NCBI RefSeq assembly: GCF_012932915.1
Contig: NZ_VCQU01000007.1
Location: forward strand, 62,001 to 126,000
Direction of reading: 5' to 3'
Source of the DNA: Antrihabitans stalactiti
GTDB lineage: Bacteria > Actinomycetota > Actinomycetes > Mycobacteriales > Mycobacteriaceae
Length of the DNA stretch: 64,000 nt
The notes under the pieces are model-generated. The model saw nothing but the letters and a program-made list of their open reading frames with translations. It was not told the DNA's origin and ran no database searches. Positions 1-64,000 of the stretch are shown one piece after another (position 1 is the first letter of the stretch; every line of letters begins with the position of its first letter). A program made the position numbers and the translations under genes.

Positions 1-2
1 GG

Positions 3-1133
3 CGTGCTGCTCGCCATTGGTACAGCGCCGGTATGCAACCGGCGATTCAGGTCTGCATCCGCCGTAACGGCGTGGTCGTCCTGAACCGAGCGATCGGTCA
101 CGGCTGGGGCAACGGTCCGAGCGATCCGCCGGACGCGGAGAAGATCGTCGTCCGGACCGACACGCCCTTCTGCGTCTACTCGACGGCGAAGGGCATCTCG
201 GTGACCGTGCTGCACATGCTCATCGAACGTGGCGTGCTGTCGCTCGACGACCGAGTATGCGACTACCTCTCGACGTACACGAGCCACGGGAAGGATCGGA
301 CGACGATCCGGCATGTCCTCACGCACAGCGCGGGCGTGCCGATCCCGACCGGTCCGCGCATGGACCTTCGACGTTCCGAGGACAGCGCGTACACCCGCGA
401 GTGGCTCGGCCAGCTCAAGCCGATCTATCGACCGGGCATGGTGCACATGTACCACGCCTTGACCTGGGGTCCGCTGGTCCGCGAAATCGTCAGCGCCGCA
501 ACAGGCAAAAGCATTCGCGACGTACTGGCCGACGAAATCCTGGACCCCCTGGGCTTCCGCTGGACCAATTACGGCGTCGCCGAGCAGGACCTCACGCTCG
601 TCGCGCCGAGTCACGTCACCGGGAAGCCGCCACCGCCCGCGATCGAGGCTGCGTTCCGAAAGGTTCTCGGCGGCAACATGGCAAAGACCATCGCCAGATC
701 CAACAGACCTGAGTTCTTGACCGGCGTCGTGCCGTCGTCGAACACCGTCTCCACGGCGTTCGAACTCTCGCGGTTCGCCGAGATCCTGCGCCGCGGCGGC
801 GAATTGGACGGTGTGCGGATCGTGCGGCCCGAAACGTTGCGCGAAGCGGTCGTGCAGTGCCGCCGGCTACGTCCTGACATTGCCAGCGGGGGCACTCCCC
901 TGCGCTGGGGCACCGGCTACATGCTCGGGTCGCAGCGCTTCGGACCGTTCGGCCGCAACGCGCCTGCCGCCTTCGGGCACACCGGGCTCACCGACATCGC
1001 CATGTGGGCGGACCCCAGTCGCGGACTTGCGGTCGGGGTGGTCAGTAGCGGAAAGCCTGGTTCGCATCCAGAAGCCAAGCGATATCCAGCCCTTCTCGAC
1101 ACAATCGCCGCCACGTTCGCAGCGACGGACTAA
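3..1133 (+). CDS. Serine hydrolase, beta-lactamase/EstB family (5' partial)
   Basis: Serine hydrolase of the beta-lactamase-related esterase family (PF00144 type). The reading frame is open to the left edge and the residues just before the Met at 33 (RHWYSAG) read like family sequence, so the true start lies outside the window. Catalytic SxxK is STAK, about 50 residues after that Met; the Tyr motif is YHA near residue 137; the KTG equivalent is HTG near residue 318. Family members are esterases, lipases or peptidases; the substrate cannot be told. No signal peptide is visible in the part present. Confidence 0.85.
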   Translation, partial: RAARHWYSAGMQPAIQVCIRRNGVVVLNRAIGHGWGNGPSDPPDAEKIVVRTDTPFCVYSTAKGISVTVLHMLIERGVLSLDDRVCDYLSTYTSHGKDRTTIRHVLTHSAGVPIPTGPRMDLRRSEDSAYTREWLGQLKPIYRPGMVHMYHALTWGPLVREIVSAATGKSIRDVLADEILDPLGFRWTNYGVAEQDLTLVAPSHVTGKPPPPAIEAAFRKVLGGNMAKTIARSNRPEFLTGVVPSSNTVSTAFELSRFAEILRRGGELDGVRIVRPETLREAVVQCRRLRPDIASGGTPLRWGTGYMLGSQRFGPFGRNAPAAFGHTGLTDIAMWADPSRGLAVGVVSSGKPGSHPEAKRYPALLDTIAATFAATD

Positions 1134-1176
1134 CGTTGTTGTGGGCCTGGGTGATCGACGAACTCTGGGAGGTGTT

Positions 1177-1965
1177 TTGCGCAAGCTCGCGTGTCTGCTG
1201 TTGATCGTGCTGGGCATCGTCTTCGGCGCCGGGTCCGCTGTCGCCGAACCGAACATCGACGATGTCACTGCCACGTCCATCGACGAAATGCTTGCGATGC
1301 GCGCCGCGGCAGGCGCGGTGAGCAAGGGCGACCTGATCGGGCTCTTGTCGCGTCAGTTCCTGGGAACGCCGTACGGAGCCGACATGCTCGTCGGTTCGGC
1401 TACCCAGCCTGAACAACTGGTCGTCGACTTCCGCCGAGTCGACTGCTTCACCTACCTCGACTACGTCGAAGCGCTCAGCAAGTCCGCCACCCGGGATCAG
1501 TTCGTGGCCAACGTGATCGCGACGCGCTACGTCGACGGTCAGGTTGCATTCCCGCAGCGCAGACACTTTTTCAGCGATTGGTCGCAGACCGACGCCGCTC
1601 CCGCAAGGGACATCACGGCTGGTCTGGGTGCCGGCACCGTCACGGTCGCCAAGCAGCTCAACGCGAAAGCCGATGGCGGACAGTTCCTTCCCGGCCTGCC
1701 GGTGGTGGATCGCGACATCACCTACATTCCCAGCGACGCCGTGAGCTCCGACGTCATCGGCAATCTACGAACCGGCGACTTCATCGGCGCCTACACCGAC
1801 ATCGCGGGCCTCGACGTGACTCACGTCGGCATCTTCGTCGCGACCCCTGACGGTCCCGTCTTCCGGAACGCATCGTCGCTTGCCGCGAACAACAAGGTCG
1901 TCGATTCGTCATTCGTCGACTACGTACACACGACCCCGGGGATCGTCGTCCTGCGCGCTCAGTGA
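1177..1965 (+). CDS. DUF1460 family exported amidase-like protein (NlpC/P60 fold)
   Basis: 262-residue exported protein resembling the DUF1460 (N-acetylmuramoyl-L-alanine amidase-like) family. A TTG start at 1177 follows GGGAGG (1167-1172) and gives a clean signal peptide: basic MRK, a Leu-rich core, then AVA before the mature start EPN. The probable catalytic Cys is in VDCFTYLDY and the His in THVGIF, as expected for an NlpC/P60-type Cys-His pair. Likely role is cell-wall peptide or amide hydrolysis outside the membrane; substrate is inferred from family only. A GTG at 1141 is an alternative start but would put residues ahead of the signal sequence. The 3' end overlaps the convergent gene by 7 nt. 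Confidence 0.75.
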   Translation: MRKLACLLLIVLGIVFGAGSAVAEPNIDDVTATSIDEMLAMRAAAGAVSKGDLIGLLSRQFLGTPYGADMLVGSATQPEQLVVDFRRVDCFTYLDYVEALSKSATRDQFVANVIATRYVDGQVAFPQRRHFFSDWSQTDAAPARDITAGLGAGTVTVAKQLNAKADGGQFLPGLPVVDRDITYIPSDAVSSDVIGNLRTGDFIGAYTDIAGLDVTHVGIFVATPDGPVFRNASSLAANNKVVDSSFVDYVHTTPGIVVLRAQ

Positions 1966-3173
1966 AGATTCAGGCCCGCGTAGATCTCCTCTAGCAGCGG
2001 TGCAAGCATCCCCTGTGCGGTCGTGTTGCCATCGGGCGAGAGCGTCAAGTTCGTCCAAATCACCAGGGTGACGTCGTTATCGGGGTCGTAGCCCATGAAC
2101 GAGTTGAAGCCCGGCAATTCGCCGCCGTGGTAGTACATGGCCGCGTGCTCACCGAACCGCTGGTAGGAGATCCCGTACCCATACTTCTGCCCGTCGGGTG
2201 CCGACGGGTCCTCGGCTTGCACACTGTCGAGCCATTGGCGGTGGAAGTCGCTGTTGAAGACCTTGCCCGACACGAGAGCACGCATCCAGGTGCCCAAGTT
2301 GTCAGCTGTCGAGATCGCACCGCCGGCTGCCGTTGCGTACGAAGAGTTCTGATTCGTGTAATCGATGGGCTGGAGCGTTCCGGCCTTCGCGGCAGCGGTC
2401 AGCTCAGCCGGATAGTCGACGTCGGAGAGGGCGTAGAACGAACCGCCGTACATGTATCCGTGCGAATAGGGAGCGGGGATGGCGGTGTCGTCAGCAACGG
2501 GCACCGACGTCTGGGCAAGCCCTAACGGACCGAAGAATCGATCTTTCAACTGCGTCTGCAACGGTTGTCCGCCAACCTTCTCGGCGATCAGTCCCAGCAG
2601 CGCGTAGTTGGTATTGCTGTACTCGTATTCGGCGTCGGGCGCGAATTGCGGCGGGTGCCGAAACGCGATCGCCAAGACTTCTTGCGGCGTCCAGGCTTTC
2701 GCGGGTTCGGCATCCATCGCGGCAGAAAGGTCCGGGTCCTGCGTGTAGCCGTACAGGCCGCTGCGCATCTTCAAAAGCTCAGCGACGGTGATGTTCTCGC
2801 CATTCGGCACACCAGGAACATAGGACGAGACCGGGTCGCCGAACTTCAGCTTGCCCTCCTGCGCGAGCAGAACAATCAGGGCTGCAGTCATCGTCTTGGT
2901 ATTCGACGCAATTCGGAAATGCGTGCTCGGGTCCGGTTTCGTCTGCTTCCCGAGCTCGGTCGTCCCGACGTCGGCAGCGAAAGTCCCCTGGGGAGTCCGC
3001 AGTAGGACAACGGCACCCGGCACGAAGAGGTCCTTGGCAAGGCGCTCGACAACGCCCTGGAAGGCACCTTGATCGATTGTCTTCACGTGGGACGGCTGTT
3101 CGGACTTCGACGAGCAACTCGCCAGCACGAGCGCAACGCAGACGGCGAATATCTTGCGGGATGTAGTGCTCAT
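1959..3173 (-). CDS. Serine hydrolase lipoprotein (class C beta-lactamase / D-Ala-D-Ala carboxypeptidase-like)
   Basis: 404-residue member of the beta-lactamase/DD-peptidase superfamily. An N-terminal lipoprotein signal ends in LASC, so the mature protein is probably anchored outside the membrane through the Cys near residue 20. Motifs in order: SxxK as SNTK, the YxN motif as YSN in YEYSNTNYALL, and HGG in place of KTG near the C-terminus. Family members hydrolyse D-Ala peptides, beta-lactams or esters; there is no basis to choose. Transcribed alone on the minus strand, tail-to-tail with the DUF1460 gene (TCAGTGA holds both stops). Confidence 0.85.
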   Translation of the reverse strand: MSTTSRKIFAVCVALVLASCSSKSEQPSHVKTIDQGAFQGVVERLAKDLFVPGAVVLLRTPQGTFAADVGTTELGKQTKPDPSTHFRIASNTKTMTAALIVLLAQEGKLKFGDPVSSYVPGVPNGENITVAELLKMRSGLYGYTQDPDLSAAMDAEPAKAWTPQEVLAIAFRHPPQFAPDAEYEYSNTNYALLGLIAEKVGGQPLQTQLKDRFFGPLGLAQTSVPVADDTAIPAPYSHGYMYGGSFYALSDVDYPAELTAAAKAGTLQPIDYTNQNSSYATAAGGAISTADNLGTWMRALVSGKVFNSDFHRQWLDSVQAEDPSAPDGQKYGYGISYQRFGEHAAMYYHGGELPGFNSFMGYDPDNDVTLVIWTNLTLSPDGNTTAQGMLAPLLEEIYAGLNLH

Positions 3174-3262
3174 CTCGACAACACCGCCTCAGCCACGTTG
3201 CACATGCGTTTGTCGAGAGCGTAGTCCCTCCTGAGGGGTACGAGAAGGGTCGGTGATCGCGA

Positions 3263-3276
3263 GTCCCCGTGGGGAC
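3263..3276. terminator. Short perfect hairpin downstream of the GNAT gene
   Basis: GTCCCC and GGGGAC form a 6-bp stem around a 2-nt loop, 5 nt after the GNAT stop codon. It may end minus-strand transcription, but there is no clear T tract. Confidence 0.4.
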
Positions 3277-3281
3277 GAAAG

Positions 3282-3704
3282 TCAGTTCATATCCCCGCTG
3301 TGCGGACCGAATGCGTCACGCACGATGCGGCTCATCCGAAATCCACACCGCTGATAGAAGCGGAGGTTGCCGATATCGGCTGTCGCGGTAGCCAATTCGA
3401 CCCGGTTGGCACCGCTGGATTTGGCTTCGTCAACTGCGCGTTCGAGCAAGCGGCGCCCGATCCCAATCCCCTGACGATCCTCGACCACGGCGGTGTTGAC
3501 GACCTCCCATGTCGAGCCGTCCACGCTCGCAACAGCGTGTATGTGCCCGACGACCTCCGCCTGTTCGGTCACGGCGACCCACACCCGGCCAGAGTCGATG
3601 TACTCGTCGAGCTTGGTATCGGAGTCCTCGGCGAGCCGGAACGACCTTTCAAGGTCCCTGTGGTCTCCGTCGAATTCCTCGATTCGAATCTCGTCGCGGT
3701 TCAT
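3282..3704 (-). CDS. GNAT family N-acetyltransferase
   Basis: 140-residue GNAT acetyltransferase that would move an acetyl group from acetyl-CoA to an unknown amine. The acetyl-CoA-binding loop is QGIGIGRRLL (about residues 80-89), preceded by the strand VVNTAVVEDR and followed by NLRFYQRCGF. From memory, relatives ending in RDAF go on for another 15-20 residues after this point; here the protein stops at GDMN, so the C-terminus may be shortened. Divergent from the LuxR-type regulator; no overlap. Confidence 0.8.
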   Translation of the reverse strand: MNRDEIRIEEFDGDHRDLERSFRLAEDSDTKLDEYIDSGRVWVAVTEQAEVVGHIHAVASVDGSTWEVVNTAVVEDRQGIGIGRRLLERAVDEAKSSGANRVELATATADIGNLRFYQRCGFRMSRIVRDAFGPHSGDMN

Positions 3705-3768
3705 ATGGACTTTCTATCCGATCTGGTCGCCTGTCCCGGGAGTGCTGGTCCCAAACGCCGCAAATCGG

Positions 3769-3774
3769 TAAAAT
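3769..3774 (+). promoter_or_regulatory. -10 box of a leaderless promoter (LuxR-type regulator)
   Basis: TAAAAT followed by 7 nt and GTG at 3782. No Shine-Dalgarno sequence is present, so the transcript probably begins at or next to the start codon. Confidence 0.6.
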
Positions 3775-3781
3775 CTTCAAT

Positions 3782-6367
3782 GTGATGCTCACCGAGCGCG
3801 AGCACGAGTTCGGTGAGCTCGAGACACGCGCAGCCGACGCCCGTGCCGGGCGCGGCGGCGCAATGCTAGTGTGTGGCGAATCCGGCGGCGGCAAAACGTC
3901 GTTCGTCGAGTCGTTCATCCGAGAACTCGACGCGGAGGTCCGCGTCCTATGGGGCGCGTGCGACCCGCTGTCGACGCCGCGACCGCTCGGACCGCTGCAC
4001 GATCTCGCCGACCAGTTCGACCCCACAACGCAATTGCTGTTGCGCAACAGCGATCAGCCGTTCGACATCTTCGCCGCGGTGTTCGACGACCTCCGTGCCG
4101 AACCGACGATCGTTGTGCTCGACGATCTCCACTGGGCCGATCAGGCAACGATCGACTTGTTCCGCTTCCTTCTCCGCCGCGCACCTCAGACCAATCTTTT
4201 CCTGATCGGCATCGCGCGCGACGACGAGGTCGGGGTGACGCATCCGCTGCGGGGCCTGCTCGGTGACGTCGCACGGTCTCCACATGCGCGATCGCTGACC
4301 TTGCCGCCGCTGAGCCTGCACGCGGTGACGAGGCTGGTCGGTGATCGTTCCGTCGACCCCGCATGGCTGCACCGCGTGACCGGCGGCAACGCGTTCTTCG
4401 TCTGCGAGATGCTCGACCACCGAACCGGCGAATTGCCCACCACGGTGCGCGATGCGATCCTGGCTCGCACGGCCGGACTCGACAGCGCGTCCTGGGATCT
4501 GCTCAACCTGCTCACCTGCGCCCCAGGGGCTATCGCCGATCACCTGCTCGCCGATCTCGGCGTCACTATGTCCGCGTTGCGCGCGCTCGACGACGCCAAA
4601 CTCATCCGACGCAACGATCGTGGCGTGGCGTTTCGACACGACCTGTGCCGCTTGGCGATCACGAGCGTCATTCCACCTGGCGCAGAGCCGGAGCTGCATC
4701 GTCGATTCATCAACGCCCATCACGCGTCGTCGAATCCGGACCCCGCCGTCATCACCCATCATGCGCTGGGCGCAGGCAATCGCAGCTTGATCACCCAGGC
4801 GGCAACCGACGCCGGTCGGGCCGCGGCGCGAACCGGCGCTCACACCCAGGCGACCGAGTTCTTTCGTATTGCACTCGATCAGGGCGGCATACAACACCAC
4901 ATCGAAGCCGAGGTTCTGGAACTACTTGCCGCCGAGTACTACCTGACGGACCGCCTCGATGACGCAATCGACGCATGCAGACGGGCAATGGTGCTGCGGG
5001 AGGCGATGCGCGCTGATACGGCAGTCAGTGCGAACCATCACGCGTTGGCGGTTTACGAGTGGTACAACGCGAACCGCGCGGTCGCCGAGGAACATGTGGC
5101 TGCGGCGATCGCCGGCCTCGATGGCAACAGCGGTCCTGACGAGCCGACGAAACTCGCGCAGTTGGGGCACGCCTTCGCCTTGCAGGCGTTTCTCGCCGTC
5201 CAATCGAGTCGACTCGACACCGCGGCTCAGTTGCTCGAGCGCGCCGGCGAAATCGCTGCCAAGGCAGGCGATCCCACACTTGTCGTCCGCGTCGAGCTGA
5301 TCTTGGGTTTCTGCGCCATCCTCAGCGGAAGACAGGTCGCCCGGAATGGGCTGCTCGAGATTCTCACCGGCGGTCCGCGTCATATCGACGAGATCTACTC
5401 CAGCGGGTACACGAACCTGACGTACTTCGACGTCGAACAGCGGCGCCTCGATGCGGCAACAGACCTACTCGATGTCTCGATCCCGTTGATGGTCGAGCAC
5501 GATCTGCCGGTCTGCCACGTCGTCCAACTCGGTTCCCGCAGCAGGCTGAAACTGCTTGTGGGCGACTGGAGCGGCGCACTCGCCGATTCCGACCTGGTGT
5601 TGGGCAAGCGCAGTGCACCGCTCGCTCGAACCTGGCCGTTGCTGATCCGCGCGCTGGTCTCACTGCGGCGGATCGGCGACGATCTGGGCGGCCTCGACGA
5701 GGCCTGGCACCTTGCGTGGCGCTTCGGCGAGCCGGTCCGGCTGATTCCGGTGGCCTCTGCCATCGTCGAAAAGACCTGGTTGACCGGGATGGCCGACGAC
5801 CGACTCGACCAGTGTCGGTCGCTGCTCGACTCGTCGCCGGCGGTCGGACTGGAATGGACGCGCGGCGACTTGGCTATGTGGCTGTACCGCATCGGAGACT
5901 GTGTCGAACCCGGATCGGTTGCGCCGCCGTATCGACTGCTGTTGGACGGGCAGCACCAAGCCGCTGGTGAGTCGTTCGAAAAGTTGTCGACGCCGTACGA
6001 CGCCGCCCATGCCTTCGTCGACTCCGGCGATGCCGCGCTCGCAAGGCGTGCACTCGACATTCTCGACCGCCTCGGAGCCGACGCTGTCGCTGCCAAGGTG
6101 CGCTACGACCTCCGGGCACGCGGCGCGACCGCGGTGCCAGCGCCCCGACGCGCGACGACTCTCGCCAACCCGGCCGGTTTGACTACCCGGCAGATCGAGG
6201 TCCTCCGGTTGCTGGAAAGCGGTCTGACCAATGCAGAACTAGCCGAACAGCTATACCTGTCGGTCAAGACCGTCGACCATCACGTCTCGGCGATCCTCAA
6301 CAAGCTGCAGGTCACCGGGCGCCGTGAAGCCGTGCGGCGAGCACGAGAAACGGGCATCCTCCAGTAG
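3782..6367 (+). CDS. Large LuxR-family ATP-binding transcriptional regulator (LAL type)
   Basis: 861-residue regulator of the LAL/MalT-like class. N-terminal AAA/STAND ATPase: Walker A GESGGGKT at residues 32-39 and Walker B in TIVVLDDLHWAD near residue 112. The middle is a helical TPR-like region of about 500 residues, typical of ligand or partner sensing. The C-terminus (about 800-860) is a LuxR helix-turn-helix, with LTTRQIEVLRLLESGLTN and SVKTVDHHVSAIL. GTG 3782 is chosen because a -10 box lies 7 nt upstream; ATG 3785 is next to it. Target genes unknown; the downstream methyltransferase 109 nt away is a candidate. Confidence 0.9.
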   Translation: MMLTEREHEFGELETRAADARAGRGGAMLVCGESGGGKTSFVESFIRELDAEVRVLWGACDPLSTPRPLGPLHDLADQFDPTTQLLLRNSDQPFDIFAAVFDDLRAEPTIVVLDDLHWADQATIDLFRFLLRRAPQTNLFLIGIARDDEVGVTHPLRGLLGDVARSPHARSLTLPPLSLHAVTRLVGDRSVDPAWLHRVTGGNAFFVCEMLDHRTGELPTTVRDAILARTAGLDSASWDLLNLLTCAPGAIADHLLADLGVTMSALRALDDAKLIRRNDRGVAFRHDLCRLAITSVIPPGAEPELHRRFINAHHASSNPDPAVITHHALGAGNRSLITQAATDAGRAAARTGAHTQATEFFRIALDQGGIQHHIEAEVLELLAAEYYLTDRLDDAIDACRRAMVLREAMRADTAVSANHHALAVYEWYNANRAVAEEHVAAAIAGLDGNSGPDEPTKLAQLGHAFALQAFLAVQSSRLDTAAQLLERAGEIAAKAGDPTLVVRVELILGFCAILSGRQVARNGLLEILTGGPRHIDEIYSSGYTNLTYFDVEQRRLDAATDLLDVSIPLMVEHDLPVCHVVQLGSRSRLKLLVGDWSGALADSDLVLGKRSAPLARTWPLLIRALVSLRRIGDDLGGLDEAWHLAWRFGEPVRLIPVASAIVEKTWLTGMADDRLDQCRSLLDSSPAVGLEWTRGDLAMWLYRIGDCVEPGSVAPPYRLLLDGQHQAAGESFEKLSTPYDAAHAFVDSGDAALARRALDILDRLGADAVAAKVRYDLRARGATAVPAPRRATTLANPAGLTTRQIEVLRLLESGLTNAELAEQLYLSVKTVDHHVSAILNKLQVTGRREAVRRARETGILQ

Positions 6368-6476
6368 GTGGCCGCCGCCGCAATATGGGGAAGTTCTCCC
6401 GATGTTCCCTACCCCGTCTTCGTCGAGAGTTATCTCCTAGCACCGAACGGACGGCGAAGACCAGGGAGCATTTCAA

Positions 6477-7322
6477 ATGAGCATCGACAACGATCACACC
6501 CAGACCGCAGACCAGCAGCTCAAGGCAAAGCATCGGGCGCTCTGGGCGTCGGGCGATTATCCCGCTGTGGCGGCGGAACTGATTCCCGCGCTCGGACCAG
6601 AGTTGGTCCGCGCCGCCGGAATCAAGCGAGGTAACCGTGTGCTGGACGTGGGCGCAGGGTCGGGTAATGCCGCGATTCCGGCTGCAAGGGTCGGTGCGGT
6701 CGTCACCGCAAGTGATCTGACACCGGAACTCCTGGACGTCGGCCGCACGATCGCGGCGCGCAGCGGTGTCGCACTCGAATGGGTCGAGGCCGATGCGGAG
6801 GCAATGCCCTTCGAGGACAACAGCTTCGACGTGGTGATGTCATGCGTCGGCGCAATGTTTGCGCCGCATCATCAAGCGACCGCCGACGAGTTGGTCCGCG
6901 TGGCACGTCCCGGCGGCACGATCGCGATGATCAACTGGACTCCCGAAGGTTTCATCGGCAACCTGTTGACGACACTGAAGCCGTATGCGCCGCCGCCCCC
7001 TCCCGGTGCAGGCGCACCGCCGCAGTGGGGTAACGAAGAGCATGTCCGAAAGTTGTTCGGTGACAACGTGACCGACCTGAAGATGCAACGTCAGACGGTC
7101 CGGATGGACCACTCCGCGAACCCATTGGAGTTCCGCGAGTACTGGAAGACCAACTACGGTCCGACCATCTCGGTCTACCGATACAACGAGGGCCAGCCCG
7201 ACCGGATCGCCGCCCTCGACAACGATTTCCTCGCGATGCTGACGCGCTGGAATCAGGCGTCCGAAGCCGGCCGCACCGAGTACGACGCCGAATACCTCCT
7301 GATCACTGCGACGAAGAAGTAG
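6477..7322 (+). CDS. Class I SAM-dependent methyltransferase
   Basis: 281-residue methyltransferase of the UbiE/Methyltransf_11 type. SAM-binding motif I is VLDVGAGSGNAA near residue 58, the acidic residue ending strand 2 is in ASDLTPELLDVG, and motif II-like sequence is FDVVMSCVGAMFAPH. The substrate is unknown. GGGAG upstream of ATG 6477 is a fair ribosome site. The last 20 nt overlap the convergent HNH gene. Confidence 0.85.
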   Translation: MSIDNDHTQTADQQLKAKHRALWASGDYPAVAAELIPALGPELVRAAGIKRGNRVLDVGAGSGNAAIPAARVGAVVTASDLTPELLDVGRTIAARSGVALEWVEADAEAMPFEDNSFDVVMSCVGAMFAPHHQATADELVRVARPGGTIAMINWTPEGFIGNLLTTLKPYAPPPPPGAGAPPQWGNEEHVRKLFGDNVTDLKMQRQTVRMDHSANPLEFREYWKTNYGPTISVYRYNEGQPDRIAALDNDFLAMLTRWNQASEAGRTEYDAEYLLITATKK

Positions 7323-7686
7323 CGAGGCTCTCCGGCTGCGGGAACTGCTCTGCCAGTGCGGCTTTGATCTCGACGTAGCGGGCGAGGAAGGACCGCTCGT
7401 CGAGCCGCTTGCGGCGGAGCCAGCCGGTGACTTCGTCGTTGCACTTGCTTGCATTGCACGAACCACAGGCGGGTGCAATGTTGTCGAGGGTGTAGCGCCC
7501 GCCTCGCGAAATCGCTTGGACGCAGTCGCGTTGGAGCGGCTTGTTCGTTGCGCCGCAGTACGCGCAACCGCCCCAGGCCGCTTTCAACGCTGCCCACTGT
7601 TCGTCGCTCAGATCGTGTTCGACGAGATCCATCCGTCGTTTGCGCCTGCGGGCGATCCGCGCCCTGCGAGTCTGTTTGACGGCCAC
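7303..7686 (-). CDS. HNH endonuclease-like protein
   Basis: 127-residue small HNH-domain protein. A basic N-terminus (RRARIARRRKRR) precedes a zinc-binding HNH core: CAYC near residue 43, then the RDCVQAISRGGRYTLDNIAPACGSCNAS segment with the second Cys pair and the Asn of the HNH fold. Such proteins nick or cut DNA and are common near mobile or defence genes; here a toxin-antitoxin pair lies beyond its 5' side. GTG 7686 is supported by a -10 box 6 nt upstream. No restriction or phage partner is nearby. Confidence 0.75.
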   Translation of the reverse strand: MAVKQTRRARIARRRKRRMDLVEHDLSDEQWAALKAAWGGCAYCGATNKPLQRDCVQAISRGGRYTLDNIAPACGSCNASKCNDEVTGWLRRKRLDERSFLARYVEIKAALAEQFPQPESLATSSSQ

Positions 7687-7692
7687 CGCGTG

Positions 7693-7698
7693 AGCGTA
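7693..7698 (-). promoter_or_regulatory. -10 box of a leaderless promoter (HNH gene)
   Basis: On the minus strand TACGCT, 6 nt, then GTG at 7686. Confidence 0.5.
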
Positions 7699-7795
7699 AA
7701 GCCCAAATCAGCCGTAGTGGCAGACGCCGTCGAGCGTGTCGATGATTTCTAGGTCGAAACTCGAATAGCCCGGCCGTCTACGCACACCCATTCGA

Positions 7796-7833
7796 TGTAG
7801 CGACTTGCTACAATGAGTTGCAGTATTGCTACA
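7796..7833 (+). promoter_or_regulatory. Toxin-antitoxin promoter and candidate operator with repeated TTGCTACA
   Basis: TTGCTACA occurs at 7805-7812 and again at 7826-7833, 21 bp apart (two helical turns). An inverted TGTAGC at 7796-7801 makes a dyad with the first copy. TACAAT at 7809-7814 within the first copy fits a -10 box. This layout suits autorepression by the antitoxin; binding is inferred. Confidence 0.55.
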
Positions 7834-7846
7834 GAGGGTGAGTGCC

Positions 7847-8230
7847 ATGGCAGGCGTTGCAGACAAGGTCACCAGGTTGTCCGCCGATCTTATTGCGAGC
7901 GCGATCGCGGAAGGTGCTCGCGAGAGCCGGTCGGGGCGCCAGCAGCTCGAACACTGGGCACGTGTTGGCCGGGAAGTGTCCAACCAGCGCAAGGTTGCGC
8001 GCCAGCGGGTCGAGGCCGCGCTCGCGGGTCGATTGCCTCTGCGCGCTCTGAGCGCGGAGGAAGGCGTCGTCTTCAACGCCGAGGTCGCGGCTGCGCTCGA
8101 AGAGAGCTTGTCGACGGGTAACCATGTTGCCGATCGCGCTGCTCGCGGCCTGTCCTCGGTGGTGCTCGACGACGAGGGCCGCGTGGTCAAGCACAACCCG
8201 GACGGGACCATCATCGTGCTGTCTTCGTGA
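7847..8230 (+). CDS. ParD-like antitoxin
   Basis: 127-residue protein matching the 'TA system antitoxin ParD-like' family: VTRLSADLIASA followed by SRSGRQQLEHWARVGREVS, a ribbon-helix-helix-like DNA-binding start, then a less conserved C-terminal half that probably contacts the toxin. ATG 7847 has AGAGGG 8 nt upstream; an in-frame TTG at 7826 lies inside the operator repeat and is less likely. The stop overlaps the toxin GTG start by 4 nt (GTGA), implying coupled translation. Role inferred: neutralises the downstream P-loop toxin and represses the promoter. Confidence 0.75.
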   Translation: MAGVADKVTRLSADLIASAIAEGARESRSGRQQLEHWARVGREVSNQRKVARQRVEAALAGRLPLRALSAEEGVVFNAEVAAALEESLSTGNHVADRAARGLSSVVLDDEGRVVKHNPDGTIIVLSS

Positions 8231-8811
8231 GGCGGCTCGATCTGGTCGTCGGTTCCAACGGTGCAGGTAAGACTACCTTCGTCACGCGAAGGCTGCAGCC
8301 GCTTCTGATCGAGAGCGTGTTCGTCAACGCGGACGTGATCGCGGCGGAAGAGTGGCCTGACGCTGCTGCGGAACACTCCTACGAGGCTGCCCGAATTGCC
8401 GCGCGAATGCGGACGACGCTCATCACCTTGGGTGAGTCGTTCATTGCCGAGACTGTGTTCTCCCACAAATCGAAACTCGATTTGATCGAAGAGGCGCTTC
8501 GGCACGACTACACCGTGATCCTGCACGTGATGCTGGTGCCGGAGGAGCTGACGGTCGAGCGTGTGCGGCAACGCGTACTAGAAGGCGGGCACCTCGTCCC
8601 GGAAGACAAGATCAGGGAGCGCTATCACCGCTTGTGGGATCTCGTCGCGATCGCGATCACGCGATGCGACTCGGCAACGGTGTACGACAACAGCGCCGCC
8701 GACATCACCCGCATCGTCGCCCGATTCAGCGAAGGCGAGGCGGTCGGCACGGTCGCGTGGCCGAGGTGGACCCCGGCGCCCCTCCGTGATCGCTGGCCAT
8801 CGACCAGCTAG
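8227..8811 (+). CDS. Zeta-toxin-like P-loop kinase
   Basis: 194-residue AAA/zeta-toxin-family protein. Walker A is GSNGAGKTT (residues about 9-17); the segment VFVNADVIAAEEWP supplies the Asp expected as catalytic base; EGGHLVPEDKIRERYHR matches the conserved Arg-containing region of zeta/PezT-like kinases. Zeta toxins phosphorylate UDP-N-acetylglucosamine and block wall synthesis; whether this protein does the same is inference. It starts with GTG inside the antitoxin stop. The 3' end overlaps the convergent luciferase-like gene by CTAG. Confidence 0.75.
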   Translation: MRRLDLVVGSNGAGKTTFVTRRLQPLLIESVFVNADVIAAEEWPDAAAEHSYEAARIAARMRTTLITLGESFIAETVFSHKSKLDLIEEALRHDYTVILHVMLVPEELTVERVRQRVLEGGHLVPEDKIRERYHRLWDLVAIAITRCDSATVYDNSAADITRIVARFSEGEAVGTVAWPRWTPAPLRDRWPSTS

Positions 8812-9710
8812 CCACGTCGCTCGAGGTTTGGTCTGATCAACTCGTCCGCCACCCAGCGCGCAACGTCGTTCGGATACGGCGACGGCAGGTTCAGCACAAC
8901 ATGGGTGAAGCCGACGTCGATCAACTCCCGAACGATGACCCGGGCGAGAGCCGGGTCGTCATAGGAAATCGCGACCTGCACCGAGCGCGTGATGCTGCGA
9001 GGGTCCCGCCCACTAGCTGCGCAGTACCCGTCGAGAACGCGGCTGCGCTCCAAAAGCTTTGCCGCGGTGTTCAGCGGCGGGCCGATCGCATTCCACACGT
9101 CGGCGTGCTCGGCAACGATCCGCAAGGTAGACGACCCAGTTCCCGCGATCAGAATCGGCACACGCGACTGGACCGGTGTCGGATTGCACCGCGCACCGAC
9201 CAGGCGGTAGCGCTCCCCTGCAAAATCGAACTCCTCCCCACTCCACAGGCGACGAATGATCGTGCAGGCTTCCGAAAGGCTGGCGACCGCGGCACCCCAC
9301 TCCCCGACCGGAATGCCGAACGCCTCGTATTCGGGTGCCACCATGGTCGCGAATCTGGGGTCCGATGTCGGTAGACCCCCGACGCCGATCCCGAAGTCGA
9401 GGCGACCGTTGGAGATACCGTCGATGTTTGCCGCGATCTTGGCGAGGACCGCGGGGTGCCGGATCCGATTGTTGTTCGCAAGCACACCGATTCGCAGCCG
9501 CTGCGTCCGCGCGGCCAGTGCGGAAAGCAGTGTCCACGCTTCGTAAATCGGTTCCGACCCCGCACCGACGCGCGGGAGCAGATGGTCGTACAGCCAGGCG
9601 TGCTCGATCTCGGGAATCGCGTCTGCATCGAGCCACACCCGCAGAATGTCGTGGTAGCTGACATTCGCGGGTGTGGTTTTGATCCCGAAGCTCAACGCTG
9701 ACTCGCTCAT
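8808..9710 (-). CDS. LLM-class (luciferase-like) flavin/F420-dependent oxidoreductase
   Basis: 300-residue luciferase-like monooxygenase fold protein. Typical segments are HAWLYDHLLPR near the start, RLRIGVLANNNRIRHPAVLAK, then DFGIGVGGLPTSDPRF and PILIAGTGSSTLRIVAEHADVWNA, which line the flavin or F420 pocket. Last gene of a four-gene operon; its ATG overlaps the SDR-SRPBCC stop (ATGA). The substrate is unknown. Confident of the family, not of F420 against FMN. Confidence 0.85.
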   Translation of the reverse strand: MSESALSFGIKTTPANVSYHDILRVWLDADAIPEIEHAWLYDHLLPRVGAGSEPIYEAWTLLSALAARTQRLRIGVLANNNRIRHPAVLAKIAANIDGISNGRLDFGIGVGGLPTSDPRFATMVAPEYEAFGIPVGEWGAAVASLSEACTIIRRLWSGEEFDFAGERYRLVGARCNPTPVQSRVPILIAGTGSSTLRIVAEHADVWNAIGPPLNTAAKLLERSRVLDGYCAASGRDPRSITRSVQVAISYDDPALARVIVRELIDVGFTHVVLNLPSPYPNDVARWVADELIRPNLERRG

Positions 9711-11317
9711 GCCCTCGAGGTTAGGGCTCCAACAGCAATCAGGTCTCGGAGATTGCCGGTGACCAGGCCACCCCACGCGTCGGAGCAGGCGTCGAAGCAC
9801 TCGTAGTCCGGCACCAATCCGACGTGGGTGAAACGAAGTTCGGTTCGATCGCCCTGGTCGACGATGTCGAACTCGATGGACGTGCCTGCCCATTCGTTGG
9901 CGACACCGACAAAGGTCGGACCGCCTTCGAGCACCTGCCAGACGACCCTGCGACCTGGAACAGATTCCGTCACCTTCTGCTTCGAGACGTGGAGATCTTC
10001 GTAGCGGTAGGTGAACTCGTCACCGACGTCGGTGGTGCTGCCGTCGATTTCGCCCGTCCACCAGCCGCGAACATTGTTGACTGCGGCGAAGACCTCGTCC
10101 GGAGTCTGTTGCACCGTAAAGGTTTTGGTATAGCTGCGATCAGAAGCCAGTGCGCGCTCGCCGTCGGTGATGGCCTCCCCGACGTTCGGCTTGCCTTTGC
10201 CTGTCTCGATCAGGTCCCACAGACTGCCTTTGATGTAGGTGCCCCAGCCGTCGGAGCAGACGTCGTAGCACTCGTATTCCGGCACCAAGCCGTGGTGCGT
10301 GAAATTCAGTTCGGTCTTGTCGCCCTTCTCGGCGATCTCGAAGGTGATGGTGGTGCCCTTCCATTCGGTCTTGTCGTCGATGAAATCGAAGTAGTTGTCC
10401 AACACCGTCCAGACGACGCGCTCGTTGGGCACGAGCTCGGTGATCTGCACTGTGCAACGATGGACGTCTCGGAAGTGGTAGTCGAACACTGCATTCAGTT
10501 TGTCCGTATCGCCGACGATGTCTTCCGACCACCAGCCGCGAACATTGGTGATGGCCGCGAATACCTCTGCCGGCGACTGGTCGACGGTAAAAGTGGCGGT
10601 GTAATTGCGGTCGACGACATATTCGGCGTTTTGCCGTTCCAGAGCCTTCGCTGGACCGTCCCGCCATGCTTGCGCGATTGTTTCCGACAATGGATCGGGA
10701 AAGATTTCTTCCTCGCCACTGTCGACGCCGTCGAAAATTGCGCGCGCAGCGGATTCGGGTGAGGCCTTCGGAATGTCGAGACCGGCGTTCATATCGGTGT
10801 CGACCGGCCCGGTGATGACCGCATGAACGCTGACTCCCCTGCCAGCGAGGAGGGCGCGCATGGACTGCGACATGGAGAGCGCGGCCGACTTCGAGATCGA
10901 ATACGCCGGGATGATCGGCAGCGGTGCGATCGCGGCGAGCGACAACGCATTGACGATCGCCCCGCGCGAACGTGTCAGCAGCGGCAGGAACGCGTGCGTA
11001 ACATCAAGCGGTCCAAACAGATTAACCGCCAGACTCTGTTCTATCGCCGAGCGGTCGGTCAAATCGTCGTAGAGCGCAATTCCCGCGTTGTTGACCAAAA
11101 CGTCGAGGGATTCGACCTGCTCGACCGCGGCAGCGATCTGCGCAGGGTCGGTGATGTCGAGAGTCAGCGGCGTCACTCGCGGATCGTCGTGAACCGACGG
11201 ACCGCGCGTCCCGGCGTAGACGCGGGAGGCACCGCGTCGCAACGCTTCCTCGACCAATGCTTTTCCGATTCCGCGATTCGCTCCGGTGATCAGAACGGTC
11301 TTGTTTGCGATTGTCAT
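9707..11317 (-). CDS. SDR oxidoreductase fused to two SRPBCC/AHSA1 domains
   Basis: 536-residue three-domain protein. Residues 1-235: short-chain dehydrogenase with TGANRGIG (11-18), NNAG, and YSISK catalytic Tyr/Lys. Residues about 240-385 and 395-530: two SRPBCC (AHSA1-like) domains that are clearly duplicates, sharing RGWW near their starts and LVPEYECYDVCSDGWG / LVPDYECFDACSDAWG near their ends. ATG 11317 has AAGGAG 5 nt upstream; an in-frame GTG at 11323 overlaps that site and is rejected. The SRPBCC cavities could bind the SDR substrate or product. Operon partners are a single SRPBCC protein, ArsR and LLM oxidoreductase. Confidence 0.85.
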   Translation of the reverse strand: MTIANKTVLITGANRGIGKALVEEALRRGASRVYAGTRGPSVHDDPRVTPLTLDITDPAQIAAAVEQVESLDVLVNNAGIALYDDLTDRSAIEQSLAVNLFGPLDVTHAFLPLLTRSRGAIVNALSLAAIAPLPIIPAYSISKSAALSMSQSMRALLAGRGVSVHAVITGPVDTDMNAGLDIPKASPESAARAIFDGVDSGEEEIFPDPLSETIAQAWRDGPAKALERQNAEYVVDRNYTATFTVDQSPAEVFAAITNVRGWWSEDIVGDTDKLNAVFDYHFRDVHRCTVQITELVPNERVVWTVLDNYFDFIDDKTEWKGTTITFEIAEKGDKTELNFTHHGLVPEYECYDVCSDGWGTYIKGSLWDLIETGKGKPNVGEAITDGERALASDRSYTKTFTVQQTPDEVFAAVNNVRGWWTGEIDGSTTDVGDEFTYRYEDLHVSKQKVTESVPGRRVVWQVLEGGPTFVGVANEWAGTSIEFDIVDQGDRTELRFTHVGLVPDYECFDACSDAWGGLVTGNLRDLIAVGALTSRA

Positions 11318-11397
11318 TTCCACTCCTTGGTTGTTGAATTGCCGGCCGAAAAAGGGCGCACGAAATACACCCCCACTACTCGGTTGGTTTAGTCGGT

Positions 11398-11736
11398 TTA
11401 CTTTTCTTTACTGCGCTGAACAGCCTCGGCGATCAGCTTGATTCGGCGTAACCGGGCATCCCAAGTCGCGCCGACCGAAGAAAGCTGCGCGACCGCGCGA
11501 GCCAGTTGCTCGTCGTCCACCTGGTACCTCATTTCCCGTCCAGCGGGCGTGACGTGGACCAAGCCGACACGGTCCAGCACTCCCAGATGCTTCGCCACGG
11601 CTTGCCTCGTCACGGGCAGTTGGTCGCTCAGCGACGTCGCCGTTCCGCCGCCTGATGCGAGGAGCAGGTCGACCATGCGCCGCCGCATCGGGTCGCCGAT
11701 TGCCGACCAGAGGTCGTCGTCGATTCCGGAGGTCAT
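11398..11736 (-). CDS. ArsR-family transcriptional regulator
   Basis: 112-residue winged-helix repressor: WSAIGDPMRRRMVDLLL, then recognition helix region PVTRQAVAKHLGVLDRVGLV and wing GREMRYQV. No metal-binding Cys motif is visible, so it belongs to the group paired with SRPBCC proteins rather than metal sensors. ATG overlaps the SRPBCC stop (ATGA). Likely autoregulates the operon through the dyads at 12196 and 12241. Confidence 0.85.
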   Translation of the reverse strand: MTSGIDDDLWSAIGDPMRRRMVDLLLASGGGTATSLSDQLPVTRQAVAKHLGVLDRVGLVHVTPAGREMRYQVDDEQLARAVAQLSSVGATWDARLRRIKLIAEAVQRSKEK

Positions 11737-12179
11737 CGCAGCGACCCGACTCGCGCGGCGTACGCGCCGAGGATGGGGATGAAGCGGTTCCAACCCTCGA
11801 CGTGTTCGGCGTACTGCTGCTCGAGAACGGCGACCTCCCAGCCCATTTCGCGAAACCCGGTCTCGCTCATGCGAAGCAGCGTGCCCTCGCCTTGCGCGAT
11901 GAGTTCGAACGTCACGAGCAGCGAGTTCTCTAGTGTCGCGCCGTCGGGGTAGCACCAGCGAAAGGAGAACGACCGCGGGCGGTCGACGTCGACGATCGTG
12001 ATCGGTGAGACATGATCCCGGTCGCCCCAGACGAGTTCCCCGGCGGCGCCTGGCGCCGACTCGAAGTCGGCCTCGTCTGACCACCACTCGCGGATGTGCT
12101 CGGGCTGACTGACTACCTCGAAAACCACGTCGGGCGACGCGTCGATGTAGATGTCGCGCTCGATGCTTCCGTATTCCAT
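11733..12179 (-). CDS. SRPBCC (AHSA1-like) domain protein
   Basis: 148-residue START/Bet-v1-like cavity protein: IERDIYIDASPDVVFEVV and EHIREWWSDEADFE are hallmarks. First gene of the operon SRPBCC - ArsR - SDR-SRPBCC2 - LLM. ATG 12179 (MEYGSIE) is chosen because AGGAAG lies 10 nt upstream; the longer frame begins inside the operator region. The function is probably binding of a small hydrophobic ligand; no catalytic residue is evident. Confidence 0.8.
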   Translation of the reverse strand: MEYGSIERDIYIDASPDVVFEVVSQPEHIREWWSDEADFESAPGAAGELVWGDRDHVSPITIVDVDRPRSFSFRWCYPDGATLENSLLVTFELIAQGEGTLLRMSETGFREMGWEVAVLEQQYAEHVEGWNRFIPILGAYAARVGSLR

Positions 12180-12195
12180 GATGTTCTCGCTTCCT

Positions 12196-12210
12196 GCAAC
12201 GTTTGGTTGC
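12196..12210. promoter_or_regulatory. Operator-like dyad 1, GCAAC-N5-GTTGC
   Basis: GCAACGTTTGGTTGC, 17 bp upstream of the SRPBCC start. Same arms as the site at 12241, likely ArsR binding. Confidence 0.55.
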
Positions 12211-12240
12211 ACATCACCGTAACTCATCGATTTCGTTCGC

Positions 12241-12255
12241 GCAACCATCGGTTGC
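12241..12255. promoter_or_regulatory. Operator-like dyad 2, GCAAC-N5-GTTGC
   Basis: GCAACCATCGGTTGC, a perfect dyad (6-bp arms) lying exactly 45 bp from dyad 1, so both face the same side of the helix within about four turns. Confidence 0.6.
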
Positions 12256-12372
12256 AGTTAGGATTGCATCTGGTCGCGCCGCCCGCGGAAGCGCAGTATT
12301 CCGGCGATTCTGCATTCGGCCTACCCTGAGAACCGAGAGTTCACCCAAATCGCCCCTGACTGACGAAGCCGC

Positions 12373-13116
12373 ATGAAACCGAAGCCCTTCCTGCTGCTGT
12401 CGATCCGCGCCGAAGACGATGCCGCCGACGACGAATACTCCTCGGTCGTGCGCTTTTCCGGCCTCGAAGAGGCGGAGCTTCGGCGAGTCAACCTCACCCA
12501 CCATCCGTTACCTGCCATCGACTTCGACGACTGGTCGGGGATCATCCTGGGTGGCGGACCGTTCAATGCCAGCGACCCGAGCGAGGAGAAGTCGGACACT
12601 CAGGTCCGCGTCGAGTCGGAACTGTTGCCGTTGCTCGACCGGATCGTCGACCAGGACTTTCCCTTCCTCGGATGTTGCTACGGCGTCGGCACACTCGGCA
12701 GCGTCGTCGGCGCGACGGTGGACCGAACCTACGGCGAGCCGGTCGGTGCCGTGACCATCACCCTCACCGACGCCGGTCGCAACGATCCGCTGTTCGTCGA
12801 CGTCCCCGATGTCTTCGACGCCTTCGGCGGCCACAAGGAAGCAGTGAGGCGGTTGCCGTCGAATGCTGTCGCGCTCGCGTCGTCGCCCGCGTGCCCGGTG
12901 CAGGCATTTCGGGTCGGGCAGAACGCGTATGCGACGCAGTTCCACCCCGAACTCGACGTAGACGGTCTGTGCACTCGGATCGACGCGTACCGCAACCACG
13001 GTTACTTCGACCCCAACGCTGCCGACTCGCTGAAATCGGCTGCCAGGGAACGTGATGTGACCCATCCACAAGAAATCCTGCGGAGGTTCGTAGAGCGCTA
13101 CGCAGTGCCTGCGTGA
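12373..13116 (+). CDS. Class I glutamine amidotransferase
   Basis: 247-residue stand-alone class I glutamine amidotransferase (GATase-1). Nucleophile Cys in LGCCYGVGTLG, oxyanion-side GGGPFNASD, and the His-Glu pair in TQFHPELD. It resembles the GuaA-like amidotransferases annotated as 'glutamine amidotransferase' rather than a biosynthetic subunit; the amide acceptor is unknown. Single gene; a 13-nt gap separates it from the convergent small membrane protein. Confidence 0.85.
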   Translation: MKPKPFLLLSIRAEDDAADDEYSSVVRFSGLEEAELRRVNLTHHPLPAIDFDDWSGIILGGGPFNASDPSEEKSDTQVRVESELLPLLDRIVDQDFPFLGCCYGVGTLGSVVGATVDRTYGEPVGAVTITLTDAGRNDPLFVDVPDVFDAFGGHKEAVRRLPSNAVALASSPACPVQAFRVGQNAYATQFHPELDVDGLCTRIDAYRNHGYFDPNAADSLKSAARERDVTHPQEILRRFVERYAVPA

Positions 13117-13129
13117 GGGACCGAATTGA

Positions 13130-13333
13130 TCACGGAGAATGGTTGGGGCGCCCGCCTTGCCAGCCGTACGCGGCGACAGCAAGACCCGCGAGGGCAATCA
13201 CCGGACCGAGAATCGACCACGTCGTGGTGTTGCTCATCGGACTGCCAGACACCACCCCGAAGCCTTGCAATGCGAACAACGTACCGAACAGCGCCACGAC
13301 AATGCCCAGTACGACGAGAATCGGTTTCCGCAT
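13130..13333 (-). CDS. Small two-helix membrane protein
   Basis: 67-residue protein with two hydrophobic segments (about residues 5-25 and 40-60) joined by a short loop SGSPMSNTTTW. No known domain. I recall similar tiny proteins in mycobacteria and rhodococci but cannot name a function. It lies 10 nt after the end of the DUF3558 lipoprotein gene on the same strand and may be cotranscribed with it. Confidence 0.65.
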   Translation of the reverse strand: MRKPILVVLGIVVALFGTLFALQGFGVVSGSPMSNTTTWSILGPVIALAGLAVAAYGWQGGRPNHSP

Positions 13334-13343
13334 ACTGGCGACC

Positions 13344-13952
13344 TTAGCTCGCCAACTTCGTGATCACTTCCTGCGCGGCGGCGGTCCAGCGTTCGTCGGT
13401 CGGGGGGCTGGGCAAGTTGCTGCCCACCAGGAAAATGGTGGTGACGAATTTATCTGTCGCCAACCAACTTTGCGGGTAGTCGGCCTTGTCTTCGATCAGC
13501 AGGGTCCGTGCGACGCCGGGCACCTTTCGTGCTCCTGGTCGGGTGATGCTCGCGATAACGTCGTCGGTGACTGGGCCGTCCTTCGGGCGCAATACCTTGA
13601 TCGACGCGGTGAACGACAAGATGCCGCCGGCGGTGAGGTAGTAGGTGCAGCTTTGCCCCCACGTCCCGTCGCTGCGCTTCGTTCTCGTCGCTTGGCCGTC
13701 GTCCAGACTTACCCCTGTCAGCGTGCTGATCTGCGCACCGGTGAGGACGCACTCGTCGTCGACGGCGTGTTCCTCGAGCGCGACCGTGGGCTTGGTTTTC
13801 GATGTCGGCGCGGAAGCCGTTGTCGTGGAAGTCCTTTCGGATACAGCCACTGGATTCCCATCCACCGTGAGCGCACACCCACCCGCCACAGCCAGCGCCG
13901 ACACCACGAACCCCGCGACAGTTGTCCTACCGATAGCTGAATAAACCCCCAT
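13344..13952 (-). CDS. DUF3558-like lipoprotein
   Basis: 202-residue secreted lipoprotein. Signal peptide with lipobox AGGC at about residues 23-26, then a Thr/Ser/Pro-rich linker, then a domain with DECVLTGAQISTLTG and QSCTYYLTAG; the two Cys probably pair. This pattern is that of DUF3558 lipoproteins of Mycobacteriales and Streptomyces, function unknown. ATG 13952 is supported by a -10 box 7 nt upstream; the longer frame runs into the divergent gene. Confidence 0.7.
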   Translation of the reverse strand: MGVYSAIGRTTVAGFVVSALAVAGGCALTVDGNPVAVSERTSTTTASAPTSKTKPTVALEEHAVDDECVLTGAQISTLTGVSLDDGQATRTKRSDGTWGQSCTYYLTAGGILSFTASIKVLRPKDGPVTDDVIASITRPGARKVPGVARTLLIEDKADYPQSWLATDKFVTTIFLVGSNLPSPPTDERWTAAAQEVITKLAS

Positions 13953-13959
13953 GGCCTCG

Positions 13960-13965
13960 ACGCTA
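13960..13965 (-). promoter_or_regulatory. -10 box of a leaderless promoter (DUF3558 lipoprotein)
   Basis: Minus strand TAGCGT, 7 nt, then ATG at 13952. Confidence 0.6.
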
Positions 13966-14052
13966 CTGGGTTGACGACCGTAAACAAACCGTAAGGGACG
14001 TAGACCACGCTGACAGCACAACACCGAGAGAACGCGAGAAGGGATCGATTCG

Positions 14053-14607
14053 ATGCGCACATTCAAGCTTCAAGTCCAGACCACGGTCGACGGCTACATG
14101 GCCGGACCGAACGGTGAAATGGACTGGCTGACGTTCGATTGGTCCGACGACTTCAAGGCTTACGTCGACGCGCTGACCAAGCCGGTCGACACCATCGTCT
14201 TAGGTCGGAAGCTCGCCGAAGGCTTCATCCCGGCCTGGGCAGCGGGCCCTCCCGGCGAGGACCAGGAATCCATCGACAAGATGAACAACACGCCGAAAGT
14301 CGTGATCTCCGAAAGCGTTACCGAGTCACCGTGGGACGGTGTCACCATCGCGAGCGACCTCGTCGCCACGGTGAACGAACTCAAGGCGCAGGACGGTGGC
14401 GACATCATCGCTTACGGCGGTGGGACATTCGTCTCGAATCTGATCGCCGAGGGACTGCTCGACGAACTCCACCTGTTCGTCAACCCCACGTCGATCGGCG
14501 GTGGCATGCCGGTCTTTCCTGCCAGCGCCTACCATCGCCTCCGCCTTGTCGCCGCCACGCCGTTCGAATGCGGTGTCACAGCGCTGCACTACGCACCGAC
14601 GCGCTAG
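14053..14607 (+). CDS. Dihydrofolate reductase / RibD C-terminal family protein
   Basis: 184-residue RibD_C/DHFR-fold protein: FKLQVQTTVDGYMAG at the start, TIVLGRKLAEGF in the middle and GGDIIAYGGGTFVSNLIAEGLLDELHLFVNP near the end, the NADPH-binding core of the family. Natural substrate unknown. AAGGGA 8 nt before ATG 14053 is a good ribosome site. Abuts the convergent FMN reductase gene with no gap. Confidence 0.85.
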   Translation: MRTFKLQVQTTVDGYMAGPNGEMDWLTFDWSDDFKAYVDALTKPVDTIVLGRKLAEGFIPAWAAGPPGEDQESIDKMNNTPKVVISESVTESPWDGVTIASDLVATVNELKAQDGGDIIAYGGGTFVSNLIAEGLLDELHLFVNPTSIGGGMPVFPASAYHRLRLVAATPFECGVTALHYAPTR

Positions 14608-15189
14608 TTACTCCGCCGCGCTCGTTCTGGGCAGAACGGTCAGTACTCGACAGGTGTGGTCGCGGAATTCCTGCATGAAGTCGGTGAGGAATTTCTCGGT
14701 CTCGGGATTGGTGATGTCGCCGTCGTCGGTGATCAAGCCCGGCTTCAGTTGAATGTAGGCCTCGGGAGTCGTCATCTGCCTCGCGTTGCAGAAGCTCAGC
14801 ACACCACGCAGACTCTGCTGCGCGAGCGCAGTCCCGATCGCTCCCGGCGATGCGCCGATGACGGCCGCGGGCATGTGGTCGAACGAATTCTTGCCCCATG
14901 GTCGCGATGCCCAGTCGATCGCATTCTTCAGTGCGCCAGGGATCGACCGGTTGTACTCAGGCGTGATGAACAGGACCGCGTGCACCCCGGCGAGAGCTTC
15001 CTTCAACGCGACACCGGTCGGCGGATAGTCCTCGTCGAAGTCGGGGTTGTAGAGCGGGAGGTCCTTGATGGGGATCTCAGTGAACTCGAGTTCAGCCGGG
15101 GCCACTTTGATCAACGCTTTGGACAGCTTTCGATTGATCGATCCAGATGCGAGGCTTCCGATGAAGTAGCCGACTTTGTACGTGGTCAT
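14608..15189 (-). CDS. NADPH-dependent FMN reductase (chromate reductase-like)
   Basis: 193-residue flavodoxin-fold reductase. GSLASGSINRKLSKAL binds the FMN phosphate and TPEYNRSIPGALKNAIDWASRP is the family signature. Such enzymes reduce quinones, azo dyes or metal oxyanions with NAD(P)H. Third gene of an operon with the GerW-like and patatin genes; its ATG overlaps the patatin stop (ATGA). Confidence 0.88.
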   Translation of the reverse strand: MTTYKVGYFIGSLASGSINRKLSKALIKVAPAELEFTEIPIKDLPLYNPDFDEDYPPTGVALKEALAGVHAVLFITPEYNRSIPGALKNAIDWASRPWGKNSFDHMPAAVIGASPGAIGTALAQQSLRGVLSFCNARQMTTPEAYIQLKPGLITDDGDITNPETEKFLTDFMQEFRDHTCRVLTVLPRTSAAE

Positions 15190-16118
15190 TTCGATCCTCC
15201 AGTGGCTGCGATTCGATCGTGTCCACGCTTCAAGGTGGATTCGAAGATGGCTCTACGATTCTTGGGGTCGAGCGAGTTGCCGCCCATCGCCGCCACATCG
15301 TACGGCGATGGAACCAGCACCCGAGCGTGTTTACCCGCTTTCCGTAGCACGCGAACCTCCGCCGCCAACTTTCTTTGCATTCCCTTTCTCATGACGAATT
15401 CGGGGACCGCCGTGGGACTGGACGGTCCACCTTCGCCCGCCATCGGCGCGAGCACAATCACCTCGTCCACGTCCAGCGACGCGACCAGATCGGCGGACGT
15501 CGACGAGTGGACGCCGCCGTCGATATAGCGGCGGTCGCCGATTCTCGTCGGTTCGCACACCCCGGGCACAGAACTGGACGCACGCACCGCATCGATGATT
15601 CCCGCTTCAGGCGCACCTGGGGCGCCGAAGCTGACGCGCTCCCCGCTGTCGTAATCGACGGCGACCGCCCAGGTCGCCGGATGCGCCACCCACTCGTCAG
15701 GCTTCCACAGCGCCGTCAGCGGCGCGACCCAGGTGTCCAGCGAACTTCGACCGGCAGGCAGCAACCCCGACAGCGCGGTCGTCGTCGCCACCCTCCCGGG
15801 CCGCAGCAATGCGCGGATCGCCATACCCGGCGCAGCCGGAAGGGGCACCCGAGAGCCTGAATTGCGTTGGCGGGCATCCGGCTTGTGCCGCAACGGATGA
15901 GTGACCGGCAGTTCGCGTCGGTACCACGCAGTGAGGTCCGCCGTGCCGATCCCGCTGGCCAGCAAGGCAACCAACAGCGACCCCTGCGATGTGCCGACGA
16001 AGACGTCCGCGTCTCGGGGGTCCCAACCCGACTCCGCTTCGAGCACGGCGAGCGTGGCGCTGGACCATGCCAAGCCGGTCGCTCCCCCAGCTCCGACGAC
16101 AAGTGCGCGTGTGGTCAC
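15186..16118 (-). CDS. Patatin-like phospholipase
   Basis: 310-residue patatin-fold lipid acyl hydrolase. Nucleophile elbow GTSQGS (GxSxG, about residue 41), the Asp of the Ser-Asp dyad in DGGVHSS (about 205), and glycine-rich VVGAGGATGLAW as oxyanion loop. Start taken at GTG 16118 with GGGAGT about 8 nt upstream; it overlaps the GerW-like stop (GTGA). No signal peptide; probably acts on membrane lipids from the cytoplasm. Confidence 0.88.
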   Translation of the reverse strand: MTTRALVVGAGGATGLAWSSATLAVLEAESGWDPRDADVFVGTSQGSLLVALLASGIGTADLTAWYRRELPVTHPLRHKPDARQRNSGSRVPLPAAPGMAIRALLRPGRVATTTALSGLLPAGRSSLDTWVAPLTALWKPDEWVAHPATWAVAVDYDSGERVSFGAPGAPEAGIIDAVRASSSVPGVCEPTRIGDRRYIDGGVHSSTSADLVASLDVDEVIVLAPMAGEGGPSSPTAVPEFVMRKGMQRKLAAEVRVLRKAGKHARVLVPSPYDVAAMGGNSLDPKNRRAIFESTLKRGHDRIAATGGSK

Positions 16119-16414
16119 CAAGGACTCCCTGTGAAATGTAGATCCGGCCACGGTGGGCGCCGAAGCACCGCGAGCGTGGCGATGACGGCAGTCGCCAAGC
16201 CGAGCAGAGCAATTCGGGTCACGTCCGCCGCGGGTTCCCAGCTGACCTGTCCATTGTGGACGACGAAGATACCGACCGGCGCAGCGGCGCCCGAGATCGC
16301 CCGATATCTCGTCACGGTGATGATGGTGGTTCCGTCGACGGTCTCGTATGGATCGCTGTACACACGCGCTGCCGACAGGTCCGCAGACCGGTCGAGGACT
16401 TCGCGAAGGTTCAT
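16115..16414 (-). CDS. GerW/YtfJ-like small membrane protein
   Basis: 99-residue protein. Residues 1-70 resemble the GerW (YtfJ) family: EVLDRSADLSAARVYSDPYE, TIITVTRYRA, APVGIFVVHNGQVSWEPAADV. The glycine-rich loop usual in the family is missing. A transmembrane helix follows (about 72-90, ALLGLATAVIATLAVL). GerW is named for Bacillus spore coats, but relatives occur in non-sporulating actinobacteria. First gene of the operon with patatin and FMN reductase. The start is the least certain part; no clear ribosome site. Confidence 0.65.
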   Translation of the reverse strand: MNLREVLDRSADLSAARVYSDPYETVDGTTIITVTRYRAISGAAAPVGIFVVHNGQVSWEPAADVTRIALLGLATAVIATLAVLRRPPWPDLHFTGSPW

Positions 16415-16459
16415 CGCACGATCACACCGCCGCAGGGCACTTTTGGCAACTATCGAAAC

Positions 16460-16473
16460 TGGAACGTGTTCTA
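16460..16473. promoter_or_regulatory. KstR-like operator
   Basis: TGGAACGTGTTCTA fits the published KstR motif TnnAACnnGTTnnA at every fixed position. It ends exactly where the downstream -10 box begins, a position expected to block transcription. KstR represses cholesterol-catabolism genes in Mycobacteriales; its presence here is inference. Confidence 0.5.
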
Positions 16474-16479
16474 TATCGT
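16474..16479 (+). promoter_or_regulatory. -10 box of a leaderless promoter (DapB-like gene)
   Basis: TATCGT, 7 nt, then ATG 16487. The GGAGG between them is too close to the ATG (2 nt) to act as a ribosome site. Confidence 0.6.
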
Positions 16480-16486
16480 GGAGGCC

Positions 16487-17584
16487 ATGAGCAGCCAGGG
16501 TTCGGCGCGGACGGTCGTGTGGGGCACCGGAAACGTGGGTAGGGCGGCGATACGCGCGGTCGACGCACATCCTGACCTCGACCTCGCCGGGGTGATCGTC
16601 CACAACCCCGACAAGGTCGGGAAAGACGCCGGCGAGCTTGCCGACCTGGACCGCTCGCTCGGCGTCGCGGCCACCGCCGACGTCGACGCAGCGCTCGCCG
16701 AAGCCGATGCCGTGGTGTACGCGGCGTCGGGCGAGGTCCGCCCGGTCGAGGCGCTCGCCGACATCAACAAAGCAATCCGAGTGGGTGCTTGCGTGGTGAC
16801 GCCGTCGGTCTATGCCATGTACGACCCCAGGTCTGCTCCCCCGGAACTACGCGACCCGGTCCTTGCTGCGATCGCCGACGGCGGCGGATCACTCTTCGTC
16901 TCCGGCATCGACCCGGGTTGGGGCAACGACATCTTGCCCATCCTCGCAACAGGATTGGCGTCGAGCATCGACCAGGTCCGCTGCCAGGAGATCTTCGACT
17001 ACTCCACCTACGACCAACCCGACTCCGTGCGCTATCTGGTCGGCATGGGTCAGCCGATGGACTATCTCCCGCCGATGGTGGCGCCCGGCGTTCCGACGAT
17101 GGTCTGGGGCGGCCAGCTTCGTCTGATCGCCCGCGCACTCGGCGTCGAACTCGACGAAGTTCGCGAAACGCTGCTGCGGCGCCCACTCGAGTCGAGCGTC
17201 GAAACGGCGGCAATGGGCACGTTCGAGGCCGGCAACCAGGGCGCGTTGCGCTTCGAGGTCCAAGGCGTCGTCGATGGCGAGCCGCTCATCGTCATCGAGC
17301 ACGTCACGCGCATCCACCCGTCGTGCGCGACGGATTGGCCGATGCCGCCGGACGGTGGCGACGGCGCGCACAAGGTGATCATCGAGGGGCGCCCGCGCAT
17401 CGAGATCAACATCGAGGCGACCGACGAAGGCGGCAATCGCTCCGCGGGCGGAAACGCCACCGCGGTCGGCAGATTGGTCAATGCGATCCCGTGGCTACGC
17501 GCCGCCGGGCCCGGAATCTACGACGCGCTGGACGTGCCACTCAGCCCCGCGGTCGGCAAACTGAGAAGGAAGGCATCAGCATGA
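16487..17584 (+). CDS. Dihydrodipicolinate reductase-like NAD(P)-dependent dehydrogenase
   Basis: 365-residue Rossmann protein of the DapB/2,4-diaminopentanoate dehydrogenase-like group: VVWGTGNVGRAAIRAV at the N-terminus, DAVVYAASGEVRP in the cofactor fold, then SGIDPGWGNDILP. It is not the lysine-pathway DapB (too long, signature absent). Actinobacteria carry many such genes near lipid and steroid catabolism. Its ATG is fixed by a leaderless -10 box, and a KstR-like dyad abuts it. Translationally coupled (ATGA) to the AhpD-like gene. Substrate unknown. Confidence 0.8.
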   Translation: MSSQGSARTVVWGTGNVGRAAIRAVDAHPDLDLAGVIVHNPDKVGKDAGELADLDRSLGVAATADVDAALAEADAVVYAASGEVRPVEALADINKAIRVGACVVTPSVYAMYDPRSAPPELRDPVLAAIADGGGSLFVSGIDPGWGNDILPILATGLASSIDQVRCQEIFDYSTYDQPDSVRYLVGMGQPMDYLPPMVAPGVPTMVWGGQLRLIARALGVELDEVRETLLRRPLESSVETAAMGTFEAGNQGALRFEVQGVVDGEPLIVIEHVTRIHPSCATDWPMPPDGGDGAHKVIIEGRPRIEINIEATDEGGNRSAGGNATAVGRLVNAIPWLRAAGPGIYDALDVPLSPAVGKLRRKASA

Positions 17585-18060
17585 TCGTCGATGTGCCAGA
17601 GGGCAAGGATCCGATCGGATACGTGTGGGGCGAAATGGTGCCGGGCATCGGCACTGCGGCCGCCAAGTTCTCGATGAAGGTGTACTCGGACAGCACCCTT
17701 GATCTGCGCGAGTTCGAGGCCGCCCGGCTGCGGATCGCGCAGATCAACGGCTGCATCTTCTGCCAGGACTGGCGCACCGAGCGCGACGGGGTGAAGGTCG
17801 AGGCCGATTTCGATGCGGCAGTGCGTGATTGGCGGACCACCGACGCCTTCGACGACCGCACCCGCTTGGCCGCCGAATACGCCGAGCGGTACGCGCTCGA
17901 CCATCATTCGATCGACGACGAGTTCTGGGCCCGGATGACCGCAGCCTACGAGCAACGCGAAATCGTCGAACTGACCATGTGTTTGGGGTCGTGGCTCGCC
18001 TTCGGCCGGCTCAATCGGGTGCTCGGCCTCGACACGGCCTGCGTCATACCCACCCACTAA
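17581..18060 (+). CDS. Carboxymuconolactone decarboxylase / AhpD-like protein
   Basis: 159-residue CMD-family protein. The AhpD-type active site is INGCIFCQDWR (CxxC near residue 60), suggesting thiol peroxidase or alkylhydroperoxidase chemistry rather than decarboxylation. Second gene of a two-gene operon after the DapB-like dehydrogenase, probably sharing its KstR-like control. Confidence 0.85.
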   Translation: MIVDVPEGKDPIGYVWGEMVPGIGTAAAKFSMKVYSDSTLDLREFEAARLRIAQINGCIFCQDWRTERDGVKVEADFDAAVRDWRTTDAFDDRTRLAAEYAERYALDHHSIDDEFWARMTAAYEQREIVELTMCLGSWLAFGRLNRVLGLDTACVIPTH

Positions 18061-18061
18061 C

Positions 18062-18113
18062 CCCCTCGTGAGTCTTTTAGGAGTCCATAGACTCCTAAAA
18101 GACTCACGAGGGT
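18062..18113. terminator. Long perfect palindrome between convergent genes (copy 1)
   Basis: Stem of 23 bp with a 4-nt loop centred at 18087/18088: GTGAGTCTTTTAGGAG on the left, its exact complement on the right. It fills the gap between two convergent genes, and carries T4/A4 inside the stem, so it can act on both strands. Related to the palindrome at 62625. Confidence 0.75.
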
Positions 18114-18120
18114 TGGGGCA

Positions 18121-18654
18121 CTAGGCAACTGGGGCGTAGACGGAATGCAGGACGCCGGAGCCGAACGTCGTCGACGACAACAGCTTCAGCGGCACCTTCG
18201 CTCCGTCGGCGAACAGCTTCTTGCCTTGACCGACGACGACCGGGTGCACGAACAAGTGCAACTCGTCGATGAGGCCTTCCTCGACCAGCCAGCGGACCAG
18301 CGTGGCGCTGCCCGTCACGCCGAGGTCGGTGTCCTGCTTGAGCTTCGTCAGTTCGGACTTCACGTCGCCGCTGATGATGCTGGAGTTCTCCCAGCTGGCG
18401 TCGGTAAGCGTGTTGGAGACCACGTACTTGCGTGATCCGTTCATGATCCCGGTGAGCGGGTCTTCGGGATCAGCGTTCGGCCAGTAGCCGGCGAACTCGT
18501 CGTAAGTTGTGCGTCCCAGCAGCGTCGCATCGTTCTGCATCAGCGCGCCGACCGCGGCGCCCATCTCATCGTCGAAGTAGTCGAAGTGCCAGGTCTGCGG
18601 ATCCTCGATGACGCCGTCGAGCGAGATGAAGAGGCTGCCTTTGATGTATCCCAT
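18121..18654 (-). CDS. Dihydrofolate reductase / RibD C-terminal family protein
   Basis: 177-residue paralogue type of the protein at 14053: IKGSLFISLDGVIEDPQ, ATLLGRTTYDEFAGYW, DLGVTGSATLVRWLVEEGLIDELHLFVHPVVVGQG. ATG 18654 has AGGAG 6 nt upstream; longer frames lack this. NADPH-linked reductase of unknown substrate; common in actinobacterial genomes in many copies. Confidence 0.88.
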   Translation of the reverse strand: MGYIKGSLFISLDGVIEDPQTWHFDYFDDEMGAAVGALMQNDATLLGRTTYDEFAGYWPNADPEDPLTGIMNGSRKYVVSNTLTDASWENSSIISGDVKSELTKLKQDTDLGVTGSATLVRWLVEEGLIDELHLFVHPVVVGQGKKLFADGAKVPLKLLSSTTFGSGVLHSVYAPVA

Positions 18655-18762
18655 GATGTTCTCCTTGTCGGATTCGGTCGTTGATTCGGTCAACTGCAAG
18701 TGCGTCGAGCGGCGTAGCGCGTTTTCGACAGCAGTGACCGAACGAATCCGAATCCTGGAGAT

Positions 18763-19158
18763 TCAGCGTGTGGCGAGCCCAGCCGACCGCAGGAGGATCG
18801 GCAACACGACGGCGACGACAAGCAAAGCCGGGACGTCGCCCCACAGGTGACCGTGATGGTGTCCGCCCATGTCGAACGATTCCACCGCCATGACCGCCGC
18901 ATGGACGAGGCTCGACACCGCGGCGAACCAGATCAGGCTGATATTCGCCTCGGGGCGTCGCGCGGCGTTCAACAGAAAGAGGCCCAACGTCACGTACACG
19001 CCCACAATCATCATGAAGTAGTGCGACTCGTACGGAGCGCCGTGATGCCATGCCCAGCCTGACGGCCATACGACGGCCAGCGGATAGAGACAGATCATGA
19101 CCGTGCCGAACGCCGCGAGCGCGATCTGCAGAAGCCTGTAACTGGGTGTCGATGCCAT
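18763..19158 (-). CDS. DUF6632 membrane protein
   Basis: 131-residue integral membrane protein with four predicted helices. Recognised by LYPLAVVWPSGWAWHHG, FMMIVGVYVTLGLFLL, SLIWFAAVSSLVHAAVMAVES and the His-rich loop GGHHHGHLWGDVPALL, which match what I recall of DUF6632. The His cluster between helices 3 and 4 could hold a metal, but nothing is known. Transcribed alone. Confidence 0.7.
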   Translation of the reverse strand: MASTPSYRLLQIALAAFGTVMICLYPLAVVWPSGWAWHHGAPYESHYFMMIVGVYVTLGLFLLNAARRPEANISLIWFAAVSSLVHAAVMAVESFDMGGHHHGHLWGDVPALLVVAVVLPILLRSAGLATR

Positions 19159-19197
19159 ACCTGAGCGAACGGAGAATCAACCCTCGCGGTTCACCGG

Positions 19198-19203
19198 TAG
19201 CGT
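19198..19203 (+). promoter_or_regulatory. -10 box of a leaderless promoter (tocopherol cyclase-like gene)
   Basis: TAGCGT, 6 nt, then ATG 19210; no ribosome site. Confidence 0.55.
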
Positions 19204-19209
19204 GGCGAC

Positions 19210-20235
19210 ATGTCACTACTCGACCGGTACCGCGCAACCGGCGCAGATTTACCCTTCGGTGATCCGCGCCAAGCTCACGGCGTTGCGATGGAAGGGTACT
19301 TCTGGCGTTTCAGCCAACCTGATTCCGGCCGCTCCATAATTGCGTTGATCGGAGTCAATCGGTCCGAGACAGGCATGTGGTCGACCCTCGGGCTCGGGTC
19401 GCATCCGAACGGCTTCCTCCGCACCGTTGTCCATCCGGAGGGGTCGGCCGATCCGAACGCCCTCGGCGCGTCGGCGGGGTCCGCCTTCCAAGGTTCGGCT
19501 GATCGCCTGCACGTCGACCTCGGCCCCGATGCCAAGCTCGACGTACGGATCTCGGATCGAGTCGAGTGGCCGCGCCCGGCGTTCGGCGGGTCCAGCGTCT
19601 TCCAGTCCGTTCCGGCGCTCAACCAGTACTGGCATCCGTGGCTGCTCGGCGGGCGCGTCGAGGGTACCGCAACAGTGGGTGGCGACGAGTGGAACCTCGA
19701 CGGTGCTCAGGTCTACGGTGAAAAGAACTGGGGCAAAGGCGGATTCCCCGACTCTTGGTGGTGGGGCCAAGCGCAGGGCTTCGCAGAGCCGCAGGCTTGC
19801 GTCGCATTCGCCGGCGGTGAGATCACCGCCGGACCGTTGCGCACCGAGGTCACAGCGTTGGTCGTGCGGTTGCCGAACGGTCGGGTTCTTCGACTTGGCA
19901 ATCCGGGCGTCTCGCCGGTGCGCGCCGAGGTCGGCGACGAGCGGTGGTCGCTGCAAGGTCGGCGAGGCCTGGTCAGCGTGACCGTCGAAGGCAACGCACC
20001 GCTGGGTGCCGCACATGTGCTCCCCGTGCCTTTGCCGCTCGAGCGCCGCAACATTGCCGGAGCTATCGAGCATCTTGGCGGAAGATTGTCGGTCGAGGTC
20101 CGCAGTCGCGGAAGAATCGTCTGGCGCGGCGAATCGTCGTTGGCCGGCCTCGAACACGGCGGCATCGACCGTGCCCGCGCGGAAGTCGTTCGCCGCGGCG
20201 GCGCGCCCGAGGATTCGGACGCACCCCCGGTCTGA
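19210..20235 (+). CDS. Tocopherol cyclase-like beta-barrel protein
   Basis: 341-residue protein resembling the tocopherol cyclase family: MEGYFWRFSQPDSGRS near residue 28, YWHPWLLGGRVEGTATVGG near 140, and the signature YGEKNWGKGGFPDSWWWGQ near 170. Plant and cyanobacterial members close the chromanol ring of vitamin E; actinobacteria do not make tocopherols, so here it more likely binds or modifies another lipid. No signal peptide. A 3-nt gap separates it from the convergent sigma factor gene. Confidence 0.7.
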   Translation: MSLLDRYRATGADLPFGDPRQAHGVAMEGYFWRFSQPDSGRSIIALIGVNRSETGMWSTLGLGSHPNGFLRTVVHPEGSADPNALGASAGSAFQGSADRLHVDLGPDAKLDVRISDRVEWPRPAFGGSSVFQSVPALNQYWHPWLLGGRVEGTATVGGDEWNLDGAQVYGEKNWGKGGFPDSWWWGQAQGFAEPQACVAFAGGEITAGPLRTEVTALVVRLPNGRVLRLGNPGVSPVRAEVGDERWSLQGRRGLVSVTVEGNAPLGAAHVLPVPLPLERRNIAGAIEHLGGRLSVEVRSRGRIVWRGESSLAGLEHGGIDRARAEVVRRGGAPEDSDAPPV

Positions 20236-20238
20236 AGT

Positions 20239-21225
20239 TCATGCCACGGAGGCGGGCAACCCGAAGGCCAGGTGTTGTTCGGCCCCGATGAACGTCGTGA
20301 CTTCCGCGATTCGGTCGCCGCGAAGGGTCAAAACGTCGATCGCGAACGGTAAGTGCGTGCCAGCGGTGTCGTCCCACAGGTACGACCCGAACGCAAGCTG
20401 ACCGTTCGCTTGCGTCGGTACGCGACGCCAGGCTCCGCACGCATCCATCGGCACCCGGACCGCGAAGTCCATGACCGCGTCCAATCCGCGATACCAGTGC
20501 GGCAAGGGCGGCATCGACCACGTGACGTCGGCGGTGAGCAATTGCACCAGCGCGTCGGCGTCGCCGCGCTCGAGGGCACCCGAATACTGGGCGACGATTT
20601 CTCGCAACCGCAGGTCGCCGATCCCCTTCAGCGTCTGAGCCTGCGTCATGGGCGGCACCTTCTCCGCGACGATGCGGCGAGCGCGTTGGAGTGCACTGTT
20701 CACCGACGCGGTCGAGGTATCCATGATCGTCGCGATCTCCGCGGCAGAGAACCCCAGCACCTCGAAGAGCAGCAGTGCCGCACGCTGATTGCCCGGCAGA
20801 TGTTGAAGGGCGGCAACGAAAGCCAGTTCTACGCCTTCGCGCTGTTCGTATCGGGCGTCCGGATACGGACCCAACCAGGCGACATCCGCGAGCGGCACAT
20901 CGCCGACGACGGCGCTCTCGCTCGACGGTCCGAGGTCGATGGGCAGCGCACGTTTGCGGCGGTGTTCGACCGAGTCCAGACAAGTCCGGGTCGCGACCGT
21001 GTAGAGCCACGAGCGCAGTGAACTTCGTCCCTCGAATCGCGCCAGGCTGCGCCACGCCCGAAGGAGGGCGTCCTGCAATGCGTCTTCGGCATCGTGTGTC
21101 GACCCGAGCATGCGGTAACAGTGCGCGTGCAACTCGCGCCGCAGCGGTTCGACGAGACGATTGAACGCGGCGTCGTCACCGTCGCGCGCGAGGTCGAGAT
21201 CCGTTGTCGAAGGAATTTCGCTCAC
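20239..21225 (-). CDS. sigG: ECF sigma factor, SigG-like with SnoaL-like C-terminal domain
   Basis: 328-residue sigma factor. Region 2 (about 15-85) includes HCYRMLGSTHDAEDALQDALLRAW, region 4 (about 135-190) LPGNQRAALLLFEVLGFSAAEIATIM. The C-terminal 130 residues are a SnoaL/NTF2-like domain with MPPLPHWYRG, as in SigG (TIGR02960 type) factors where it controls activity. No anti-sigma gene is adjacent; the divergent hydrolase 72 nt away may be a target. GTG start; a weak -10 CAGACT lies 7 nt upstream. Confidence 0.8.
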   Translation of the reverse strand: MSEIPSTTDLDLARDGDDAAFNRLVEPLRRELHAHCYRMLGSTHDAEDALQDALLRAWRSLARFEGRSSLRSWLYTVATRTCLDSVEHRRKRALPIDLGPSSESAVVGDVPLADVAWLGPYPDARYEQREGVELAFVAALQHLPGNQRAALLLFEVLGFSAAEIATIMDTSTASVNSALQRARRIVAEKVPPMTQAQTLKGIGDLRLREIVAQYSGALERGDADALVQLLTADVTWSMPPLPHWYRGLDAVMDFAVRVPMDACGAWRRVPTQANGQLAFGSYLWDDTAGTHLPFAIDVLTLRGDRIAEVTTFIGAEQHLAFGLPASVA

Positions 21226-21297
21226 ACCGATGAGTCTGCCCGACGCCTGGAGTCTTCATTTCGAACGCAACCGCTTCTCACCGCTTGGGAGACCTGA

Positions 21298-22122
21298 ATG
21301 AACCCCACCATCACCGCCCATACCCTGGACGTTCCCGGTGCCCGACTGCACTACGAACTGCGCGGCACGGGCCCGCTCGTCGTGCTCATCGGCGCTCCCA
21401 TGCACGCGGAATCCTTTGCGCCGCTGGCCGATCTGCTGGCTGACGAGTACACCGTTCTCACCACGGATCCGCGCGGCATCAACCGCAGCACCGTCGACGA
21501 TCGCGACCAGGACTCGACGCCGGAACTGCGCGCTGACGATCTTGCCCGGCTGATCGCGCACGTCGACGCCGGCCCGGCGTCGGTTTTCGGGTCCAGCGGC
21601 GGCGCGGTCACGGCACTCGCTCTGATCCAGGGGCACCCCGAATCGGTCCGCGTCGTCATCGCACACGAGCCACCGTTGGTGGAGCTGCTCGACGACCGGG
21701 TGGCGGTCCGCGCGGCGACGGAGGACTACTGCGAGACGTTCCTGCGTGGCGACCGCGTCGGTGCGTGGCGAAAATTCTTGGCCACGGCGAACCTGCACAT
21801 GCCCGAGCCGGTGTTCATGCAGGTATTCGGCAACGAGCCCGAGCCACAGCAGGCGGCAGACGAGCGGCACTGGTTTGCCAACGAATTGCGTGCGAGCTCC
21901 TTCTGGCACCCGGACATTACGGCACTGCGCGCGGTCGCAGCCAAGATCGTCGTCGGCATCGGCGAGGAGTCGGGTGAGCAGGAATGCGAGCGGACCTCGA
22001 ACGCGCTCGCCGCTGCTCTCGATATCGCACCCGTCAGGTTCCCCGGCGGCCACACTGGTTTCGTAGACGATCCAGCCGGCTTCCTCCCGCGGCTACGCGA
22101 GGTGCTGACGCCGGCAAAGTGA
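21298..22122 (+). CDS. Alpha/beta hydrolase
   Basis: 274-residue alpha/beta hydrolase. Oxyanion loop LVVLIGAPMH, nucleophile elbow GSSGG (about residue 102), and catalytic His in PGGHTGFVDDP. Substrate unknown. ATG 21298 has GGAG 7 nt upstream. Divergent from the SigG-like gene, and the first gene of a pair with a DinB-family gene 10 nt downstream. Confidence 0.85.
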   Translation: MNPTITAHTLDVPGARLHYELRGTGPLVVLIGAPMHAESFAPLADLLADEYTVLTTDPRGINRSTVDDRDQDSTPELRADDLARLIAHVDAGPASVFGSSGGAVTALALIQGHPESVRVVIAHEPPLVELLDDRVAVRAATEDYCETFLRGDRVGAWRKFLATANLHMPEPVFMQVFGNEPEPQQAADERHWFANELRASSFWHPDITALRAVAAKIVVGIGEESGEQECERTSNALAAALDIAPVRFPGGHTGFVDDPAGFLPRLREVLTPAK

Positions 22123-22132
22123 AAGGGCACGC

Positions 22133-22729
22133 ATGGAGCCGAAGGACGTTCTGCGCCGCTACCTGCAGACAGCGCGAAACGCGGTGCTGTGGAAACTCGA
22201 CGGGCTGTCCGAGTACGACGTTCGACGTCCGCTGACGCCCACAGGCACCAACCTGTTGGGGCTGGTCAAGCATCTGGCAGGCATCGAGTTCGGCTACTTC
22301 GGTGAAACGTTCGGGCGCCCGCCGAACGAGCCGGTACTCGACAGCTGGTTCGCACCCGATGCCGAGCCCAACGTCGACATGTGGGCTACCGCTGACGAGT
22401 CACGCGACGAGATTCTCGGTTTCTACACGCGCGCTTGGGCGCACGCCGATGCGACGATCGAGGCGCACGCGCTCGACGATGTCGGCGAGGTACAGCATTG
22501 GCCACCCGATCGCAGGGTGGTGACGCTGCAGCAGATTCTGGTCCACGTCATCGCCGAAACGAATCGGCATGCGGGACATGCCGATATCGTTCGCGAACTC
22601 ATCGATGGCGCGGCCGGATACAGGGAAGGCAACGCCAACATGGCTCCCGGTGATGCGGCGTGGTGGAGGAACTACCTCGCCAGAGTCGAAGACGCCGCTC
22701 GCAGTTTCAATCCCGGACGAGTGCAATGA
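22133..22729 (+). CDS. DinB-family protein (DUF664-like)
   Basis: 198-residue four-helix-bundle protein of the DinB/DUF664 group: TARNAVLWKLDGLSEYDVRRPLTPTGTNLLGLVKHLAGIEFGYF at the start and VHVIAETNRHAGHADIVREL, giving the three His that bind metal. Related proteins are mycothiol- or bacillithiol-dependent transferases. Follows the hydrolase by 10 nt; 3' end overlaps the Ddn-like gene by 23 nt. Confidence 0.85.
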   Translation: MEPKDVLRRYLQTARNAVLWKLDGLSEYDVRRPLTPTGTNLLGLVKHLAGIEFGYFGETFGRPPNEPVLDSWFAPDAEPNVDMWATADESRDEILGFYTRAWAHADATIEAHALDDVGEVQHWPPDRRVVTLQQILVHVIAETNRHAGHADIVRELIDGAAGYREGNANMAPGDAAWWRNYLARVEDAARSFNPGRVQ

Positions 22730-23123
22730 CGGGGATGATCCGATCCGTCTTTGCCTCGTGGTCGGCGAAGAACGGATAGTTCGCCTTCAGCATGGCCCAG
22801 ACGTGCTCGCGTTCTTCGCCGTCGATGGTCGACGCTGTCGCTTCGTAGATTTCCGTACCCACCTCGACAGTCACCCTGGGGTTTGCCGCGAGGTTGAGGT
22901 ACCAGTCCGGGTGTCTGGGTGCTCCGATGTTCGAGGCGATGACCAGCAGCCGACCGCCGTCGTCGTGAAACATCATCGGCGTCGTGACACGTTGGCCGGA
23001 CTTGCGCCCCAACGTCGTGAGGAGCAGAAGTCGATCGCGATTCATGCCGTCGACTTCCCCGCCGGCCCGGAACTGTTCGATTGCTGCGCGGTTGATCGCC
23101 TTCATATCCACGGCATCCACCAT
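22707..23123 (-). CDS. Deazaflavin (F420)-dependent nitroreductase family protein (Ddn-like)
   Basis: About 138 residues. LLLLTTLGRKSGQRVTTPMMFHDDGGRLLVIASNIGAPRHPDWYLNLAANPRVTVEVG is the Ddn/F420H2-dependent quinone reductase signature. Related mycobacterial enzymes reduce menaquinone and activate nitroimidazoles. The start is uncertain: ATG 23123 (used here) or in-frame GTG 23141; neither has a good ribosome site. Confidence 0.85.
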   Translation of the reverse strand: MVDAVDMKAINRAAIEQFRAGGEVDGMNRDRLLLLTTLGRKSGQRVTTPMMFHDDGGRLLVIASNIGAPRHPDWYLNLAANPRVTVEVGTEIYEATASTIDGEEREHVWAMLKANYPFFADHEAKTDRIIPVIALVRD

Positions 23124-23162
23124 GCCATCCGACCCCGACACTTGTGCTTGAAGCTTGCGAGA

Positions 23163-24515
23163 TCAGGTGAGTGAGACCGCAGACATCCCATACGACTCGA
23201 ACACATCGAGCACAAGGCTTCGCAGCTGCGCAGTGTCAGCCACGCGATCGTCGTGAAATCCGACAAAGCGCAAGGCTATCTGGCCGCACGCTTCGACGAT
23301 CAAAACCGAAAGCATGCTGGATTGAGATTGGAGAGCGCGACCGTCCTCGAGCTGCGGGTTGACCAACCCTGCCCATACTGAACTCGCCTCGCCGCCGTCG
23401 ATGAAAGGTAGCTTGTGGTCGAGTTTGCCGACCACAGAGCACACAGATTGGTCGGTCGCGAGGTGCTCGCCCGCCATTTCGACCACCTCGCTGAACTGAG
23501 CCTGAGGCAACGAGATCAAGGCGCGTGCGTCTCGCCGATCACGTTTGCGGCTCGGCTGAGCGGCAAGCGACTGCTTGATCAACTGCCTGATCTGTGCCAG
23601 GTCCGGGGCCTTCGAGCCGTCGAAAGAGACCGGAACATTCAAGGGGGTGCTCGCGATCGCGTTGCCCCGGATGTCATCCGGTCCGGTCCGGGTGCTGACC
23701 GGCATCAACAGCGTTGCTACGCCATCACCATTCACGCGTCCGAGCGCGCTGGCAATCGACGCCGTGACCGCAGCACAAAGACTGGTTGTCGAGCCGTTCA
23801 GCTTCTCGGCGGACTGTTGCCACTGCTCCGCCGGAATGGCGACCGCAACACGCGCTGGTCGCGGCGGTGGCCCCGAGGGCTCTGAACTCGTGTTTCCGCC
23901 GGTTTCAGCGGAGGCAATTTGCTGCGTGTTCGACTGTCGCGCGACTATCGACGCGACCCGACGAATGGCAAGCGTGCACCCAACCGCAGATCGCATCGTG
24001 ATCGCAGCCAGATATTCGGCGAGCGAAGACCTGCGTCCGGTGCCGTTCGAGCTCACTTGATCAGCGCCGGATTCATCGGTGCGTACCGCCTGCGCGACAG
24101 CCTGACTGATTGCCTTGACGTCGGCAATCTTGTGTGTCGCTACGAGGCACACCGCCGATCCGCCATCTGCGAACGCGGTGGTCGACAGCCGCCAGCCCGG
24201 ACCGCCGGCTGTCGAAAGGGGCTCGGCTATCCGAGAGTCCAGCCAGCCCTCGAACTGCTCCCGGGCGATCGGATGTGGTTCGACGAACAACTCGGCAAAC
24301 GTGTCCGCCATAACCCAGCGGCCACTCGCACCGCGAATGGGCGATGCTTCGATCGATCGACCAAGCGGGCCTCGTTGCAATGCGACATGGAATTCTCGCA
24401 AGCGTGCGTGATCGACTGGTCGGTCGTAGTGCCAGACGGTGACGATAACTGCGTCGCCAATAGCGTCGAGCAGTCGTGACTGCAGCGCTTCCAAAGGATC
24501 GAGGAATCCAAGCAT
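23163..24515 (-). CDS. WS/DGAT- or condensation-fold acyltransferase-like protein
   Basis: 450-residue protein whose layout resembles wax ester synthase/diacylglycerol acyltransferase or condensation domains. The HHxxxDG motif is degenerate: ATHKIADVKA near residue 128 keeps one His and the Asp but loses the first His and the Gly. A Ser/Pro-rich linker near 215 separates two halves. C-terminal half has FDGSKAPDLAQIRQLIKQS. It could be a weakened acyltransferase or a non-catalytic relative. ATG 24515 is supported by a -10 box 7 nt upstream. Confidence 0.55.
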   Translation of the reverse strand: MLGFLDPLEALQSRLLDAIGDAVIVTVWHYDRPVDHARLREFHVALQRGPLGRSIEASPIRGASGRWVMADTFAELFVEPHPIAREQFEGWLDSRIAEPLSTAGGPGWRLSTTAFADGGSAVCLVATHKIADVKAISQAVAQAVRTDESGADQVSSNGTGRRSSLAEYLAAITMRSAVGCTLAIRRVASIVARQSNTQQIASAETGGNTSSEPSGPPPRPARVAVAIPAEQWQQSAEKLNGSTTSLCAAVTASIASALGRVNGDGVATLLMPVSTRTGPDDIRGNAIASTPLNVPVSFDGSKAPDLAQIRQLIKQSLAAQPSRKRDRRDARALISLPQAQFSEVVEMAGEHLATDQSVCSVVGKLDHKLPFIDGGEASSVWAGLVNPQLEDGRALQSQSSMLSVLIVEACGQIALRFVGFHDDRVADTAQLRSLVLDVFESYGMSAVSLT

Positions 24516-24522
24516 CGATCAA

Positions 24523-24528
24523 AGCCTA
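24523..24528 (-). promoter_or_regulatory. -10 box of a leaderless promoter (acyltransferase-like gene)
   Basis: Minus strand TAGGCT, 7 nt, then ATG at 24515. Confidence 0.55.
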
Positions 24529-24601
24529 CCGACTGCGTGCTTGCAAAGCTCGTCCCGTACGTGTCCCCTCGTTTCGCGTGTCGTTCGGGCACCGACATTC
24601 G

Positions 24602-25081
24602 TCACCGAATGCCGACGACAACCCGCTTCACGTCACGGACCCAGCCACCAGCGTCCTCGCGGACCGCAAAGCCCACCTCGCCACCATCGGCCAAACCAAG
24701 TACGACGTTCGTCCAGCCTGCGCTGGCCGATCTCCGGAACGACCTGGATTCGCGCACACCGGTAACCGCCCCGTCGGCACGATAGATCAGCGGGCCACCT
24801 CGAAACGTCTGCAGGATCAGCGCTTCGTCGGTGAGGGCAGCAATGGCCTTGCCGTTGACTCGCCCGGCGGATCGACTCGTCGAACCCATATAACGTGCGC
24901 GATAGGGAGGACGGATCGTCCTCGCGCCGGACTTTCGAATCGCACGCTCGACCTCGGCGGTGACACGTGTCCACTGCTTTCGCCAGTGCCGCAGGATCAA
25001 GGTCCACATCAAGCCCTGGAACAGGATGTTTCCGAGAAGCACCGAGCCGACGATGATCAAGGTGAGCTGCGTGCCTGTCAC
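24602..25081 (-). CDS. Membrane-anchored protein of unknown family
   Basis: 159 residues: an N-terminal transmembrane helix (about 4-30, LTLIIVGSVLLGNILFQGLMW), a basic linker, then a compact beta-rich domain with ALTDEALILQTFRGGPLIYRADGAVTGVRESRSF and TNVVLGLADGGEVGFAV that recalls PH-like membrane proteins. GTG 25081 is chosen because TACCGT lies 6 nt upstream; ATG 25123 would overlap the divergent map start. Function unknown. Confidence 0.6.
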   Translation of the reverse strand: MTGTQLTLIIVGSVLLGNILFQGLMWTLILRHWRKQWTRVTAEVERAIRKSGARTIRPPYRARYMGSTSRSAGRVNGKAIAALTDEALILQTFRGGPLIYRADGAVTGVRESRSFRRSASAGWTNVVLGLADGGEVGFAVREDAGGWVRDVKRVVVGIR

Positions 25082-25086
25082 GTCAC

Positions 25087-25093
25087 TACGGTA
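25087..25093. promoter_or_regulatory. Overlapping divergent -10 boxes
   Basis: TACGGTA reads TACGGT on the plus strand (for map, with a leader carrying GGAG) and TACCGT on the minus strand (leaderless, 6 nt before GTG 25081). Five of the base pairs are shared. Confidence 0.5.
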
Positions 25094-25122
25094 GAGAATT
25101 ATCGGCGAGGACGGAGAAGACA

Positions 25123-25890
25123 TTGCTCGAACTGAAGACACGCGGCGAGATCGACAAGATGCGCATCACTGGCGGTTTCGTCTCCCGCGTGTTGGACGAG
25201 CTGACCGACCTCGCCGAGGTCGGAGTCAATCTTCTCGATCTCGAACTCCACGTGCGACGGCGGATCGAAGAGCGCGGCGCCGTGTCCTGCTACTGGGACT
25301 ACGCGCCATCGTTCGGCGAGGGACCGTTTCGCAATACGGTCTGCCTGTCCGTCAACGATGCCGTGCTGCACGGACTTCCGTTCGACTACCGATTGGCTGA
25401 CGGCGATCTGCTCACCATGGACCTCGCGGTCTCGATCGATGGCTGGGTCGCAGACTCGGCGCGCAGCATCGTCGTCGGCACGCCGGATCCCGACGACCTC
25501 CGGCTGATCAAGGCCACCGAGGAAGCGCTCGTCGCCGGTATCGCGGCAGCGCAATCGGGAAACAAGCTCGGCGACGTGTCCCATGCGATCTGGACGGTGG
25601 CGGACTCCTACGGCTACCCGGTGAATACCGAGTTCGGCGGTCACGGGCTGGGCCGCACCATGCACGAAGATCCGCACGTACCCAACAAGGACCGCCCTGG
25701 ACGCGGTCTGAAGCTCCGCCCTGGTCTGACGCTCGCACTCGAACCATGGCTCGCCGCCACGACCGATCGAATCGTCTTCGACCCGGACGGTTGGACGATC
25801 CGGTCGGCTGATGGCTCGCGGACGGCGCACACCGAGCACACGATCGCGATCACCGAGGACGGACCCGAGGTGCTCACGCTGTCGGTCTGA
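25123..25890 (+). CDS. map: Type I methionine aminopeptidase
   Basis: 255-residue methionyl aminopeptidase that removes the initiator Met from new proteins in the cytoplasm. The five metal ligands are all visible: D100, D111, H174, E207 and E238, with H83 in VLHGLP. There is no N-terminal SH3-binding extension, so it is of the short (type Ia) kind. TTG 25123 is chosen on GGAG 6 nt upstream and the conserved start LELKTRGEIDKMR. Actinobacteria often have two or three map genes; this one is not beside secY/adk. Confidence 0.92.
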   Translation: MLELKTRGEIDKMRITGGFVSRVLDELTDLAEVGVNLLDLELHVRRRIEERGAVSCYWDYAPSFGEGPFRNTVCLSVNDAVLHGLPFDYRLADGDLLTMDLAVSIDGWVADSARSIVVGTPDPDDLRLIKATEEALVAGIAAAQSGNKLGDVSHAIWTVADSYGYPVNTEFGGHGLGRTMHEDPHVPNKDRPGRGLKLRPGLTLALEPWLAATTDRIVFDPDGWTIRSADGSRTAHTEHTIAITEDGPEVLTLSV

Positions 25891-25945
25891 ACCTGTCGGT
25901 GGGTGCCGCTAGCTTGGGTGGCATCAACCGAGAGGGGCGATTGCG

Positions 25946-26773
25946 ATGACCGAGGTACGGACCTATCCCGCGGGTGTGACGTCGTGGGTCGATATCGAGT
26001 GCGGCGATGTCGACGGGGCAAAGGCGTTCTACGGCGGCATCTTCGGCTGGATATTCGAAGACGCGGCGCCGCCATCGGCGCCGTATCGATACGTCATCGC
26101 CCAACTCGACGGCAAAGACGCGGCTGGCATCGGCGGTCCTTTCGACCGGGCGGTCTGGAATACCTACGTCGCCGTCGACGACGCTGCGGCAGCGGCCGAG
26201 CGCGTCACGCGCGCGGGCGGCAAGATTCTCGAGCCCCCGACGCCGGCTGGCCAGGCTGGCATTTCGGTCGCGTGCGCTGATCCGTTCGGCGTGAAATTCA
26301 GCCTGTGGCAGGCGAAGTACCGCAAGGGTGCCCAGATAACGAACGCCCCTGGATCGTGGAATTTCAGCGACCTGCACGCAGCCGATCCCGCTGCATCGGC
26401 GGCGTTCTATACCGACGTGTTCGGGTGGTCGATCGACGACATCGGCTACGCGATCATGATTCGCAGACCGGGTTACGGCGACCACTTGGCCGCGACGGTC
26501 GACCCCGACATCTTCGAACGCCAGTCCGGAGACTTTGTGCCGCCCGGATTTTCGGACGCGATCGGTTGGCTGGCTCCTGCGGGCGACACTGAGACGCCCA
26601 ATTGGCACGTCTCGTTCGCCGTGGCCGACCGCGACGACACAGTTGCCGCCGCAGAGCGACTGGGCGGAATTGTCCTGTCCGGCAACGATTCAGAGTGGAC
26701 GAAATCGGCGGTGATCCGCGACCCGCAAGGAGCGGAATTCACCGCAAGCCAATTCACTCCGCCGTCGGCCTGA
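25946..26773 (+). CDS. Two-domain VOC (glyoxalase/bleomycin resistance) family protein
   Basis: 275 residues, two VOC modules: about 5-125 (SWVDIECGDVDGAKAFYGGIFGW ... PFGVKFSLWQ) and 140-270 (NFSDLHAADPAASAAFYTDVFGW ... DPQGAEFTASQF). Resembles the tandem VOC proteins of actinobacteria (CFP-30B type). Metal ligands are not clearly conserved. GAGGGG lies about 8 nt before ATG 25946. Substrate unknown. Confidence 0.87.
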   Translation: MTEVRTYPAGVTSWVDIECGDVDGAKAFYGGIFGWIFEDAAPPSAPYRYVIAQLDGKDAAGIGGPFDRAVWNTYVAVDDAAAAAERVTRAGGKILEPPTPAGQAGISVACADPFGVKFSLWQAKYRKGAQITNAPGSWNFSDLHAADPAASAAFYTDVFGWSIDDIGYAIMIRRPGYGDHLAATVDPDIFERQSGDFVPPGFSDAIGWLAPAGDTETPNWHVSFAVADRDDTVAAAERLGGIVLSGNDSEWTKSAVIRDPQGAEFTASQFTPPSA

Positions 26774-26779
26774 GGGCGT

Positions 26780-26785
26780 TAGCAT
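26780..26785 (+). promoter_or_regulatory. -10 box of a leaderless promoter (M23 lipoprotein)
   Basis: TAGCAT, 6 nt, then ATG 26792. Confidence 0.6.
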
Positions 26786-26791
26786 CGTCCG

Positions 26792-28039
26792 ATGATGCGC
26801 CGGATTCGTCTGAATCGTCTTGCTACATCGGCAGTTGCCGCCGCCGTCTTCGTGTCGATGGCGGCCTGCTCGTCATCGTCGGATTCGTCCTCGTCGACAT
26901 CATCGTCGGGCACCGAAACGACCTCTGCCGCTCCGGCCGTCGTCACGCCGGTAATCGCCTCGGTCATCGCGGCGCCGATCGCGGTTCCGGCGACGGACAA
27001 GAAGATTCACATGGCCTATGAAGTGATGCTGACCAACGTCTTGCCGTCGCCGACGACAATCAAGTCGTTCAAAGCCATGGCGGGCGACCGAACGCTCTTC
27101 GATCTCTCCGGCGACAAGCTGATCACATGGATGAAGGTGTTCGGCGCGAAAGAACGTGGGCCAGTTATCGGTCCAGGTCAGTCGGCGATCGTATGGGTCG
27201 ATGCCACGGTGGACACCCGCGCTGACATTCCCGACACGATCTCCCACGCCGTCGACATCGAAGTTGCCGAGCCGAGCCCGCCGCTGATTCCCCAGACTCT
27301 GGTCGAGCAGGTCGCAACGACGAAGGTCGACAAGAAGGACCCGATCGTCATCAAGCCACCGCTGGACGGTCCGCATTGGCTCGACGGCGATAGCTGCTGC
27401 GAGGTCCAAGGTCACCGCGGCGCAGCCAATCCGATCAACGGCCAGCTCTTCCTGGCCGAACGATTCGCCATCGACTACGTGCAACTCAACAACGACGGAT
27501 ACCTGTACACGGGCGATAAGACGAAGACCGAGAGCTACGCCTACTTCGGCACCAACGTGCACGCGGTCGCGGACGGCAAAGTTGTTGCGGTGGTCGACAA
27601 TCTGCCTGAGCAGACGCCGAGTATCGGTGCGACGGGGTTGCGTATCGACGAATACGGCGGCAACCACGTCGTCCAGGACATCGGCGACGGCCACTATGCG
27701 TTCTACGCCCACCTACAGGGCAAAGATGGCGTGAAGGTCAAGGTCGGAGACGACCTGAAAGCAGGACAGGTCGTCGGACTGCTCGGCAATTCCGGTAACT
27801 CCGACGCCCCCCACTTGCACTTCCACGTAATGAACGGTCCCGACCCGCTCGCCGCGAACGGACTCCCCTTCGAAATCGATTCGTTCGAGTTGGAATCGCG
27901 CCTCATTTCGAACGACGCCCTCGGCCCGCTCATTGACGATCACACGAAGGCCGAGTATGCGCCCGACGTCGATGCCGGCCAGCGGACGAAGGAGAGTCCG
28001 CTGATCCGCGACATCATGGGCTACAAGGTGGCGAACTAG
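26792..28039 (+). CDS. M23 family metallopeptidase lipoprotein
   Basis: 415-residue lipoprotein with lipobox MAAC (about residues 23-26) and a Ser/Thr-rich linker. The C-terminal half holds an M23 (LytM) endopeptidase domain: a zinc-ligand His near HRGAANPINGQ, RFAIDYVQL with the ligand Asp, YAHLQ and HLHFHV. Such enzymes cut peptidoglycan cross-bridges. The middle (about 70-190) is a beta-rich domain of unknown family. Ends in CTAG shared with the convergent flavoprotein gene. Confidence 0.85.
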   Translation: MMRRIRLNRLATSAVAAAVFVSMAACSSSSDSSSSTSSSGTETTSAAPAVVTPVIASVIAAPIAVPATDKKIHMAYEVMLTNVLPSPTTIKSFKAMAGDRTLFDLSGDKLITWMKVFGAKERGPVIGPGQSAIVWVDATVDTRADIPDTISHAVDIEVAEPSPPLIPQTLVEQVATTKVDKKDPIVIKPPLDGPHWLDGDSCCEVQGHRGAANPINGQLFLAERFAIDYVQLNNDGYLYTGDKTKTESYAYFGTNVHAVADGKVVAVVDNLPEQTPSIGATGLRIDEYGGNHVVQDIGDGHYAFYAHLQGKDGVKVKVGDDLKAGQVVGLLGNSGNSDAPHLHFHVMNGPDPLAANGLPFEIDSFELESRLISNDALGPLIDDHTKAEYAPDVDAGQRTKESPLIRDIMGYKVAN

Positions 28040-29034
28040 ACCGAGGCGAGTGCCCGCCGGGCGGCCACAGCGAGGCGCGTGTCTTCAAGAACAAGATCGG
28101 CGTTGATCTGCGCTGCCGCTGCGACTCCCCGAGCCGCTGCGACGATCACCTGAGCACTCATGTCGGACACGTTGCCTGCCGCCCACACGCCCGGGACCGA
28201 CGTCGCGCCATTCGCGTCGGCGGTAATCGCCGTACCGAAGACGTGACCTCCCATGTCGATGTCCTGCGCCTGCAACCCCAGCCCGGCGAGGAAGTCGACG
28301 CGCGCCTCGAATCGCGGCGCCACGACGACCGCCTGGCACTCGAGAACCCCACCGCTGGCGAGTTGCACGCCCGTCAGTCGGTCGTCGACAACCGTCAATC
28401 CGGTCGCGGTGTCCTCGACAACGGCGATGTCGCGTGCGGCGAGCTGCTCGAGTTCGTCGTCGCTCAGCACAGTCGAATTATGGAGCAGCACAGTTACATC
28501 GGAGCTGAGCTGCCGAAAGAGCAACGCTTGATGCATCGACATCGGGTTGGTCGCGAGAATGACGATCGCCTGGTCGCGGACTTCCCAGCCGTGGCAATAC
28601 GGGCAATGCAACACATCTCGACCCCAGCGGTCGGCGACGCCCGGCACGTCCGGCAACCGGTCGACAAGCCCAGTGGCGACGAGCAGCCGCCGGCTCTGCA
28701 CGGTCTTGCCGTCTGCGAGGGTGACTTCGAACCCGCCGTCGATCGCCGATGTTGCAGACACGCGTCCTGACACCACCTCACCCCCGTACTCGGCCAACTC
28801 TCGGCGCCCGATCGCGAGCAGCTCGAGAGGCGGTGTGCCCTCACGCGCGAGGTAGTTGTGGATGTGCCCGGCAGGCGCGTTGCGGGGTTGACCGTCGTCG
28901 ACGACGAGCACGCTCCGACGTGCGCGAGCAAGGTTCTTTGCGCCGCTCAGGCCGGCCGCGCCGCCTCCGACGACAATCACGTCGTATTTCGGGACATCGC
29001 GTTTCGATACATCGACTGTCGTTGATTTCGTCAT
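28036..29034 (-). CDS. Thioredoxin reductase-like FAD/NAD(P) oxidoreductase
   Basis: 332 residues. FAD-binding DVIVVGGGAAGLSGAKNLARARRSVLVVDDG at the N-terminus, redox-type segment HCPYCHGWEV (CxxC) in the middle, and GVWAAGNVSD near the C-terminus. Close to actinobacterial thioredoxin-reductase-like proteins that sit beside XRE-cupin regulators. ATG 29034 (MTKSTT) is preferred; ATG 29055 is possible. Divergent from the regulator over a shared dyad. Confidence 0.85.
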   Translation of the reverse strand: MTKSTTVDVSKRDVPKYDVIVVGGGAAGLSGAKNLARARRSVLVVDDGQPRNAPAGHIHNYLAREGTPPLELLAIGRRELAEYGGEVVSGRVSATSAIDGGFEVTLADGKTVQSRRLLVATGLVDRLPDVPGVADRWGRDVLHCPYCHGWEVRDQAIVILATNPMSMHQALLFRQLSSDVTVLLHNSTVLSDDELEQLAARDIAVVEDTATGLTVVDDRLTGVQLASGGVLECQAVVVAPRFEARVDFLAGLGLQAQDIDMGGHVFGTAITADANGATSVPGVWAAGNVSDMSAQVIVAAARGVAAAAQINADLVLEDTRLAVAARRALASV

Positions 29035-29065
29035 GTTGTCGAGAGTGCTCGCCATCGGACGATAT

Positions 29066-29081
29066 GGCAAGTAAACTTGCC
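29066..29081. promoter_or_regulatory. Operator-like palindrome with embedded -10 box
   Basis: GGCAAGTAAACTTGCC: perfect 7-bp arms around AA, in the gap between the divergent flavoprotein and XRE-cupin genes. It contains the regulator's own -10 box. Confidence 0.65.
29072..29077 (+). promoter_or_regulatory. -10 box of a leaderless promoter (XRE-cupin regulator)
   Basis: TAAACT, 7 nt, then ATG 29085. An earlier ATG at 29064 lies upstream of this box and is therefore unlikely. Confidence 0.55.
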
Positions 29082-29084
29082 GAT

Positions 29085-29675
29085 ATGGCAAACGATGACG
29101 CGATCGACAAGGCGCTGGATGCGGTCGGGCCGCGATTACGAGCGGTCCGTATGGATCGCGGCGTCACGCTCGCACAGCTTGCCGAGAACACCGGGATCTC
29201 GGTGAGCACGTTGTCCCGACTCGAATCCGGTCAGCGACGGCCCACACTCGAACTGCTACTGCCGCTCGCCCAAGCTCACATGCTCCCGCTCGACGAGCTG
29301 GTCGGCGCGCCCGCGACAGGTGATCCGCGGATCCATGCGAAGCCGATCACCAGAAACGGTCAGACAATCATCCCGCTGACCAGGCGACCCGGCGGCATAC
29401 AGGCGTTCAAACACGTTATCCCGCCACGCGATCCGGGAATCGATCCCGACCTCAAGACCCACGAGGGGTACGAATGGTTCTACGTGCTCTCAGGACGGAT
29501 CCGCCTGCTGCTCGGTGAGCACGACCTGATTCTGACGGCGGGCGAAGTGGCGGAGTTCGATACGCACGTGCCGCACTGGTTCGGCAACCCCGGCCCCGGA
29601 CCTGCGGAAGTCCTCAGCCTGTTCGGTCCGCAGGGCGAACGTGCGCACGTTCGGGCCAGGGCCGGAAACAGCTGA
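29085..29675 (+). CDS. XRE-cupin transcriptional regulator
   Basis: 196 residues: helix-turn-helix of XRE type (about 12-65, VTLAQLAENTGISVSTLSRLESGQRRPTLELLLPLA) followed by a cupin sensor (about 100-190, HEGYEWFYVLSGRIRLLLGEHDLILTAGEVAEFDTHVPHWFGNPG) with the His/Glu pocket. Probably represses itself and the divergent flavoprotein through the palindrome at 29066. The cupin ligand is unknown. Confidence 0.88.
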   Translation: MANDDAIDKALDAVGPRLRAVRMDRGVTLAQLAENTGISVSTLSRLESGQRRPTLELLLPLAQAHMLPLDELVGAPATGDPRIHAKPITRNGQTIIPLTRRPGGIQAFKHVIPPRDPGIDPDLKTHEGYEWFYVLSGRIRLLLGEHDLILTAGEVAEFDTHVPHWFGNPGPGPAEVLSLFGPQGERAHVRARAGNS

Positions 29676-29704
29676 TCAGCGGAGACGCGGCGAACAGCGG
29701 CGGC

Positions 29705-29710
29705 TACGGT
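29705..29710 (+). promoter_or_regulatory. -10 box of a leaderless promoter (mycothiol-family gene)
   Basis: TACGGT, 7 nt, then ATG 29718. Confidence 0.55.
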
Positions 29711-29717
29711 AGGGCTC

Positions 29718-30512
29718 ATGACCGCATTGACGTTCGATCGCCATGCTTCGGAGATCGTCACGCAGACAGACCTTTTGGTGGCGGCCATCGACGGCGCGGA
29801 CCTCACGGTCCCCGTCCCCTCGTGCCCCGGCTGGAATGTAGGGCAGTTGCTACGGCACCTCGGCGGCGGCCAGCGCTGGGCGGCGGACACCGTCGGAACT
29901 CGCGCGACGGACCGACTCCCGGACGACCACTTCCGCGATCTCTCCCCCTACGCCAATGAAGATCCTGCTGTCGTCGGTCCGTGGTTGGCGGAGGGTGCGC
30001 GGCTGCTGGCGGATACGCTTCTTGAGGCAGGTCCGGACTCACCCGCGTCGACCGACCCGGTGCCGAACGGGACGGCTGCGTTCTACGCTCGCCGCTTCAT
30101 GAACGAGACGCTGGTGCACCGTGCCGATGCGATCTTGGCGCTCGGTGCACCGTTCACCGTCGAACGTGACGTCGCGATCGATGCCATCGACGAGTGGATG
30201 TGGCTCGGCTCGCTCCCGATGCATTTCGAGTTCCACCCGCAGATGCGCGAATTGCTAGGTCCGGGTAGGACGCTGCACTTCCATGCCACCGACACCCCAC
30301 CCGACGCGCACGCCGAGTGGGTGATCGACCTGACCGGCGACGCGATCGCGTGGCGCCGCGCGCACGAGAAATCGGCCGTCGCCGTGCGGGCACCCCTGGT
30401 CGATCTCGTGCTCGCCATCTTCAAGCGTCGCGACATTCGCAGCGCTGGAATCGAAATCTTCGGCGACGAGGAGCTACTCGACTTCTGGTTGGAGCGCGTC
30501 GATTTCGGGTGA
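29718..30512 (+). CDS. Maleylpyruvate isomerase family mycothiol-dependent enzyme
   Basis: 264 residues. N-terminal DinB/MDMPI helical bundle with PVPSCPGWNVGQLLRHLGGGQRWA and RRFMNETLVHRADA, carrying the His residues for metal, then an SCP2-like C-terminal domain (TGDAIAWRRAHEK). Family members use mycothiol as cofactor or acceptor. The 3' end overlaps the convergent acyl-CoA dehydrogenase gene by 39 nt. Confidence 0.87.
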   Translation: MTALTFDRHASEIVTQTDLLVAAIDGADLTVPVPSCPGWNVGQLLRHLGGGQRWAADTVGTRATDRLPDDHFRDLSPYANEDPAVVGPWLAEGARLLADTLLEAGPDSPASTDPVPNGTAAFYARRFMNETLVHRADAILALGAPFTVERDVAIDAIDEWMWLGSLPMHFEFHPQMRELLGPGRTLHFHATDTPPDAHAEWVIDLTGDAIAWRRAHEKSAVAVRAPLVDLVLAIFKRRDIRSAGIEIFGDEELLDFWLERVDFG

Positions 30513-31655
30513 AGGCTGCGCCTGCATGTAGCGCGCAATGTGGTAATCCGCCGGACCGTATTCGTTCTCGATCGCAGTCAGCCGCTTGAAGTAGTGGCCG
30601 ATCGCAAGCTCTTCGGTCATGCCCATGCCGCCGTGCAGCTGGACTGCATTCTGACCGATGAATCGTGCGGCGCGGCCGATCGTCACCTTCGCCGCCGAGA
30701 CCGCGCGAGCGCGTTCGTTGCGGTCGGAATCGAGGTTGAGGATCGCGAGATAGACAGCGGCGATGGACTGCTCCAGCTCGATGTACATGTCCACCATGCG
30801 ATGCTGCAACACCTGGAAGCTACCGATCGGCTGACCGAACTGCTGGCGTTGCTTCGCATATTCGACGGTGTCCGCAAGCACTTTTCGCATACAGCCGACT
30901 GCTTCCGACGCCACCGCGGCGGTGGCCTCGTCGATCGCTTGCTCGACCGATTCCCAAGCCGTGCCGTCGGTACCCAACAAAGCGTCGGCGGGCAGCCGCA
31001 GTCCGTCGAACACGATGTCCGCCGCGCGGCGATCGTCGATGGTTCGATACGAGTGGACCGTGACGCCGGGTGGCGGGCTGTTCGGATCGAATTCGAGGAC
31101 GAAGAGCGATATCCCGTCGGTGTCGCGTCGCGACCCCGCGGTCCGCGCGGTGACGAGGAGGTGAGTCGCCAATGGCGCGCTGCTCACAACGGCTTTCGCG
31201 CCGTCGAGCACCCAGGAATCGCCGTCGCGCCGTGCGATCGTCGACACGTCGTGCAAGCCGTAGCCCGACGTCGGCTCGGTGGCAGCCAACGCAGTGATCA
31301 CGCTGCCGGACACAATTCCCTGCAGCAGCGCTTCGGCACGATCGCCGCCCGCTCGGTGCAGCAGACCACCGCCGACGACGACCGTGTCGACGTACGGCTC
31401 GACCGCAAGAGCGCCACCGAGCGCCTCGCTGACGATCATCAACTCGACTGGGCCGCCACCGATTCCGCCGACGCTCTCTGGCAAGGTCGCGCCGAGAATG
31501 CCCAGCTCGTCGGCAAATCCGCGCCAGATATCGGGCTGCCAACCGGCGCCCGTCTTGGCGACGGTCCGGCTCTTCTCCAAGTCGTACCGGGTCGCCAGGA
31601 ATCCGACAACGGTGTCGCGGAGGAGCACCTGTTCATGGGTGAAGTTGAAGTCCAT
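30474..31655 (-). CDS. Acyl-CoA dehydrogenase family protein (second of pair)
   Basis: 393-residue ACAD-fold flavoprotein. TEPTSGYGLHDVST in the FAD region, FGQPIGSFQVLQHRMVDMYIELEQS, and QLHGGMGMTEELAIGHYFKRL at the C-terminus. Paired with the gene at 31655; adjacent ACAD pairs in Mycobacteriales form alpha2-beta2 heterotetramers in steroid side-chain degradation (FadE28-FadE29 type). Start overlaps the upstream stop (TGATG). Confidence 0.88.
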   Translation of the reverse strand: MDFNFTHEQVLLRDTVVGFLATRYDLEKSRTVAKTGAGWQPDIWRGFADELGILGATLPESVGGIGGGPVELMIVSEALGGALAVEPYVDTVVVGGGLLHRAGGDRAEALLQGIVSGSVITALAATEPTSGYGLHDVSTIARRDGDSWVLDGAKAVVSSAPLATHLLVTARTAGSRRDTDGISLFVLEFDPNSPPPGVTVHSYRTIDDRRAADIVFDGLRLPADALLGTDGTAWESVEQAIDEATAAVASEAVGCMRKVLADTVEYAKQRQQFGQPIGSFQVLQHRMVDMYIELEQSIAAVYLAILNLDSDRNERARAVSAAKVTIGRAARFIGQNAVQLHGGMGMTEELAIGHYFKRLTAIENEYGPADYHIARYMQAQPSPEIDALQPEVE

Positions 31656-32887
31656 CAGAGTCCCAACGCTGCTTTGGCCAGAATGTTTCGCTGAATCTCG
31701 TTGCTACCGGCGTAGATCGAGCCGGCGCGGTCGTTGAGGTAGCGCAGCGGCGCAACGGCCTGCCACTCCTCACCGCTGACGTAACCGTCTGCAGGCGGAA
31801 TGAATTCGGCAATCGGGCCGCCCGGTTTCGTCGCATGTGGCTGGTAGACGCGGCCCCGTGGGCCAGCGGCTTCCAGCGCCAGTTCGGTCAGCTTCTGACT
31901 CAGCTCGGTCGACAGGATCTTCAGCATCGATGCTGCCGGACCAGGATTGCGGCCCTCCGCCATCGCGGCCAACGTCCGGAATTCGAGAATCTCGAGTACC
32001 TCCGTGCGGATGCGTGCCTCGGCAAGCTTGGCCGCGAACGTGCGGTCCTCGATCAGTGGCCGACCGTCGGGTCCAGGCTGCTCGGCAGCCGCGTCGGCCA
32101 CCGATTCGGCCATGACCTGCAACATCGGTGCTGCCGCGCCGCCGCCTCGCTCGAAAACGAGCAGGTACTTCGCGACAGTCCAGCCGTCGTCGATCTTGCC
32201 GAGCACGTTGGACTTCGGCACTCGGACGTTGTCGAAGAAGACCTGGTTCTGCACTTCTTCACCCGACGTCATGACGAGCGGCCGGACTTCGATGCCGGGT
32301 GTGTTCATGTCGATCAGGACGAAGGTGATGCCCTGTTGCTTCCTGCCGGTGCGCGACGTGCGGACCAGGCAGAAGATCCAGTTCGCCTCGGTCGCGTGCG
32401 TAGTCCAGATCTTGCTGCCCGTGCACACGAGGTCGTCGCCGTCGTCGATCGCGGCCATGCTCAGTGACGCAAGGTCCGACCCCGCCTCTGGCTCGGAGTA
32501 GCCCTGGCAGAAGAACACCTCGCCGGTGAGGATGCGCGGCAGATAGAACGCCTTCTGCTCGGGCGTTCCGAACGCGATGATCGCGTGGGCGACCATCCGA
32601 AGTCCCATGGGAGACAACCACGGTGCGCCGGCGAGCGTCGATTCGCGGCTGAAAATGTAGTGCTGAGCCAAAGTCCAATCGCAGCCACCGTGCTCGACCG
32701 GCCACGCAGGCGCAGCCCAGCCGCGCTCGTGCAGAATGCGCTGCCACTCCATGCTGGCCTCGTGATCGGAGTACACACTCGTCATCAGCCTTCCGGCCCG
32801 GCGCAGGTCCGCGGTCAAGTGCTCATCGAGGAAGGCGCGCACTTCGTCGCGAAAGGCTAGGTCGGCTGCCGACCACTCGAGATCCAT
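31655..32887 (-). CDS. Acyl-CoA dehydrogenase family protein (first of pair)
   Basis: 410 residues. FCQGYSEPEAGSDLASL and VCTGSKIWTTHA form the FAD-binding strand; the C-terminus has RAGSIYAGSNEIQRNILAK. ATG 32887 has GGGAG about 8 nt upstream. Belongs to the larger ACAD subclass found as partner of steroid-type FadE proteins. Promoter region carries TTGGCA half-sites and one full dyad (32939), suggesting a TetR-type repressor not encoded next to it. Confidence 0.9.
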   Translation of the reverse strand: MDLEWSAADLAFRDEVRAFLDEHLTADLRRAGRLMTSVYSDHEASMEWQRILHERGWAAPAWPVEHGGCDWTLAQHYIFSRESTLAGAPWLSPMGLRMVAHAIIAFGTPEQKAFYLPRILTGEVFFCQGYSEPEAGSDLASLSMAAIDDGDDLVCTGSKIWTTHATEANWIFCLVRTSRTGRKQQGITFVLIDMNTPGIEVRPLVMTSGEEVQNQVFFDNVRVPKSNVLGKIDDGWTVAKYLLVFERGGGAAAPMLQVMAESVADAAAEQPGPDGRPLIEDRTFAAKLAEARIRTEVLEILEFRTLAAMAEGRNPGPAASMLKILSTELSQKLTELALEAAGPRGRVYQPHATKPGGPIAEFIPPADGYVSGEEWQAVAPLRYLNDRAGSIYAGSNEIQRNILAKAALGL

Positions 32888-32938
32888 CTGAAAACTCCCG
32901 TTGGCAAATTGCGTTGTCCAGACATCATGCACACCTTA

Positions 32939-32953
32939 TTGGCAATCTGCCAA
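32939..32953. promoter_or_regulatory. Operator-like palindrome upstream of the acyl-CoA dehydrogenase pair
   Basis: TTGGCAATCTGCCAA, perfect 6-bp arms around ATC. A further TTGGCA half-site lies at 32901-32906, closer to the start codon. Confidence 0.55.
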
Positions 32954-32978
32954 CTGCGGGTCGGGCCCAATTGCCGAG

Positions 32979-33028
32979 AGTGCAGTTGTTCAGGCATTTC
33001 GGTGCTTGTGAGGCTGAACAACTGCACT
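32979..33028. repeat. 15-bp perfect inverted repeat with inner UUCG hairpin
   Basis: Left arm AGTGCAGTTGTTCAG (32979-32993) and right arm CTGAACAACTGCACT (33014-33028). The 20-nt loop begins with GCAT TTCG GTGC, a 4-bp stem capped by UUCG. It sits after the PPOX stop and before the acyl-CoA dehydrogenase promoter, so it may end PPOX transcription. Confidence 0.7.
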
Positions 33029-33085
33029 TTCGATGTCAACAGTCGACGGCGGCGACAACACCACCGAGCTTGGCCTTTCCCTGGG

Positions 33086-33505
33086 TCAGCTGACCCACGG
33101 ACCGAAGCCGCCGAGTCGGTCGGGGCTTATGTGCACGACAAATCCGGGCGGTGCGCCGGGCGGCAGCGGGAACTCGGCATCCGGACTTGCGTACACCTTC
33201 ACAAGCCGGTTGAGCACGTCGGCGGCGCCGCCTTCGGTGACGGTCGCGGTGCCGTGGACGACGAGGTACTCCTGCATGCCGATCGGGTTCTTACCGTCGG
33301 CCTGAATCGAGAGCACGATTCGCGGATCGCGCTGCAAATTGCGGACTTTCGCGTTGCGTGGAATATGTGCCATGACGATGTCGTCGCCGTCTAGCCCGAC
33401 CCACACTCCGCTGACCTGCGGACTGCCGTCGGCGTTGACCGTTACGCAATGGGCGAGGCGCCCGGATTCGATGAGCGCACGCGCACTCTCGGGAAGTTTG
33501 CTCAC
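33086..33505 (-). CDS. PPOX-class F420-dependent oxidoreductase family protein
   Basis: 139-residue split-barrel flavin/F420-binding protein: HCVTVNADGSPQVSGVWVGLDGDDIVMAHIPRNAKVRNLQRDPRIVLSI is the TIGR03618-type signature. Substrate unknown. GTG 33505 is fixed by TACCGT 7 nt upstream on the minus strand. Divergent from the methyltransferase; both promoters overlap. Confidence 0.85.
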   Translation of the reverse strand: MSKLPESARALIESGRLAHCVTVNADGSPQVSGVWVGLDGDDIVMAHIPRNAKVRNLQRDPRIVLSIQADGKNPIGMQEYLVVHGTATVTEGGAADVLNRLVKVYASPDAEFPLPPGAPPGFVVHISPDRLGGFGPWVS

Positions 33506-33512
33506 CTCGACA

Positions 33513-33518
33513 ACGGTA
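33513..33518 (-). promoter_or_regulatory. -10 box of a leaderless promoter (PPOX gene)
   Basis: Minus strand TACCGT, 7 nt, then GTG at 33505. Its last two base pairs are the first two of the plus-strand box at 33517. Confidence 0.6.
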
Positions 33519-33522
33519 CGGT
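33517..33522 (+). promoter_or_regulatory. -10 box of a leaderless promoter (methyltransferase)
   Basis: TACGGT, 7 nt, then GTG 33530. Shares the TA at 33517-33518 with the divergent box. Confidence 0.6.
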
Positions 33523-33529
33523 CAACCGC

Positions 33530-34282
33530 GTGACCGAACCAGGGTTTCTGGAATCGACTCGCGCGTCGTATGACGCGATCGCCGTGGACTACGCAGCGCG
33601 ATTTGCCGACGAGCCCGAGGCAAGGCCGCTGGAGCGAGCCGTGCTCGCGGAATTTGCCTCCCTTGTCCATGGGACTGTCCTCGAGGTGGGGAGCGGCCCT
33701 GGCCGAGTGACCGCGCTACTGGATGCACTGGGCTGCAAGGTGTTCGGCATCGACCTCTCGCCGGAGATGGTCGCGCTGGCGACGCGCTCATATCCGGGAC
33801 TGAAGTTCGAGGTCGGCTCGATGACCGCGCTCGACATGCCCGACGGCGCGCTGAGCGGGATCGTTGCCTGGTACTCGATCATCCACATTCCCGACGACTT
33901 GCTGCCGCAGGTGTTCGCCGAGTTTCATCGAGTCCTCGAGCCGGGCGGCTGTTTGGTGGTCGCATTTCAGGTCGGCGACGAGCCGCTGTGTTTCGCGGAG
34001 GCATTCGGTCACGCCGTGGCGCTGGAGGTTCGTCGACTGCAACCGGACCGCATTGCAGAGTTGTTGACCCAGGCCGGATTCGCAGTCCGCGCTCGGTTGG
34101 TGCGGGAGGCCGAGGGTGTGGAGACGACGCCGCAGGGTTTCCTGCTGGCGTTAGTTGACCCGAAACCCGGCGAGCGTGATCGACGCGAGGTTGGGGTCGT
34201 CGTCGAGAACGTAGCCCTCGTAGTTGAAACCGAGCAGGGCGCGCAACGCTTCCTCGCCCAGCTCGAGCGGGTGGAACGGTAA
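33530..34282 (+). CDS. Class I SAM-dependent methyltransferase with run-on C-terminus
   Basis: 250 residues. SAM motif VLEVGSGPGRVTALL near residue 45, acidic FGIDLSPEMVALA, and IVAWYSIIHIPDDLLPQVFAEFHRVLEPGG. The recognisable domain ends at PQGFLLALV near 207, as in relatives. The last 43 codons (from about 34154) read antisense through the DUF6928 gene and look like noncoding-frame sequence. A +1 frame stop TAG at 34152-34154 lies exactly there, so a one-base indel may have extended the gene. Confidence 0.8.
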   Translation: MTEPGFLESTRASYDAIAVDYAARFADEPEARPLERAVLAEFASLVHGTVLEVGSGPGRVTALLDALGCKVFGIDLSPEMVALATRSYPGLKFEVGSMTALDMPDGALSGIVAWYSIIHIPDDLLPQVFAEFHRVLEPGGCLVVAFQVGDEPLCFAEAFGHAVALEVRRLQPDRIAELLTQAGFAVRARLVREAEGVETTPQGFLLALVDPKPGERDRREVGVVVENVALVVETEQGAQRFLAQLERVER

Positions 34283-34765
34283 CGGATACTCGTCTTCGAC
34301 GGGGTGCTCGCCGAACCAGTACGGTTCTTCGAATTCTTCGGCCGCGCCGATGTTTTCGATGATTCCGGTGTCCGGCGACAGGCTGAGAAGCCGAGTCGGC
34401 ACTCCCCCGGTCCATACTCCGTATGCGAACCAGTCGTTGACGCTGTGCATCGCATGCAGCATGACCGCGGCGCCATCGGCTGCATCGATGAATCGACTGT
34501 CGAGCTGCGACGGGCGGTCGACGGCGACGTCGACAGTCGCCAGCACCGTCAACCCCGGAAAGACGCCGATATAGAGGTTGCCATCGGCGCGGACCGGAAA
34601 CGCACTGCTTTCGAGGTCGCCATCGTCGACCTCGTCGACCGTCGAGTCCGGGTAAAGGCGCGCCACCAATCGGCGCGCCTTACCTCGGTCCAGCTTCGGC
34701 TTCGAGCGCAGCACTTCCATTGCGTTGTGCGTCGAATAGAACAGCAGTGCAGTCTTCGCCCCCAT
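34151..34765 (-). CDS. DUF6928 family protein
   Basis: 204-residue protein of unknown function recognised by MGAKTALLFYS at the start, HAMHSVNDWFAYGVW in the middle, and LSLSPDTGIIENIG ... EPYWFGEHPV ... YPLPFHPLELGEEALRALLGFNYEG, all typical of DUF6928. ATG 34765 follows TATTGT by 8 nt. Its 3' end overlaps the convergent methyltransferase frame by 132 nt, probably because that gene lost its stop. Its own reading frame is intact. Confidence 0.75.
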   Translation of the reverse strand: MGAKTALLFYSTHNAMEVLRSKPKLDRGKARRLVARLYPDSTVDEVDDGDLESSAFPVRADGNLYIGVFPGLTVLATVDVAVDRPSQLDSRFIDAADGAAVMLHAMHSVNDWFAYGVWTGGVPTRLLSLSPDTGIIENIGAAEEFEEPYWFGEHPVEDEYPLPFHPLELGEEALRALLGFNYEGYVLDDDPNLASITLAGFRVN

Positions 34766-34773
34766 GGGCGCCA

Positions 34774-34779
34774 ACAATA
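34774..34779 (-). promoter_or_regulatory. -10 box of a leaderless promoter (DUF6928 gene)
   Basis: Minus strand TATTGT, 8 nt, then ATG at 34765. It lies only 7 nt before the coding end of the upstream acyl-CoA dehydrogenase gene. Confidence 0.5.
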
Positions 34780-34786
34780 GCGAGGG

Positions 34787-35932
34787 CTACAGCGTCCGCG
34801 CGATGATCTCCTTCATGATTTCGTTGGTGCCTGCGTAGATCATCTGCACACGGTTGTCGACCCACGCTCGGGCGATCGGGTATTCGGTCATGTACCCGTA
34901 GCCGCCGTGGAGCTGGAGGCAGTTGTCGGCGACGGACATCGCGCGCTCGGTGGTCCACCACTTCGCCATGGCGACGGTCGGGATGTCGAGTTCGCCGCGC
35001 AGGTGCTTGGACACGCAGTCGTCGACGAACACGCGCGCAATCTTGGCGTCGGTCGCCGCTTCCGCCAGTTTGAACTTCGTGTTCTGGAACGCGAAGATCG
35101 GCTTGCCGAAGGCCTGCCGGCTCTTGGTGTACGCAATCGTCTGCGCCAGTGCGCCTTCCATGCCCGCCACAGCGCCGACGGCGATGATCAGCCGTTCCTG
35201 TGGAAGCTGCTGCATCAGCTGGATGAAGCCCAGGCCCTCGGCTGTACCCAAGAGGTTCGACGTGGGAATCCGGACGTCGTCGAAGAACAGTTCGGCGGTG
35301 TCTTGCCCACGTTGGCCGAGCTTGTCGAGCACGCGACCACATCGGTAGCCGGGACGGTCCGCCTCTACGAGGACCAGCGAGATGCCGTTCTTCGCCTCCG
35401 CGGTGTCGGTCTTTGCGACGACGATGACCAGATCGGCTTGGGAACCGTTGGTGATGAACGTCTTCGAGCCGTTGACGACGTACTCGTCGCCGTGCTGGAT
35501 TGCCTTCGTCTTCACGTTCTGCAGGTCCGAGCCGGTGCCGGGCTCGGTCATGGCGATTGCACCGACCACCTCGCCGGTCGCCATCTTCGGCAACCACTTC
35601 TGCTTCTGCTCCTCGGTGCCGTAGGAGAGCAGGTAGTGCGCGACGATGCTGTTGTGGAGGCTCACGCCCCATGAGGTGTCGCCGACTCGTGCCTGTTCCT
35701 CGATCAGCACGGCTTCATGGGCGAAGGTGCCACCGCCGCCGCCGTACTCCTCGGGAATCGACATGCACAGCAAGCCCAGCTCGCCTGCCTTGTTCCACAG
35801 GTCGCGATCCACGTGGTGCTGCTCGATGAACTTCTCGATGTTGGGTGCGACTTCCTTCTCGAAGAAGTTTCGAGCAAGGTCTCGCACGTCGGCAAGATCC
35901 TCGGTCATCCAACTCGAGGTTTGTGCGGTCAT
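34787..35932 (-). CDS. Acyl-CoA dehydrogenase
   Basis: 381-residue catalytic-type ACAD: AMTEPGTGSDLQNVKTKA and VVNGSKTFITNGSQADL for FAD binding, QAFGKPIFAFQNTKFKLAE, QLHGGYGYMTEYPIARAWVDNRVQMIYAGTNEIMKEIIAR at the C-terminus, which carries the Gly-Tyr-Gly and the Glu region used as base in many members. Oxidises acyl-CoA at the alpha-beta bond; chain length unknown. Divergent from the AurF-like gene over a 92-nt gap. Confidence 0.92.
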   Translation of the reverse strand: MTAQTSSWMTEDLADVRDLARNFFEKEVAPNIEKFIEQHHVDRDLWNKAGELGLLCMSIPEEYGGGGGTFAHEAVLIEEQARVGDTSWGVSLHNSIVAHYLLSYGTEEQKQKWLPKMATGEVVGAIAMTEPGTGSDLQNVKTKAIQHGDEYVVNGSKTFITNGSQADLVIVVAKTDTAEAKNGISLVLVEADRPGYRCGRVLDKLGQRGQDTAELFFDDVRIPTSNLLGTAEGLGFIQLMQQLPQERLIIAVGAVAGMEGALAQTIAYTKSRQAFGKPIFAFQNTKFKLAEAATDAKIARVFVDDCVSKHLRGELDIPTVAMAKWWTTERAMSVADNCLQLHGGYGYMTEYPIARAWVDNRVQMIYAGTNEIMKEIIARTL

Positions 35933-36024
35933 CGATGATCCCTTTCGGTGCTTGACTGAGACGACGAGTCCCAATAGGTTGTAAAAGGTACTCCGGACTA
36001 CCGGATATTCACAAGGAGGCATCG

Positions 36025-37023
36025 ATGACGCTGTCAACTTCGAAGACGAGCGAGCTGTGGGACGCGCAGTATCGCGATCTCATGCACACTCTGTCCGACG
36101 GTTCGGTGAACCGACGCTTCGACCCGTATCTGGACATCCCCTGGGATTCACCGGAGTTCGCGATCGATCCCGACGATCCGCGCTGGGTACTGTCGCCCGA
36201 GATCGACCCGCTCGGCGCGACCCAGTGGTACCGGGATCTACCGCTGGAGCGGCAGATCGAGATCGGGAAGTGGCGTCAGGCCAATTCGATCAAGGTCGGT
36301 GCCGCCTTCGAGAGCATCCTGATCCGCGGAATGATGCAGTACATCATGAAGCTGCCGAATGGCTCGCCCGAGTTTCGGTACTGCTTGCACGAGATGACCG
36401 AAGAGTGCAACCACATCCAGATGTTCCAAGAGCTGGTCAATCGCATCGGCGTCGACGTACCCGGGATGCGGCCGATCTTCCGGCGGCTGTCGCCGATCAT
36501 CGGCGTCGCCGGTGGCTATGCCCACGTCATCCTGTTCATCGGCATCCTCGGTGGTGAAGAGCCGATCGATCACTACCAGAAGGCCCTCATCCGCGAGGGA
36601 GCCGACATTCCGCCTGCCGTATTGCGGACCATGCAGATTCACATCGCCGAAGAAGCTCGCCACATCTCCTTCGCACACGAATTTCTGCGGTCGCATATAG
36701 AGCGCATGAATCCACTCAGCAGAGGGGTGTGTGCGTTGGCGTTCCCGCTCGCCATGCGGTGGCTGGTCGGCGAAATCATGACGCCGCCTCGCTCGTTCGC
36801 GACGGAGTACGACATTCCGAAGGACGTTTTCCGGGACGCCTTCTGGCGCAGCCCGCAATCCCGCAAGATCCTCGCCGACTACTTCGGCGACGTACGGATG
36901 CTCGCCGACGACCTCGGTCTCATCAACCCGATCACGAAGCAAGTTTGGAAGTTGCTCCGAATCGACGGCGCGGTGTCGCGCTTCCGCAGCGAACCGTTGC
37001 GCGAGGCAAAAGCTATCGCTTGA
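36025..37023 (+). CDS. AurF-like diiron oxygenase
   Basis: 332-residue ferritin-like diiron protein of the p-aminobenzoate N-oxygenase (AurF, PF11583) family. Iron ligands are visible as EExxH motifs: HEMTEECNHIQMF near residue 125 and IAEEARHISFAHEF near 208, plus Glu in GAAFESILIRGMMQY. It may oxidise an amine or an acyl chain. AAGGAGG 5 nt before ATG 36025 is a strong ribosome site. The neighbouring ACAD and TetR genes suggest a small lipid- or amine-oxidation locus. Confidence 0.8.
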   Translation: MTLSTSKTSELWDAQYRDLMHTLSDGSVNRRFDPYLDIPWDSPEFAIDPDDPRWVLSPEIDPLGATQWYRDLPLERQIEIGKWRQANSIKVGAAFESILIRGMMQYIMKLPNGSPEFRYCLHEMTEECNHIQMFQELVNRIGVDVPGMRPIFRRLSPIIGVAGGYAHVILFIGILGGEEPIDHYQKALIREGADIPPAVLRTMQIHIAEEARHISFAHEFLRSHIERMNPLSRGVCALAFPLAMRWLVGEIMTPPRSFATEYDIPKDVFRDAFWRSPQSRKILADYFGDVRMLADDLGLINPITKQVWKLLRIDGAVSRFRSEPLREAKAIA

Positions 37024-37744
37024 CCTCGGTCATCAGCTTGATGACGTCGACCAGTCGACCCTTCGGGTCGACATCGAGGCCGACCGAACGGCACGCACCA
37101 TCGAGAACGAACCAGGCGTAGGTCGCGAGGTCGTCGACGATCTCGGCGCGCGATTTTTCCGCGTCGGGATCGCGAACCCAGTGCGTCAGGGACCCTTCCA
37201 CCATGGTGACGACCGCGAACGGCAACGATTCGAACCCCGTGCTGTCGACACCGATCAACACCGTGACCGACTCGATGATGTCGCGCGCTCGGCGGGCAAT
37301 TCTGGCTTTCACACTCGCGACCGCGTCGATGTTCGTATCGTCGTCATCGGTCGGGCCGGTCCGCATGAATTCGAGCAGACGCGGATTGTCCGCAATCCAA
37401 TCTGCCACGGTCCGAACAGTTCTCGTCAGCAGCTCCTCGAGCGACCCGTCGGCGATGTTGAGCTTGGTGTCGAGGGTCTTGGCGAAATCGTCGGCGACGT
37501 AGGACCTGATTCGGCGGTCCAGATCCTCGCGACCGTTGAACTGCCGATACACCACCGATTTCGCGAAACCAGCGCGTTTGGCGATCTGCTGCACCGGTAC
37601 GTCTGCGCCGGCCGGGCTTTCCTCGAGCAACTCGACGGCAGCTTTCAGAATCAACGACTGCCGTTCGGAGTTGTGCCGCTCCCACCGGGCGACTTGGCCC
37701 GTGGCCGCGCCCGGCTCGTCGGGTACTGTCGGGCGGCTCGGCAC
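37013..37744 (-). CDS. TetR-family transcriptional regulator
   Basis: 243 residues. Helix-turn-helix at about 30-75: ILKAAVELLEESPAGADVPVQQIAKRAGFAKSVVYRQFNGREDLDRRI. The rest is a TetR_C ligand domain. GTG 37744 lies 6 nt after TAGACT. It probably controls the adjacent AurF-like/ACAD pair, with which its 3' end overlaps by 11 nt; this is inference. Confidence 0.87.
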   Translation of the reverse strand: MPSRPTVPDEPGAATGQVARWERHNSERQSLILKAAVELLEESPAGADVPVQQIAKRAGFAKSVVYRQFNGREDLDRRIRSYVADDFAKTLDTKLNIADGSLEELLTRTVRTVADWIADNPRLLEFMRTGPTDDDDTNIDAVASVKARIARRARDIIESVTVLIGVDSTGFESLPFAVVTMVEGSLTHWVRDPDAEKSRAEIVDDLATYAWFVLDGACRSVGLDVDPKGRLVDVIKLMTEVKR

Positions 37745-37750
37745 GGTGGG

Positions 37751-37756
37751 AGTCTA
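37751..37756 (-). promoter_or_regulatory. -10 box of a leaderless promoter (TetR gene)
   Basis: Minus strand TAGACT, 6 nt, then GTG at 37744. It lies between the TetR start and the stop of the AraC gene. Confidence 0.55.
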
Positions 37757-37763
37757 TCGCGCG

Positions 37764-38750
37764 TTACACGGCGAACATCCGGAGCTGTTCGGGAGTGGTG
37801 CCGGTCCACGCATTGAACGCTCGATAGAACGAATTCGTGTCGTTGTAGCCGAGCAGAAAAGCGATTTCGGGGACAGACAGGTTCCCGGCGAGCAGATAGT
37901 GGCGTGCCAGCGCCTCACGCGTGTGATTGAGGACCGCCCGAAATGTCGTCGACTCCGCCTGGAGTTGGCGTTGCAGCGTCCGGGTGCTGACCGCGAGCTC
38001 ACGAGCCAGTTCTGCCATGGATGCCGTACCGGCAGGCAGCATTTCGTGGAACGCCGCACGCACGCGCTCAGTCATGGTGGCGGCGTCGTCCAACTCCGAC
38101 AGTCGTTTACGGAGTTCGGGCTCGAAGAATTGCCACATCTCGTCGTTTGCCGTCAAGAAGGGTCGGACCGCGTCGACTGCCGAGAACGTAATCGACTGCA
38201 CCGCGCGATGATCCACGCCGACACCGAAGAAGGACGTCGCAGAGGCCGAATTCGCTTGCTGGACAGGCGCACTGACTCGCGTCGGTGAAATCGCCGACCG
38301 GGTACCGAGGCGCGCCAGCGCCACCCAGAACGCGAGCTCGGTGACGATCAGCAGATCGGGCGGCTGCAGCGCCCCGGGCCACTCGTACTCGACCGCAAGC
38401 GAATCCCGCGTCGATGTCACGTGTACCCGCATCGGTCCGATGAGCTTCTTGTAGACGGCGATTCGGCCGGCGGCAACAGCAAGGTTCGGACTGCACAGCG
38501 CGGCAAACAGCGACGGCGCGAAGACCTCCGCCGACATCGCCCGACCGATCCGAAACGCAAGGTCCGGGTCGTCGGCTTCGTCGTCGAGCGCCTGCCAGAA
38601 TGCGAAGTATTCGACGGGTCCGACGACGGCCGGACCGCCGCTGAGCAGGTTCTGCGGCAACCCTGCCCGGCGCAGAACATTCACAACGGCGATCCCCAGA
38701 TCGGCGAGCAATGCCCTCGCCGACGGATCGATCGCAAATTTGTCAGACAC
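37764..38750 (-). CDS. AraC-family transcriptional regulator (arabinose-binding-like N-terminus)
   Basis: 328 residues. N-terminal PF12625-type domain (about 15-200), C-terminal AraC double helix-turn-helix: STRTLQRQLQAESTTFRAVLNHTREALARHYLLAGNLSVPEIAFLLGYNDTNSFYRAFNAWTGTTPEQLR. Resembles OruR/VirS-type regulators of Mycobacteriales (VirS controls the mymA operon). Its start overlaps the SDR stop by 8 nt, so the two are cotranscribed. Confidence 0.88.
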   Translation of the reverse strand: MSDKFAIDPSARALLADLGIAVVNVLRRAGLPQNLLSGGPAVVGPVEYFAFWQALDDEADDPDLAFRIGRAMSAEVFAPSLFAALCSPNLAVAAGRIAVYKKLIGPMRVHVTSTRDSLAVEYEWPGALQPPDLLIVTELAFWVALARLGTRSAISPTRVSAPVQQANSASATSFFGVGVDHRAVQSITFSAVDAVRPFLTANDEMWQFFEPELRKRLSELDDAATMTERVRAAFHEMLPAGTASMAELARELAVSTRTLQRQLQAESTTFRAVLNHTREALARHYLLAGNLSVPEIAFLLGYNDTNSFYRAFNAWTGTTPEQLRMFAV

Positions 38751-39555
38751 GGCTCATGACTACCCGATCGAACACTCGATCTCCGAACAATTTGCGCATG
38801 ACGATCAGCGGCTGCGCATACCGTCCGGCAACATAGCGAGTCTTCGGCCGTTTCGCTGCGATCGAGTGGGCAATCACGTCGGCGATCAGCGATGCGGGCG
38901 AGCCACCGTTGGCGTCCTTCATCGCGGTCGTCGCCTCGGCGACCTTGGTCGCGAGATCTGCGTACGCCCCTTCCCCGGACCGCTCCAGTAGTGGTCCGAC
39001 GAGAACGTCGCCGAACTCGGTTTGCATGATTCCTGGCTCGATCACAATGACGTCGATGCCGAACGGCTTCAGCTCGAGGCGCAGACAGTCCGACCAGCCC
39101 TCGACGGCGTGTTTGGTCGCGTGGTACCAAGCCCCCATCGGGGTGTAGATCTTCCCGCCCATCGACGAGATGTTGACGATGGTGCCTGCGCCTTGCTGGC
39201 GCATGTACGGCAGCACGAGCTGAGTGAGACGGGCGAGACCGAACAGGTTCACCTCGAACTGGTAGCGGGCGTCTGCGAGCGCGGTGTCTTCCATGGCCCC
39301 GTACGTGGCGAACCCGGCATTGTTGATCAGGACGTCGATGCCACCGTTTTCGGCGGCAATTCGGTCGACTGCGGCGACGACGTCGGCGTCCTTGGTGATA
39401 TCCATCGCGATTGCCACCGCGCCGAGCTCTTCGAGATCGCGCATCTTGTCGAGTCGGCGAGCCGCGACGTAGACGATGTATCCCTGCGAGAGCAGCTTCT
39501 CCGCCGTGGCCTTACCCATTCCGGACGACGCGCCGGTGACGAGAACAGTTTTCAC
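38743..39555 (-). CDS. Short-chain dehydrogenase/reductase
   Basis: 270-residue classical SDR: TGASSGMGKATAEKL cofactor loop, MDITKD, NNAGFATYG, and catalytic YHATK. No preference between NAD and NADP is assured. GTG 39555 follows TAGCGT by 7 nt. First gene of the SDR-AraC operon. A relation to the mymA-type lipid locus is possible because of the VirS-like neighbour, but no other mymA genes are present. Confidence 0.9.
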   Translation of the reverse strand: MKTVLVTGASSGMGKATAEKLLSQGYIVYVAARRLDKMRDLEELGAVAIAMDITKDADVVAAVDRIAAENGGIDVLINNAGFATYGAMEDTALADARYQFEVNLFGLARLTQLVLPYMRQQGAGTIVNISSMGGKIYTPMGAWYHATKHAVEGWSDCLRLELKPFGIDVIVIEPGIMQTEFGDVLVGPLLERSGEGAYADLATKVAEATTAMKDANGGSPASLIADVIAHSIAAKRPKTRYVAGRYAQPLIVMRKLFGDRVFDRVVMSRV

Positions 39556-39562
39556 GCTTCGA

Positions 39563-39568
39563 ACGCTA
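39563..39568 (-). promoter_or_regulatory. -10 box of a leaderless promoter (SDR-AraC operon)
   Basis: Minus strand TAGCGT, 7 nt, then GTG at 39555. Confidence 0.55.
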
Positions 39569-39660
39569 TTCGCGCCACGACGCCCGGTCACTAGCAGAAC
39601 GCGCCAGATCTCTTGCACAAGACGCCACACTGCGGTCGGGACTTACGGTCGAGGTCCGCG

Positions 39661-39666
39661 TACCGT
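39661..39666 (+). promoter_or_regulatory. -10 box of a leaderless promoter (HugZ-like gene)
   Basis: TACCGT, 7 nt, then ATG 39674. Confidence 0.55.
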
Positions 39667-39673
39667 TCGTGAA

Positions 39674-40468
39674 ATGACCCTCGATCATGGCGACCCCGGC
39701 GACGCACCCACCGTTCCGCCCCCACTGACCGACGTCGTCGACTCCACGCGGCCGTCGGCGGCGGAGGAGGCTCGCACGATTGCGCATTCGACGAACATCG
39801 GCACATTGGCCAGCCTCACCGCCGACGGCGATCCGTGGGCGTCGTTCGTGACCTACGGGCTGCTCGACGGTGCCCCGGTGCTGTGTGTTTCCCGGATGGC
39901 CGAACACGGCCGCAACCTCGCCCGCGACCCGCGCGCGAGCATCGCCATCGTCGCGCCGAACCCGCCGTCGGATCCACTTGGTAGCGCACGGATTACGCTC
40001 GCCGGCTACGTCGAGCGGCCCGTCGACGACGAGCTCGTCGCCGCACGTGCGGCGCATCTCGCGGCAGTCGCGGCAGCCAAGGTGTACATCGACTTCAGCG
40101 ATTTCTCCGTGTGGATCCTGCGCGTCCAGCGTATCCGGTGGGTCGGCGGATACGGACGGATGGATTCTGCGACCGCGGAGGCGTACGCGGCCGCGGCACC
40201 GGACCCGGTAGCGCCAGCAGCCAAAGGCGCGATCGACCATCTCAACGCCGACCATGCCGAGGCGCTACTTGCGATGGCGCAGAAGTTCGGTGGATTCCCC
40301 GACGCGACACAGGCGGCGTGCGAGGGCGCGGACCGCTATGGCCTCGATGTGCGGGTCACAACACCCCGCGGCATCGCCGTCACGCGGGTGGGCTATGCGA
40401 AGCCGATCGACTCGGTCGGCGAGTTACGTGCTGCAACAGTAGATTTGGCGAAGAGGGCAAGAGCATGA
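39674..40468 (+). CDS. HugZ-like pyridoxamine-oxidase-fold protein with DUF2470
   Basis: 264 residues. N-terminal split-barrel (about 30-155: GTLASLTADGDPWASFVTYGLLDGAPVLCVSRMAEHGRNLARDPRASI), C-terminal DUF2470 (about 175-260: AIDHLNADHAEALLAMAQKFGG). This combination is that of HugZ-type proteins, some of which degrade or bind heme. Coupled by ATGA overlap to the dioxygenase gene. Confidence 0.85.
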   Translation: MTLDHGDPGDAPTVPPPLTDVVDSTRPSAAEEARTIAHSTNIGTLASLTADGDPWASFVTYGLLDGAPVLCVSRMAEHGRNLARDPRASIAIVAPNPPSDPLGSARITLAGYVERPVDDELVAARAAHLAAVAAAKVYIDFSDFSVWILRVQRIRWVGGYGRMDSATAEAYAAAAPDPVAPAAKGAIDHLNADHAEALLAMAQKFGGFPDATQAACEGADRYGLDVRVTTPRGIAVTRVGYAKPIDSVGELRAATVDLAKRARA

Positions 40469-41235
40469 CAACAATGCCTGCCGCATTCATCGGGCACGGC
40501 AATCCCATGAATGCGTTGGAGCACAACAAATACACAGACGCGTGGCGGAGGTTCGGCGCATCGGTGCCGCGGCCCCGCGCCATTCTCGTCATCTCCGCAC
40601 ACTGGTTCATCAACGCCACCGCGGTGACGGCGATGCCTCGTCCCCGCACAATCCACGACTTCTACGGCTTCCCAGAGGAATTGTTCGCCGTCGAGTACCC
40701 CGCACCTGGATTGCCCGAGCTGGCAGCCGAAGTCGCCGACGCAGTCGAGCCGACCTGGGTCGGCAGCGACGCAGACAGCTGGGGCATCGACCACGGCACG
40801 TGGTCGGTGCTGGTGCACGCGTTCCCAGATGCGTCGATACCCGTAGTTCAGCTGTCACTGAACGCATTCGAAGGGTTGGACCATCATCTCGAGCTGGGTC
40901 GCAAGCTCGCGCCGCTGCGCGAGGACGGCGTCTTGATCATCGGCAGCGGCAACATCGTGCACAACCTTCGGACGGTCGATTTTCGCCACCCGGACATCGG
41001 ATACGACTGGGCGTTGCGCTTCGACGACGCCGCAAGAGAGATTCTCGAGCACTCCCCCACCGAGATCGCGACGCTCGACTCACACCCGGATTTTTCCAAG
41101 GCCGTGCCGACGCCCGACCATTACTTGCCGATGCTCTACATCGCCGGACTGGCGGACACGCAGCCGCTGAACCTGCTGGTGGACGGGCATGCCGCAGGCT
41201 CGATCTCGATGGCCGCCTACACCCTGGGCATGTAA
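40465..41235 (+). CDS. ygiD: Class III extradiol ring-cleavage dioxygenase, DODA/YgiD type
   Basis: 256 residues. Metal ligands expected for the family are visible: His in FIGHGNPMNAL, His in ISAHWF, and WGIDHGTWSVLVH; GSGNIVHNLR is also conserved. YgiD cleaves L-DOPA and related catechols; the real substrate here is not known. Translationally coupled to the HugZ-like gene. Confidence 0.88.
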   Translation: MTTMPAAFIGHGNPMNALEHNKYTDAWRRFGASVPRPRAILVISAHWFINATAVTAMPRPRTIHDFYGFPEELFAVEYPAPGLPELAAEVADAVEPTWVGSDADSWGIDHGTWSVLVHAFPDASIPVVQLSLNAFEGLDHHLELGRKLAPLREDGVLIIGSGNIVHNLRTVDFRHPDIGYDWALRFDDAAREILEHSPTEIATLDSHPDFSKAVPTPDHYLPMLYIAGLADTQPLNLLVDGHAAGSISMAAYTLGM

Positions 41236-41257
41236 GTGCCGAACCTGTTATCCCCAG

Positions 41258-41530
41258 TTACATCTGCCTTCTGGCGCGGACCGCACGGTACTGCAACCAT
41301 TCATTGATGACGTCGTCGTCGTACCAGACGGACTCTTTACTGCGTTGCTTCGGCAATCGTTCGATGGCGTCGTTCTCAACCAGCGCTCGACGCGACGATT
41401 TCTCGAGGTCAGCGGGCGACGACTTCGAACGCCTGCGCCGGACCGCCGACCGCGCAATGTACGCCGACAAGCGCCGCAAAGGTGTCGTGGCGGCCCCTCG
41501 GAAACGCACCAAGGCGACCGCCGCAGGCAC
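41258..41530 (-). CDS. Small hypothetical protein (uncertain)
   Basis: Possible 90-residue basic protein starting at GTG 41530 and ending KESVWYDDDVINEWLQYRAVRARRQM. Codon third positions are GC-rich, as in real genes here. No family recognised. On the opposite strand 41420-41537 reads ERLRRTADRAMYADKRRKG, which looks like the end of a GGDEF domain and also has coding-like third positions, so the real gene in this gap is unclear. Confidence 0.35.
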   Translation of the reverse strand: MPAAVALVRFRGAATTPLRRLSAYIARSAVRRRRSKSSPADLEKSSRRALVENDAIERLPKQRSKESVWYDDDVINEWLQYRAVRARRQM

Positions 41531-41546
41531 CGAGTGATACCGCGAG

Positions 41547-41966
41547 TTAGGCCGCTGAACTGGCGATGTTGACCATCCAGACGAAGCCGAATTGGTCTGT
41601 GAGCATGCCGAATTCGTCGCCCCACATCTGCTTTTCCAATGGGACCGTGATCGTGCCGTCGACCGACAACCCTGCCCAGTAACCACGAAGTCCCTCGGCG
41701 TCGTCACCACTGAGACTGATCGATACCCCGTTGCCGATGTTGTACTCGGACGGATCGTCCGGCGGGCTGTCTGCACCCATGAGCGTGAAGCCGTTCGGAG
41801 CCTCCAGCATGCCGTGCATGATGTTGTCCGCGATCGAAGCGTCGGGCGCACCGAACGAACCGAACGTGTTGAGGACGAGTTCGCCGCCGAAGATGGACTT
41901 GTAGAACTCCAACGCTTGACGCGCGTTGCCGTTGAAGCTGAGGTACGGGTTGAGACGAGAAGCCAC
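41547..41966 (-). CDS. VOC family protein (PhnB-like)
   Basis: 139 residues of the PhnB/3-demethylubiquinone-methyltransferase-like VOC group: LNPYLSFNGNARQALEFYKSIFGGELVLNTFG at the start, WGDEFGMLTDQFGFVWMVNI at the end. Function unknown; family members are found in many copies in actinobacteria. GTG 41966 has AAGGAG 6 nt upstream. Confidence 0.87.
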   Translation of the reverse strand: MASRLNPYLSFNGNARQALEFYKSIFGGELVLNTFGSFGAPDASIADNIMHGMLEAPNGFTLMGADSPPDDPSEYNIGNGVSISLSGDDAEGLRGYWAGLSVDGTITVPLEKQMWGDEFGMLTDQFGFVWMVNIASSAA

Positions 41967-42039
41967 GTGAATCTCCTTGTTCGTTGCCGCCGCTCGGGCG
42001 TGGAGCAGAGTAGTGCAACGGTGATCCTCCCCGCCGGGC

Positions 42040-42045
42040 TAACCT
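42040..42045 (+). promoter_or_regulatory. -10 box of a leaderless promoter (fumarase)
   Basis: TAACCT, 7 nt, then GTG 42053. Confidence 0.55.
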
Positions 42046-42052
42046 TTACGTC

Positions 42053-43741
42053 GTGGAATTCGCGTATCAAGACCTGCTCCCCCTCGGCCCCGACGAGACG
42101 AAATACCGCAAGCTGTCGAGCGACGGGGTCCGGACTGTCGACGGTCCGGGCGGCCGCACCTTTCTCGAGGTCGATCCCGAGGCGCTTCGCCTGTTGACCG
42201 ATACAGCGATGCACGACATCGCGCACTACCTGCGCCCCGCGCACCTCACCCAGCTGCGATCGATCCTCGACGACCCCGAGGGCAGCAACAACGACAAGTT
42301 CGTCGCCCTCGACCTGCTCAAGAATGCGAACATCGCGGCTGCAGGCGTACTGCCGATGTGTCAGGACACCGGCACCGCAATTGTCATGGGCAAAAAGGGT
42401 TCTCAGGTGCTGGTCGGCGAGCCTGGCGGCGCGCCCGACGAGGCCGCAATCGCACACGGGGTCTACGACGCCTACACCCGGCTGAACCTGCGCTACTCCC
42501 AGATGGCGCCGATCACCATGTGGGAGGAGAAGAACACTGGGTCGAACCTGCCCGCGCAGATCGAGCTGTACGCCGACACCGAGCCGGGCCACGAGACGCA
42601 ATACAAGTTCCTGTTCATGGCCAAGGGCGGCGGTTCTGCGAACAAGTCGTTCCTGTACCAGGAGACGAAGGCCGTCCTGAACGAGAAGCGCATGATGGCG
42701 TTCCTCGACGAAAAGCTGCGGTCGATCGGCACGTCGGCGTGCCCGCCGTACCACCTTGCGATCGTCGTCGGCGGGACCAGCGCCGAGTTCGCTGTCAAAA
42801 CCGCCAAATACGCCAGCGCGAAGTACCTCGATTCGCTGCCGACGACGGGAAGTCCGTCCGCGCACGGCTTCCGCGATGTCGAGTTGGAGCAGAAGGTCCT
42901 CGAGCTGACTCGCCAGTTCGGCATCGGCGCCCAGTTCGGTGGCAAGTACTTCTGCCATGACGTGCGCGTCGTTCGGCTTCCCCGCCACGGTGCATCCCTG
43001 CCGGTCGCCATCGCCGTGAGCTGCTCGGCCGACCGGCAGTGCCTCGGCAAAATCACGGCCGACGGTGTTTTCATCGAAGAGCTTGAAACAGATCCCGCGC
43101 GGTTCCTGCCGGACACGACGCACGAACAGCTCAGCCAGGGCGCCGAGGACGACGTCGTGCGCATCGACCTCAATCGTCCGATGCCCGAAGTGCTCGCCGA
43201 GCTCAGCAACTACCCCGTCAAGACTCGGCTGTCGCTCAACGGCTCCCTTGTCGTCGCCCGCGACATCGCGCACGCGAAGATCAAGGATCGCCTCGACGCC
43301 GGCGACGGCATGCCTGAGTACCTCAAGAACCACGCCGTGTACTACGCCGGTCCTGCGAAGACGCCCGAGGGTTATGCGTCCGGTTCGTTCGGCCCGACGA
43401 CCGCGGGCCGGATGGATTCCTATGTCGAGCAATTCCAGGCGGCGGGCGGGTCGATGATCATGCTGGCCAAGGGAAATCGGAGCAAGCAGGTCACCGAAGC
43501 CTGCAATGCACACGGCGGCTTCTACCTGGGTTCGATCGGCGGTCCGGCAGCTCGGCTGGCGTTGGACTGCATCAAGAACGTCGAAGTGCTCGAGTACCCC
43601 GAACTCGGTATGGAAGCCGTCTGGAAGATCGACGTCGAGGACTTCCCGGCCTTCATCGTCGTGGACGACAAGGGCAACGACTTCTACGCGTCCACGTCGA
43701 AGCCGACCGTCTTCGCGACGATCGGCACTCGACCGAGCTAA
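42053..43741 (+). CDS. fumA: Class I (iron-sulfur) fumarate hydratase
   Basis: 562-residue class I fumarase, interconverting fumarate and malate in the TCA cycle. Iron-sulfur cluster cysteines are in [10 protein letters not shown] (about 102) and the VSCSADRQC segment (about 323-331). C-terminal beta domain contains [31 protein letters not shown]. Length fits the one-chain E. coli FumA/FumB type. An oxygen-sensitive class I enzyme is common in actinobacteria beside the class II FumC. The stop shares CTAA with the convergent gene. Confidence 0.93.
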
Positions 43742-44583
43742 GGCAGCCGCGGGCCCTTTCCGAGGTACACGTCACCCGACTCGTATTCGGCCCAGCCGCC
43801 GCCGTTGTAGCTTTCGAGGTCGAAGCAGATGTCGGCGAATTGTTCGCCGAATCGAGACAGGTAGATGCTGCGGTAGGTCGAGATTGCCTTCATGTTGACC
43901 CGCTTGAACGCTTCCTGCGCGATCGGCTGTGCCTCGATGAACGCGTAGCGCCGATAATCGGCGACCGCCTCTTCCGAGAACCGGAGCAGACCGAGGCGGT
44001 TGAGGTTGGCGAGGTAATGCTGGTCGTGGTCGGGCCACGTGCAACCGGCCATACGGGCGACCATGCTGATGCCCGCTGCGAGACGCTGTGAACCGATGCC
44101 GAACAGGGCCTTCGTTCGAATGTCGATCGAGGGCTGCGGCCCTGCGACGGCAAGGAAGCGGACGATCCGTGCCTCGTCGGGTGTGATGTCGTCGAGGATC
44201 GACGCGTACGACGGATGCACGTCTCGCGGTTGGACCGAGGGGTCCCAACCGCTGACGATCATCGCCTGTCCCCGCTTGCGAAGGTCGCCGGCCGTTGCGC
44301 CGGGCCGAACCTTGGCGCCAGGGCCCTCCAGGCCGAGCGCCTCCGCGGTCGCGTGCCGGACCTGCTCGACACGATGGTCGACGATTTCGGTGATCGGCTC
44401 GCCGGACCGCACTTCCTTGGCGATGTCGCCCGCCGTGTCGATGGATCCCTTGGTGATCGCACCGACAGCCCGCAATACGGATGCACCCGCGACGCGAGCA
44501 ATCGCGACGGCATCGCCCGGGATGCTTCTACCCTCTTCTTTGTCGGGCAGGGCTAGTTCGTCGCCTGGCTCTTCTTTGGTCAT
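43738..44583 (-). CDS. Abi-alpha (DUF4393) family protein
   Basis: 281 residues. The C-terminal 180 residues resemble DUF4393/Abi-alpha: [38 protein letters not shown] and [28 protein letters not shown]. The N-terminal part is acidic with [23 protein letters not shown]. Abi-alpha is named for abortive phage infection but many members are of unknown role. Follows the DUF445 gene by 2 nt with GGAGT as ribosome site, so the two likely act together. Confidence 0.7.
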
Positions 44584-44585
44584 CG

Positions 44586-45953
44586 TCACACTCCGAATAT
44601 GAGGATGTGGGTGGCGCCGACAATGATGCCGAGCAAGCCTCCGTGCAGATATAGCAACCACGCGTCTTGCTCGATCGCGGTGTACAGCATCTCGACGAAT
44701 TCGTCGGCGGGTAGCTCCCGCAACTTCTGCGACGCAAGCGTATCGATCTTCGCCGCGGTCGACTTGGAGAATTCGACGTCCTCGCTCAGCCACGGCCGAA
44801 ACTCCGACGCCAACGACTTACCCGCCGAGTCCTGCAAGGCGTCGAACTCCTTGCCACCGACGGCCAACCGCGCGACCTGCTTCAACGGGCCGAGAATGCG
44901 GTCGATTTCCTTCTTGAGGAAGTGCTCGATCACGGCGCGGGTTTTGTCGCCGCTCGGTCCTTCCAGTAGGTCGTTGGCGATGATGTCGAGCGTCACCACC
45001 TGGTAGGCGATCGCGTGACCGAAGTCGGTCGCGGCTTGTTCTTGCCGCTTGGCAAACTTCGCGTGCTTCCACAGGTACTTGTACCAGGGCTGCGGCGTCG
45101 ACGGCTCGAACACGACCTTGATCGCGATGATGTTCACCACCACACCGACCGCCGCGGCACCGATCAGAACCCACACCCAGTTCGGGAGGATGGTCAGGAC
45201 CGGTGGGTGGAAGTAGTGCAACCACGACAACCACAACGCGAGCCCGATCCCGAACGGAAAGCCGAGCAGACCGATGCGGACCATGAACCGCAGTTCGGGG
45301 GCGCCCAGGCCGTAGACGACGTCCTTGAGGATGTCGCGACGCTCGCGCAGGAATCCGACGACCATCAATTTGATGTCGAGCAACTGGTTGAAATTCTCGC
45401 CGATGAAATCGAATGCGCGATGCGTGATTGCCGGCAACTCGGACTCGACCCGCGAATGCAGGATCTCCCGTGCGCGCGGCGGCAGATCCGCCCAGAGCTG
45501 CGGGTGCTCTTGGCTCATTATTCGATCGACCATCTCGCGAAGATTCGGCTGCGCGACTTTTGCGACCTGATCGGCAATGGCTTCCGGTTCCATTTGATAG
45601 AAGAAGTCCTGCGCGGTGCCGATCTTTGCGACGGCATTGTCGACGACGAGGCTCGCCATCTTTTCGGCTCGCGCAGGAATGAAACCCTGGAAACCGAGAA
45701 TGCCGCCGGGCGCAAAGGTCGGCAGAATCTGCACCATGCGCGGCAGCAAAGGGAACAGCCGTTTGAGGCCCGGAACATAGAACCCCGTGAAGCGAACCGG
45801 GGCGAACAACATGATCACGCCGGTCCAGTTGGTGATGAGACCGGCGACGGCACTGAATATGGGAATGCTGATCATGTCGACCCAAAACTTGTTCAGGCCG
45901 GTGATCTCCTCCCAGTCCAGGAGTCCGAAAAATCCTGCTGCCGTAGCATTCAT
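44586..45953 (-). CDS. DUF445 family membrane protein
   Basis: 455 residues. Membrane helices at about 25-50 and in the middle (about 215-280, LRFMVRIGLLGFPFGIGLALWLSWL ... WVWVLIGAAAVGVVVNIIAIKVVF) and a last helix at the C-terminus. N-terminal WTGVIMLFAPVRFTGFYVPGLKRLFPLLPR and FIPARAEKMASLVV are the DUF445 signature. Function unknown. ATG 45953 has GGGAG 4 nt upstream. Confidence 0.78.
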   Translation of the reverse strand: MNATAAGFFGLLDWEEITGLNKFWVDMISIPIFSAVAGLITNWTGVIMLFAPVRFTGFYVPGLKRLFPLLPRMVQILPTFAPGGILGFQGFIPARAEKMASLVVDNAVAKIGTAQDFFYQMEPEAIADQVAKVAQPNLREMVDRIMSQEHPQLWADLPPRAREILHSRVESELPAITHRAFDFIGENFNQLLDIKLMVVGFLRERRDILKDVVYGLGAPELRFMVRIGLLGFPFGIGLALWLSWLHYFHPPVLTILPNWVWVLIGAAAVGVVVNIIAIKVVFEPSTPQPWYKYLWKHAKFAKRQEQAATDFGHAIAYQVVTLDIIANDLLEGPSGDKTRAVIEHFLKKEIDRILGPLKQVARLAVGGKEFDALQDSAGKSLASEFRPWLSEDVEFSKSTAAKIDTLASQKLRELPADEFVEMLYTAIEQDAWLLYLHGGLLGIIVGATHILIFGV

Positions 45954-46247
45954 CGCGCTCCCATGAAGATCGACACCGAAGAAATTCAAACATTAGTGGG
46001 TTGACGAGACCTCTCGGCCGGTTTCACGCAAACCGTGCCACTCCGTCGCCTGCGAGCGGGTCGAACGCCACCGGCCTACCTGGCGAATCCGCGCAGAAGG
46101 TGCCGTGGCTGGGTGCTCGTCCAAAGGGCTGCAACAGGTGCGCGGCAACGTCTTTGACGGTTCGGCCCGTGCAGGGTGATTGCGCCACGGCACGAATGTG
46201 ACGCCAGACCTGGTCTCGACCGAGTCCTATCTGGAAAGGTCTACCCC
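45954..46247. other. Intergenic region, nothing recognised
   Basis: 294 nt between the divergent DUF445 and mscR genes. It must hold both promoters. I see no RNA gene, no clear TAnnnT box at either start and no reading frame with coding character; GGAAAGG precedes mscR. Confidence 0.5.
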
Positions 46248-47333
46248 ATGCCCACAGTCGTGCAAGGAGTCATCGCAAGAAGCAAGGGAAACCCCGTCGA
46301 GCTCGTCGACGTCACGATTCCCGATCCGGGTCCGAACGACGTCGTCGTGAACGTGCAGGCGTGCGGCGTCTGCCATACCGATCTCAGCTATCGGGACGGA
46401 AACATCAACGACGAGTATCCTTTCCTGCTCGGACATGAAGCTGCCGGTGTCATCGAAACCGTCGGCGACAATGTGACGAAGGTCGAGGTCGGCGACTTCG
46501 TCGTCCTCAACTGGCGGGCAGTGTGCGGCGCATGTCGGGCGTGCCGACGCGGACGTCCCTGGTACTGCTTCAACACTTTCAACGCAAGCAAACCGATGAC
46601 GCTTGCCGATGGGACCGCCTTGACGCCTGCGCTCGGCATCGGCGCGTTCGCCGAGAAGACTCTCGTCCACGAAGGTCAGTGCACGAAAGTCGACGCCTCG
46701 GCCGACCCTGCGGTCGTTGGACTGCTCGGCTGCGGTGTCATGGCGGGCTTCGGCGCCGCGGTCAACACCGGCCATGTGTCACGCGGGGATTCGGTCGCTG
46801 TCATCGGCTGCGGCGGTGTCGGCGATGCAGCCATTGCGGGCGCACGACTCGCAGGCGCGTCGACGATCATCGCCGTCGACCGCGACGCGAGCAAGCTCGA
46901 ATGGGCGCTCGACCTCGGTGCCACCCACACCGTCGATGCGTCGAAGGAAGACACTGTCGAGGCAGTTCAGGCCCTGACCGGCGGGTTCGGCGCCGACGTC
47001 GTCATCGACGCTGTCGGTCGCCCGGAAACGTGGAAGCAGGCGTTCTATGCTCGCGACCTCGCTGGAACTGTTGTCCTCGTAGGCGTTCCGAGCCCGGACA
47101 TGACCCTCGAGATGCCGTTGATCGACCTCTTTTCCCGCGGCGGATCGCTCAAGTCGTCGTGGTACGGCGACTGCCTGCCCGACCGCGATATCCCGGTACT
47201 CGTCGATCTCTATCAGCAGGGCAGGCTGCCGCTGGAGAAATTCGTGACCGAACGTATCGGTCTAGGCGATGTCGAGGCGGCGTTCGAGACCATGCACAAG
47301 GGCACAGTGTTGCGCTCGGTCGTCGTCCAATGA
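46248..47333 (+). CDS. mscR: S-nitrosomycothiol reductase / mycothiol-dependent formaldehyde dehydrogenase
   Basis: 361-residue zinc alcohol dehydrogenase, the same length I recall for mycobacterial MscR. Catalytic zinc site: ACGVCHTD and GHEAAG. Structural zinc site: [18 protein letters not shown] site: [11 protein letters not shown] with [11 protein letters not shown]. It oxidises S-hydroxymethyl-mycothiol and reduces S-nitrosomycothiol, protecting against formaldehyde and nitric oxide. Coupled by ATGA overlap with the metallo-hydrolase, as in mycobacteria. Confidence 0.9.
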
Positions 47334-47953
47334 GCGGAGACGTTCGCATCGACCGAGTCGTCACGTCCGGGACCTTCGAACTCGACGGCGGCACATGGGA
47401 TGTCGACAACAACATCTGGTTGATCGGTGACGACAACGAGGTCGTCGTCATCGACGCGGCCCACGATGCCACGCCGATCGTCGATGCAGTCGGAAATCGT
47501 CACGTGGTCGCCGTCGTCTGCACGCATGGCCACAACGACCACATCACCGTCGCTCCAGAACTCTCTCGGCAACTCGACGCCCCGGTGTTGCTGCATCCGG
47601 CCGACGACATGCTGTGGCGTGCAACGCATCCTGATGCGCCGTTCTCGGGGCTGACCGACAGTCAACGAATTGCCGTAGCGGGCATCGAGCTTCATGTGGT
47701 GCACACTCCCGGTCACTCGCCCGGCTCGTCGTGCTTGTACGTGCCGATGCTCGGCGTGCTGTTCACCGGGGACACCTTGTTTTCGGGCGGTCCGGGCGCG
47801 ACTGGCCGCTCCTATTCGGACTATCCGACGATCATCGAGTCGATCCGCAGCAAGCTATTGCCGCTGCCCGGCGAAACTACCGTGCGCACGGGCCATGGCG
47901 ACAACACCACGATCGCTGCCGAGGGACCGAACATCCCAGCTACGGACGATTGA
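47330..47953 (+). CDS. Metallo-beta-lactamase fold hydrolase, mscR partner
   Basis: 207-residue MBL-fold hydrolase. Zinc ligands: THGHNDH (HxHxDH), [15 protein letters not shown] and TGHGDNT. Always next to mscR in mycobacteria as far as I recall; by analogy with glyoxalase II and S-formylglutathione hydrolase it may hydrolyse the formyl-mycothiol product. Overlaps the convergent hotdog gene by 14 nt. Confidence 0.88.
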
Positions 47954-48650
47954 ACAGCGCTGGGTCGACGACGATCCACACCTGCTCGGCAGTCGCGAGA
48001 ACCTTTCCGTCGGCGTCGAACAGAGACACTGCTGTGCGCGACTTGCGGCCCTGATTCTCGAGTGCCTTGCCTGCGATGACGTAGGTCGCGCCGACAGTCG
48101 GCAGCGAATCGATGCGAACTGCCATGCGGCCGAGCACCATCGGTCGATCTTCGGTGATGGCCGACCAGCCACCTGGGCAATCCATTGCCGCCCAGATGAT
48201 TTCGGCGGGAATATCCCCATTCTCGTCGACCAGGCTCGCATCCGGCGTCCACGTGGAAGCGACTAGTCCGTCGGCGACCGGGCCAGGGAAGATCCGGAGT
48301 CCGTCACCTTCGGACCGCTCGGGTCCGCATGTGAAGCAATTCGGAAACGGGTGCGAGGACCAGCCGTCGTACCGTGCCATTGCGTCTTCGGCCTGCTCGA
48401 CGGTCAGCGCCTCGACCGGCGTGGGCGCGACATCCGCGATTCTCGCGTCGGCGACGACGGCGCCGTCGTGCGTCAACTGAGCTGCGGTGTCCGACACCTC
48501 GATATCGAGTGCGACGTCGAGCGGCGGCGGCCTACGAAGCGTCACCTCGACAACAGCGCCAGGGCCGAGCGCCGCGGCGACAAGTCCCGACGAGTAACCA
48601 CCGTTACCGGACACATCCGGACCGCGGAACCTCCTACTGATCATCACCAT
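47940..48650 (-). CDS. Hotdog-fold (thioesterase-like) protein
   Basis: 236 residues, apparently a double hotdog: DVALDIEVSDTAAQL in the first half; in the second FPNCFTCGPERSEGDGLRIFPGP, then IIWAAMDCPGGWSAI with the central helix and VRIDSLPTVGATYVIAGKALENQGRKSRTAVSLFD. Possible acyl-CoA thioesterase; substrate unknown. ATG 48650 is supported by TACGTT 6 nt upstream on the minus strand. Confidence 0.75.
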   Translation of the reverse strand: MVMISRRFRGPDVSGNGGYSSGLVAAALGPGAVVEVTLRRPPPLDVALDIEVSDTAAQLTHDGAVVADARIADVAPTPVEALTVEQAEDAMARYDGWSSHPFPNCFTCGPERSEGDGLRIFPGPVADGLVASTWTPDASLVDENGDIPAEIIWAAMDCPGGWSAITEDRPMVLGRMAVRIDSLPTVGATYVIAGKALENQGRKSRTAVSLFDADGKVLATAEQVWIVVDPALFNRP

Positions 48651-48655
48651 GTGGT

Positions 48656-48662
48656 TAACGTA
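48656..48662. promoter_or_regulatory. Interlocked divergent leaderless -10 boxes
   Basis: TAACGTA reads TAACGT on the plus strand (6 nt before GTG 48668) and TACGTT on the minus strand (6 nt before ATG 48650). Five base pairs are shared and only 17 bp separate the two start codons. Confidence 0.6.
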
Positions 48663-48667
48663 GTCCG

Positions 48668-49063
48668 GTGACCTACAGTTCAGACCCTCGCGTCGACGCC
48701 TATATCGACCGGCTCCCCGAGTGGCAGCAGGAGATCTGTCGCGAGGTCCGCGACCTGGTCCACGCTGCGGATCCCGAGGTAGTCGAAACGATCAAACGCA
48801 CCGTGCAGCCGTATTTCGTACTGCAGGGCAATATTTGCGCATTGCTCGCGGCGAAGACGCACGTGAATGTCTTTCTCTACGACGGTGCCATCGTCCCCGA
48901 CCCGGAGGGCATCATCACCGGCGGGCACGACAACAAGACCGCCCGCACGGTCGCGATCAAGCAGGGCGAAACCATCAACGCCCCCGCACTGACCGCAATG
49001 TTCCGTCAGATCATCGCCAACAACCGCGCCGGTGGGTGGCGAAAGTTGAAGGGAAAGGCGTGA
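48668..49063 (+). CDS. DUF1801 family protein
   Basis: 131 residues with the DUF1801 (YdhG-like) pattern: VDAYIDRLPEWQQEICREVRDLVHAADPEVVETIKRTVQPYF and FLYDGAIVPDPEGIITGGHDNKTARTVAIKQGETIN. Small single-domain protein, function unknown. GTG start without ribosome site, leaderless. A 4-nt gap separates it from the convergent sigma factor gene. Confidence 0.85.
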   Translation: MTYSSDPRVDAYIDRLPEWQQEICREVRDLVHAADPEVVETIKRTVQPYFVLQGNICALLAAKTHVNVFLYDGAIVPDPEGIITGGHDNKTARTVAIKQGETINAPALTAMFRQIIANNRAGGWRKLKGKA

Positions 49064-49067
49064 GCCG

Positions 49068-50297
49068 CTACTCGCCACCGAGTCGGTCGGCCCGGGCGTT
49101 GAGGTAGCGCTGCTGCGGGAGGCTCATCGTCAACTTCGCCGCGGCGCGGTACGCGTTGCGAGCGGCGTCGAGGTCGCCGGACATTTCGTGCAAATGTGCA
49201 CGGACCGCGTGAAGCCGGTGGTCGTCCGCGAGACGTTCGTCGCCGGCGAGCAACTCCATCGCCGCGGCCGGACCGCTCGCCATGGCAACGGCGACAGCGT
49301 GATTCAACGCGACCATCGGGTTGTCGTCGATCTTCAGCAACAGACCGTAGAGGGCCACGATCTGCGGCCAGTCGGTCTCGTCGTAGCTCGGGGCCTCGTC
49401 GTGCAACGCGGCGATCGCGGCCTGCAGCTGGTACGGACCGGTCGGGCCGTGCGGCAGCGCCCCGGTGATCAGCGCGACGCCCTCGGCGATGTAGTCGGCG
49501 CTCCAGGCAGATCGGTCCTGCTCGGCCATCGGAATCAACGCACCGTCCGGACCCGTTCGAGACGGTCGTCGCGCATCGGTGAGCAGCATCAACGCGAGCA
49601 AACCCGCGACCTCGCCGTCGTCGGGGAGCAAACGAAAGACGATGCGGGTCAGCCGTATTGCCTCTGCCGACAACTCGACTCGGACCAAGTTGGGACCCGA
49701 CGTCGAGGCATAACCCTCGTTGAAGATCAGGTAGAGCACGTGCAGGACCGCGGCCAAACGGTCCGCGCGGTCGGCGTCGCGTGGCATGCCGAACGCCGTC
49801 CCGCTGGACTTGATCGTCTTCTTCGCCCGGCTGATTCGCCGGGTCATCGTCGCTTCGGGGACGAGAAATGCGCGGGCAATCTCCTCGGTCGTCAAGCCGC
49901 CGACTGCGCGAAGGGTCAGCGCGATCTGAGACGCGGCTGAAAGCGAAGGGTGGCAACACATGAACAACAGGATGAGCGTGTCGTCGGTCTGCGATCCGCC
50001 ACGGTCGGGGGCAGGAGCCAACCAGTCCTCCGGCAACACCCATTGCGCGACAGTGTCTTCGCGGCGTCGTCTGGCCTGCTCGTTACGCAGTAGATCGGTC
50101 AGTCGACGCGATGCAACGGTGATCAACCAGGCCCGCGGGTTGTCCGGGATGCCGTCGGCAGGCCACTGCTGCGACGCGGCCAACAGCGCTTCCTGGACTG
50201 CGTCTTCCGAGAGGTCGAAATGTCCGTAGCGTCTAACGAGAGCACCGAGGACCTGCGGCGCCGATTGGCGCAGCAGGTCCTCGATCGCAGTGGTCAT
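49068..50297 (-). CDS. ECF sigma factor of the ECF42 (DUF6596) type
   Basis: 409 residues. Sigma region 2 about 15-80 (VRRYGHFDLSEDAVQEALLAASQQWP), region 4 about 110-165 (LSAASQIALTLRAVGGLTTEEIARAFLVPEATMTRRISRAKK), then a long helical TPR-like C-terminal extension (about 180-405) with LHVLYLIFNEGYASTSG and GPYQLQAAIAALHDEAPSYDETDWPQIVALYGLL. This layout and the adjacent YCII gene identify ECF42; such factors lack a classical anti-sigma factor. Lies 2 nt after the YCII gene. Confidence 0.9.
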   Translation of the reverse strand: MTTAIEDLLRQSAPQVLGALVRRYGHFDLSEDAVQEALLAASQQWPADGIPDNPRAWLITVASRRLTDLLRNEQARRRREDTVAQWVLPEDWLAPAPDRGGSQTDDTLILLFMCCHPSLSAASQIALTLRAVGGLTTEEIARAFLVPEATMTRRISRAKKTIKSSGTAFGMPRDADRADRLAAVLHVLYLIFNEGYASTSGPNLVRVELSAEAIRLTRIVFRLLPDDGEVAGLLALMLLTDARRPSRTGPDGALIPMAEQDRSAWSADYIAEGVALITGALPHGPTGPYQLQAAIAALHDEAPSYDETDWPQIVALYGLLLKIDDNPMVALNHAVAVAMASGPAAAMELLAGDERLADDHRLHAVRAHLHEMSGDLDAARNAYRAAAKLTMSLPQQRYLNARADRLGGE

Positions 50298-50299
50298 TC

Positions 50300-50710
50300 T
50301 CAGACTTCGAATTCGCCCGGGTAATCCTCCAGCGGACGTACGTCGGCATAGGCGGACTCCGCAAGCCCTTCGGGCCCCGGGCAATTCCGGAGTTGTGCGG
50401 CGATTTCGGTTGCCCGATCGAAACTTTCGCACTCCACGACCCAATAGCCGGCGAGCACCTCTTGCGTCTCCGCATACGGACCGTCCGTGACGACGGCGGC
50501 TCGACCGCTCACCCGGCGAGTATGCACCGGCGCCGCAAGTCCGCGCGTTTCCACCAGCTCGCCGGACTCCTCCAACGACGCGTTGAACGCTGTCATGAAC
50601 GCGCCCATCGCGGCGAAATCTTCGGGCGTCCAGGCCGGCTTGTCGGTCGCCACCCCACCCATTCCGTCGTAGTCCTGCTGCGAGGCGTAGGTCAGGATCA
50701 TGTACTTCAC
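50300..50710 (-). CDS. YCII (DGPF) domain protein, ECF42 partner
   Basis: 136 residues of the YCII-related/DGPF family: KYMILTYAS at the start, VTDGPYAETQEVLAGYWVVECESFDRATEIAAQLR. GTG 50710 has AGGAG 7 nt upstream. In known ECF42 loci the YCII gene is the sigma factor's own target and possible signalling partner. Confidence 0.88.
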   Translation of the reverse strand: MKYMILTYASQQDYDGMGGVATDKPAWTPEDFAAMGAFMTAFNASLEESGELVETRGLAAPVHTRRVSGRAAVVTDGPYAETQEVLAGYWVVECESFDRATEIAAQLRNCPGPEGLAESAYADVRPLEDYPGEFEV

Positions 50711-50805
50711 TGGTCTTCTCCTTACTAGGTGGGCACCGCGTTGCGCCCTTTCAGCAGAGACGTCGGGACCGTCGCGACATTCCGGACATCGATCTCACAC
50801 CATTC

Positions 50806-52956
50806 TTATGCCTCGGCCATTCCGACCCGGGCATGCAACGCCTGAAGCGGTGCGGGTGCGTACCACGCCGCCTTGCCGAGCACCCGCATCGCGACCGGCA
50901 CCAGCACGCCACGGACCAGCGTCGCGTCGATCAGGATCGCTAACCCGGTTCCTAGGCCGAAGAACTGGATGAACCGAACATCGCTGATCACGAAGGCGAA
51001 GAAGCTTATCGAGATCAGTCCAGCAGCAGTGGTCACGAGCCGGCCGGTATGTGCCAGACCATGCTCGACGGCGTCACGGGTGGACGCTCCCCTATCGTGC
51101 ATCTCCTTGATCCGGCTGACGACGAACACTTCGTAGTCCATCGACAGCCCGAACGTGATGCAGAAGAGCAGCAGCAACATCGAGACATCGAGGGGCGCCG
51201 GGGTGAAACCGACCAGGTCGGCGAAGTGACCCTCCTGGTAGACGAACACCATGGCGCCGAGAGTTGCACCGAGACTCAGCGCATTCAGCACCAATGCACG
51301 CAGCGGCTGCACGACGCTGCCGGTGAAGACGAACAGCAGCACGAATGTGGTCAGAACGATCCAGCCGACCGCGAGCGGCAGTTTCGCGCCGATGGACGCC
51401 AAGGTGTCGTTGAGTTCCGCCGCCGACCCACCGATCAACGCGTGCGTACCAGTGGGCGCAGGTACAGCGCGGGCCTGCTCGACGAGGTCGCGTGCGGCCG
51501 TCGATGTCGCATCGAGGTCGGTCACGATCGACAGTCGCTGGGCGTCGGGTCGCGCGAACCGTACGTCGGCCGGCGAGGACACAGCCAGAGCACCGTTCGC
51601 GTAGGTTCCGACGCTCGATTCGACCATCGTGACGTGCGGCAACTGCGACAGCCGCGCCGCGTAGTCGGCGAGGGGTCCGGCGTCGACGCCGGACGTCGTG
51701 ACAACCGTCATCGCGTCGGAGTCACCACCGCTGAACTCCGACCGCAACACGTCGCCGACCTGACGAGCCTCCGAGGTGGTGGGCAGAACCCGGTCGTCGG
51801 GCATACCGAACTGCACATTGAGCAGCGGCGCGGCTGCGACCAGCAGCACCGCAACGACGGGTATTCCGGTCAGCAGCGGCCTGCGCATCGCGAATCCTGC
51901 TATCCGGCCCCACAATTGCGCCTCGTTGCCCTGGATTCCGCGGATGCCGGGAACCTTCAGCGCGTCGGCCTTCTCGCCCAAAACTGCGAGCAACGCGGGC
52001 AGCACGAACAAAGCGCCTACCGCGGAGATCAACACGACGCCCATCCCGGCATACGCGAACGACCGCAAGAAGTACGGCGGGAACACCACGAGGGCGGCCA
52101 AGGCCGCGGCGACCGTCGACGCACTGAAGGCGATTGTCCGTCCCGCGGTCGCCACAGCTTTCACGATTGCGGCGTTCGGTTGCGCACCGCCGGACCGCTC
52201 CTCCCGAAACCGGCTGACCAGGAGCAGTCCGTAGTCCATGGCAAGGCCGAGGCCCATTGCCGTGGTCATGTTGACTGCATAGATCGACACGTCGGTGAGC
52301 GAACCGAAGACGGACAGTTCGGCGAAGGTGCCCAGTATCGAGATTCCGCCGATGGACAGCGTCAGTAGTGCAGCGATCACATTTCCGAAGGCAAGGACCA
52401 ACAGTGCCAAGGTGAGTGGGATCGCGATGGCTTCGGCCAGCGTCAGATCCTTGGCGATCTGATCGCCGACGGCTGCGAACGTTGGTTGCTGTCCGCCGAA
52501 TTGGACCGAAATGGCAGGCCCGTCTCGTCGGTAGCTGTCGATGATGGCGTCGGGCTTCTGCTCGTCGTCCCGACTGCTCACCAGGATGATTGCCGAGTCA
52601 CCGTCGGCGGACTTCATCGCCGGTGCGTGCGTGTCGAAGTAGGAGACGACATCTCGCAGGCGGTCATCGGTTTGCAACTGACGAGTCAGTTGTTGGCCTG
52701 CGGTCGTTGCTGCCGCGCTGTCGACCGACCCATCGGCAGCCTTGACAAGCAGCACGAAATCGCTGTTCCCGCCGAACTTTTCGTCGAGGCGCTCCGCCGC
52801 GGCAGTTGATTCCGAGCTCGGATCGTCGAACCCGTGATCCTTGAGTTTGCCGAAGGCGCTCGCCGCGAGCACTCCCCCGCCGATCAGTGCGATGAGGCTG
52901 ACGACGAGCACCCACCGCGCCTGCCGCACCACGAATTCGCCAAGTCGTTGAAACAT
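50806..52956 (-). CDS. MMPL/RND-family transporter
   Basis: 716-residue membrane protein with two repeats, each a large extracytoplasmic loop followed by five or six helices. Motifs: GLAMDYGLLLVSRFREE (first repeat) and GLSMDYEVFVVSRIKEMHDRGAST (second), with the Asp-Tyr pair that carries protons in MmpL proteins. Shorter than the lipid exporters MmpL3 or MmpL8; closer to general MMPL efflux pumps. ATG 52956 has GGGAGG 7 nt upstream. Divergent from a TetR gene that probably represses it. Confidence 0.9.
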   Translation of the reverse strand: MFQRLGEFVVRQARWVLVVSLIALIGGGVLAASAFGKLKDHGFDDPSSESTAAAERLDEKFGGNSDFVLLVKAADGSVDSAAATTAGQQLTRQLQTDDRLRDVVSYFDTHAPAMKSADGDSAIILVSSRDDEQKPDAIIDSYRRDGPAISVQFGGQQPTFAAVGDQIAKDLTLAEAIAIPLTLALLVLAFGNVIAALLTLSIGGISILGTFAELSVFGSLTDVSIYAVNMTTAMGLGLAMDYGLLLVSRFREERSGGAQPNAAIVKAVATAGRTIAFSASTVAAALAALVVFPPYFLRSFAYAGMGVVLISAVGALFVLPALLAVLGEKADALKVPGIRGIQGNEAQLWGRIAGFAMRRPLLTGIPVVAVLLVAAAPLLNVQFGMPDDRVLPTTSEARQVGDVLRSEFSGGDSDAMTVVTTSGVDAGPLADYAARLSQLPHVTMVESSVGTYANGALAVSSPADVRFARPDAQRLSIVTDLDATSTAARDLVEQARAVPAPTGTHALIGGSAAELNDTLASIGAKLPLAVGWIVLTTFVLLFVFTGSVVQPLRALVLNALSLGATLGAMVFVYQEGHFADLVGFTPAPLDVSMLLLLFCITFGLSMDYEVFVVSRIKEMHDRGASTRDAVEHGLAHTGRLVTTAAGLISISFFAFVISDVRFIQFFGLGTGLAILIDATLVRGVLVPVAMRVLGKAAWYAPAPLQALHARVGMAEA

Positions 52957-52974
52957 TTCCAGGCCTCCCACCTA

Positions 52975-53037
52975 ATGTTGACATGCGTAAACTTTGCAGG
53001 TGTTAACTTGCCACGCAATGTGTACGGGTGTCAACAT
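52975..53037. promoter_or_regulatory. Divergent control region with nested inverted repeats (MMPL/TetR)
   Basis: Outer arms ATGTTGACA (52975-52983) and TGTCAACAT (53029-53037) are perfectly inverted. Inside lie ACATGCGT (52981-52988) and the near-complement ACGCAATGT (53013-53021), and GTAAAC / GTTAAC elements. Likely TetR binding and overlapping promoters. Confidence 0.55.
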
Positions 53038-53043
53038 CCTTTT

Positions 53044-53742
53044 GTGACCAGCGACGACGCAGCACCGAACCGCGACGCCTACCACCACGGCGACCTCCGC
53101 AACGCGCTGGTGGCTGCATCAGCGGAGCTCGCGGAGACGGGCGGACCCGACGCGGTAACGGTCCGAGCGGCGGCGCGGGCCGTAGGAGTGACGGCGACCG
53201 CGGCGTATCGCCACTTCGCCGGACGCGACGAACTCATCGCGGCAGCAAAGACGCAAGCCCTTGCAAGCCTCTTCGGCTCGATGCAAACATTTCTGAAATC
53301 GCTCGCACCGCAAGAAGATCCAGTCCAGGACGCCGTCGCACAGATGTACGCGATCGGCCAGGGGTACGTCCGGTTCGCCCTTGCCGAACGCGGGCTGTTC
53401 CGAACGGCGTTCTACGGCGACGAGCAGGTGGTCACCGAGGCGAAGGAACTCAGCGGCGGCGACTCCGCGTTCGAGATGTTGTCGCGATCACTGGACGACC
53501 TGGTCGCGGTCGGTTTCATGGACCCGCGGGATCGACCGGAGGCCGAGGTTGCGGCCTGGTCAATGGTGCACGGGCTCGCGATGCTCATGATCGACGGCCC
53601 CTTGCGCGGACTGGCTGAACCCGCACGCGCGGTGTTGATCCATCGAACCCTCGCCGCCAGCCTCCGCGGGTTCGCCGACGGACCCAATGCCGAGCCCGTC
53701 CGGTCGACCGATCCGCATGTGACGGGAGAGCCGCTCCGATAA
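53044..53742 (+). CDS. TetR-family transcriptional regulator of the MMPL gene
   Basis: 232 residues. Helix-turn-helix about 15-65: HHGDLRNALVAASAELAETGGPDAVTVRAAARAVGVTATAAYRHFAGRDELIAA. C-terminal TetR_C_33-like domain with EAEVAAWSMVHGLAMLMIDGPL. GTG 53044 used; an in-frame GTG 53020 falls within the operator region. Divergent from the transporter it likely represses. Confidence 0.87.
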   Translation: MTSDDAAPNRDAYHHGDLRNALVAASAELAETGGPDAVTVRAAARAVGVTATAAYRHFAGRDELIAAAKTQALASLFGSMQTFLKSLAPQEDPVQDAVAQMYAIGQGYVRFALAERGLFRTAFYGDEQVVTEAKELSGGDSAFEMLSRSLDDLVAVGFMDPRDRPEAEVAAWSMVHGLAMLMIDGPLRGLAEPARAVLIHRTLAASLRGFADGPNAEPVRSTDPHVTGEPLR

Positions 53743-53770
53743 TTGTGATACTGATGTTACAGAACTCGTT

Positions 53771-53776
53771 TACCGT
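53771..53776 (+). promoter_or_regulatory. -10 box of a leaderless promoter (YdcF-like gene)
   Basis: TACCGT, 6 nt, then ATG 53783. Confidence 0.55.
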
Positions 53777-53782
53777 GACGGA

Positions 53783-54640
53783 ATGCGACGCGTGTTAACC
53801 ATGGTATGGGCTGCCTCGGCAGTGGTTCTGTTGTCGACGGTGAATGCGCCGAGCGCATCCGCGAGTCCGGTCGAGCTGTACAACCAGGCCCAGGGGTCTT
53901 TCAAAGAGGGCGAGACCGACGACGGACTACGCAACCTCGACGAACTGCTCAAAGCAGCACCGACGGACGCAGATGCGCTGGCGCTGCAGGCGATCTGGGC
54001 CGATTTCGCGCGCGACGAGAAGGTCAAGGCACGTGCGTTGAGCGAACTCGACAAAGTCGCGCCCGACAAGGTGGCCGGCGTCGAACACGTCCTGGAAGCA
54101 ATCGCCGATGCCGCCGCGACCCCGCCGAACCCATTCCCCTCCCTGTTGGAACCGACGACCGCGATCGTCGTCCTGGGCTTCGGGCTCCTGCCCGACGGAG
54201 CACTGCGTCCCGAATTGGTCAGTCGCCTCCAAACCGCATCGCTGCAGGCGTTCGCAGCGCCCGACTCACCGATCATCGTGACCGGCGGCAATCCGCAGAA
54301 CGGCATCACCGAAGCCGAGGCCATGCAGAACTGGCTCGAGGAGCACGGCATCCCGTCGAGCCGCATTCATGCGGAGAAGAAGGCGAATTCGACGGTGCAG
54401 AATGCGTTGTTCTCCACCGAGATCATCGATTCGATCGGGGCCGACAGCGCGGTCCTTGTGACGTCGGCAAACCACGTGCGCCGCGCAACCGCCGACTTCA
54501 CGATCGCCGGAACCGAGGTCGTTGCCGCAATGGCGACGGTCAGCGGCATCCTCGGTCAACTCCCGCCGCTGGACAAGGAACAGCAGCTCGGGATGTACAC
54601 CGACGCAACCCGCGTCTTCGGCCTACCGGCCACCCGCTAG
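53783..54640 (+). CDS. YdcF/ElyC (DUF218) family exported protein
   Basis: 285 residues. Signal peptide (MRRVLTMVWAASAVVLL ... SASAS), a short TPR-like helical stretch (about 30-100, LYNQAQGSFKEGETDDGLRNLDELLKAAP), then the DUF218 domain: IVVLGFGLLPDGALRPELVSRLQTA, IIVTGGNPQNGITEAEAMQNWL, ANSTVQNALFSTEII and SANHVRRATADF. Family members act in cell envelope metabolism; the reaction is unclear. Ends in CTAG shared with the convergent SDR gene. Confidence 0.85.
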   Translation: MRRVLTMVWAASAVVLLSTVNAPSASASPVELYNQAQGSFKEGETDDGLRNLDELLKAAPTDADALALQAIWADFARDEKVKARALSELDKVAPDKVAGVEHVLEAIADAAATPPNPFPSLLEPTTAIVVLGFGLLPDGALRPELVSRLQTASLQAFAAPDSPIIVTGGNPQNGITEAEAMQNWLEEHGIPSSRIHAEKKANSTVQNALFSTEIIDSIGADSAVLVTSANHVRRATADFTIAGTEVVAAMATVSGILGQLPPLDKEQQLGMYTDATRVFGLPATR

Positions 54641-55548
54641 CGGTATCCCGTCACATCAGCCGGCTTGCCTGCATCCTGCACCTCGACCAGGTAACGCCAG
54701 CAATCCGGCTGGCTTCCATCGATATCGGTGAAGCCGTAGATCTTCGCCAACTCGCCGCTCGACACCGACTTCCCGTTCCACCGCGCCACGTCGGGGTCAG
54801 CCGCCAACGCCGCCACTGCGCGGCCCACGAACGCCGGACTTTCCGTGATCGCGAAATGCGGTTCCTTCTCGGTCGCGTCGAGCCAATTCGCCTCGGTGAC
54901 GCCGTACACGTCGAGCATCACCTCCGAGCGCAGCCAACCCGGGGTGAGCGACAGCGCCGTTGCGCCATGGGGCTGCAGTTCGTGCGCACGTGCGAACGCC
55001 ATCCGATTGACCGATGCTTTGGCGAGATCGTAGAAGAACGAGACGCGGTAGTTCTTCGAGTTGTATTCGTCGGTACCGTCGGTCATTTCGACGACCAGAC
55101 CACCGGGTGCGCGCAGCAGCAAGGGAATTGCGAAATGACTCGTGATGGCGTGCGTTTCGACGCTGAGCCGCAATACACGCAGACCGATGTCGAGCGTCGA
55201 TTCCCAGACCGTCTTGTTCCACTCCATCGTCGTGAGCCCGAATATGTCGTTGACCAGCACGTGCAGACAACCCTGCTCGTCGTCGATCCGCCGCACCAAC
55301 GCAGCGACCTCGTCGGGAACCAGATGATCGACTCGGACCGGGATTCCGTGCCCCCCGGCCTCGTCGACGAGAGCCGCAGTCTCCTCGATCGTTTCGGGAC
55401 GATCCATCTCCGATCGTGTCGAGCCACTGGTGCGACCTGTCACGTACACGGTCGCGCCTGCCTCCCCCAACGCCACCGCAGTCCCCCGACCTGCTCCTCG
55501 AGTGCCACCTGCAACCAACGCAACTTTGCCAGTGAGTGGTTTGTCCAT
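54637..55548 (-). CDS. Short-chain dehydrogenase/reductase
   Basis: 303-residue SDR: VALVAGGTRGAGRGTAVAL, VLVNDIFG in place of NNAG, and FFYDLAKASVNRMAF holding catalytic Tyr and Lys (YDLAK). Longer than classical SDRs with a C-terminal extension after LTPGWLRSEVM. Known in actinobacteria as a conserved 'SDR family oxidoreductase' of unknown substrate. ATG 55548 follows TACTTT by 7 nt. Confidence 0.87.
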   Translation of the reverse strand: MDKPLTGKVALVAGGTRGAGRGTAVALGEAGATVYVTGRTSGSTRSEMDRPETIEETAALVDEAGGHGIPVRVDHLVPDEVAALVRRIDDEQGCLHVLVNDIFGLTTMEWNKTVWESTLDIGLRVLRLSVETHAITSHFAIPLLLRAPGGLVVEMTDGTDEYNSKNYRVSFFYDLAKASVNRMAFARAHELQPHGATALSLTPGWLRSEVMLDVYGVTEANWLDATEKEPHFAITESPAFVGRAVAALAADPDVARWNGKSVSSGELAKIYGFTDIDGSQPDCWRYLVEVQDAGKPADVTGYR

Positions 55549-55555
55549 ATAACCG

Positions 55556-55561
55556 AAAGTA
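55556..55561 (-). promoter_or_regulatory. -10 box of a leaderless promoter (SDR gene)
   Basis: Minus strand TACTTT, 7 nt, then ATG at 55548. Confidence 0.55.
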
Positions 55562-55605
55562 CGTCGCGGGTCCGACATTTCTGACACGCCTGGCAGGATG
55601 GGCGA

Positions 55606-57474
55606 GTGGATCTCGCATTCGGTTTGGTCATTCTCGTCGCTGCCGCGGCGGCGCTGGCGACGGCCGCCCGACGCTTCGGCGTGTCGGAGCCGCTGGTTCT
55701 GACCATCGCTGGGGTCATCGGGTCGTACTTGTGGTTCGTGCCGGACATCGAGCTCGAACCCGAACTCATTCTGCTCGGCCTGCTGCCGCCGCTGCTCTAC
55801 ACGGCGGCGATCAAAACGTCGCTGGTCGACTTCAAGGCGAACAAGCGGGCAATCGGCTTGCTGTCGGTCGGGCTGGTGCTGTTCACGACGTTCGCGGTGG
55901 CGACGGTGGTGTGGCTGATTCTGCCTGTGCCATTTGCCGTCGCGGCAGCGCTGGGTGCAGTCGTGGCTCCGCCGGATGCGGTCGCAGCCACCGCAATTGC
56001 GCGCAAGATCGGTATGCCGCGCAAGATCGTCACAATCCTGGAAGGCGAATCGCTCTTCAACGATGCGACCGCGCTGGTCGCGCTTCGCACCGCCATCGCA
56101 GCATCGATGGGAACTGTGCATTGGTGGGACGCCGGTTGGGACTTCCTGAAGGCCGCGGGCGGCGGCACCCTGGTCGGCGTCATCGTGGCGTTCGGCCTGG
56201 CGATGTTGCGCCGCCGCATCACCGACCCGGTGCTGGATACGACGCTGTCCTTCCTGGCGCCGTTCGTCGCGTACCTGCCCGCCGAAAAGATCCATGCGTC
56301 CGGCGTCATCGCGGTTGTCGTCTGCGGGCTCATCCTCGGCCACGGCGCACCGGTGTGGCAGAGCGCTGCGTCGAGAATCGCCGAGCGGACCAACTGGCAA
56401 ACGATCCAGTTCATTCTCGAAAGCACCGTCTTTCTCATCATCGGCCTACAGGTGCGCAAGATCGTCGACGACGCATGGCACAGCGAACTCGACCACGGCC
56501 GCTTGATCTTCGCGTGCGTCGCTGTACTGCTGACGGTTGTGGTCGTCCGACCGCTCTGGGTCTTCCCGACCACATATGGACCGCGCAAGTTCGAACGGAT
56601 TCGCCGGGTCGACCCGGCACCGCCGTGGCAGTACCCGGCAGTCGTCTCGTGGGCGGGCATGCGTGGCGTGGTCACCCTTGCTGCGGTGTTCGTCATCCCC
56701 GCAGAGATAGCGCACGTCGACGTCTTGCGGTTGCTCGCGTTGGTTGTCGTGGGTGGCACCTTGCTGCTGCAGGGCACGTCGTTGCCGTGGTTGGTGCGAC
56801 TGTTGAAACTGCGCGGACCGAGTCATGCCGAGGATGCGCTCCAACAGGCCGGACTGTTGCAGAAGGCCGCCGACGCCGGACTTCGCGCACTCGACGAGCA
56901 CATCACGCCCGACACATCACCCGAAATCATCGAGAACCTGCGCAATCGGCTGGCCATGCGAACCAATGCGTCGTGGGAACGTCTCGGACCGATCGAATCG
57001 GAGTTGACCACGCCGAGTGAGGAATACCGCCGCCTACGACTGAAGATGCTGGCCGCGGAACGCGAAGTGGTTCTGCAGGTGCGCGATTCCGGCGTGCTCG
57101 ACCACGAGGTGCTGCAAAGCGTGATGGGGGTCCTCGACCTCGAAGAGTCGATGATCGACCGGTTGGACGAGGCCGAGGACAACTTGAAGACGGAATCGCT
57201 GACGGCAGGCGTTGCCGGCGGCTGCGATCATCTGGCGGACGCACCGGTCACCTGCGTGCCCGACAACCCTGGTCAGTGCCAGGAATGCATCGACGAAGGA
57301 CTCACGTGGGTGCACTTGCGCATGTGCCTGACGTGCGGTCACGTTGCCTGCTGCAATTCGTCACAAGGCAACCATGCGACAAAGCATTTCGAGAGCACGG
57401 AGCATCCCGTGATGCGAAGCGTCGAGCCCGGCGAAGAATGGCGTTGGTGCTACGTGGACAACCTGCTCGGCTGA
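55606..57474 (+). CDS. Na+/H+ antiporter (CPA1) with C-terminal UBP-type zinc finger
   Basis: 622 residues. Residues 1-400: CPA1/NhaP-type antiporter of about 12 helices, with AVVAPPDAVAATAIARKIG and LEGESLFNDATALVALR (the transport Asp-containing helices). Residues 400-530: cytoplasmic helical linker. Residues about 535-622: zf-UBP finger, with CDHLADAPVTCVPDNPGQCQECI as the first Cys group, then CLTCGHVACCNSS and HATKHFESTEHPVMRSVEPGEEWRWCYVD. The finger binds ubiquitin C-termini in eukaryotes; its bacterial role is unknown. GTG start. Confidence 0.9.
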   Translation: MDLAFGLVILVAAAAALATAARRFGVSEPLVLTIAGVIGSYLWFVPDIELEPELILLGLLPPLLYTAAIKTSLVDFKANKRAIGLLSVGLVLFTTFAVATVVWLILPVPFAVAAALGAVVAPPDAVAATAIARKIGMPRKIVTILEGESLFNDATALVALRTAIAASMGTVHWWDAGWDFLKAAGGGTLVGVIVAFGLAMLRRRITDPVLDTTLSFLAPFVAYLPAEKIHASGVIAVVVCGLILGHGAPVWQSAASRIAERTNWQTIQFILESTVFLIIGLQVRKIVDDAWHSELDHGRLIFACVAVLLTVVVVRPLWVFPTTYGPRKFERIRRVDPAPPWQYPAVVSWAGMRGVVTLAAVFVIPAEIAHVDVLRLLALVVVGGTLLLQGTSLPWLVRLLKLRGPSHAEDALQQAGLLQKAADAGLRALDEHITPDTSPEIIENLRNRLAMRTNASWERLGPIESELTTPSEEYRRLRLKMLAAEREVVLQVRDSGVLDHEVLQSVMGVLDLEESMIDRLDEAEDNLKTESLTAGVAGGCDHLADAPVTCVPDNPGQCQECIDEGLTWVHLRMCLTCGHVACCNSSQGNHATKHFESTEHPVMRSVEPGEEWRWCYVDNLLG

Positions 57475-58262
57475 TCCAGCCGGGGCGCAAGAACAGTCGC
57501 TACGACGGCAGTGGCGTCCAGCTCTTCGGACCGCGCAACTCGCGGCGCAAAGCCGTGCCCGGCAATGATGTCCACTGCCGTCGCTACCTGACGTTTGCTC
57601 GTCTCGAACAGCAGACTGGCACCTGGCGCCAGCCACTCACGTGCGCCTGACACCAATCGACGGGCGATGTCGAGTCCGTCGGCGCCGCCGTCGAGCGCAG
57701 ACCGGGGCTCGTAGGTCCGCGCCTCGGGCGGCATCGTCGCCACCGCGTCGGACGGCACGTACGGGACGTTTGCCACGAGGATGTTCACCCGCCCACGCAA
57801 CGATGCTGGCAGCGCATCGAACAGGTCGCCCTCATAGACTCGAGCACCGATATTTCGCCTCGCGCAGTGCACGGCGGCTGGATCGTTGTCGGCAGCATGC
57901 AGGTCGATACCGTTCAGCCGCGCCAGCAGCGCCGCCCCGACTGCGCCTGAGCCGCAGCACATATCGACGACGACTGCCCCGGTCGACGCCAAGGCCGCGG
58001 CTTCGTGAACGAGCAGTTCGGTGCGGCGGCGCGGGACGAAAACGCCTGGCTCGACGACGATTCGGCGACCGCAGAACTCTGCCCAGCCGAGGATCTGCTC
58101 CAGCGGCTCACCGCTGACCCGCTTTTGCACGAGGCGCGCCAGGTCTTCCGCCGACGTGGCCGCGTCGATGAGCAACCGCGCCTCGTCCTCGGCGAAAACG
58201 CAACCGGCATTGCGGAGCGTGCCCACAGTGGAGGCGTAGTCGGCAGTCACGCGATCCCGCAC
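57450..58262 (-). CDS. PrmC/HemK-like protein N5-glutamine methyltransferase
   Basis: 270 residues. PrmC-type N-terminal helical domain, VSGEPLEQILGWAEFCGRRIVVEPGVFVPRRRTELLV, SAM motif VVDMCCGSGAVGAALL and active-site NVPYVP where classical PrmC has NPPY. This fits the PrmC-related group that coexists with true PrmC. GTG 58262 overlaps the upstream gene by 16 nt. Confidence 0.85.
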   Translation of the reverse strand: MRDRVTADYASTVGTLRNAGCVFAEDEARLLIDAATSAEDLARLVQKRVSGEPLEQILGWAEFCGRRIVVEPGVFVPRRRTELLVHEAAALASTGAVVVDMCCGSGAVGAALLARLNGIDLHAADNDPAAVHCARRNIGARVYEGDLFDALPASLRGRVNILVANVPYVPSDAVATMPPEARTYEPRSALDGGADGLDIARRLVSGAREWLAPGASLLFETSKRQVATAVDIIAGHGFAPRVARSEELDATAVVATVLAPRLDQPSRLST

Positions 58263-58828
58263 TCCTGGCGCAGGTCACTGTGCAGAGCAGCGGCCGAGCT
58301 GCCGAAAGTGACCGACGCATGCATCAGTGCCCCGAGAGCCGCGCGGAGCGGGTCAGGATCGAGTGCACTGAAGAACGCGGGTATCGCATGCCTCGGCCGA
58401 TCGATCTTGCCGAGGTCGAAGGGCGAGCGCTCTGCCTGCGGTCGTACGACCGACTTCTCGTACGGCCAGTCGACCGTCCCGGACGAATCGGCTCGTAGCC
58501 GAGCGAACGCATCGTCCGGATTCTCGAACGGCGGTGGCGGCGGTGCGCCGTCGTCCAACGCGCGCAGTGCGGGTACGACCCACTCGCGCTCGGCGAGCCC
58601 TGCCCAGCCGAACACTCGCCGAGTCACCCACCGCGCAATTCTGCGCTGCCGCTCCGGGTCCGCCGCAATGATCGCGTCGACGAGTTCGCGATCGAACCAC
58701 GCGAGGGGCTGAATACCGAGGTCGTTGAGGTGGGTCAGCGGTTCGCCGCCACCCCAGGCAGCCCGCTCGCGCGCGGCGGCTCGGGCACGGAAGTCGCTGA
58801 TGCGGGCTGGTTCTGCGTGTTCACCCAC
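58247..58828 (-). CDS. Conserved hypothetical protein
   Basis: 193 residues, no family recognised. Mostly helical, rich in Arg, Ala and Pro; LNDLGIQPLAWFDRELVDAIIAADPERQRRIARWVTRRVFGWAGL and SPFDLGKIDRPRHAIPAFFSALDPDPLRAALGALMHAS look conserved in style. First gene of a pair with the PrmC-like methyltransferase, 16-nt overlap, so it may be its partner or substrate. GTG 58828 is the assumed start. Confidence 0.55.
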   Translation of the reverse strand: MGEHAEPARISDFRARAAARERAAWGGGEPLTHLNDLGIQPLAWFDRELVDAIIAADPERQRRIARWVTRRVFGWAGLAEREWVVPALRALDDGAPPPPPFENPDDAFARLRADSSGTVDWPYEKSVVRPQAERSPFDLGKIDRPRHAIPAFFSALDPDPLRAALGALMHASVTFGSSAAALHSDLRQECGIA

Positions 58829-58924
58829 GACCGGACTCCTCGACCCTCGAACCGACCAGCCCGCCGCTGATGCAGAATTGACCGTAGTCCACGCCACTGA
58901 CCAACGCTGTGTGAGGAGAAGTCC

Positions 58925-59701
58925 ATGCCGGACTACCCGCAGACGCTCGTGCCGGAGAACCACATCGAGCCGGTCCCGCGACGTATCCGGGCCACCCTCG
59001 GCGGCAAGGTCGTGCTCGATACGACCGGTGCCATCTACGTCTGGGAATGGTCTCCCTATCCGCAGTACTACATTCCGCTGGTCGACATCGATTCGAGCGT
59101 ATTGGTCGACGAGGCCCACGAAAGCAAGCTTCGTCGTGGGACCGCGCGCCGCTACGGCCTGGAGGTCGACGGAATCGTGCGCCCGGGTGTCGTGCACGTC
59201 TACACCGAAGACTCGCTCGAAGGGCTTGCGCACATGGTGCGCATCAACTGGTCCGCCGTCGACAGCTGGTTCGAGGAGGACGAAGAGGTATTCGTGCATC
59301 CGCGCAGTCCGTACGCGCGGGTCGACGCACTTCGTTCGACCCGGACGGTCCGCGTCGAGCTCGACGGCGTCGTGCTGGCCGAATCATCCTCGCCGATCAT
59401 GGTTTTCGAGACCGGCCTGCCGACGCGGTATTACTTCAACCGCACCGAGGTCAACTTCGAGCATCTCGAGCCCACCGACACCGTCACGTCGTGTCCGTAC
59501 AAGGGCATGACGAGCGAATATTGGTCGATCGTGGTCGGCGACAAGACGCACACCGACCTCGCGTGGTGCTACGACTTCCCCACGCGGCAGCTACTGCCGA
59601 TCGCCGGATTGGTCGCGTTCTACAACGAGAAGGTCGACGTCTTCATCGATGGTGTCGAGCAGGCTCGACCGGTCACTCATTTCTTCAAGCCCGAAAAGTA
59701 G
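58925..59701 (+). CDS. Tandem DUF427 protein
   Basis: 258 residues with two DUF427 units: about 20-100 (RRIRATLGGKVVLDTTGAIYVWEW) and 135-250 (RTVRVELDGVVLAESSSPIMVFETGLPTRYYFNRTEVNFEHLEPTDTVTSCPYKGMTSEYWSIVVGD). The second carries the conserved CPYKG and AWCYDFP motifs. Function unknown, common in actinobacteria. GAGGAGAAG precedes ATG 58925. Overlaps the convergent gene by 17 nt. Confidence 0.9.
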   Translation: MPDYPQTLVPENHIEPVPRRIRATLGGKVVLDTTGAIYVWEWSPYPQYYIPLVDIDSSVLVDEAHESKLRRGTARRYGLEVDGIVRPGVVHVYTEDSLEGLAHMVRINWSAVDSWFEEDEEVFVHPRSPYARVDALRSTRTVRVELDGVVLAESSSPIMVFETGLPTRYYFNRTEVNFEHLEPTDTVTSCPYKGMTSEYWSIVVGDKTHTDLAWCYDFPTRQLLPIAGLVAFYNEKVDVFIDGVEQARPVTHFFKPEK

Positions 59702-60284
59702 CGACCGTCTGACGACCGGTGACGAGCAGCAGCAACGCAGATGCGGGGCCGGTGAGGAGCGGTCCGTCGCCGACTTCCCACGCGGTGTCCGTCGTTCGCA
59801 GTCTGTAGCCGGCGAGCTTCTTGCGGGCATGGAACGGGAACGACTTGACCCACACCCGTTCGAGTGCGAGTCGCGCTGCATTGGTCGGCATCTCATGTGC
59901 GATGCCGAGTGGAATCGCGACATCTTGGGCATGTACAAGGATGTCGGTGAGCTGGTCGACCGGTCCGGTGCCGATCGGGGTGACGCGGGATCCGACAGTC
60001 GCGCGCACGCCGGCGACCAGTTCCTCGACGCTGTGCACCCGGCCGTACTTGATCGCCGTGTCGCGGATCATCGCGTCGATGTTGCCGCGGCTTCGTGCAA
60101 GGTCGATGACCAGGCGTCCCACCGTGTTTCGCGGCTGTAGCGCGACGTGAGCAGCAACGTCGCGCACCGTCCATTGTCCGCACAGTGAATCGAGTTCCCA
60201 GTCCATGTCGGACAGACCTTCGAGGAGGTCCGCGAACGCGAGTCGCTCGAGGTCGACAGCGTGCCAAATCTGCTGGGTGTCCAT
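59685..60284 (-). CDS. Maleylpyruvate isomerase family mycothiol-dependent protein
   Basis: 199 residues, DinB/MDMPI helical bundle alone: FADLLEGLSDMDWELDSLCGQWTVRDVAAHVALQPRN, and DILVHAQDVAIPLG carrying metal His. Shorter than the paralogue at 29718 because it lacks most of the SCP2 part. Divergent from the dehalogenase-like hydrolase over 35 nt. Confidence 0.82.
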   Translation of the reverse strand: MDTQQIWHAVDLERLAFADLLEGLSDMDWELDSLCGQWTVRDVAAHVALQPRNTVGRLVIDLARSRGNIDAMIRDTAIKYGRVHSVEELVAGVRATVGSRVTPIGTGPVDQLTDILVHAQDVAIPLGIAHEMPTNAARLALERVWVKSFPFHARKKLAGYRLRTTDTAWEVGDGPLLTGPASALLLLVTGRQTVATFRA

Positions 60285-60319
60285 GTCTGCACATACGAAG
60301 TTGTGGGTACATCCGTTCA

Positions 60320-61174
60320 ATGAGGGCGTTCGACATCGAGACCTCGCGTGCGCGCATTCATGGCGTCGTCGGCGGAAGCGGTCCGCCGTTGCTGTTGCTG
60401 CATGGCATACCGGAGACGCACGTGATGTGGGACGACGTCGCCGCACGGCTCGCGGACCGGTTCACCGTCGTCGCCACCGACCTTCGTGGCTTCGGCGACA
60501 GCAGTGCCCCGGCCGACATCGAGTATTCGATGCGAAGCCTCGCTCACGATCAGGTAGAAGTGATGGCAGCGTTGGGTTTTGGCGAGTTCGCCGTCGCGGG
60601 TCACGACCGCGGGGCGCGCTGTGCCTATCGAATGGCGATCGATCATCCTGACCGCGTCCGGCGACTCGCTGTACTCGACATCGTGCCTACCGGTGATGCG
60701 TTCGAACGCGCGGACCAACGGTTTGCGATCGGCTACTGGGTGTGGACTTTTCTCGCCGCGCCAGCTCCCGTGCCGGAGACGCTGATCGGCGGTGCGCCTG
60801 AGCAATTCGTCGATCACATGCTCGATGCCTGGTCCGGAGCCGGCTTCGCTTTTCCTCGCGCCAGCAGGGACCGCTACGTCGCGCAGTTTCGTGACCCGGG
60901 CCGTGTTCGAGCAATCTGTGCGCAGTATCGCAGCGCCGCAACGGTCGACACGCAACTCGACCTCGAAGATCGCACCCGCCAACCGATCCGCTGCCCGACG
61001 TTGGTGCTATGGAGCGAAACCGGCCCTGTAGCAGAGTGGTACGAACCGCTGTCGATCTGGCGGGAGTGGGCAGGTGCGGTCGAAGGATCGGCGATTCCCG
61101 CTGGCCACTTCTTGCCCGAGGAGGCGCCGGACCTAGTTGCGGACCGTTTCGCTCGGTTCTTTGCCCCGAGGTGA
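60320..61174 (+). CDS. Alpha/beta hydrolase, haloacetate dehalogenase-like
   Basis: 284 residues. GHDRGAR at 95-101 gives an Asp nucleophile (D96) and the two Arg of the fluoroacetate-dehalogenase signature; the acid is D120 (LDIVP) and the His is in AGHFLPEEAP. The halide-pocket segment reads YWVWTF: Trp is kept, but the His I recall in fluoroacetate dehalogenases (YWHW) is Val. It may therefore be a dehalogenase with altered halide preference or an epoxide-hydrolase-like enzyme. 3' end overlaps the WYL gene by 42 nt. Confidence 0.8.
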   Translation: MRAFDIETSRARIHGVVGGSGPPLLLLHGIPETHVMWDDVAARLADRFTVVATDLRGFGDSSAPADIEYSMRSLAHDQVEVMAALGFGEFAVAGHDRGARCAYRMAIDHPDRVRRLAVLDIVPTGDAFERADQRFAIGYWVWTFLAAPAPVPETLIGGAPEQFVDHMLDAWSGAGFAFPRASRDRYVAQFRDPGRVRAICAQYRSAATVDTQLDLEDRTRQPIRCPTLVLWSETGPVAEWYEPLSIWREWAGAVEGSAIPAGHFLPEEAPDLVADRFARFFAPR

Positions 61175-62116
61175 GGCGCCGTATCGCTCGATCAGCTCGG
61201 ACCCGATTCGCGCCAGTTCTGCCTGCACAGATTCGGGTTCGACCACCTCGACGCCGTTGCCCCACCCGGCCAACGTCTGGGCAATCATCATCGGCACCGG
61301 CGCGGCGACTCGGACTCGCGCGCGACCGTCGTCGACCTCTCCCTCCATCGTGCAATGCCGACCGAAGTGGTCGCGCAATACGTGGACGTGCTTGCGATCG
61401 ACCAGCACCGTTGCGGACACCAGTGATCGTGCGTGCTCGACATGGTCGACGACCTGGTCCCACGCCTGCGCCAATTCGAAGTCGGCGGGACGGTCCGCCT
61501 CGATGTCGGTGACGGTCATGTCGGCGATGCGGTCGACTCGAAAGGTTCGCTGTCCCTTCGGTGTTCCCGCGACGAGGTACCAGACATCGTCCTTGTCGAC
61601 CAGTCCCCACGGATCGATGAGTCGCTGCGAACTGTCCCCGCCGCGGTTCACGTAGGTCAGCTTCACCTTGCGCCTGCGCACGATCACGTTCTCCAAGGTC
61701 TTGGCCATCTCGGGACGCTCCCGCAGGCGCTCCCCCCAGCCCGCAGAGTCGACGACGACGGCGTCTGCCGCTGCCATCGCGTCCGCACGGAATGTTCCCG
61801 GCAGCGCCCGCACGAGCTTGCGCATCGCCGATTTCGCTTCGGGCACAACAGCCGCCGCCGGACCGAGCAGCAAGAACAATGCCTGCGCCTCGTTGGAACT
61901 GAGACCACTCAGGTCGGTTCTCGCTCCGCCGATCAGCGACCAGCCCCCGCCCCGACCGGCTTGCGGATACACCGGAATGCCTGCCGCCGACAGGGCTTCG
62001 AGATCGCGGCGGGCGGTGGCCACCGAGACTTCGAGTTCGGTCGCAAGTTCGGCTGCGGTGAGTCGGCCGCGCGCCTGCATCAGCAAGAGGGCGGCTACGA
62101 GTCGGTCTGCGCGCAT
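61133..62116 (-). CDS. WYL-domain transcriptional regulator
   Basis: 327 residues. N-terminal HTH (about 1-55: LLMQARGRLTAAELATELEVSVATARRDLEALSAAGIPVYP), WYL domain (about 135-205, DPWGLVDKDDVWYLVAGTPKGQRTFRVDRI) and a WCX-like C-terminus. WYL domains sense nucleotides or nucleic acids. ATG 62116 chosen; the divergent VOC gene and the palindrome at 62136 suggest autoregulation and control of that gene. Confidence 0.9.
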   Translation of the reverse strand: MRADRLVAALLLMQARGRLTAAELATELEVSVATARRDLEALSAAGIPVYPQAGRGGGWSLIGGARTDLSGLSSNEAQALFLLLGPAAAVVPEAKSAMRKLVRALPGTFRADAMAAADAVVVDSAGWGERLRERPEMAKTLENVIVRRRKVKLTYVNRGGDSSQRLIDPWGLVDKDDVWYLVAGTPKGQRTFRVDRIADMTVTDIEADRPADFELAQAWDQVVDHVEHARSLVSATVLVDRKHVHVLRDHFGRHCTMEGEVDDGRARVRVAAPVPMMIAQTLAGWGNGVEVVEPESVQAELARIGSELIERYGASPRGKEPSETVRN

Positions 62117-62135
62117 AAATATGAGTCTGCCAAAC

Positions 62136-62160
62136 AAAGTGCTCAATTGATGAGCACTTT
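62136..62160. promoter_or_regulatory. Operator-like palindrome between WYL and VOC genes
   Basis: Arms AAAGTGCTCA (62136-62145) and TGAGCACTTT (62151-62160) are perfectly inverted around 5 nt. Located 19 nt from the WYL start and 48 nt before the VOC start. Confidence 0.7.
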
Positions 62161-62208
62161 ATCCTGGAGACTAGGTTTGTCAGCAAAACGAACCGAAGGG
62201 AACCACCA

Positions 62209-62613
62209 ATGTTGCGAGGACTAGCGACCGTCAACTTTTTCGCAGACGACGTGACGGAGGCAGCCAAGTGGTACTCGGAGTTCCTGGGTATCGAGCCGTA
62301 TTTCCATGTTCCCAACCCCGAAACTCCGATGTACGTCGAGTTCCGAATCGGTGACTACAACGACGAATTCGGCATCATCAATCGTCGTTACGCACCGCAT
62401 CAACAGGATGCGCCCGGCGGCGCAATCGTCTACTGGCACGTCGACGACCTCGCCGCGACCGTCGACCGGCTCGTGGCCTTGGGCGCCAAGGTGCACGAAA
62501 AGATCACTCCCCGCGGTGACAGCGGATTCGTCACGGCATCGGTCATCGATCCGTTCGGCAACATCCTCGGCGTGATGACCAACCCGCACTACCTCGAGGT
62601 GCTCGGCGGCTGA
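62209..62613 (+). CDS. VOC family protein
   Basis: 134-residue single VOC module: LATVNFFADDVTEAAKWYSEFLGIEPYFHV, then YVEFRIGDYNDEFGIINRRY, and DPFGNILGVMTNPHY. Possible metal ligands are the His and Glu near these ends. AAGGGAA precedes ATG 62209. Probably under the divergent WYL regulator. Substrate unknown. Confidence 0.88.
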   Translation: MLRGLATVNFFADDVTEAAKWYSEFLGIEPYFHVPNPETPMYVEFRIGDYNDEFGIINRRYAPHQQDAPGGAIVYWHVDDLAATVDRLVALGAKVHEKITPRGDSGFVTASVIDPFGNILGVMTNPHYLEVLGG

Positions 62614-62624
62614 ATCCCTCACCC

Positions 62625-62668
62625 TCGTGAGTCTTTTCGGAGTCTATAGACTCCGAAAAGACTCACGA
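62625..62668. terminator. Long perfect palindrome between convergent genes (copy 2)
   Basis: 44-nt perfect palindrome centred at 62646/62647, with half-site GTGAGTCTTTTCGGAGTC. Same core as 18062-18113, but C-G replaces A-T at one stem position (62638/62655 against 18079/18096), a compensatory change. Sits in the gap between two convergent genes. Confidence 0.75.
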
Positions 62669-62679
62669 CCGTCGTAGCT

Positions 62680-63447
62680 TCAGTGCGCCATTTCCCACGG
62701 AGCTTGTGGCAGAGCGTGGCCGGTTTCGAGGAACGACTTCAGGTTCGACAGCACCGCAGGCCAACCGCTGGCGACGTCGTCGTGCTCGGCCTGGCTCGGC
62801 AAGTCTTCGTGAGTCACTGTGAGCCGCACTATTTCTCCGTACTCCTGCACATCGAAGGTCACTCGTGAAGTTGCCTCGGGGGTGGCGGGGTCCGCCCAGG
62901 TCGTCACCAGCCGGGTGGGCGGATTGCTCACGACCACGGTCCCGACGACGTCGGCGATGGCCGACCCATCGGTTCGCTGGTGTTCCCATCCGGACCCCAC
63001 TTTCCAGTCCGAGACGTTGCTGTGGCCCCAGTACTCGCCCGACAGCTGAGCATCGGTCAGGGCCTCCCAGACTTTCGCCGCGGACGCCTCGATGTAGGTC
63101 ACGTATACGAATGTCGGTTTGTCGGTCATTGCATCCTCCGCTCGTCGTTTGACTGCGCTCAAGGCTCGGAGCCGCGGGCGTTCGAACTTGTCGATCCAGC
63201 GCTCTTGAATCTCGTTGAGCGGCACCGGGTTCAGGTAGTGGAGCTTCTCCCTCCCCCGCCGGACGGTGCTGATCAAATTGGCCGCCTCCAGGACACCGAG
63301 GTGCTGGGTCGCCGATTGGCGAGCCATCCCCAGACGCTCACACAGTTCGCCGAGCGTCTGCCCGTTCTGTTCGTGCAACCTGTCCAGCAAGTACCGCCGA
63401 GTGGGATCGGCGAGCGCTTTGAACACCGCATCCGTTTCCGTGGGCAC
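62680..63447 (-). CDS. ArsR-SRPBCC fusion protein
   Basis: 255 residues: N-terminal ArsR winged helix (about 1-95, FKALADPTRRYLLDRLHEQNGQTLGELCERLGMARQSATQHLGVLEAANLIS) and C-terminal AHSA1/SRPBCC domain (about 112-245, YVTYIEASAAKVWEALTDAQLSGEYWGHSNVSDWKVGS). Such fusions let the cavity domain act as ligand sensor for the repressor. GTG 63447 lies 6 nt after a -10 box; the palindrome at 63461 is its likely operator. Confidence 0.9.
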   Translation of the reverse strand: MPTETDAVFKALADPTRRYLLDRLHEQNGQTLGELCERLGMARQSATQHLGVLEAANLISTVRRGREKLHYLNPVPLNEIQERWIDKFERPRLRALSAVKRRAEDAMTDKPTFVYVTYIEASAAKVWEALTDAQLSGEYWGHSNVSDWKVGSGWEHQRTDGSAIADVVGTVVVSNPPTRLVTTWADPATPEATSRVTFDVQEYGEIVRLTVTHEDLPSQAEHDDVASGWPAVLSNLKSFLETGHALPQAPWEMAH

Positions 63448-63453
63448 ACCACT

Positions 63454-63459
63454 ACAATA
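63454..63459 (-). promoter_or_regulatory. -10 box of a leaderless promoter (ArsR-SRPBCC fusion)
   Basis: Minus strand TATTGT, 6 nt, then GTG at 63447. Confidence 0.6.
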
Positions 63460-63460
63460 G

Positions 63461-63476
63461 GCAGGTATTTACCTGC
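63461..63476. promoter_or_regulatory. Operator-like palindrome upstream of the ArsR-SRPBCC gene
   Basis: GCAGGTATTTACCTGC, perfect 7-bp arms around TT. It begins 1 bp upstream of the -10 box and would fill the -10/-35 spacer, a typical repressor position. Confidence 0.7.
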
Positions 63477-63487
63477 ATGTCAATGCC

Positions 63488-64000
63488 TCACGACCGGACC
63501 AGAGCCGGATAGTCGCGCAGGTCGATGTCGGTGGCGAACATGTCGGTCACCTTCAACATCAGCCGCATCGGCAGGCCGAACTTGAAAGTCCAGTTGCGCA
63601 GCCGGATTCGCAACGGCGAGGCCGGCGCCATGAACGGTCCGGCATTGACCGAGCGCGCGGACTTGGCATAACGGTGCATGACCTTGTCGTACCGCTCGAA
63701 CGCGACCACGTGATCGCCGCCCGCGGCGGCGAGTTCGCCCGCGAGCACATATGCGCCGACGATCGCCAGCCCAGTCCCGAAGCCACCCAACGTATTTCCA
63801 TATGCGGAATCGCCGACGAGGGCGACGCGCCCCTTGGTGTAGCGGTCCATGGCGACGCGGGCGATCGAATCGAGGTAGAAGTCCGACGAATCCGGCAGCG
63901 TCTCCAGCATCTCGGGCACGCGCCACCCGACATCTACGTAGGCATCTGCGACAAGCCGCTTCTGCGCATCGATGTCGTTGCGGTCGTAGTCGATTCGGTC
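63488..64000 (-). CDS. FAD-dependent monooxygenase, C-terminal part (runs off the window)
   Basis: C-terminal 170 residues of a FAD-binding monooxygenase (PF01494 type). The second FAD motif GRVALVGDSAYGNTLGGFGTGLAIVGAYVLAGELAAAGGD (GD of the flavin ribityl contact) is clear. The frame is open to the right edge; the upstream residues (DAQKRLVADAYVDVGWRVPEMLETLPDSSDFYLDSIARVAMDRY) are family-like, so the start lies outside. Same strand as the ArsR-SRPBCC gene and 40 nt upstream of it. Confidence 0.82.
   Translation of the reverse strand, partial: DRIDYDRNDIDAQKRLVADAYVDVGWRVPEMLETLPDSSDFYLDSIARVAMDRYTKGRVALVGDSAYGNTLGGFGTGLAIVGAYVLAGELAAAGGDHVVAFERYDKVMHRYAKSARSVNAGPFMAPASPLRIRLRNWTFKFGLPMRLMLKVTDMFATDIDLRDYPALVRS

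Follow-up and report, generated by a model that had tools for sequence, protein, structure and literature searches.

An SDR joined in one chain to two SRPBCC domains, encoded in an operon with an ArsR-type repressor in Antrihabitans stalactiti

Pairs of genes encoding an ArsR-type repressor and an AHSA1 protein are common: hundreds of cases were counted in a 2009 survey that put forward ArsR-COG3832 as a candidate module, described its ArsR as lacking metal motifs, and predicted a role in stress or resistance (Makarova et al. 2009, PMC2701414). In Mycobacterium tuberculosis, the Rv2034-Rv2036 system likewise combines an ArsR protein that controls itself with an SRPBCC-type protein, Rv2035 (polyketide_cyc2) (PMC3338718), and in Frankia potential ArsR-AHSA1 operons have been noted, the link between the two not being demonstrated (PMC4531530). 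A survey treats the Bet v 1 fold as a scaffold for large hydrophobic ligands (PMC2577659); the accessible parts of the literature cited here name no ligand for an ArsR-AHSA1 pair. Two SRPBCC folds in one chain are found in DynU16 (PDB 6v04), StfQ and BexL (4xrt, 4xrw), which belong to antibiotic pathways according to the entry titles and the accessible part of PMC8488855; the same source describes for DynU16 a pair of SRPBCC domains as well as a pocket in which two cysteines are free.

Here we describe an operon of Antrihabitans stalactiti, located in a 64,000-nucleotide stretch of its genome (the window), whose genes are, in order of transcription, FREE (a free SRPBCC protein), ArsR, a fusion of an SDR with two AHSA1-type SRPBCC domains (S1 and S2), and an LLM-class oxidoreductase (Table 1). 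As in the ArsR-COG3832 module, an AHSA1 gene stands directly beside an ArsR gene, here a cysteine-free one that shares an ATGA overlap with it; unlike the module, the pair heads a longer operon and is preceded by two palindromes, a feature that the accessible part of PMC2701414 does not mention for the module. Since the fusion and the LLM gene follow on the same strand, the locus can be described as an extended variant of the two-gene module. It also differs from Rv2034-Rv2036: the accessible part of PMC3338718 makes no mention of an SDR fusion, and the binding site given there, CCGTAAGT-N4-ACTTACGG, is unlike the GCAACN5GTTGC of the window. A gap of 80 bases separates ArsR from the fusion, and a second ATGA overlap joins the fusion to the LLM gene, whose ATG overlaps the fusion's TGA; coordinates, profiles and overlaps agree with the operon of free SRPBCC, ArsR and LLM oxidoreductase outlined in a preliminary description of this DNA. 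The ArsR protein (112 residues) has zero cysteines and hence no cysteine-based metal site, while FREE, with just 24% identity to S2 across 111 residues, belongs to another branch of AHSA1. For the LLM protein, F420-type models are the best matches yet score below their cut-offs (TIGR03560 of NCBIfam, 163.6 bits against 231.4).

Table 1. Features of the operon and its control region (positions in the window; a point marks a feature without strand)
Feature	Position	Strand	Basis
Palindrome GCAACN5GTTGC, promoter-distal (putative operator 1)	12241..12255	.	pattern match; conservation
TACGGT, candidate -10 element lying 5 bases ahead of operator 2, between both palindromes	12216..12221	-	TANNNT offset; sequence
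Palindrome GCAACN5GTTGC adjoining the first gene (putative operator 2)	12196..12210	.	pattern match; conservation
FREE, stand-alone SRPBCC protein (AHSA1), gene 1 of the operon	11733..12179	-	Pfam AHSA1, E 3.4e-15
ArsR-type repressor, cysteine-free	11398..11736	-	NCBIfam NF033788 (HTH_metalloreg), 58 bits (cut-off 55); Pfam HTH_20
Fusion gene SDR-S1-S2	9707..11317	-	open frame; Pfam adh_short and two AHSA1 stretches
SDR domain, residues 1-233	10619..11317	-	TGxxxGxG, NNAG, Ser126/Tyr139/Lys143; conserved columns
S1, first AHSA1-type SRPBCC domain, residues 234-386	10160..10618	-	Pfam; model; trees
S2, second AHSA1-type SRPBCC domain, residues 387-536	9710..10159	-	Pfam (second stretch); model; trees
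LLM-class oxidoreductase	8808..9710	-	Pfam Bac_luciferase, E 1.2e-41

The third gene encodes a genuine SDR-S1-S2 fusion, one intact protein, as confirmed by an unbroken frame of 536 residues plus stop that begins at 11317 (ATG) or 11323 (GTG), ends with the TGA at 9707-9709, and matches Pfam adh_short (residues 6-179, E 1.1e-37) and AHSA1 (two stretches, 54.8 bits against a cut-off of 22.1, whole-protein E 1.4e-14); the complete SDR fused in frame to two AHSA1-like domains that had been read from the sequence is therefore correct. No ATG, GTG or TTG stands in frame at the SDR/S1 joint (residues 216-262), and the sole in-frame start codon at the S1/S2 joint (residues 366-412) is a GTG at 402, within S2. 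GC3 is high throughout, with values of 0.71, 0.84 and 0.72 in the three parts. The AlphaFold model of the full-length protein (mean pLDDT 72.7, pTM 0.43) is too poor for placing cavities or domains, and the linkers between the domains are poorly predicted in the models; S1 and S2 themselves are modelled with pLDDT mostly above 90, and the S1-S2 model has a pTM of 0.58.

The sequence features of a classical SDR are present in the first domain: adh_short scores above its cut-off, and the sequence holds TGxxxGxG, NNAG (N76, A78) and an Asn-Ser-Tyr-Lys active site. The first of these motifs binds the nucleotide, Ser, Tyr and Lys form the active site, and an arginine after the second strand usually goes with NADPH in SDRs. 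Across 27 aligned rows the columns G12, G16, G18, R38, N76, S126, Y139 and K143 are invariant, and N99 is kept in at least 90%; the cofactor is probably NADPH, as the invariant R38 lies after the second strand. The best NCBIfam match of this part (residues 1-233) is NF006118, of SDR subfamily PRK08264.1-4, whose 244-position profile spans the SDR alone and whose score of 251.1 bits is below the cut-off of 279.

S1 and S2 share 53% identity across 138 residues. In the S1-S2 fragment, numbered from fusion residue 234, W29, W30, H53, W70, E85, W86, E116, C117, C121 and W125 are invariant in 18 rows, and by sequence S2 holds counterparts of the residues that are invariant in the S family; the Cys-x3-Cys of this family, with the His and a Glu, may form a ligand or metal site. 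Both halves of the S1-S2 model match AHSA1 structures of the helix-grip fold, among them the Aha1-domain protein of Colwellia psychrerythraea (2m89, at 2.3 A), which unlike S1-S2 has a single domain. In trees of 76 S-type domains and of 39 of those 76, S1 groups with gene 1 of Mucilaginibacter and an S gene of Rhizobium, on a side that includes the second S of Puia, and S2 falls on the side with the S genes that adjoin the SDR in Nonomuraea and genome G787, together with the other S of Puia and of Mucilaginibacter. Support for this split is moderate (86/97 for the S2 side in the 76-domain tree and 90/83 in the 39-domain tree, neither starred), many branches are weak, and S2 is flagged as a long end branch in the larger tree. 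Forcing S1 and S2 together lowered the log-likelihood by 24.9 and was rejected by the AU test (p 0.0029) in the 39-row tree, whose rows were picked after the first tree had been seen. A local duplication, as implied when the two domains were called duplicated, is thus rejected on these rows chosen post hoc; since the constraint fails, the pair was either joined from two lineages or is old, and by these trees the two domains are distinct paralogues, with local copying an unlikely origin.

No second fusion was found among the genome, plasmid and contig matches listed or fetched, in line with the earlier remark that the architecture is not known as a described enzyme. In the 401 genomes of the family, none of the matches listed but that of the own locus spans both S domains unbroken; in the order (397 genomes) and the class (394 genomes), two sets that overlap, every listed unbroken S1 match except the own one starts at most about 15 residues before S1. 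SDR and S stand apart among the matches listed for 61 relatives, and at 262 loci just three frames match both SDR and S, each a copy of the window's fusion. None of 1798 matching plasmid records covers 80% of the fusion query at one place, and a contig scan with six peptide patterns yielded at least 80 loci, none of them fused. On a Leisingera plasmid a tblastn piece aligns with residues 1-303 (34% identity), but it runs across two annotated genes and phmmer matches its SDR part only, so it was not counted as a fusion. A search of the open-access literature (titles and abstract starts) found no paper on an SDR-SRPBCC fusion, which is weak evidence of absence.

The same parts occur as separate neighbours in distant genomes. 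Puia dinghuensis has a two-domain S-S protein followed by an SDR, its S pair sharing 44% identity with S1-S2 across 293 columns; a Mucilaginibacter genome has the gene order S, S, SDR; and in Mesorhizobium an S-ABM protein precedes an SDR. The order is SDR, then S, in Nonomuraea basaltis and in two genomes of the same class as the window (G787 and G823), and an S gene lies 1.9 kb ahead of an SDR in an Actinobacteria MAG (locus L101). With the repressor included, the arrangement SRPBCC, ArsR, SDR is found in Ktedonobacter racemifer (Chloroflexota) and in two genomes of the window's own order (G529 and G495), the SDR of G529 being 73% identical to that of the window, and in Pseudofrankia (Actinomycetota) an SRPBCC-ArsR pair is divergent from an SDR. 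This SDR type has either an SRPBCC-ArsR pair or genes of the S type as neighbours in four phyla: Bacteroidota, Pseudomonadota, Chloroflexota and Actinomycetota. Among the SDR loci listed from the contig scan, 7 of the 35 close ones have S, FREE or ArsR within 2.5 kb, whereas none of the 43 distant ones does (Fisher p 0.0025), the 35 all containing an SDR search peptide and hence being independent of the S peptides. Even so, the SDR often stands without these partners: 28 of the 35 close loci have none within 2.5 kb, though at 7 of the 35 the sequence available to one side is shorter than 2.5 kb. From these sequence comparisons, the association of SDR and partners is real yet optional. AHSA1 domains of the S kind are elsewhere joined to other enzyme domains (ABM, glutaminase).

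The control region upstream of FREE is conserved, as pattern counts show. GCAACN5GTTGC has two matches in the 64 kb window against 0.10 expected, and the whole 6.76 Mb genome contains the exact pair just once (0 for the reversed-pattern control). Allowing at most one mismatch per palindrome, the pair precedes FREE at 20 of 20 loci outside the window where FREE scores above 150 bits (relatives whose SRPBCC-ArsR is orthologous) and at 0 of 12 where it scores below 100; these limits were set after the two score groups had been seen, none of the 32 rows falls between them, and the count omits duplicate stretches, stretches shorter than 150 bases and the window's own. A blind search for the exact pair returned 81 of 397 genomes of the order and 6 of 296 of the phylum (the own genome in both), with no control match among the matches listed. 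At 35 palindrome-pair loci that were fetched, FREE is present in 32, ArsR in 33 and an S-like gene in 27, the close S type accounting for 4 of these 27, and none has an SDR match; the exceptions are an ArsR without FREE (L228), an S gene alone (L235) and a locus with none of these (L251). A lone SRPBCC is therefore the usual effector behind the pair. Of 47 distinct pairs, the window included, 40 have a TANNNT ending exactly 5 bases ahead of the second palindrome, and 45 have one at a distance of 3-7 bases (shuffles: mean 2.1, largest 6); a scan of the region with the sigma-70 consensus found 0 promoters, with 0.7 expected. The region looks like a -10 element flanked by repressor sites, and we infer from the co-occurrence of palindromes and repressor that ArsR binds them. 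No paper on the palindrome pair was found in the open-access literature (titles and abstract starts), again weak evidence of absence.

In three sister genomes of the genus (G001, G002 and G003) the FREE-ArsR pair is kept, ArsR at 77-83% identity. In G002 and G003 both palindromes are exact, and FREE and ArsR are followed by one different AHSA1 protein (S scores of 60 and 68 bits; a Pfam AHSA1 match in G003), and G001 has FREE and ArsR behind one exact palindrome and, 45 bases before it, one with a single mismatch, owing to which the exact-pair pattern misses this genome; it has no S match. Within the 7.5 kb examined per genome, the sisters have no SDR or LLM match, and the fusion is in none of them. 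Sisters with separate genes split by a stop, which the preliminary description regarded as the sign of a sequencing error or local stop loss, were not seen: no gene of the SDR, S1 or S2 type lies at the locus, where two of the three carry the different SRPBCC, and the unfused parts do occur in the distant genomes. Likeliest is an exchange of the third gene for SDR-S1-S2 and LLM at a kept locus, a direction that we infer.

On this basis we hypothesize, with about an even chance of being right, that the locus is an inducible detoxification operon of the ArsR-COG3832 (AHSA1) kind, whose effector gene has become a one-chain SDR-SRPBCC enzyme. ArsR would occupy both palindromes and so block the promoter until a hydrophobic carbonyl- or quinone-like compound, either foreign or a product of stress, releases it, perhaps with FREE as ligand holder. 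S1 and S2 would bind the compound in their cavities, the tethered SDR would reduce it, probably with NADPH, and the F420-type LLM enzyme would supply a second reduction; the fusion would set the SDR and its two binders at 1:1:1 and keep captured ligand near the active site. In favour of this reading are the intact SDR active-site positions, the conserved SRPBCC positions in both domains, the recurrence of the partners as neighbours of close SDR genes, the conserved palindromes with their TANNNT element, and the joining of such AHSA1 domains to other enzymes elsewhere; a shared small-molecule role, as proposed earlier, gains support from the adjoining separate genes in other phyla. Against it stand the many close SDR loci without partners, the lone SRPBCC as the usual effector behind the palindromes, and a model that does not show the cavities facing the SDR. 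A broader and more doubtful proposal is that SRPBCC and ArsR, with their two-palindrome promoter, form a fixed sensor cassette that recruits exchangeable effectors, here a capture-and-reduce machine whose two different SRPBCC domains would bind two substrates, or two states of one compound, and present them to the SDR. If true, small-molecule response systems would gain a new class, with binding domains built into the detoxifying enzyme. The locus unites in one protein a reductase and two binding domains for which certain other bacteria use distinct adjoining genes; the fusion points to reduction by an SDR as the chemistry of at least one ArsR-AHSA1 pair, the unfused neighbours in other phyla give the SDR-SRPBCC link independent backing, and the conserved palindrome pair offers a ready reporter for inducer screening.

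Alternatively, the fusion could be neutral or merely stoichiometric, a stop and a start having been lost between genes whose domains still act independently and exchange no ligand. The occurrence of the parts as separate genes in several phyla fits such an origin, as do the joining of AHSA1 domains to unrelated enzymes elsewhere and the poorly predicted linkers; conserved positions are nevertheless kept in S1, S2 and the SDR, the two S domains lie (with moderate support) on different branches like the SDR-adjacent S pairs of Puia and Mucilaginibacter, and the S, S, SDR gene order of those genomes differs from the domain order of the fusion, so that we consider a neutral fusion rather unlikely. 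That the chain was created by an assembly or sequencing error joining separate genes is extremely improbable: although the fusion is in none of the three sisters, its 536-codon frame is intact with high GC3 in all parts and no start codon at the SDR/S1 joint, the gene lies on a 405 kb contig of a genome with a completeness rating of 100%, and the sisters are without the parts at the locus.

Two further readings concern function. As a tailoring enzyme of a biosynthetic pathway, the protein would follow the pattern of type II polyketide pathways, with the SDR serving as ketoreductase and the tandem SRPBCC domains as aromatase/cyclase. DynU16, StfQ and BexL are indeed among the best Foldseek matches of the S1-S2 model, at ranks 1, 2, 3 and 5, but they share 11-13% identity with it, appear to place their domains differently when compared with this model of pTM 0.58, and are not joined to an SDR; these two-domain matches are reached only at 16-17 A rmsd, far worse than single AHSA1 structures such as 2m89 at 2.3 A. 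Pfam matches AHSA1 and, at E 0.001, no polyketide cyclase model, and with a longest frame of at most 952 codons in the window no large modular synthase lies nearby. The tailoring role is improbable. A stress module akin to toxin-antitoxin systems is suggested by the listing of ArsR-COG3832 as a candidate and by a ParD-like/zeta-like pair next to the operon, and is very improbable: in the accessible part of their paper Makarova and colleagues judged antibiotic resistance the likelier role (PMC2701414), and a COG3832-ArsR pair of Stenotrophomonas was non-toxic in the kill-rescue tests described in the accessible part of PMC7650669.

In the surroundings of the operon, a methyltransferase gene that flanks it in the window is also found near the operon of G003. 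The ParD-like/zeta-like pair adjoins the operon, and RibD_C and FMN reductase genes lie near it and are not counted with it. PADLOC gave no family match for the three operon proteins checked. No conserved link of the LLM gene with SDR, S or ArsR partners could be shown: one candidate, locus L185/L211 with S, S and a luciferase-like frame, reaches just 38 bits to the window's LLM and may be due to chance. Near the related operon of genome G037, a TetR-like frame can be read from the sequence, without profile search.

A second, divergent lineage of FREE (the free AHSA1-type SRPBCC protein of the operon) and ArsR was found at six of the fetched loci (L089, L216, L224, L151, L152 and L154), where FREE scores 38-58 bits and the pair is accompanied by SDR genes or by S genes, which encode AHSA1-type SRPBCC proteins like the two domains of the fusion. 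Because the motif GCAACN5GTTGC was absent from the 250 bases searched at these loci, this lineage may, judging from the sequence, use a different operator. Some paired copies of the motif lie where FREE and ArsR had no match nearby. Around the pair in L270, neither FREE nor ArsR was matched within the 6.5 kb taken, and the same genome (G623) carries a second pair at another place, so ArsR may act there on a distant target. For the pair in L272, the roughly 2.7 kb flanking it on each side gave no match to any of the searched families.

Features at and beyond the operon (window or locus coordinates)
Feature	Location	Strand	Basis
RibD_C-type reductase and FMN reductase genes, near operon	window 14053-15189		
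ParD-like gene (PF11903), then zeta-toxin-like kinase gene (PF06414, PF13671)	window 7829-8811	+	Pfam
Glutaminase-STAS protein, AHSA1 as C-terminal part	L058 1320-3020	+	Pfam (L058 only)
S-type AHSA1 fused to ABM (antibiotic biosynthesis monooxygenase) domain, Mesorhizobium	L095 5016-5828	+	
Palindrome pair, S-like gene behind	L270 (G623) 2604-3127		
Palindrome pair, no nearby match to searched families	L272 (G654) 2711-2770		

AHSA1 is also joined to other enzyme domains, and in Mesorhizobium an SDR gene lies directly 3' of the AHSA1-ABM fusion gene. The glutaminase-STAS-AHSA1 protein comes from small genomes of the same family as the window (genus code g3); long frames of 562-612 codons resembling that of L058, the one assigned domains by Pfam, occur in L059-L061 and L066.

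The RibD_C gene of the window has a match near the operon of the sister genome G003, and a gene annotated 'dihydrofolate reductase family protein' comes next after a Rhizobium S gene. The ParD-like and zeta-toxin-like kinase pair immediately adjoins the operon in the window, with a near-palindrome, TGCTACAATGAGTTGCA, at 7806, a short distance 5' of the ParD-like gene.
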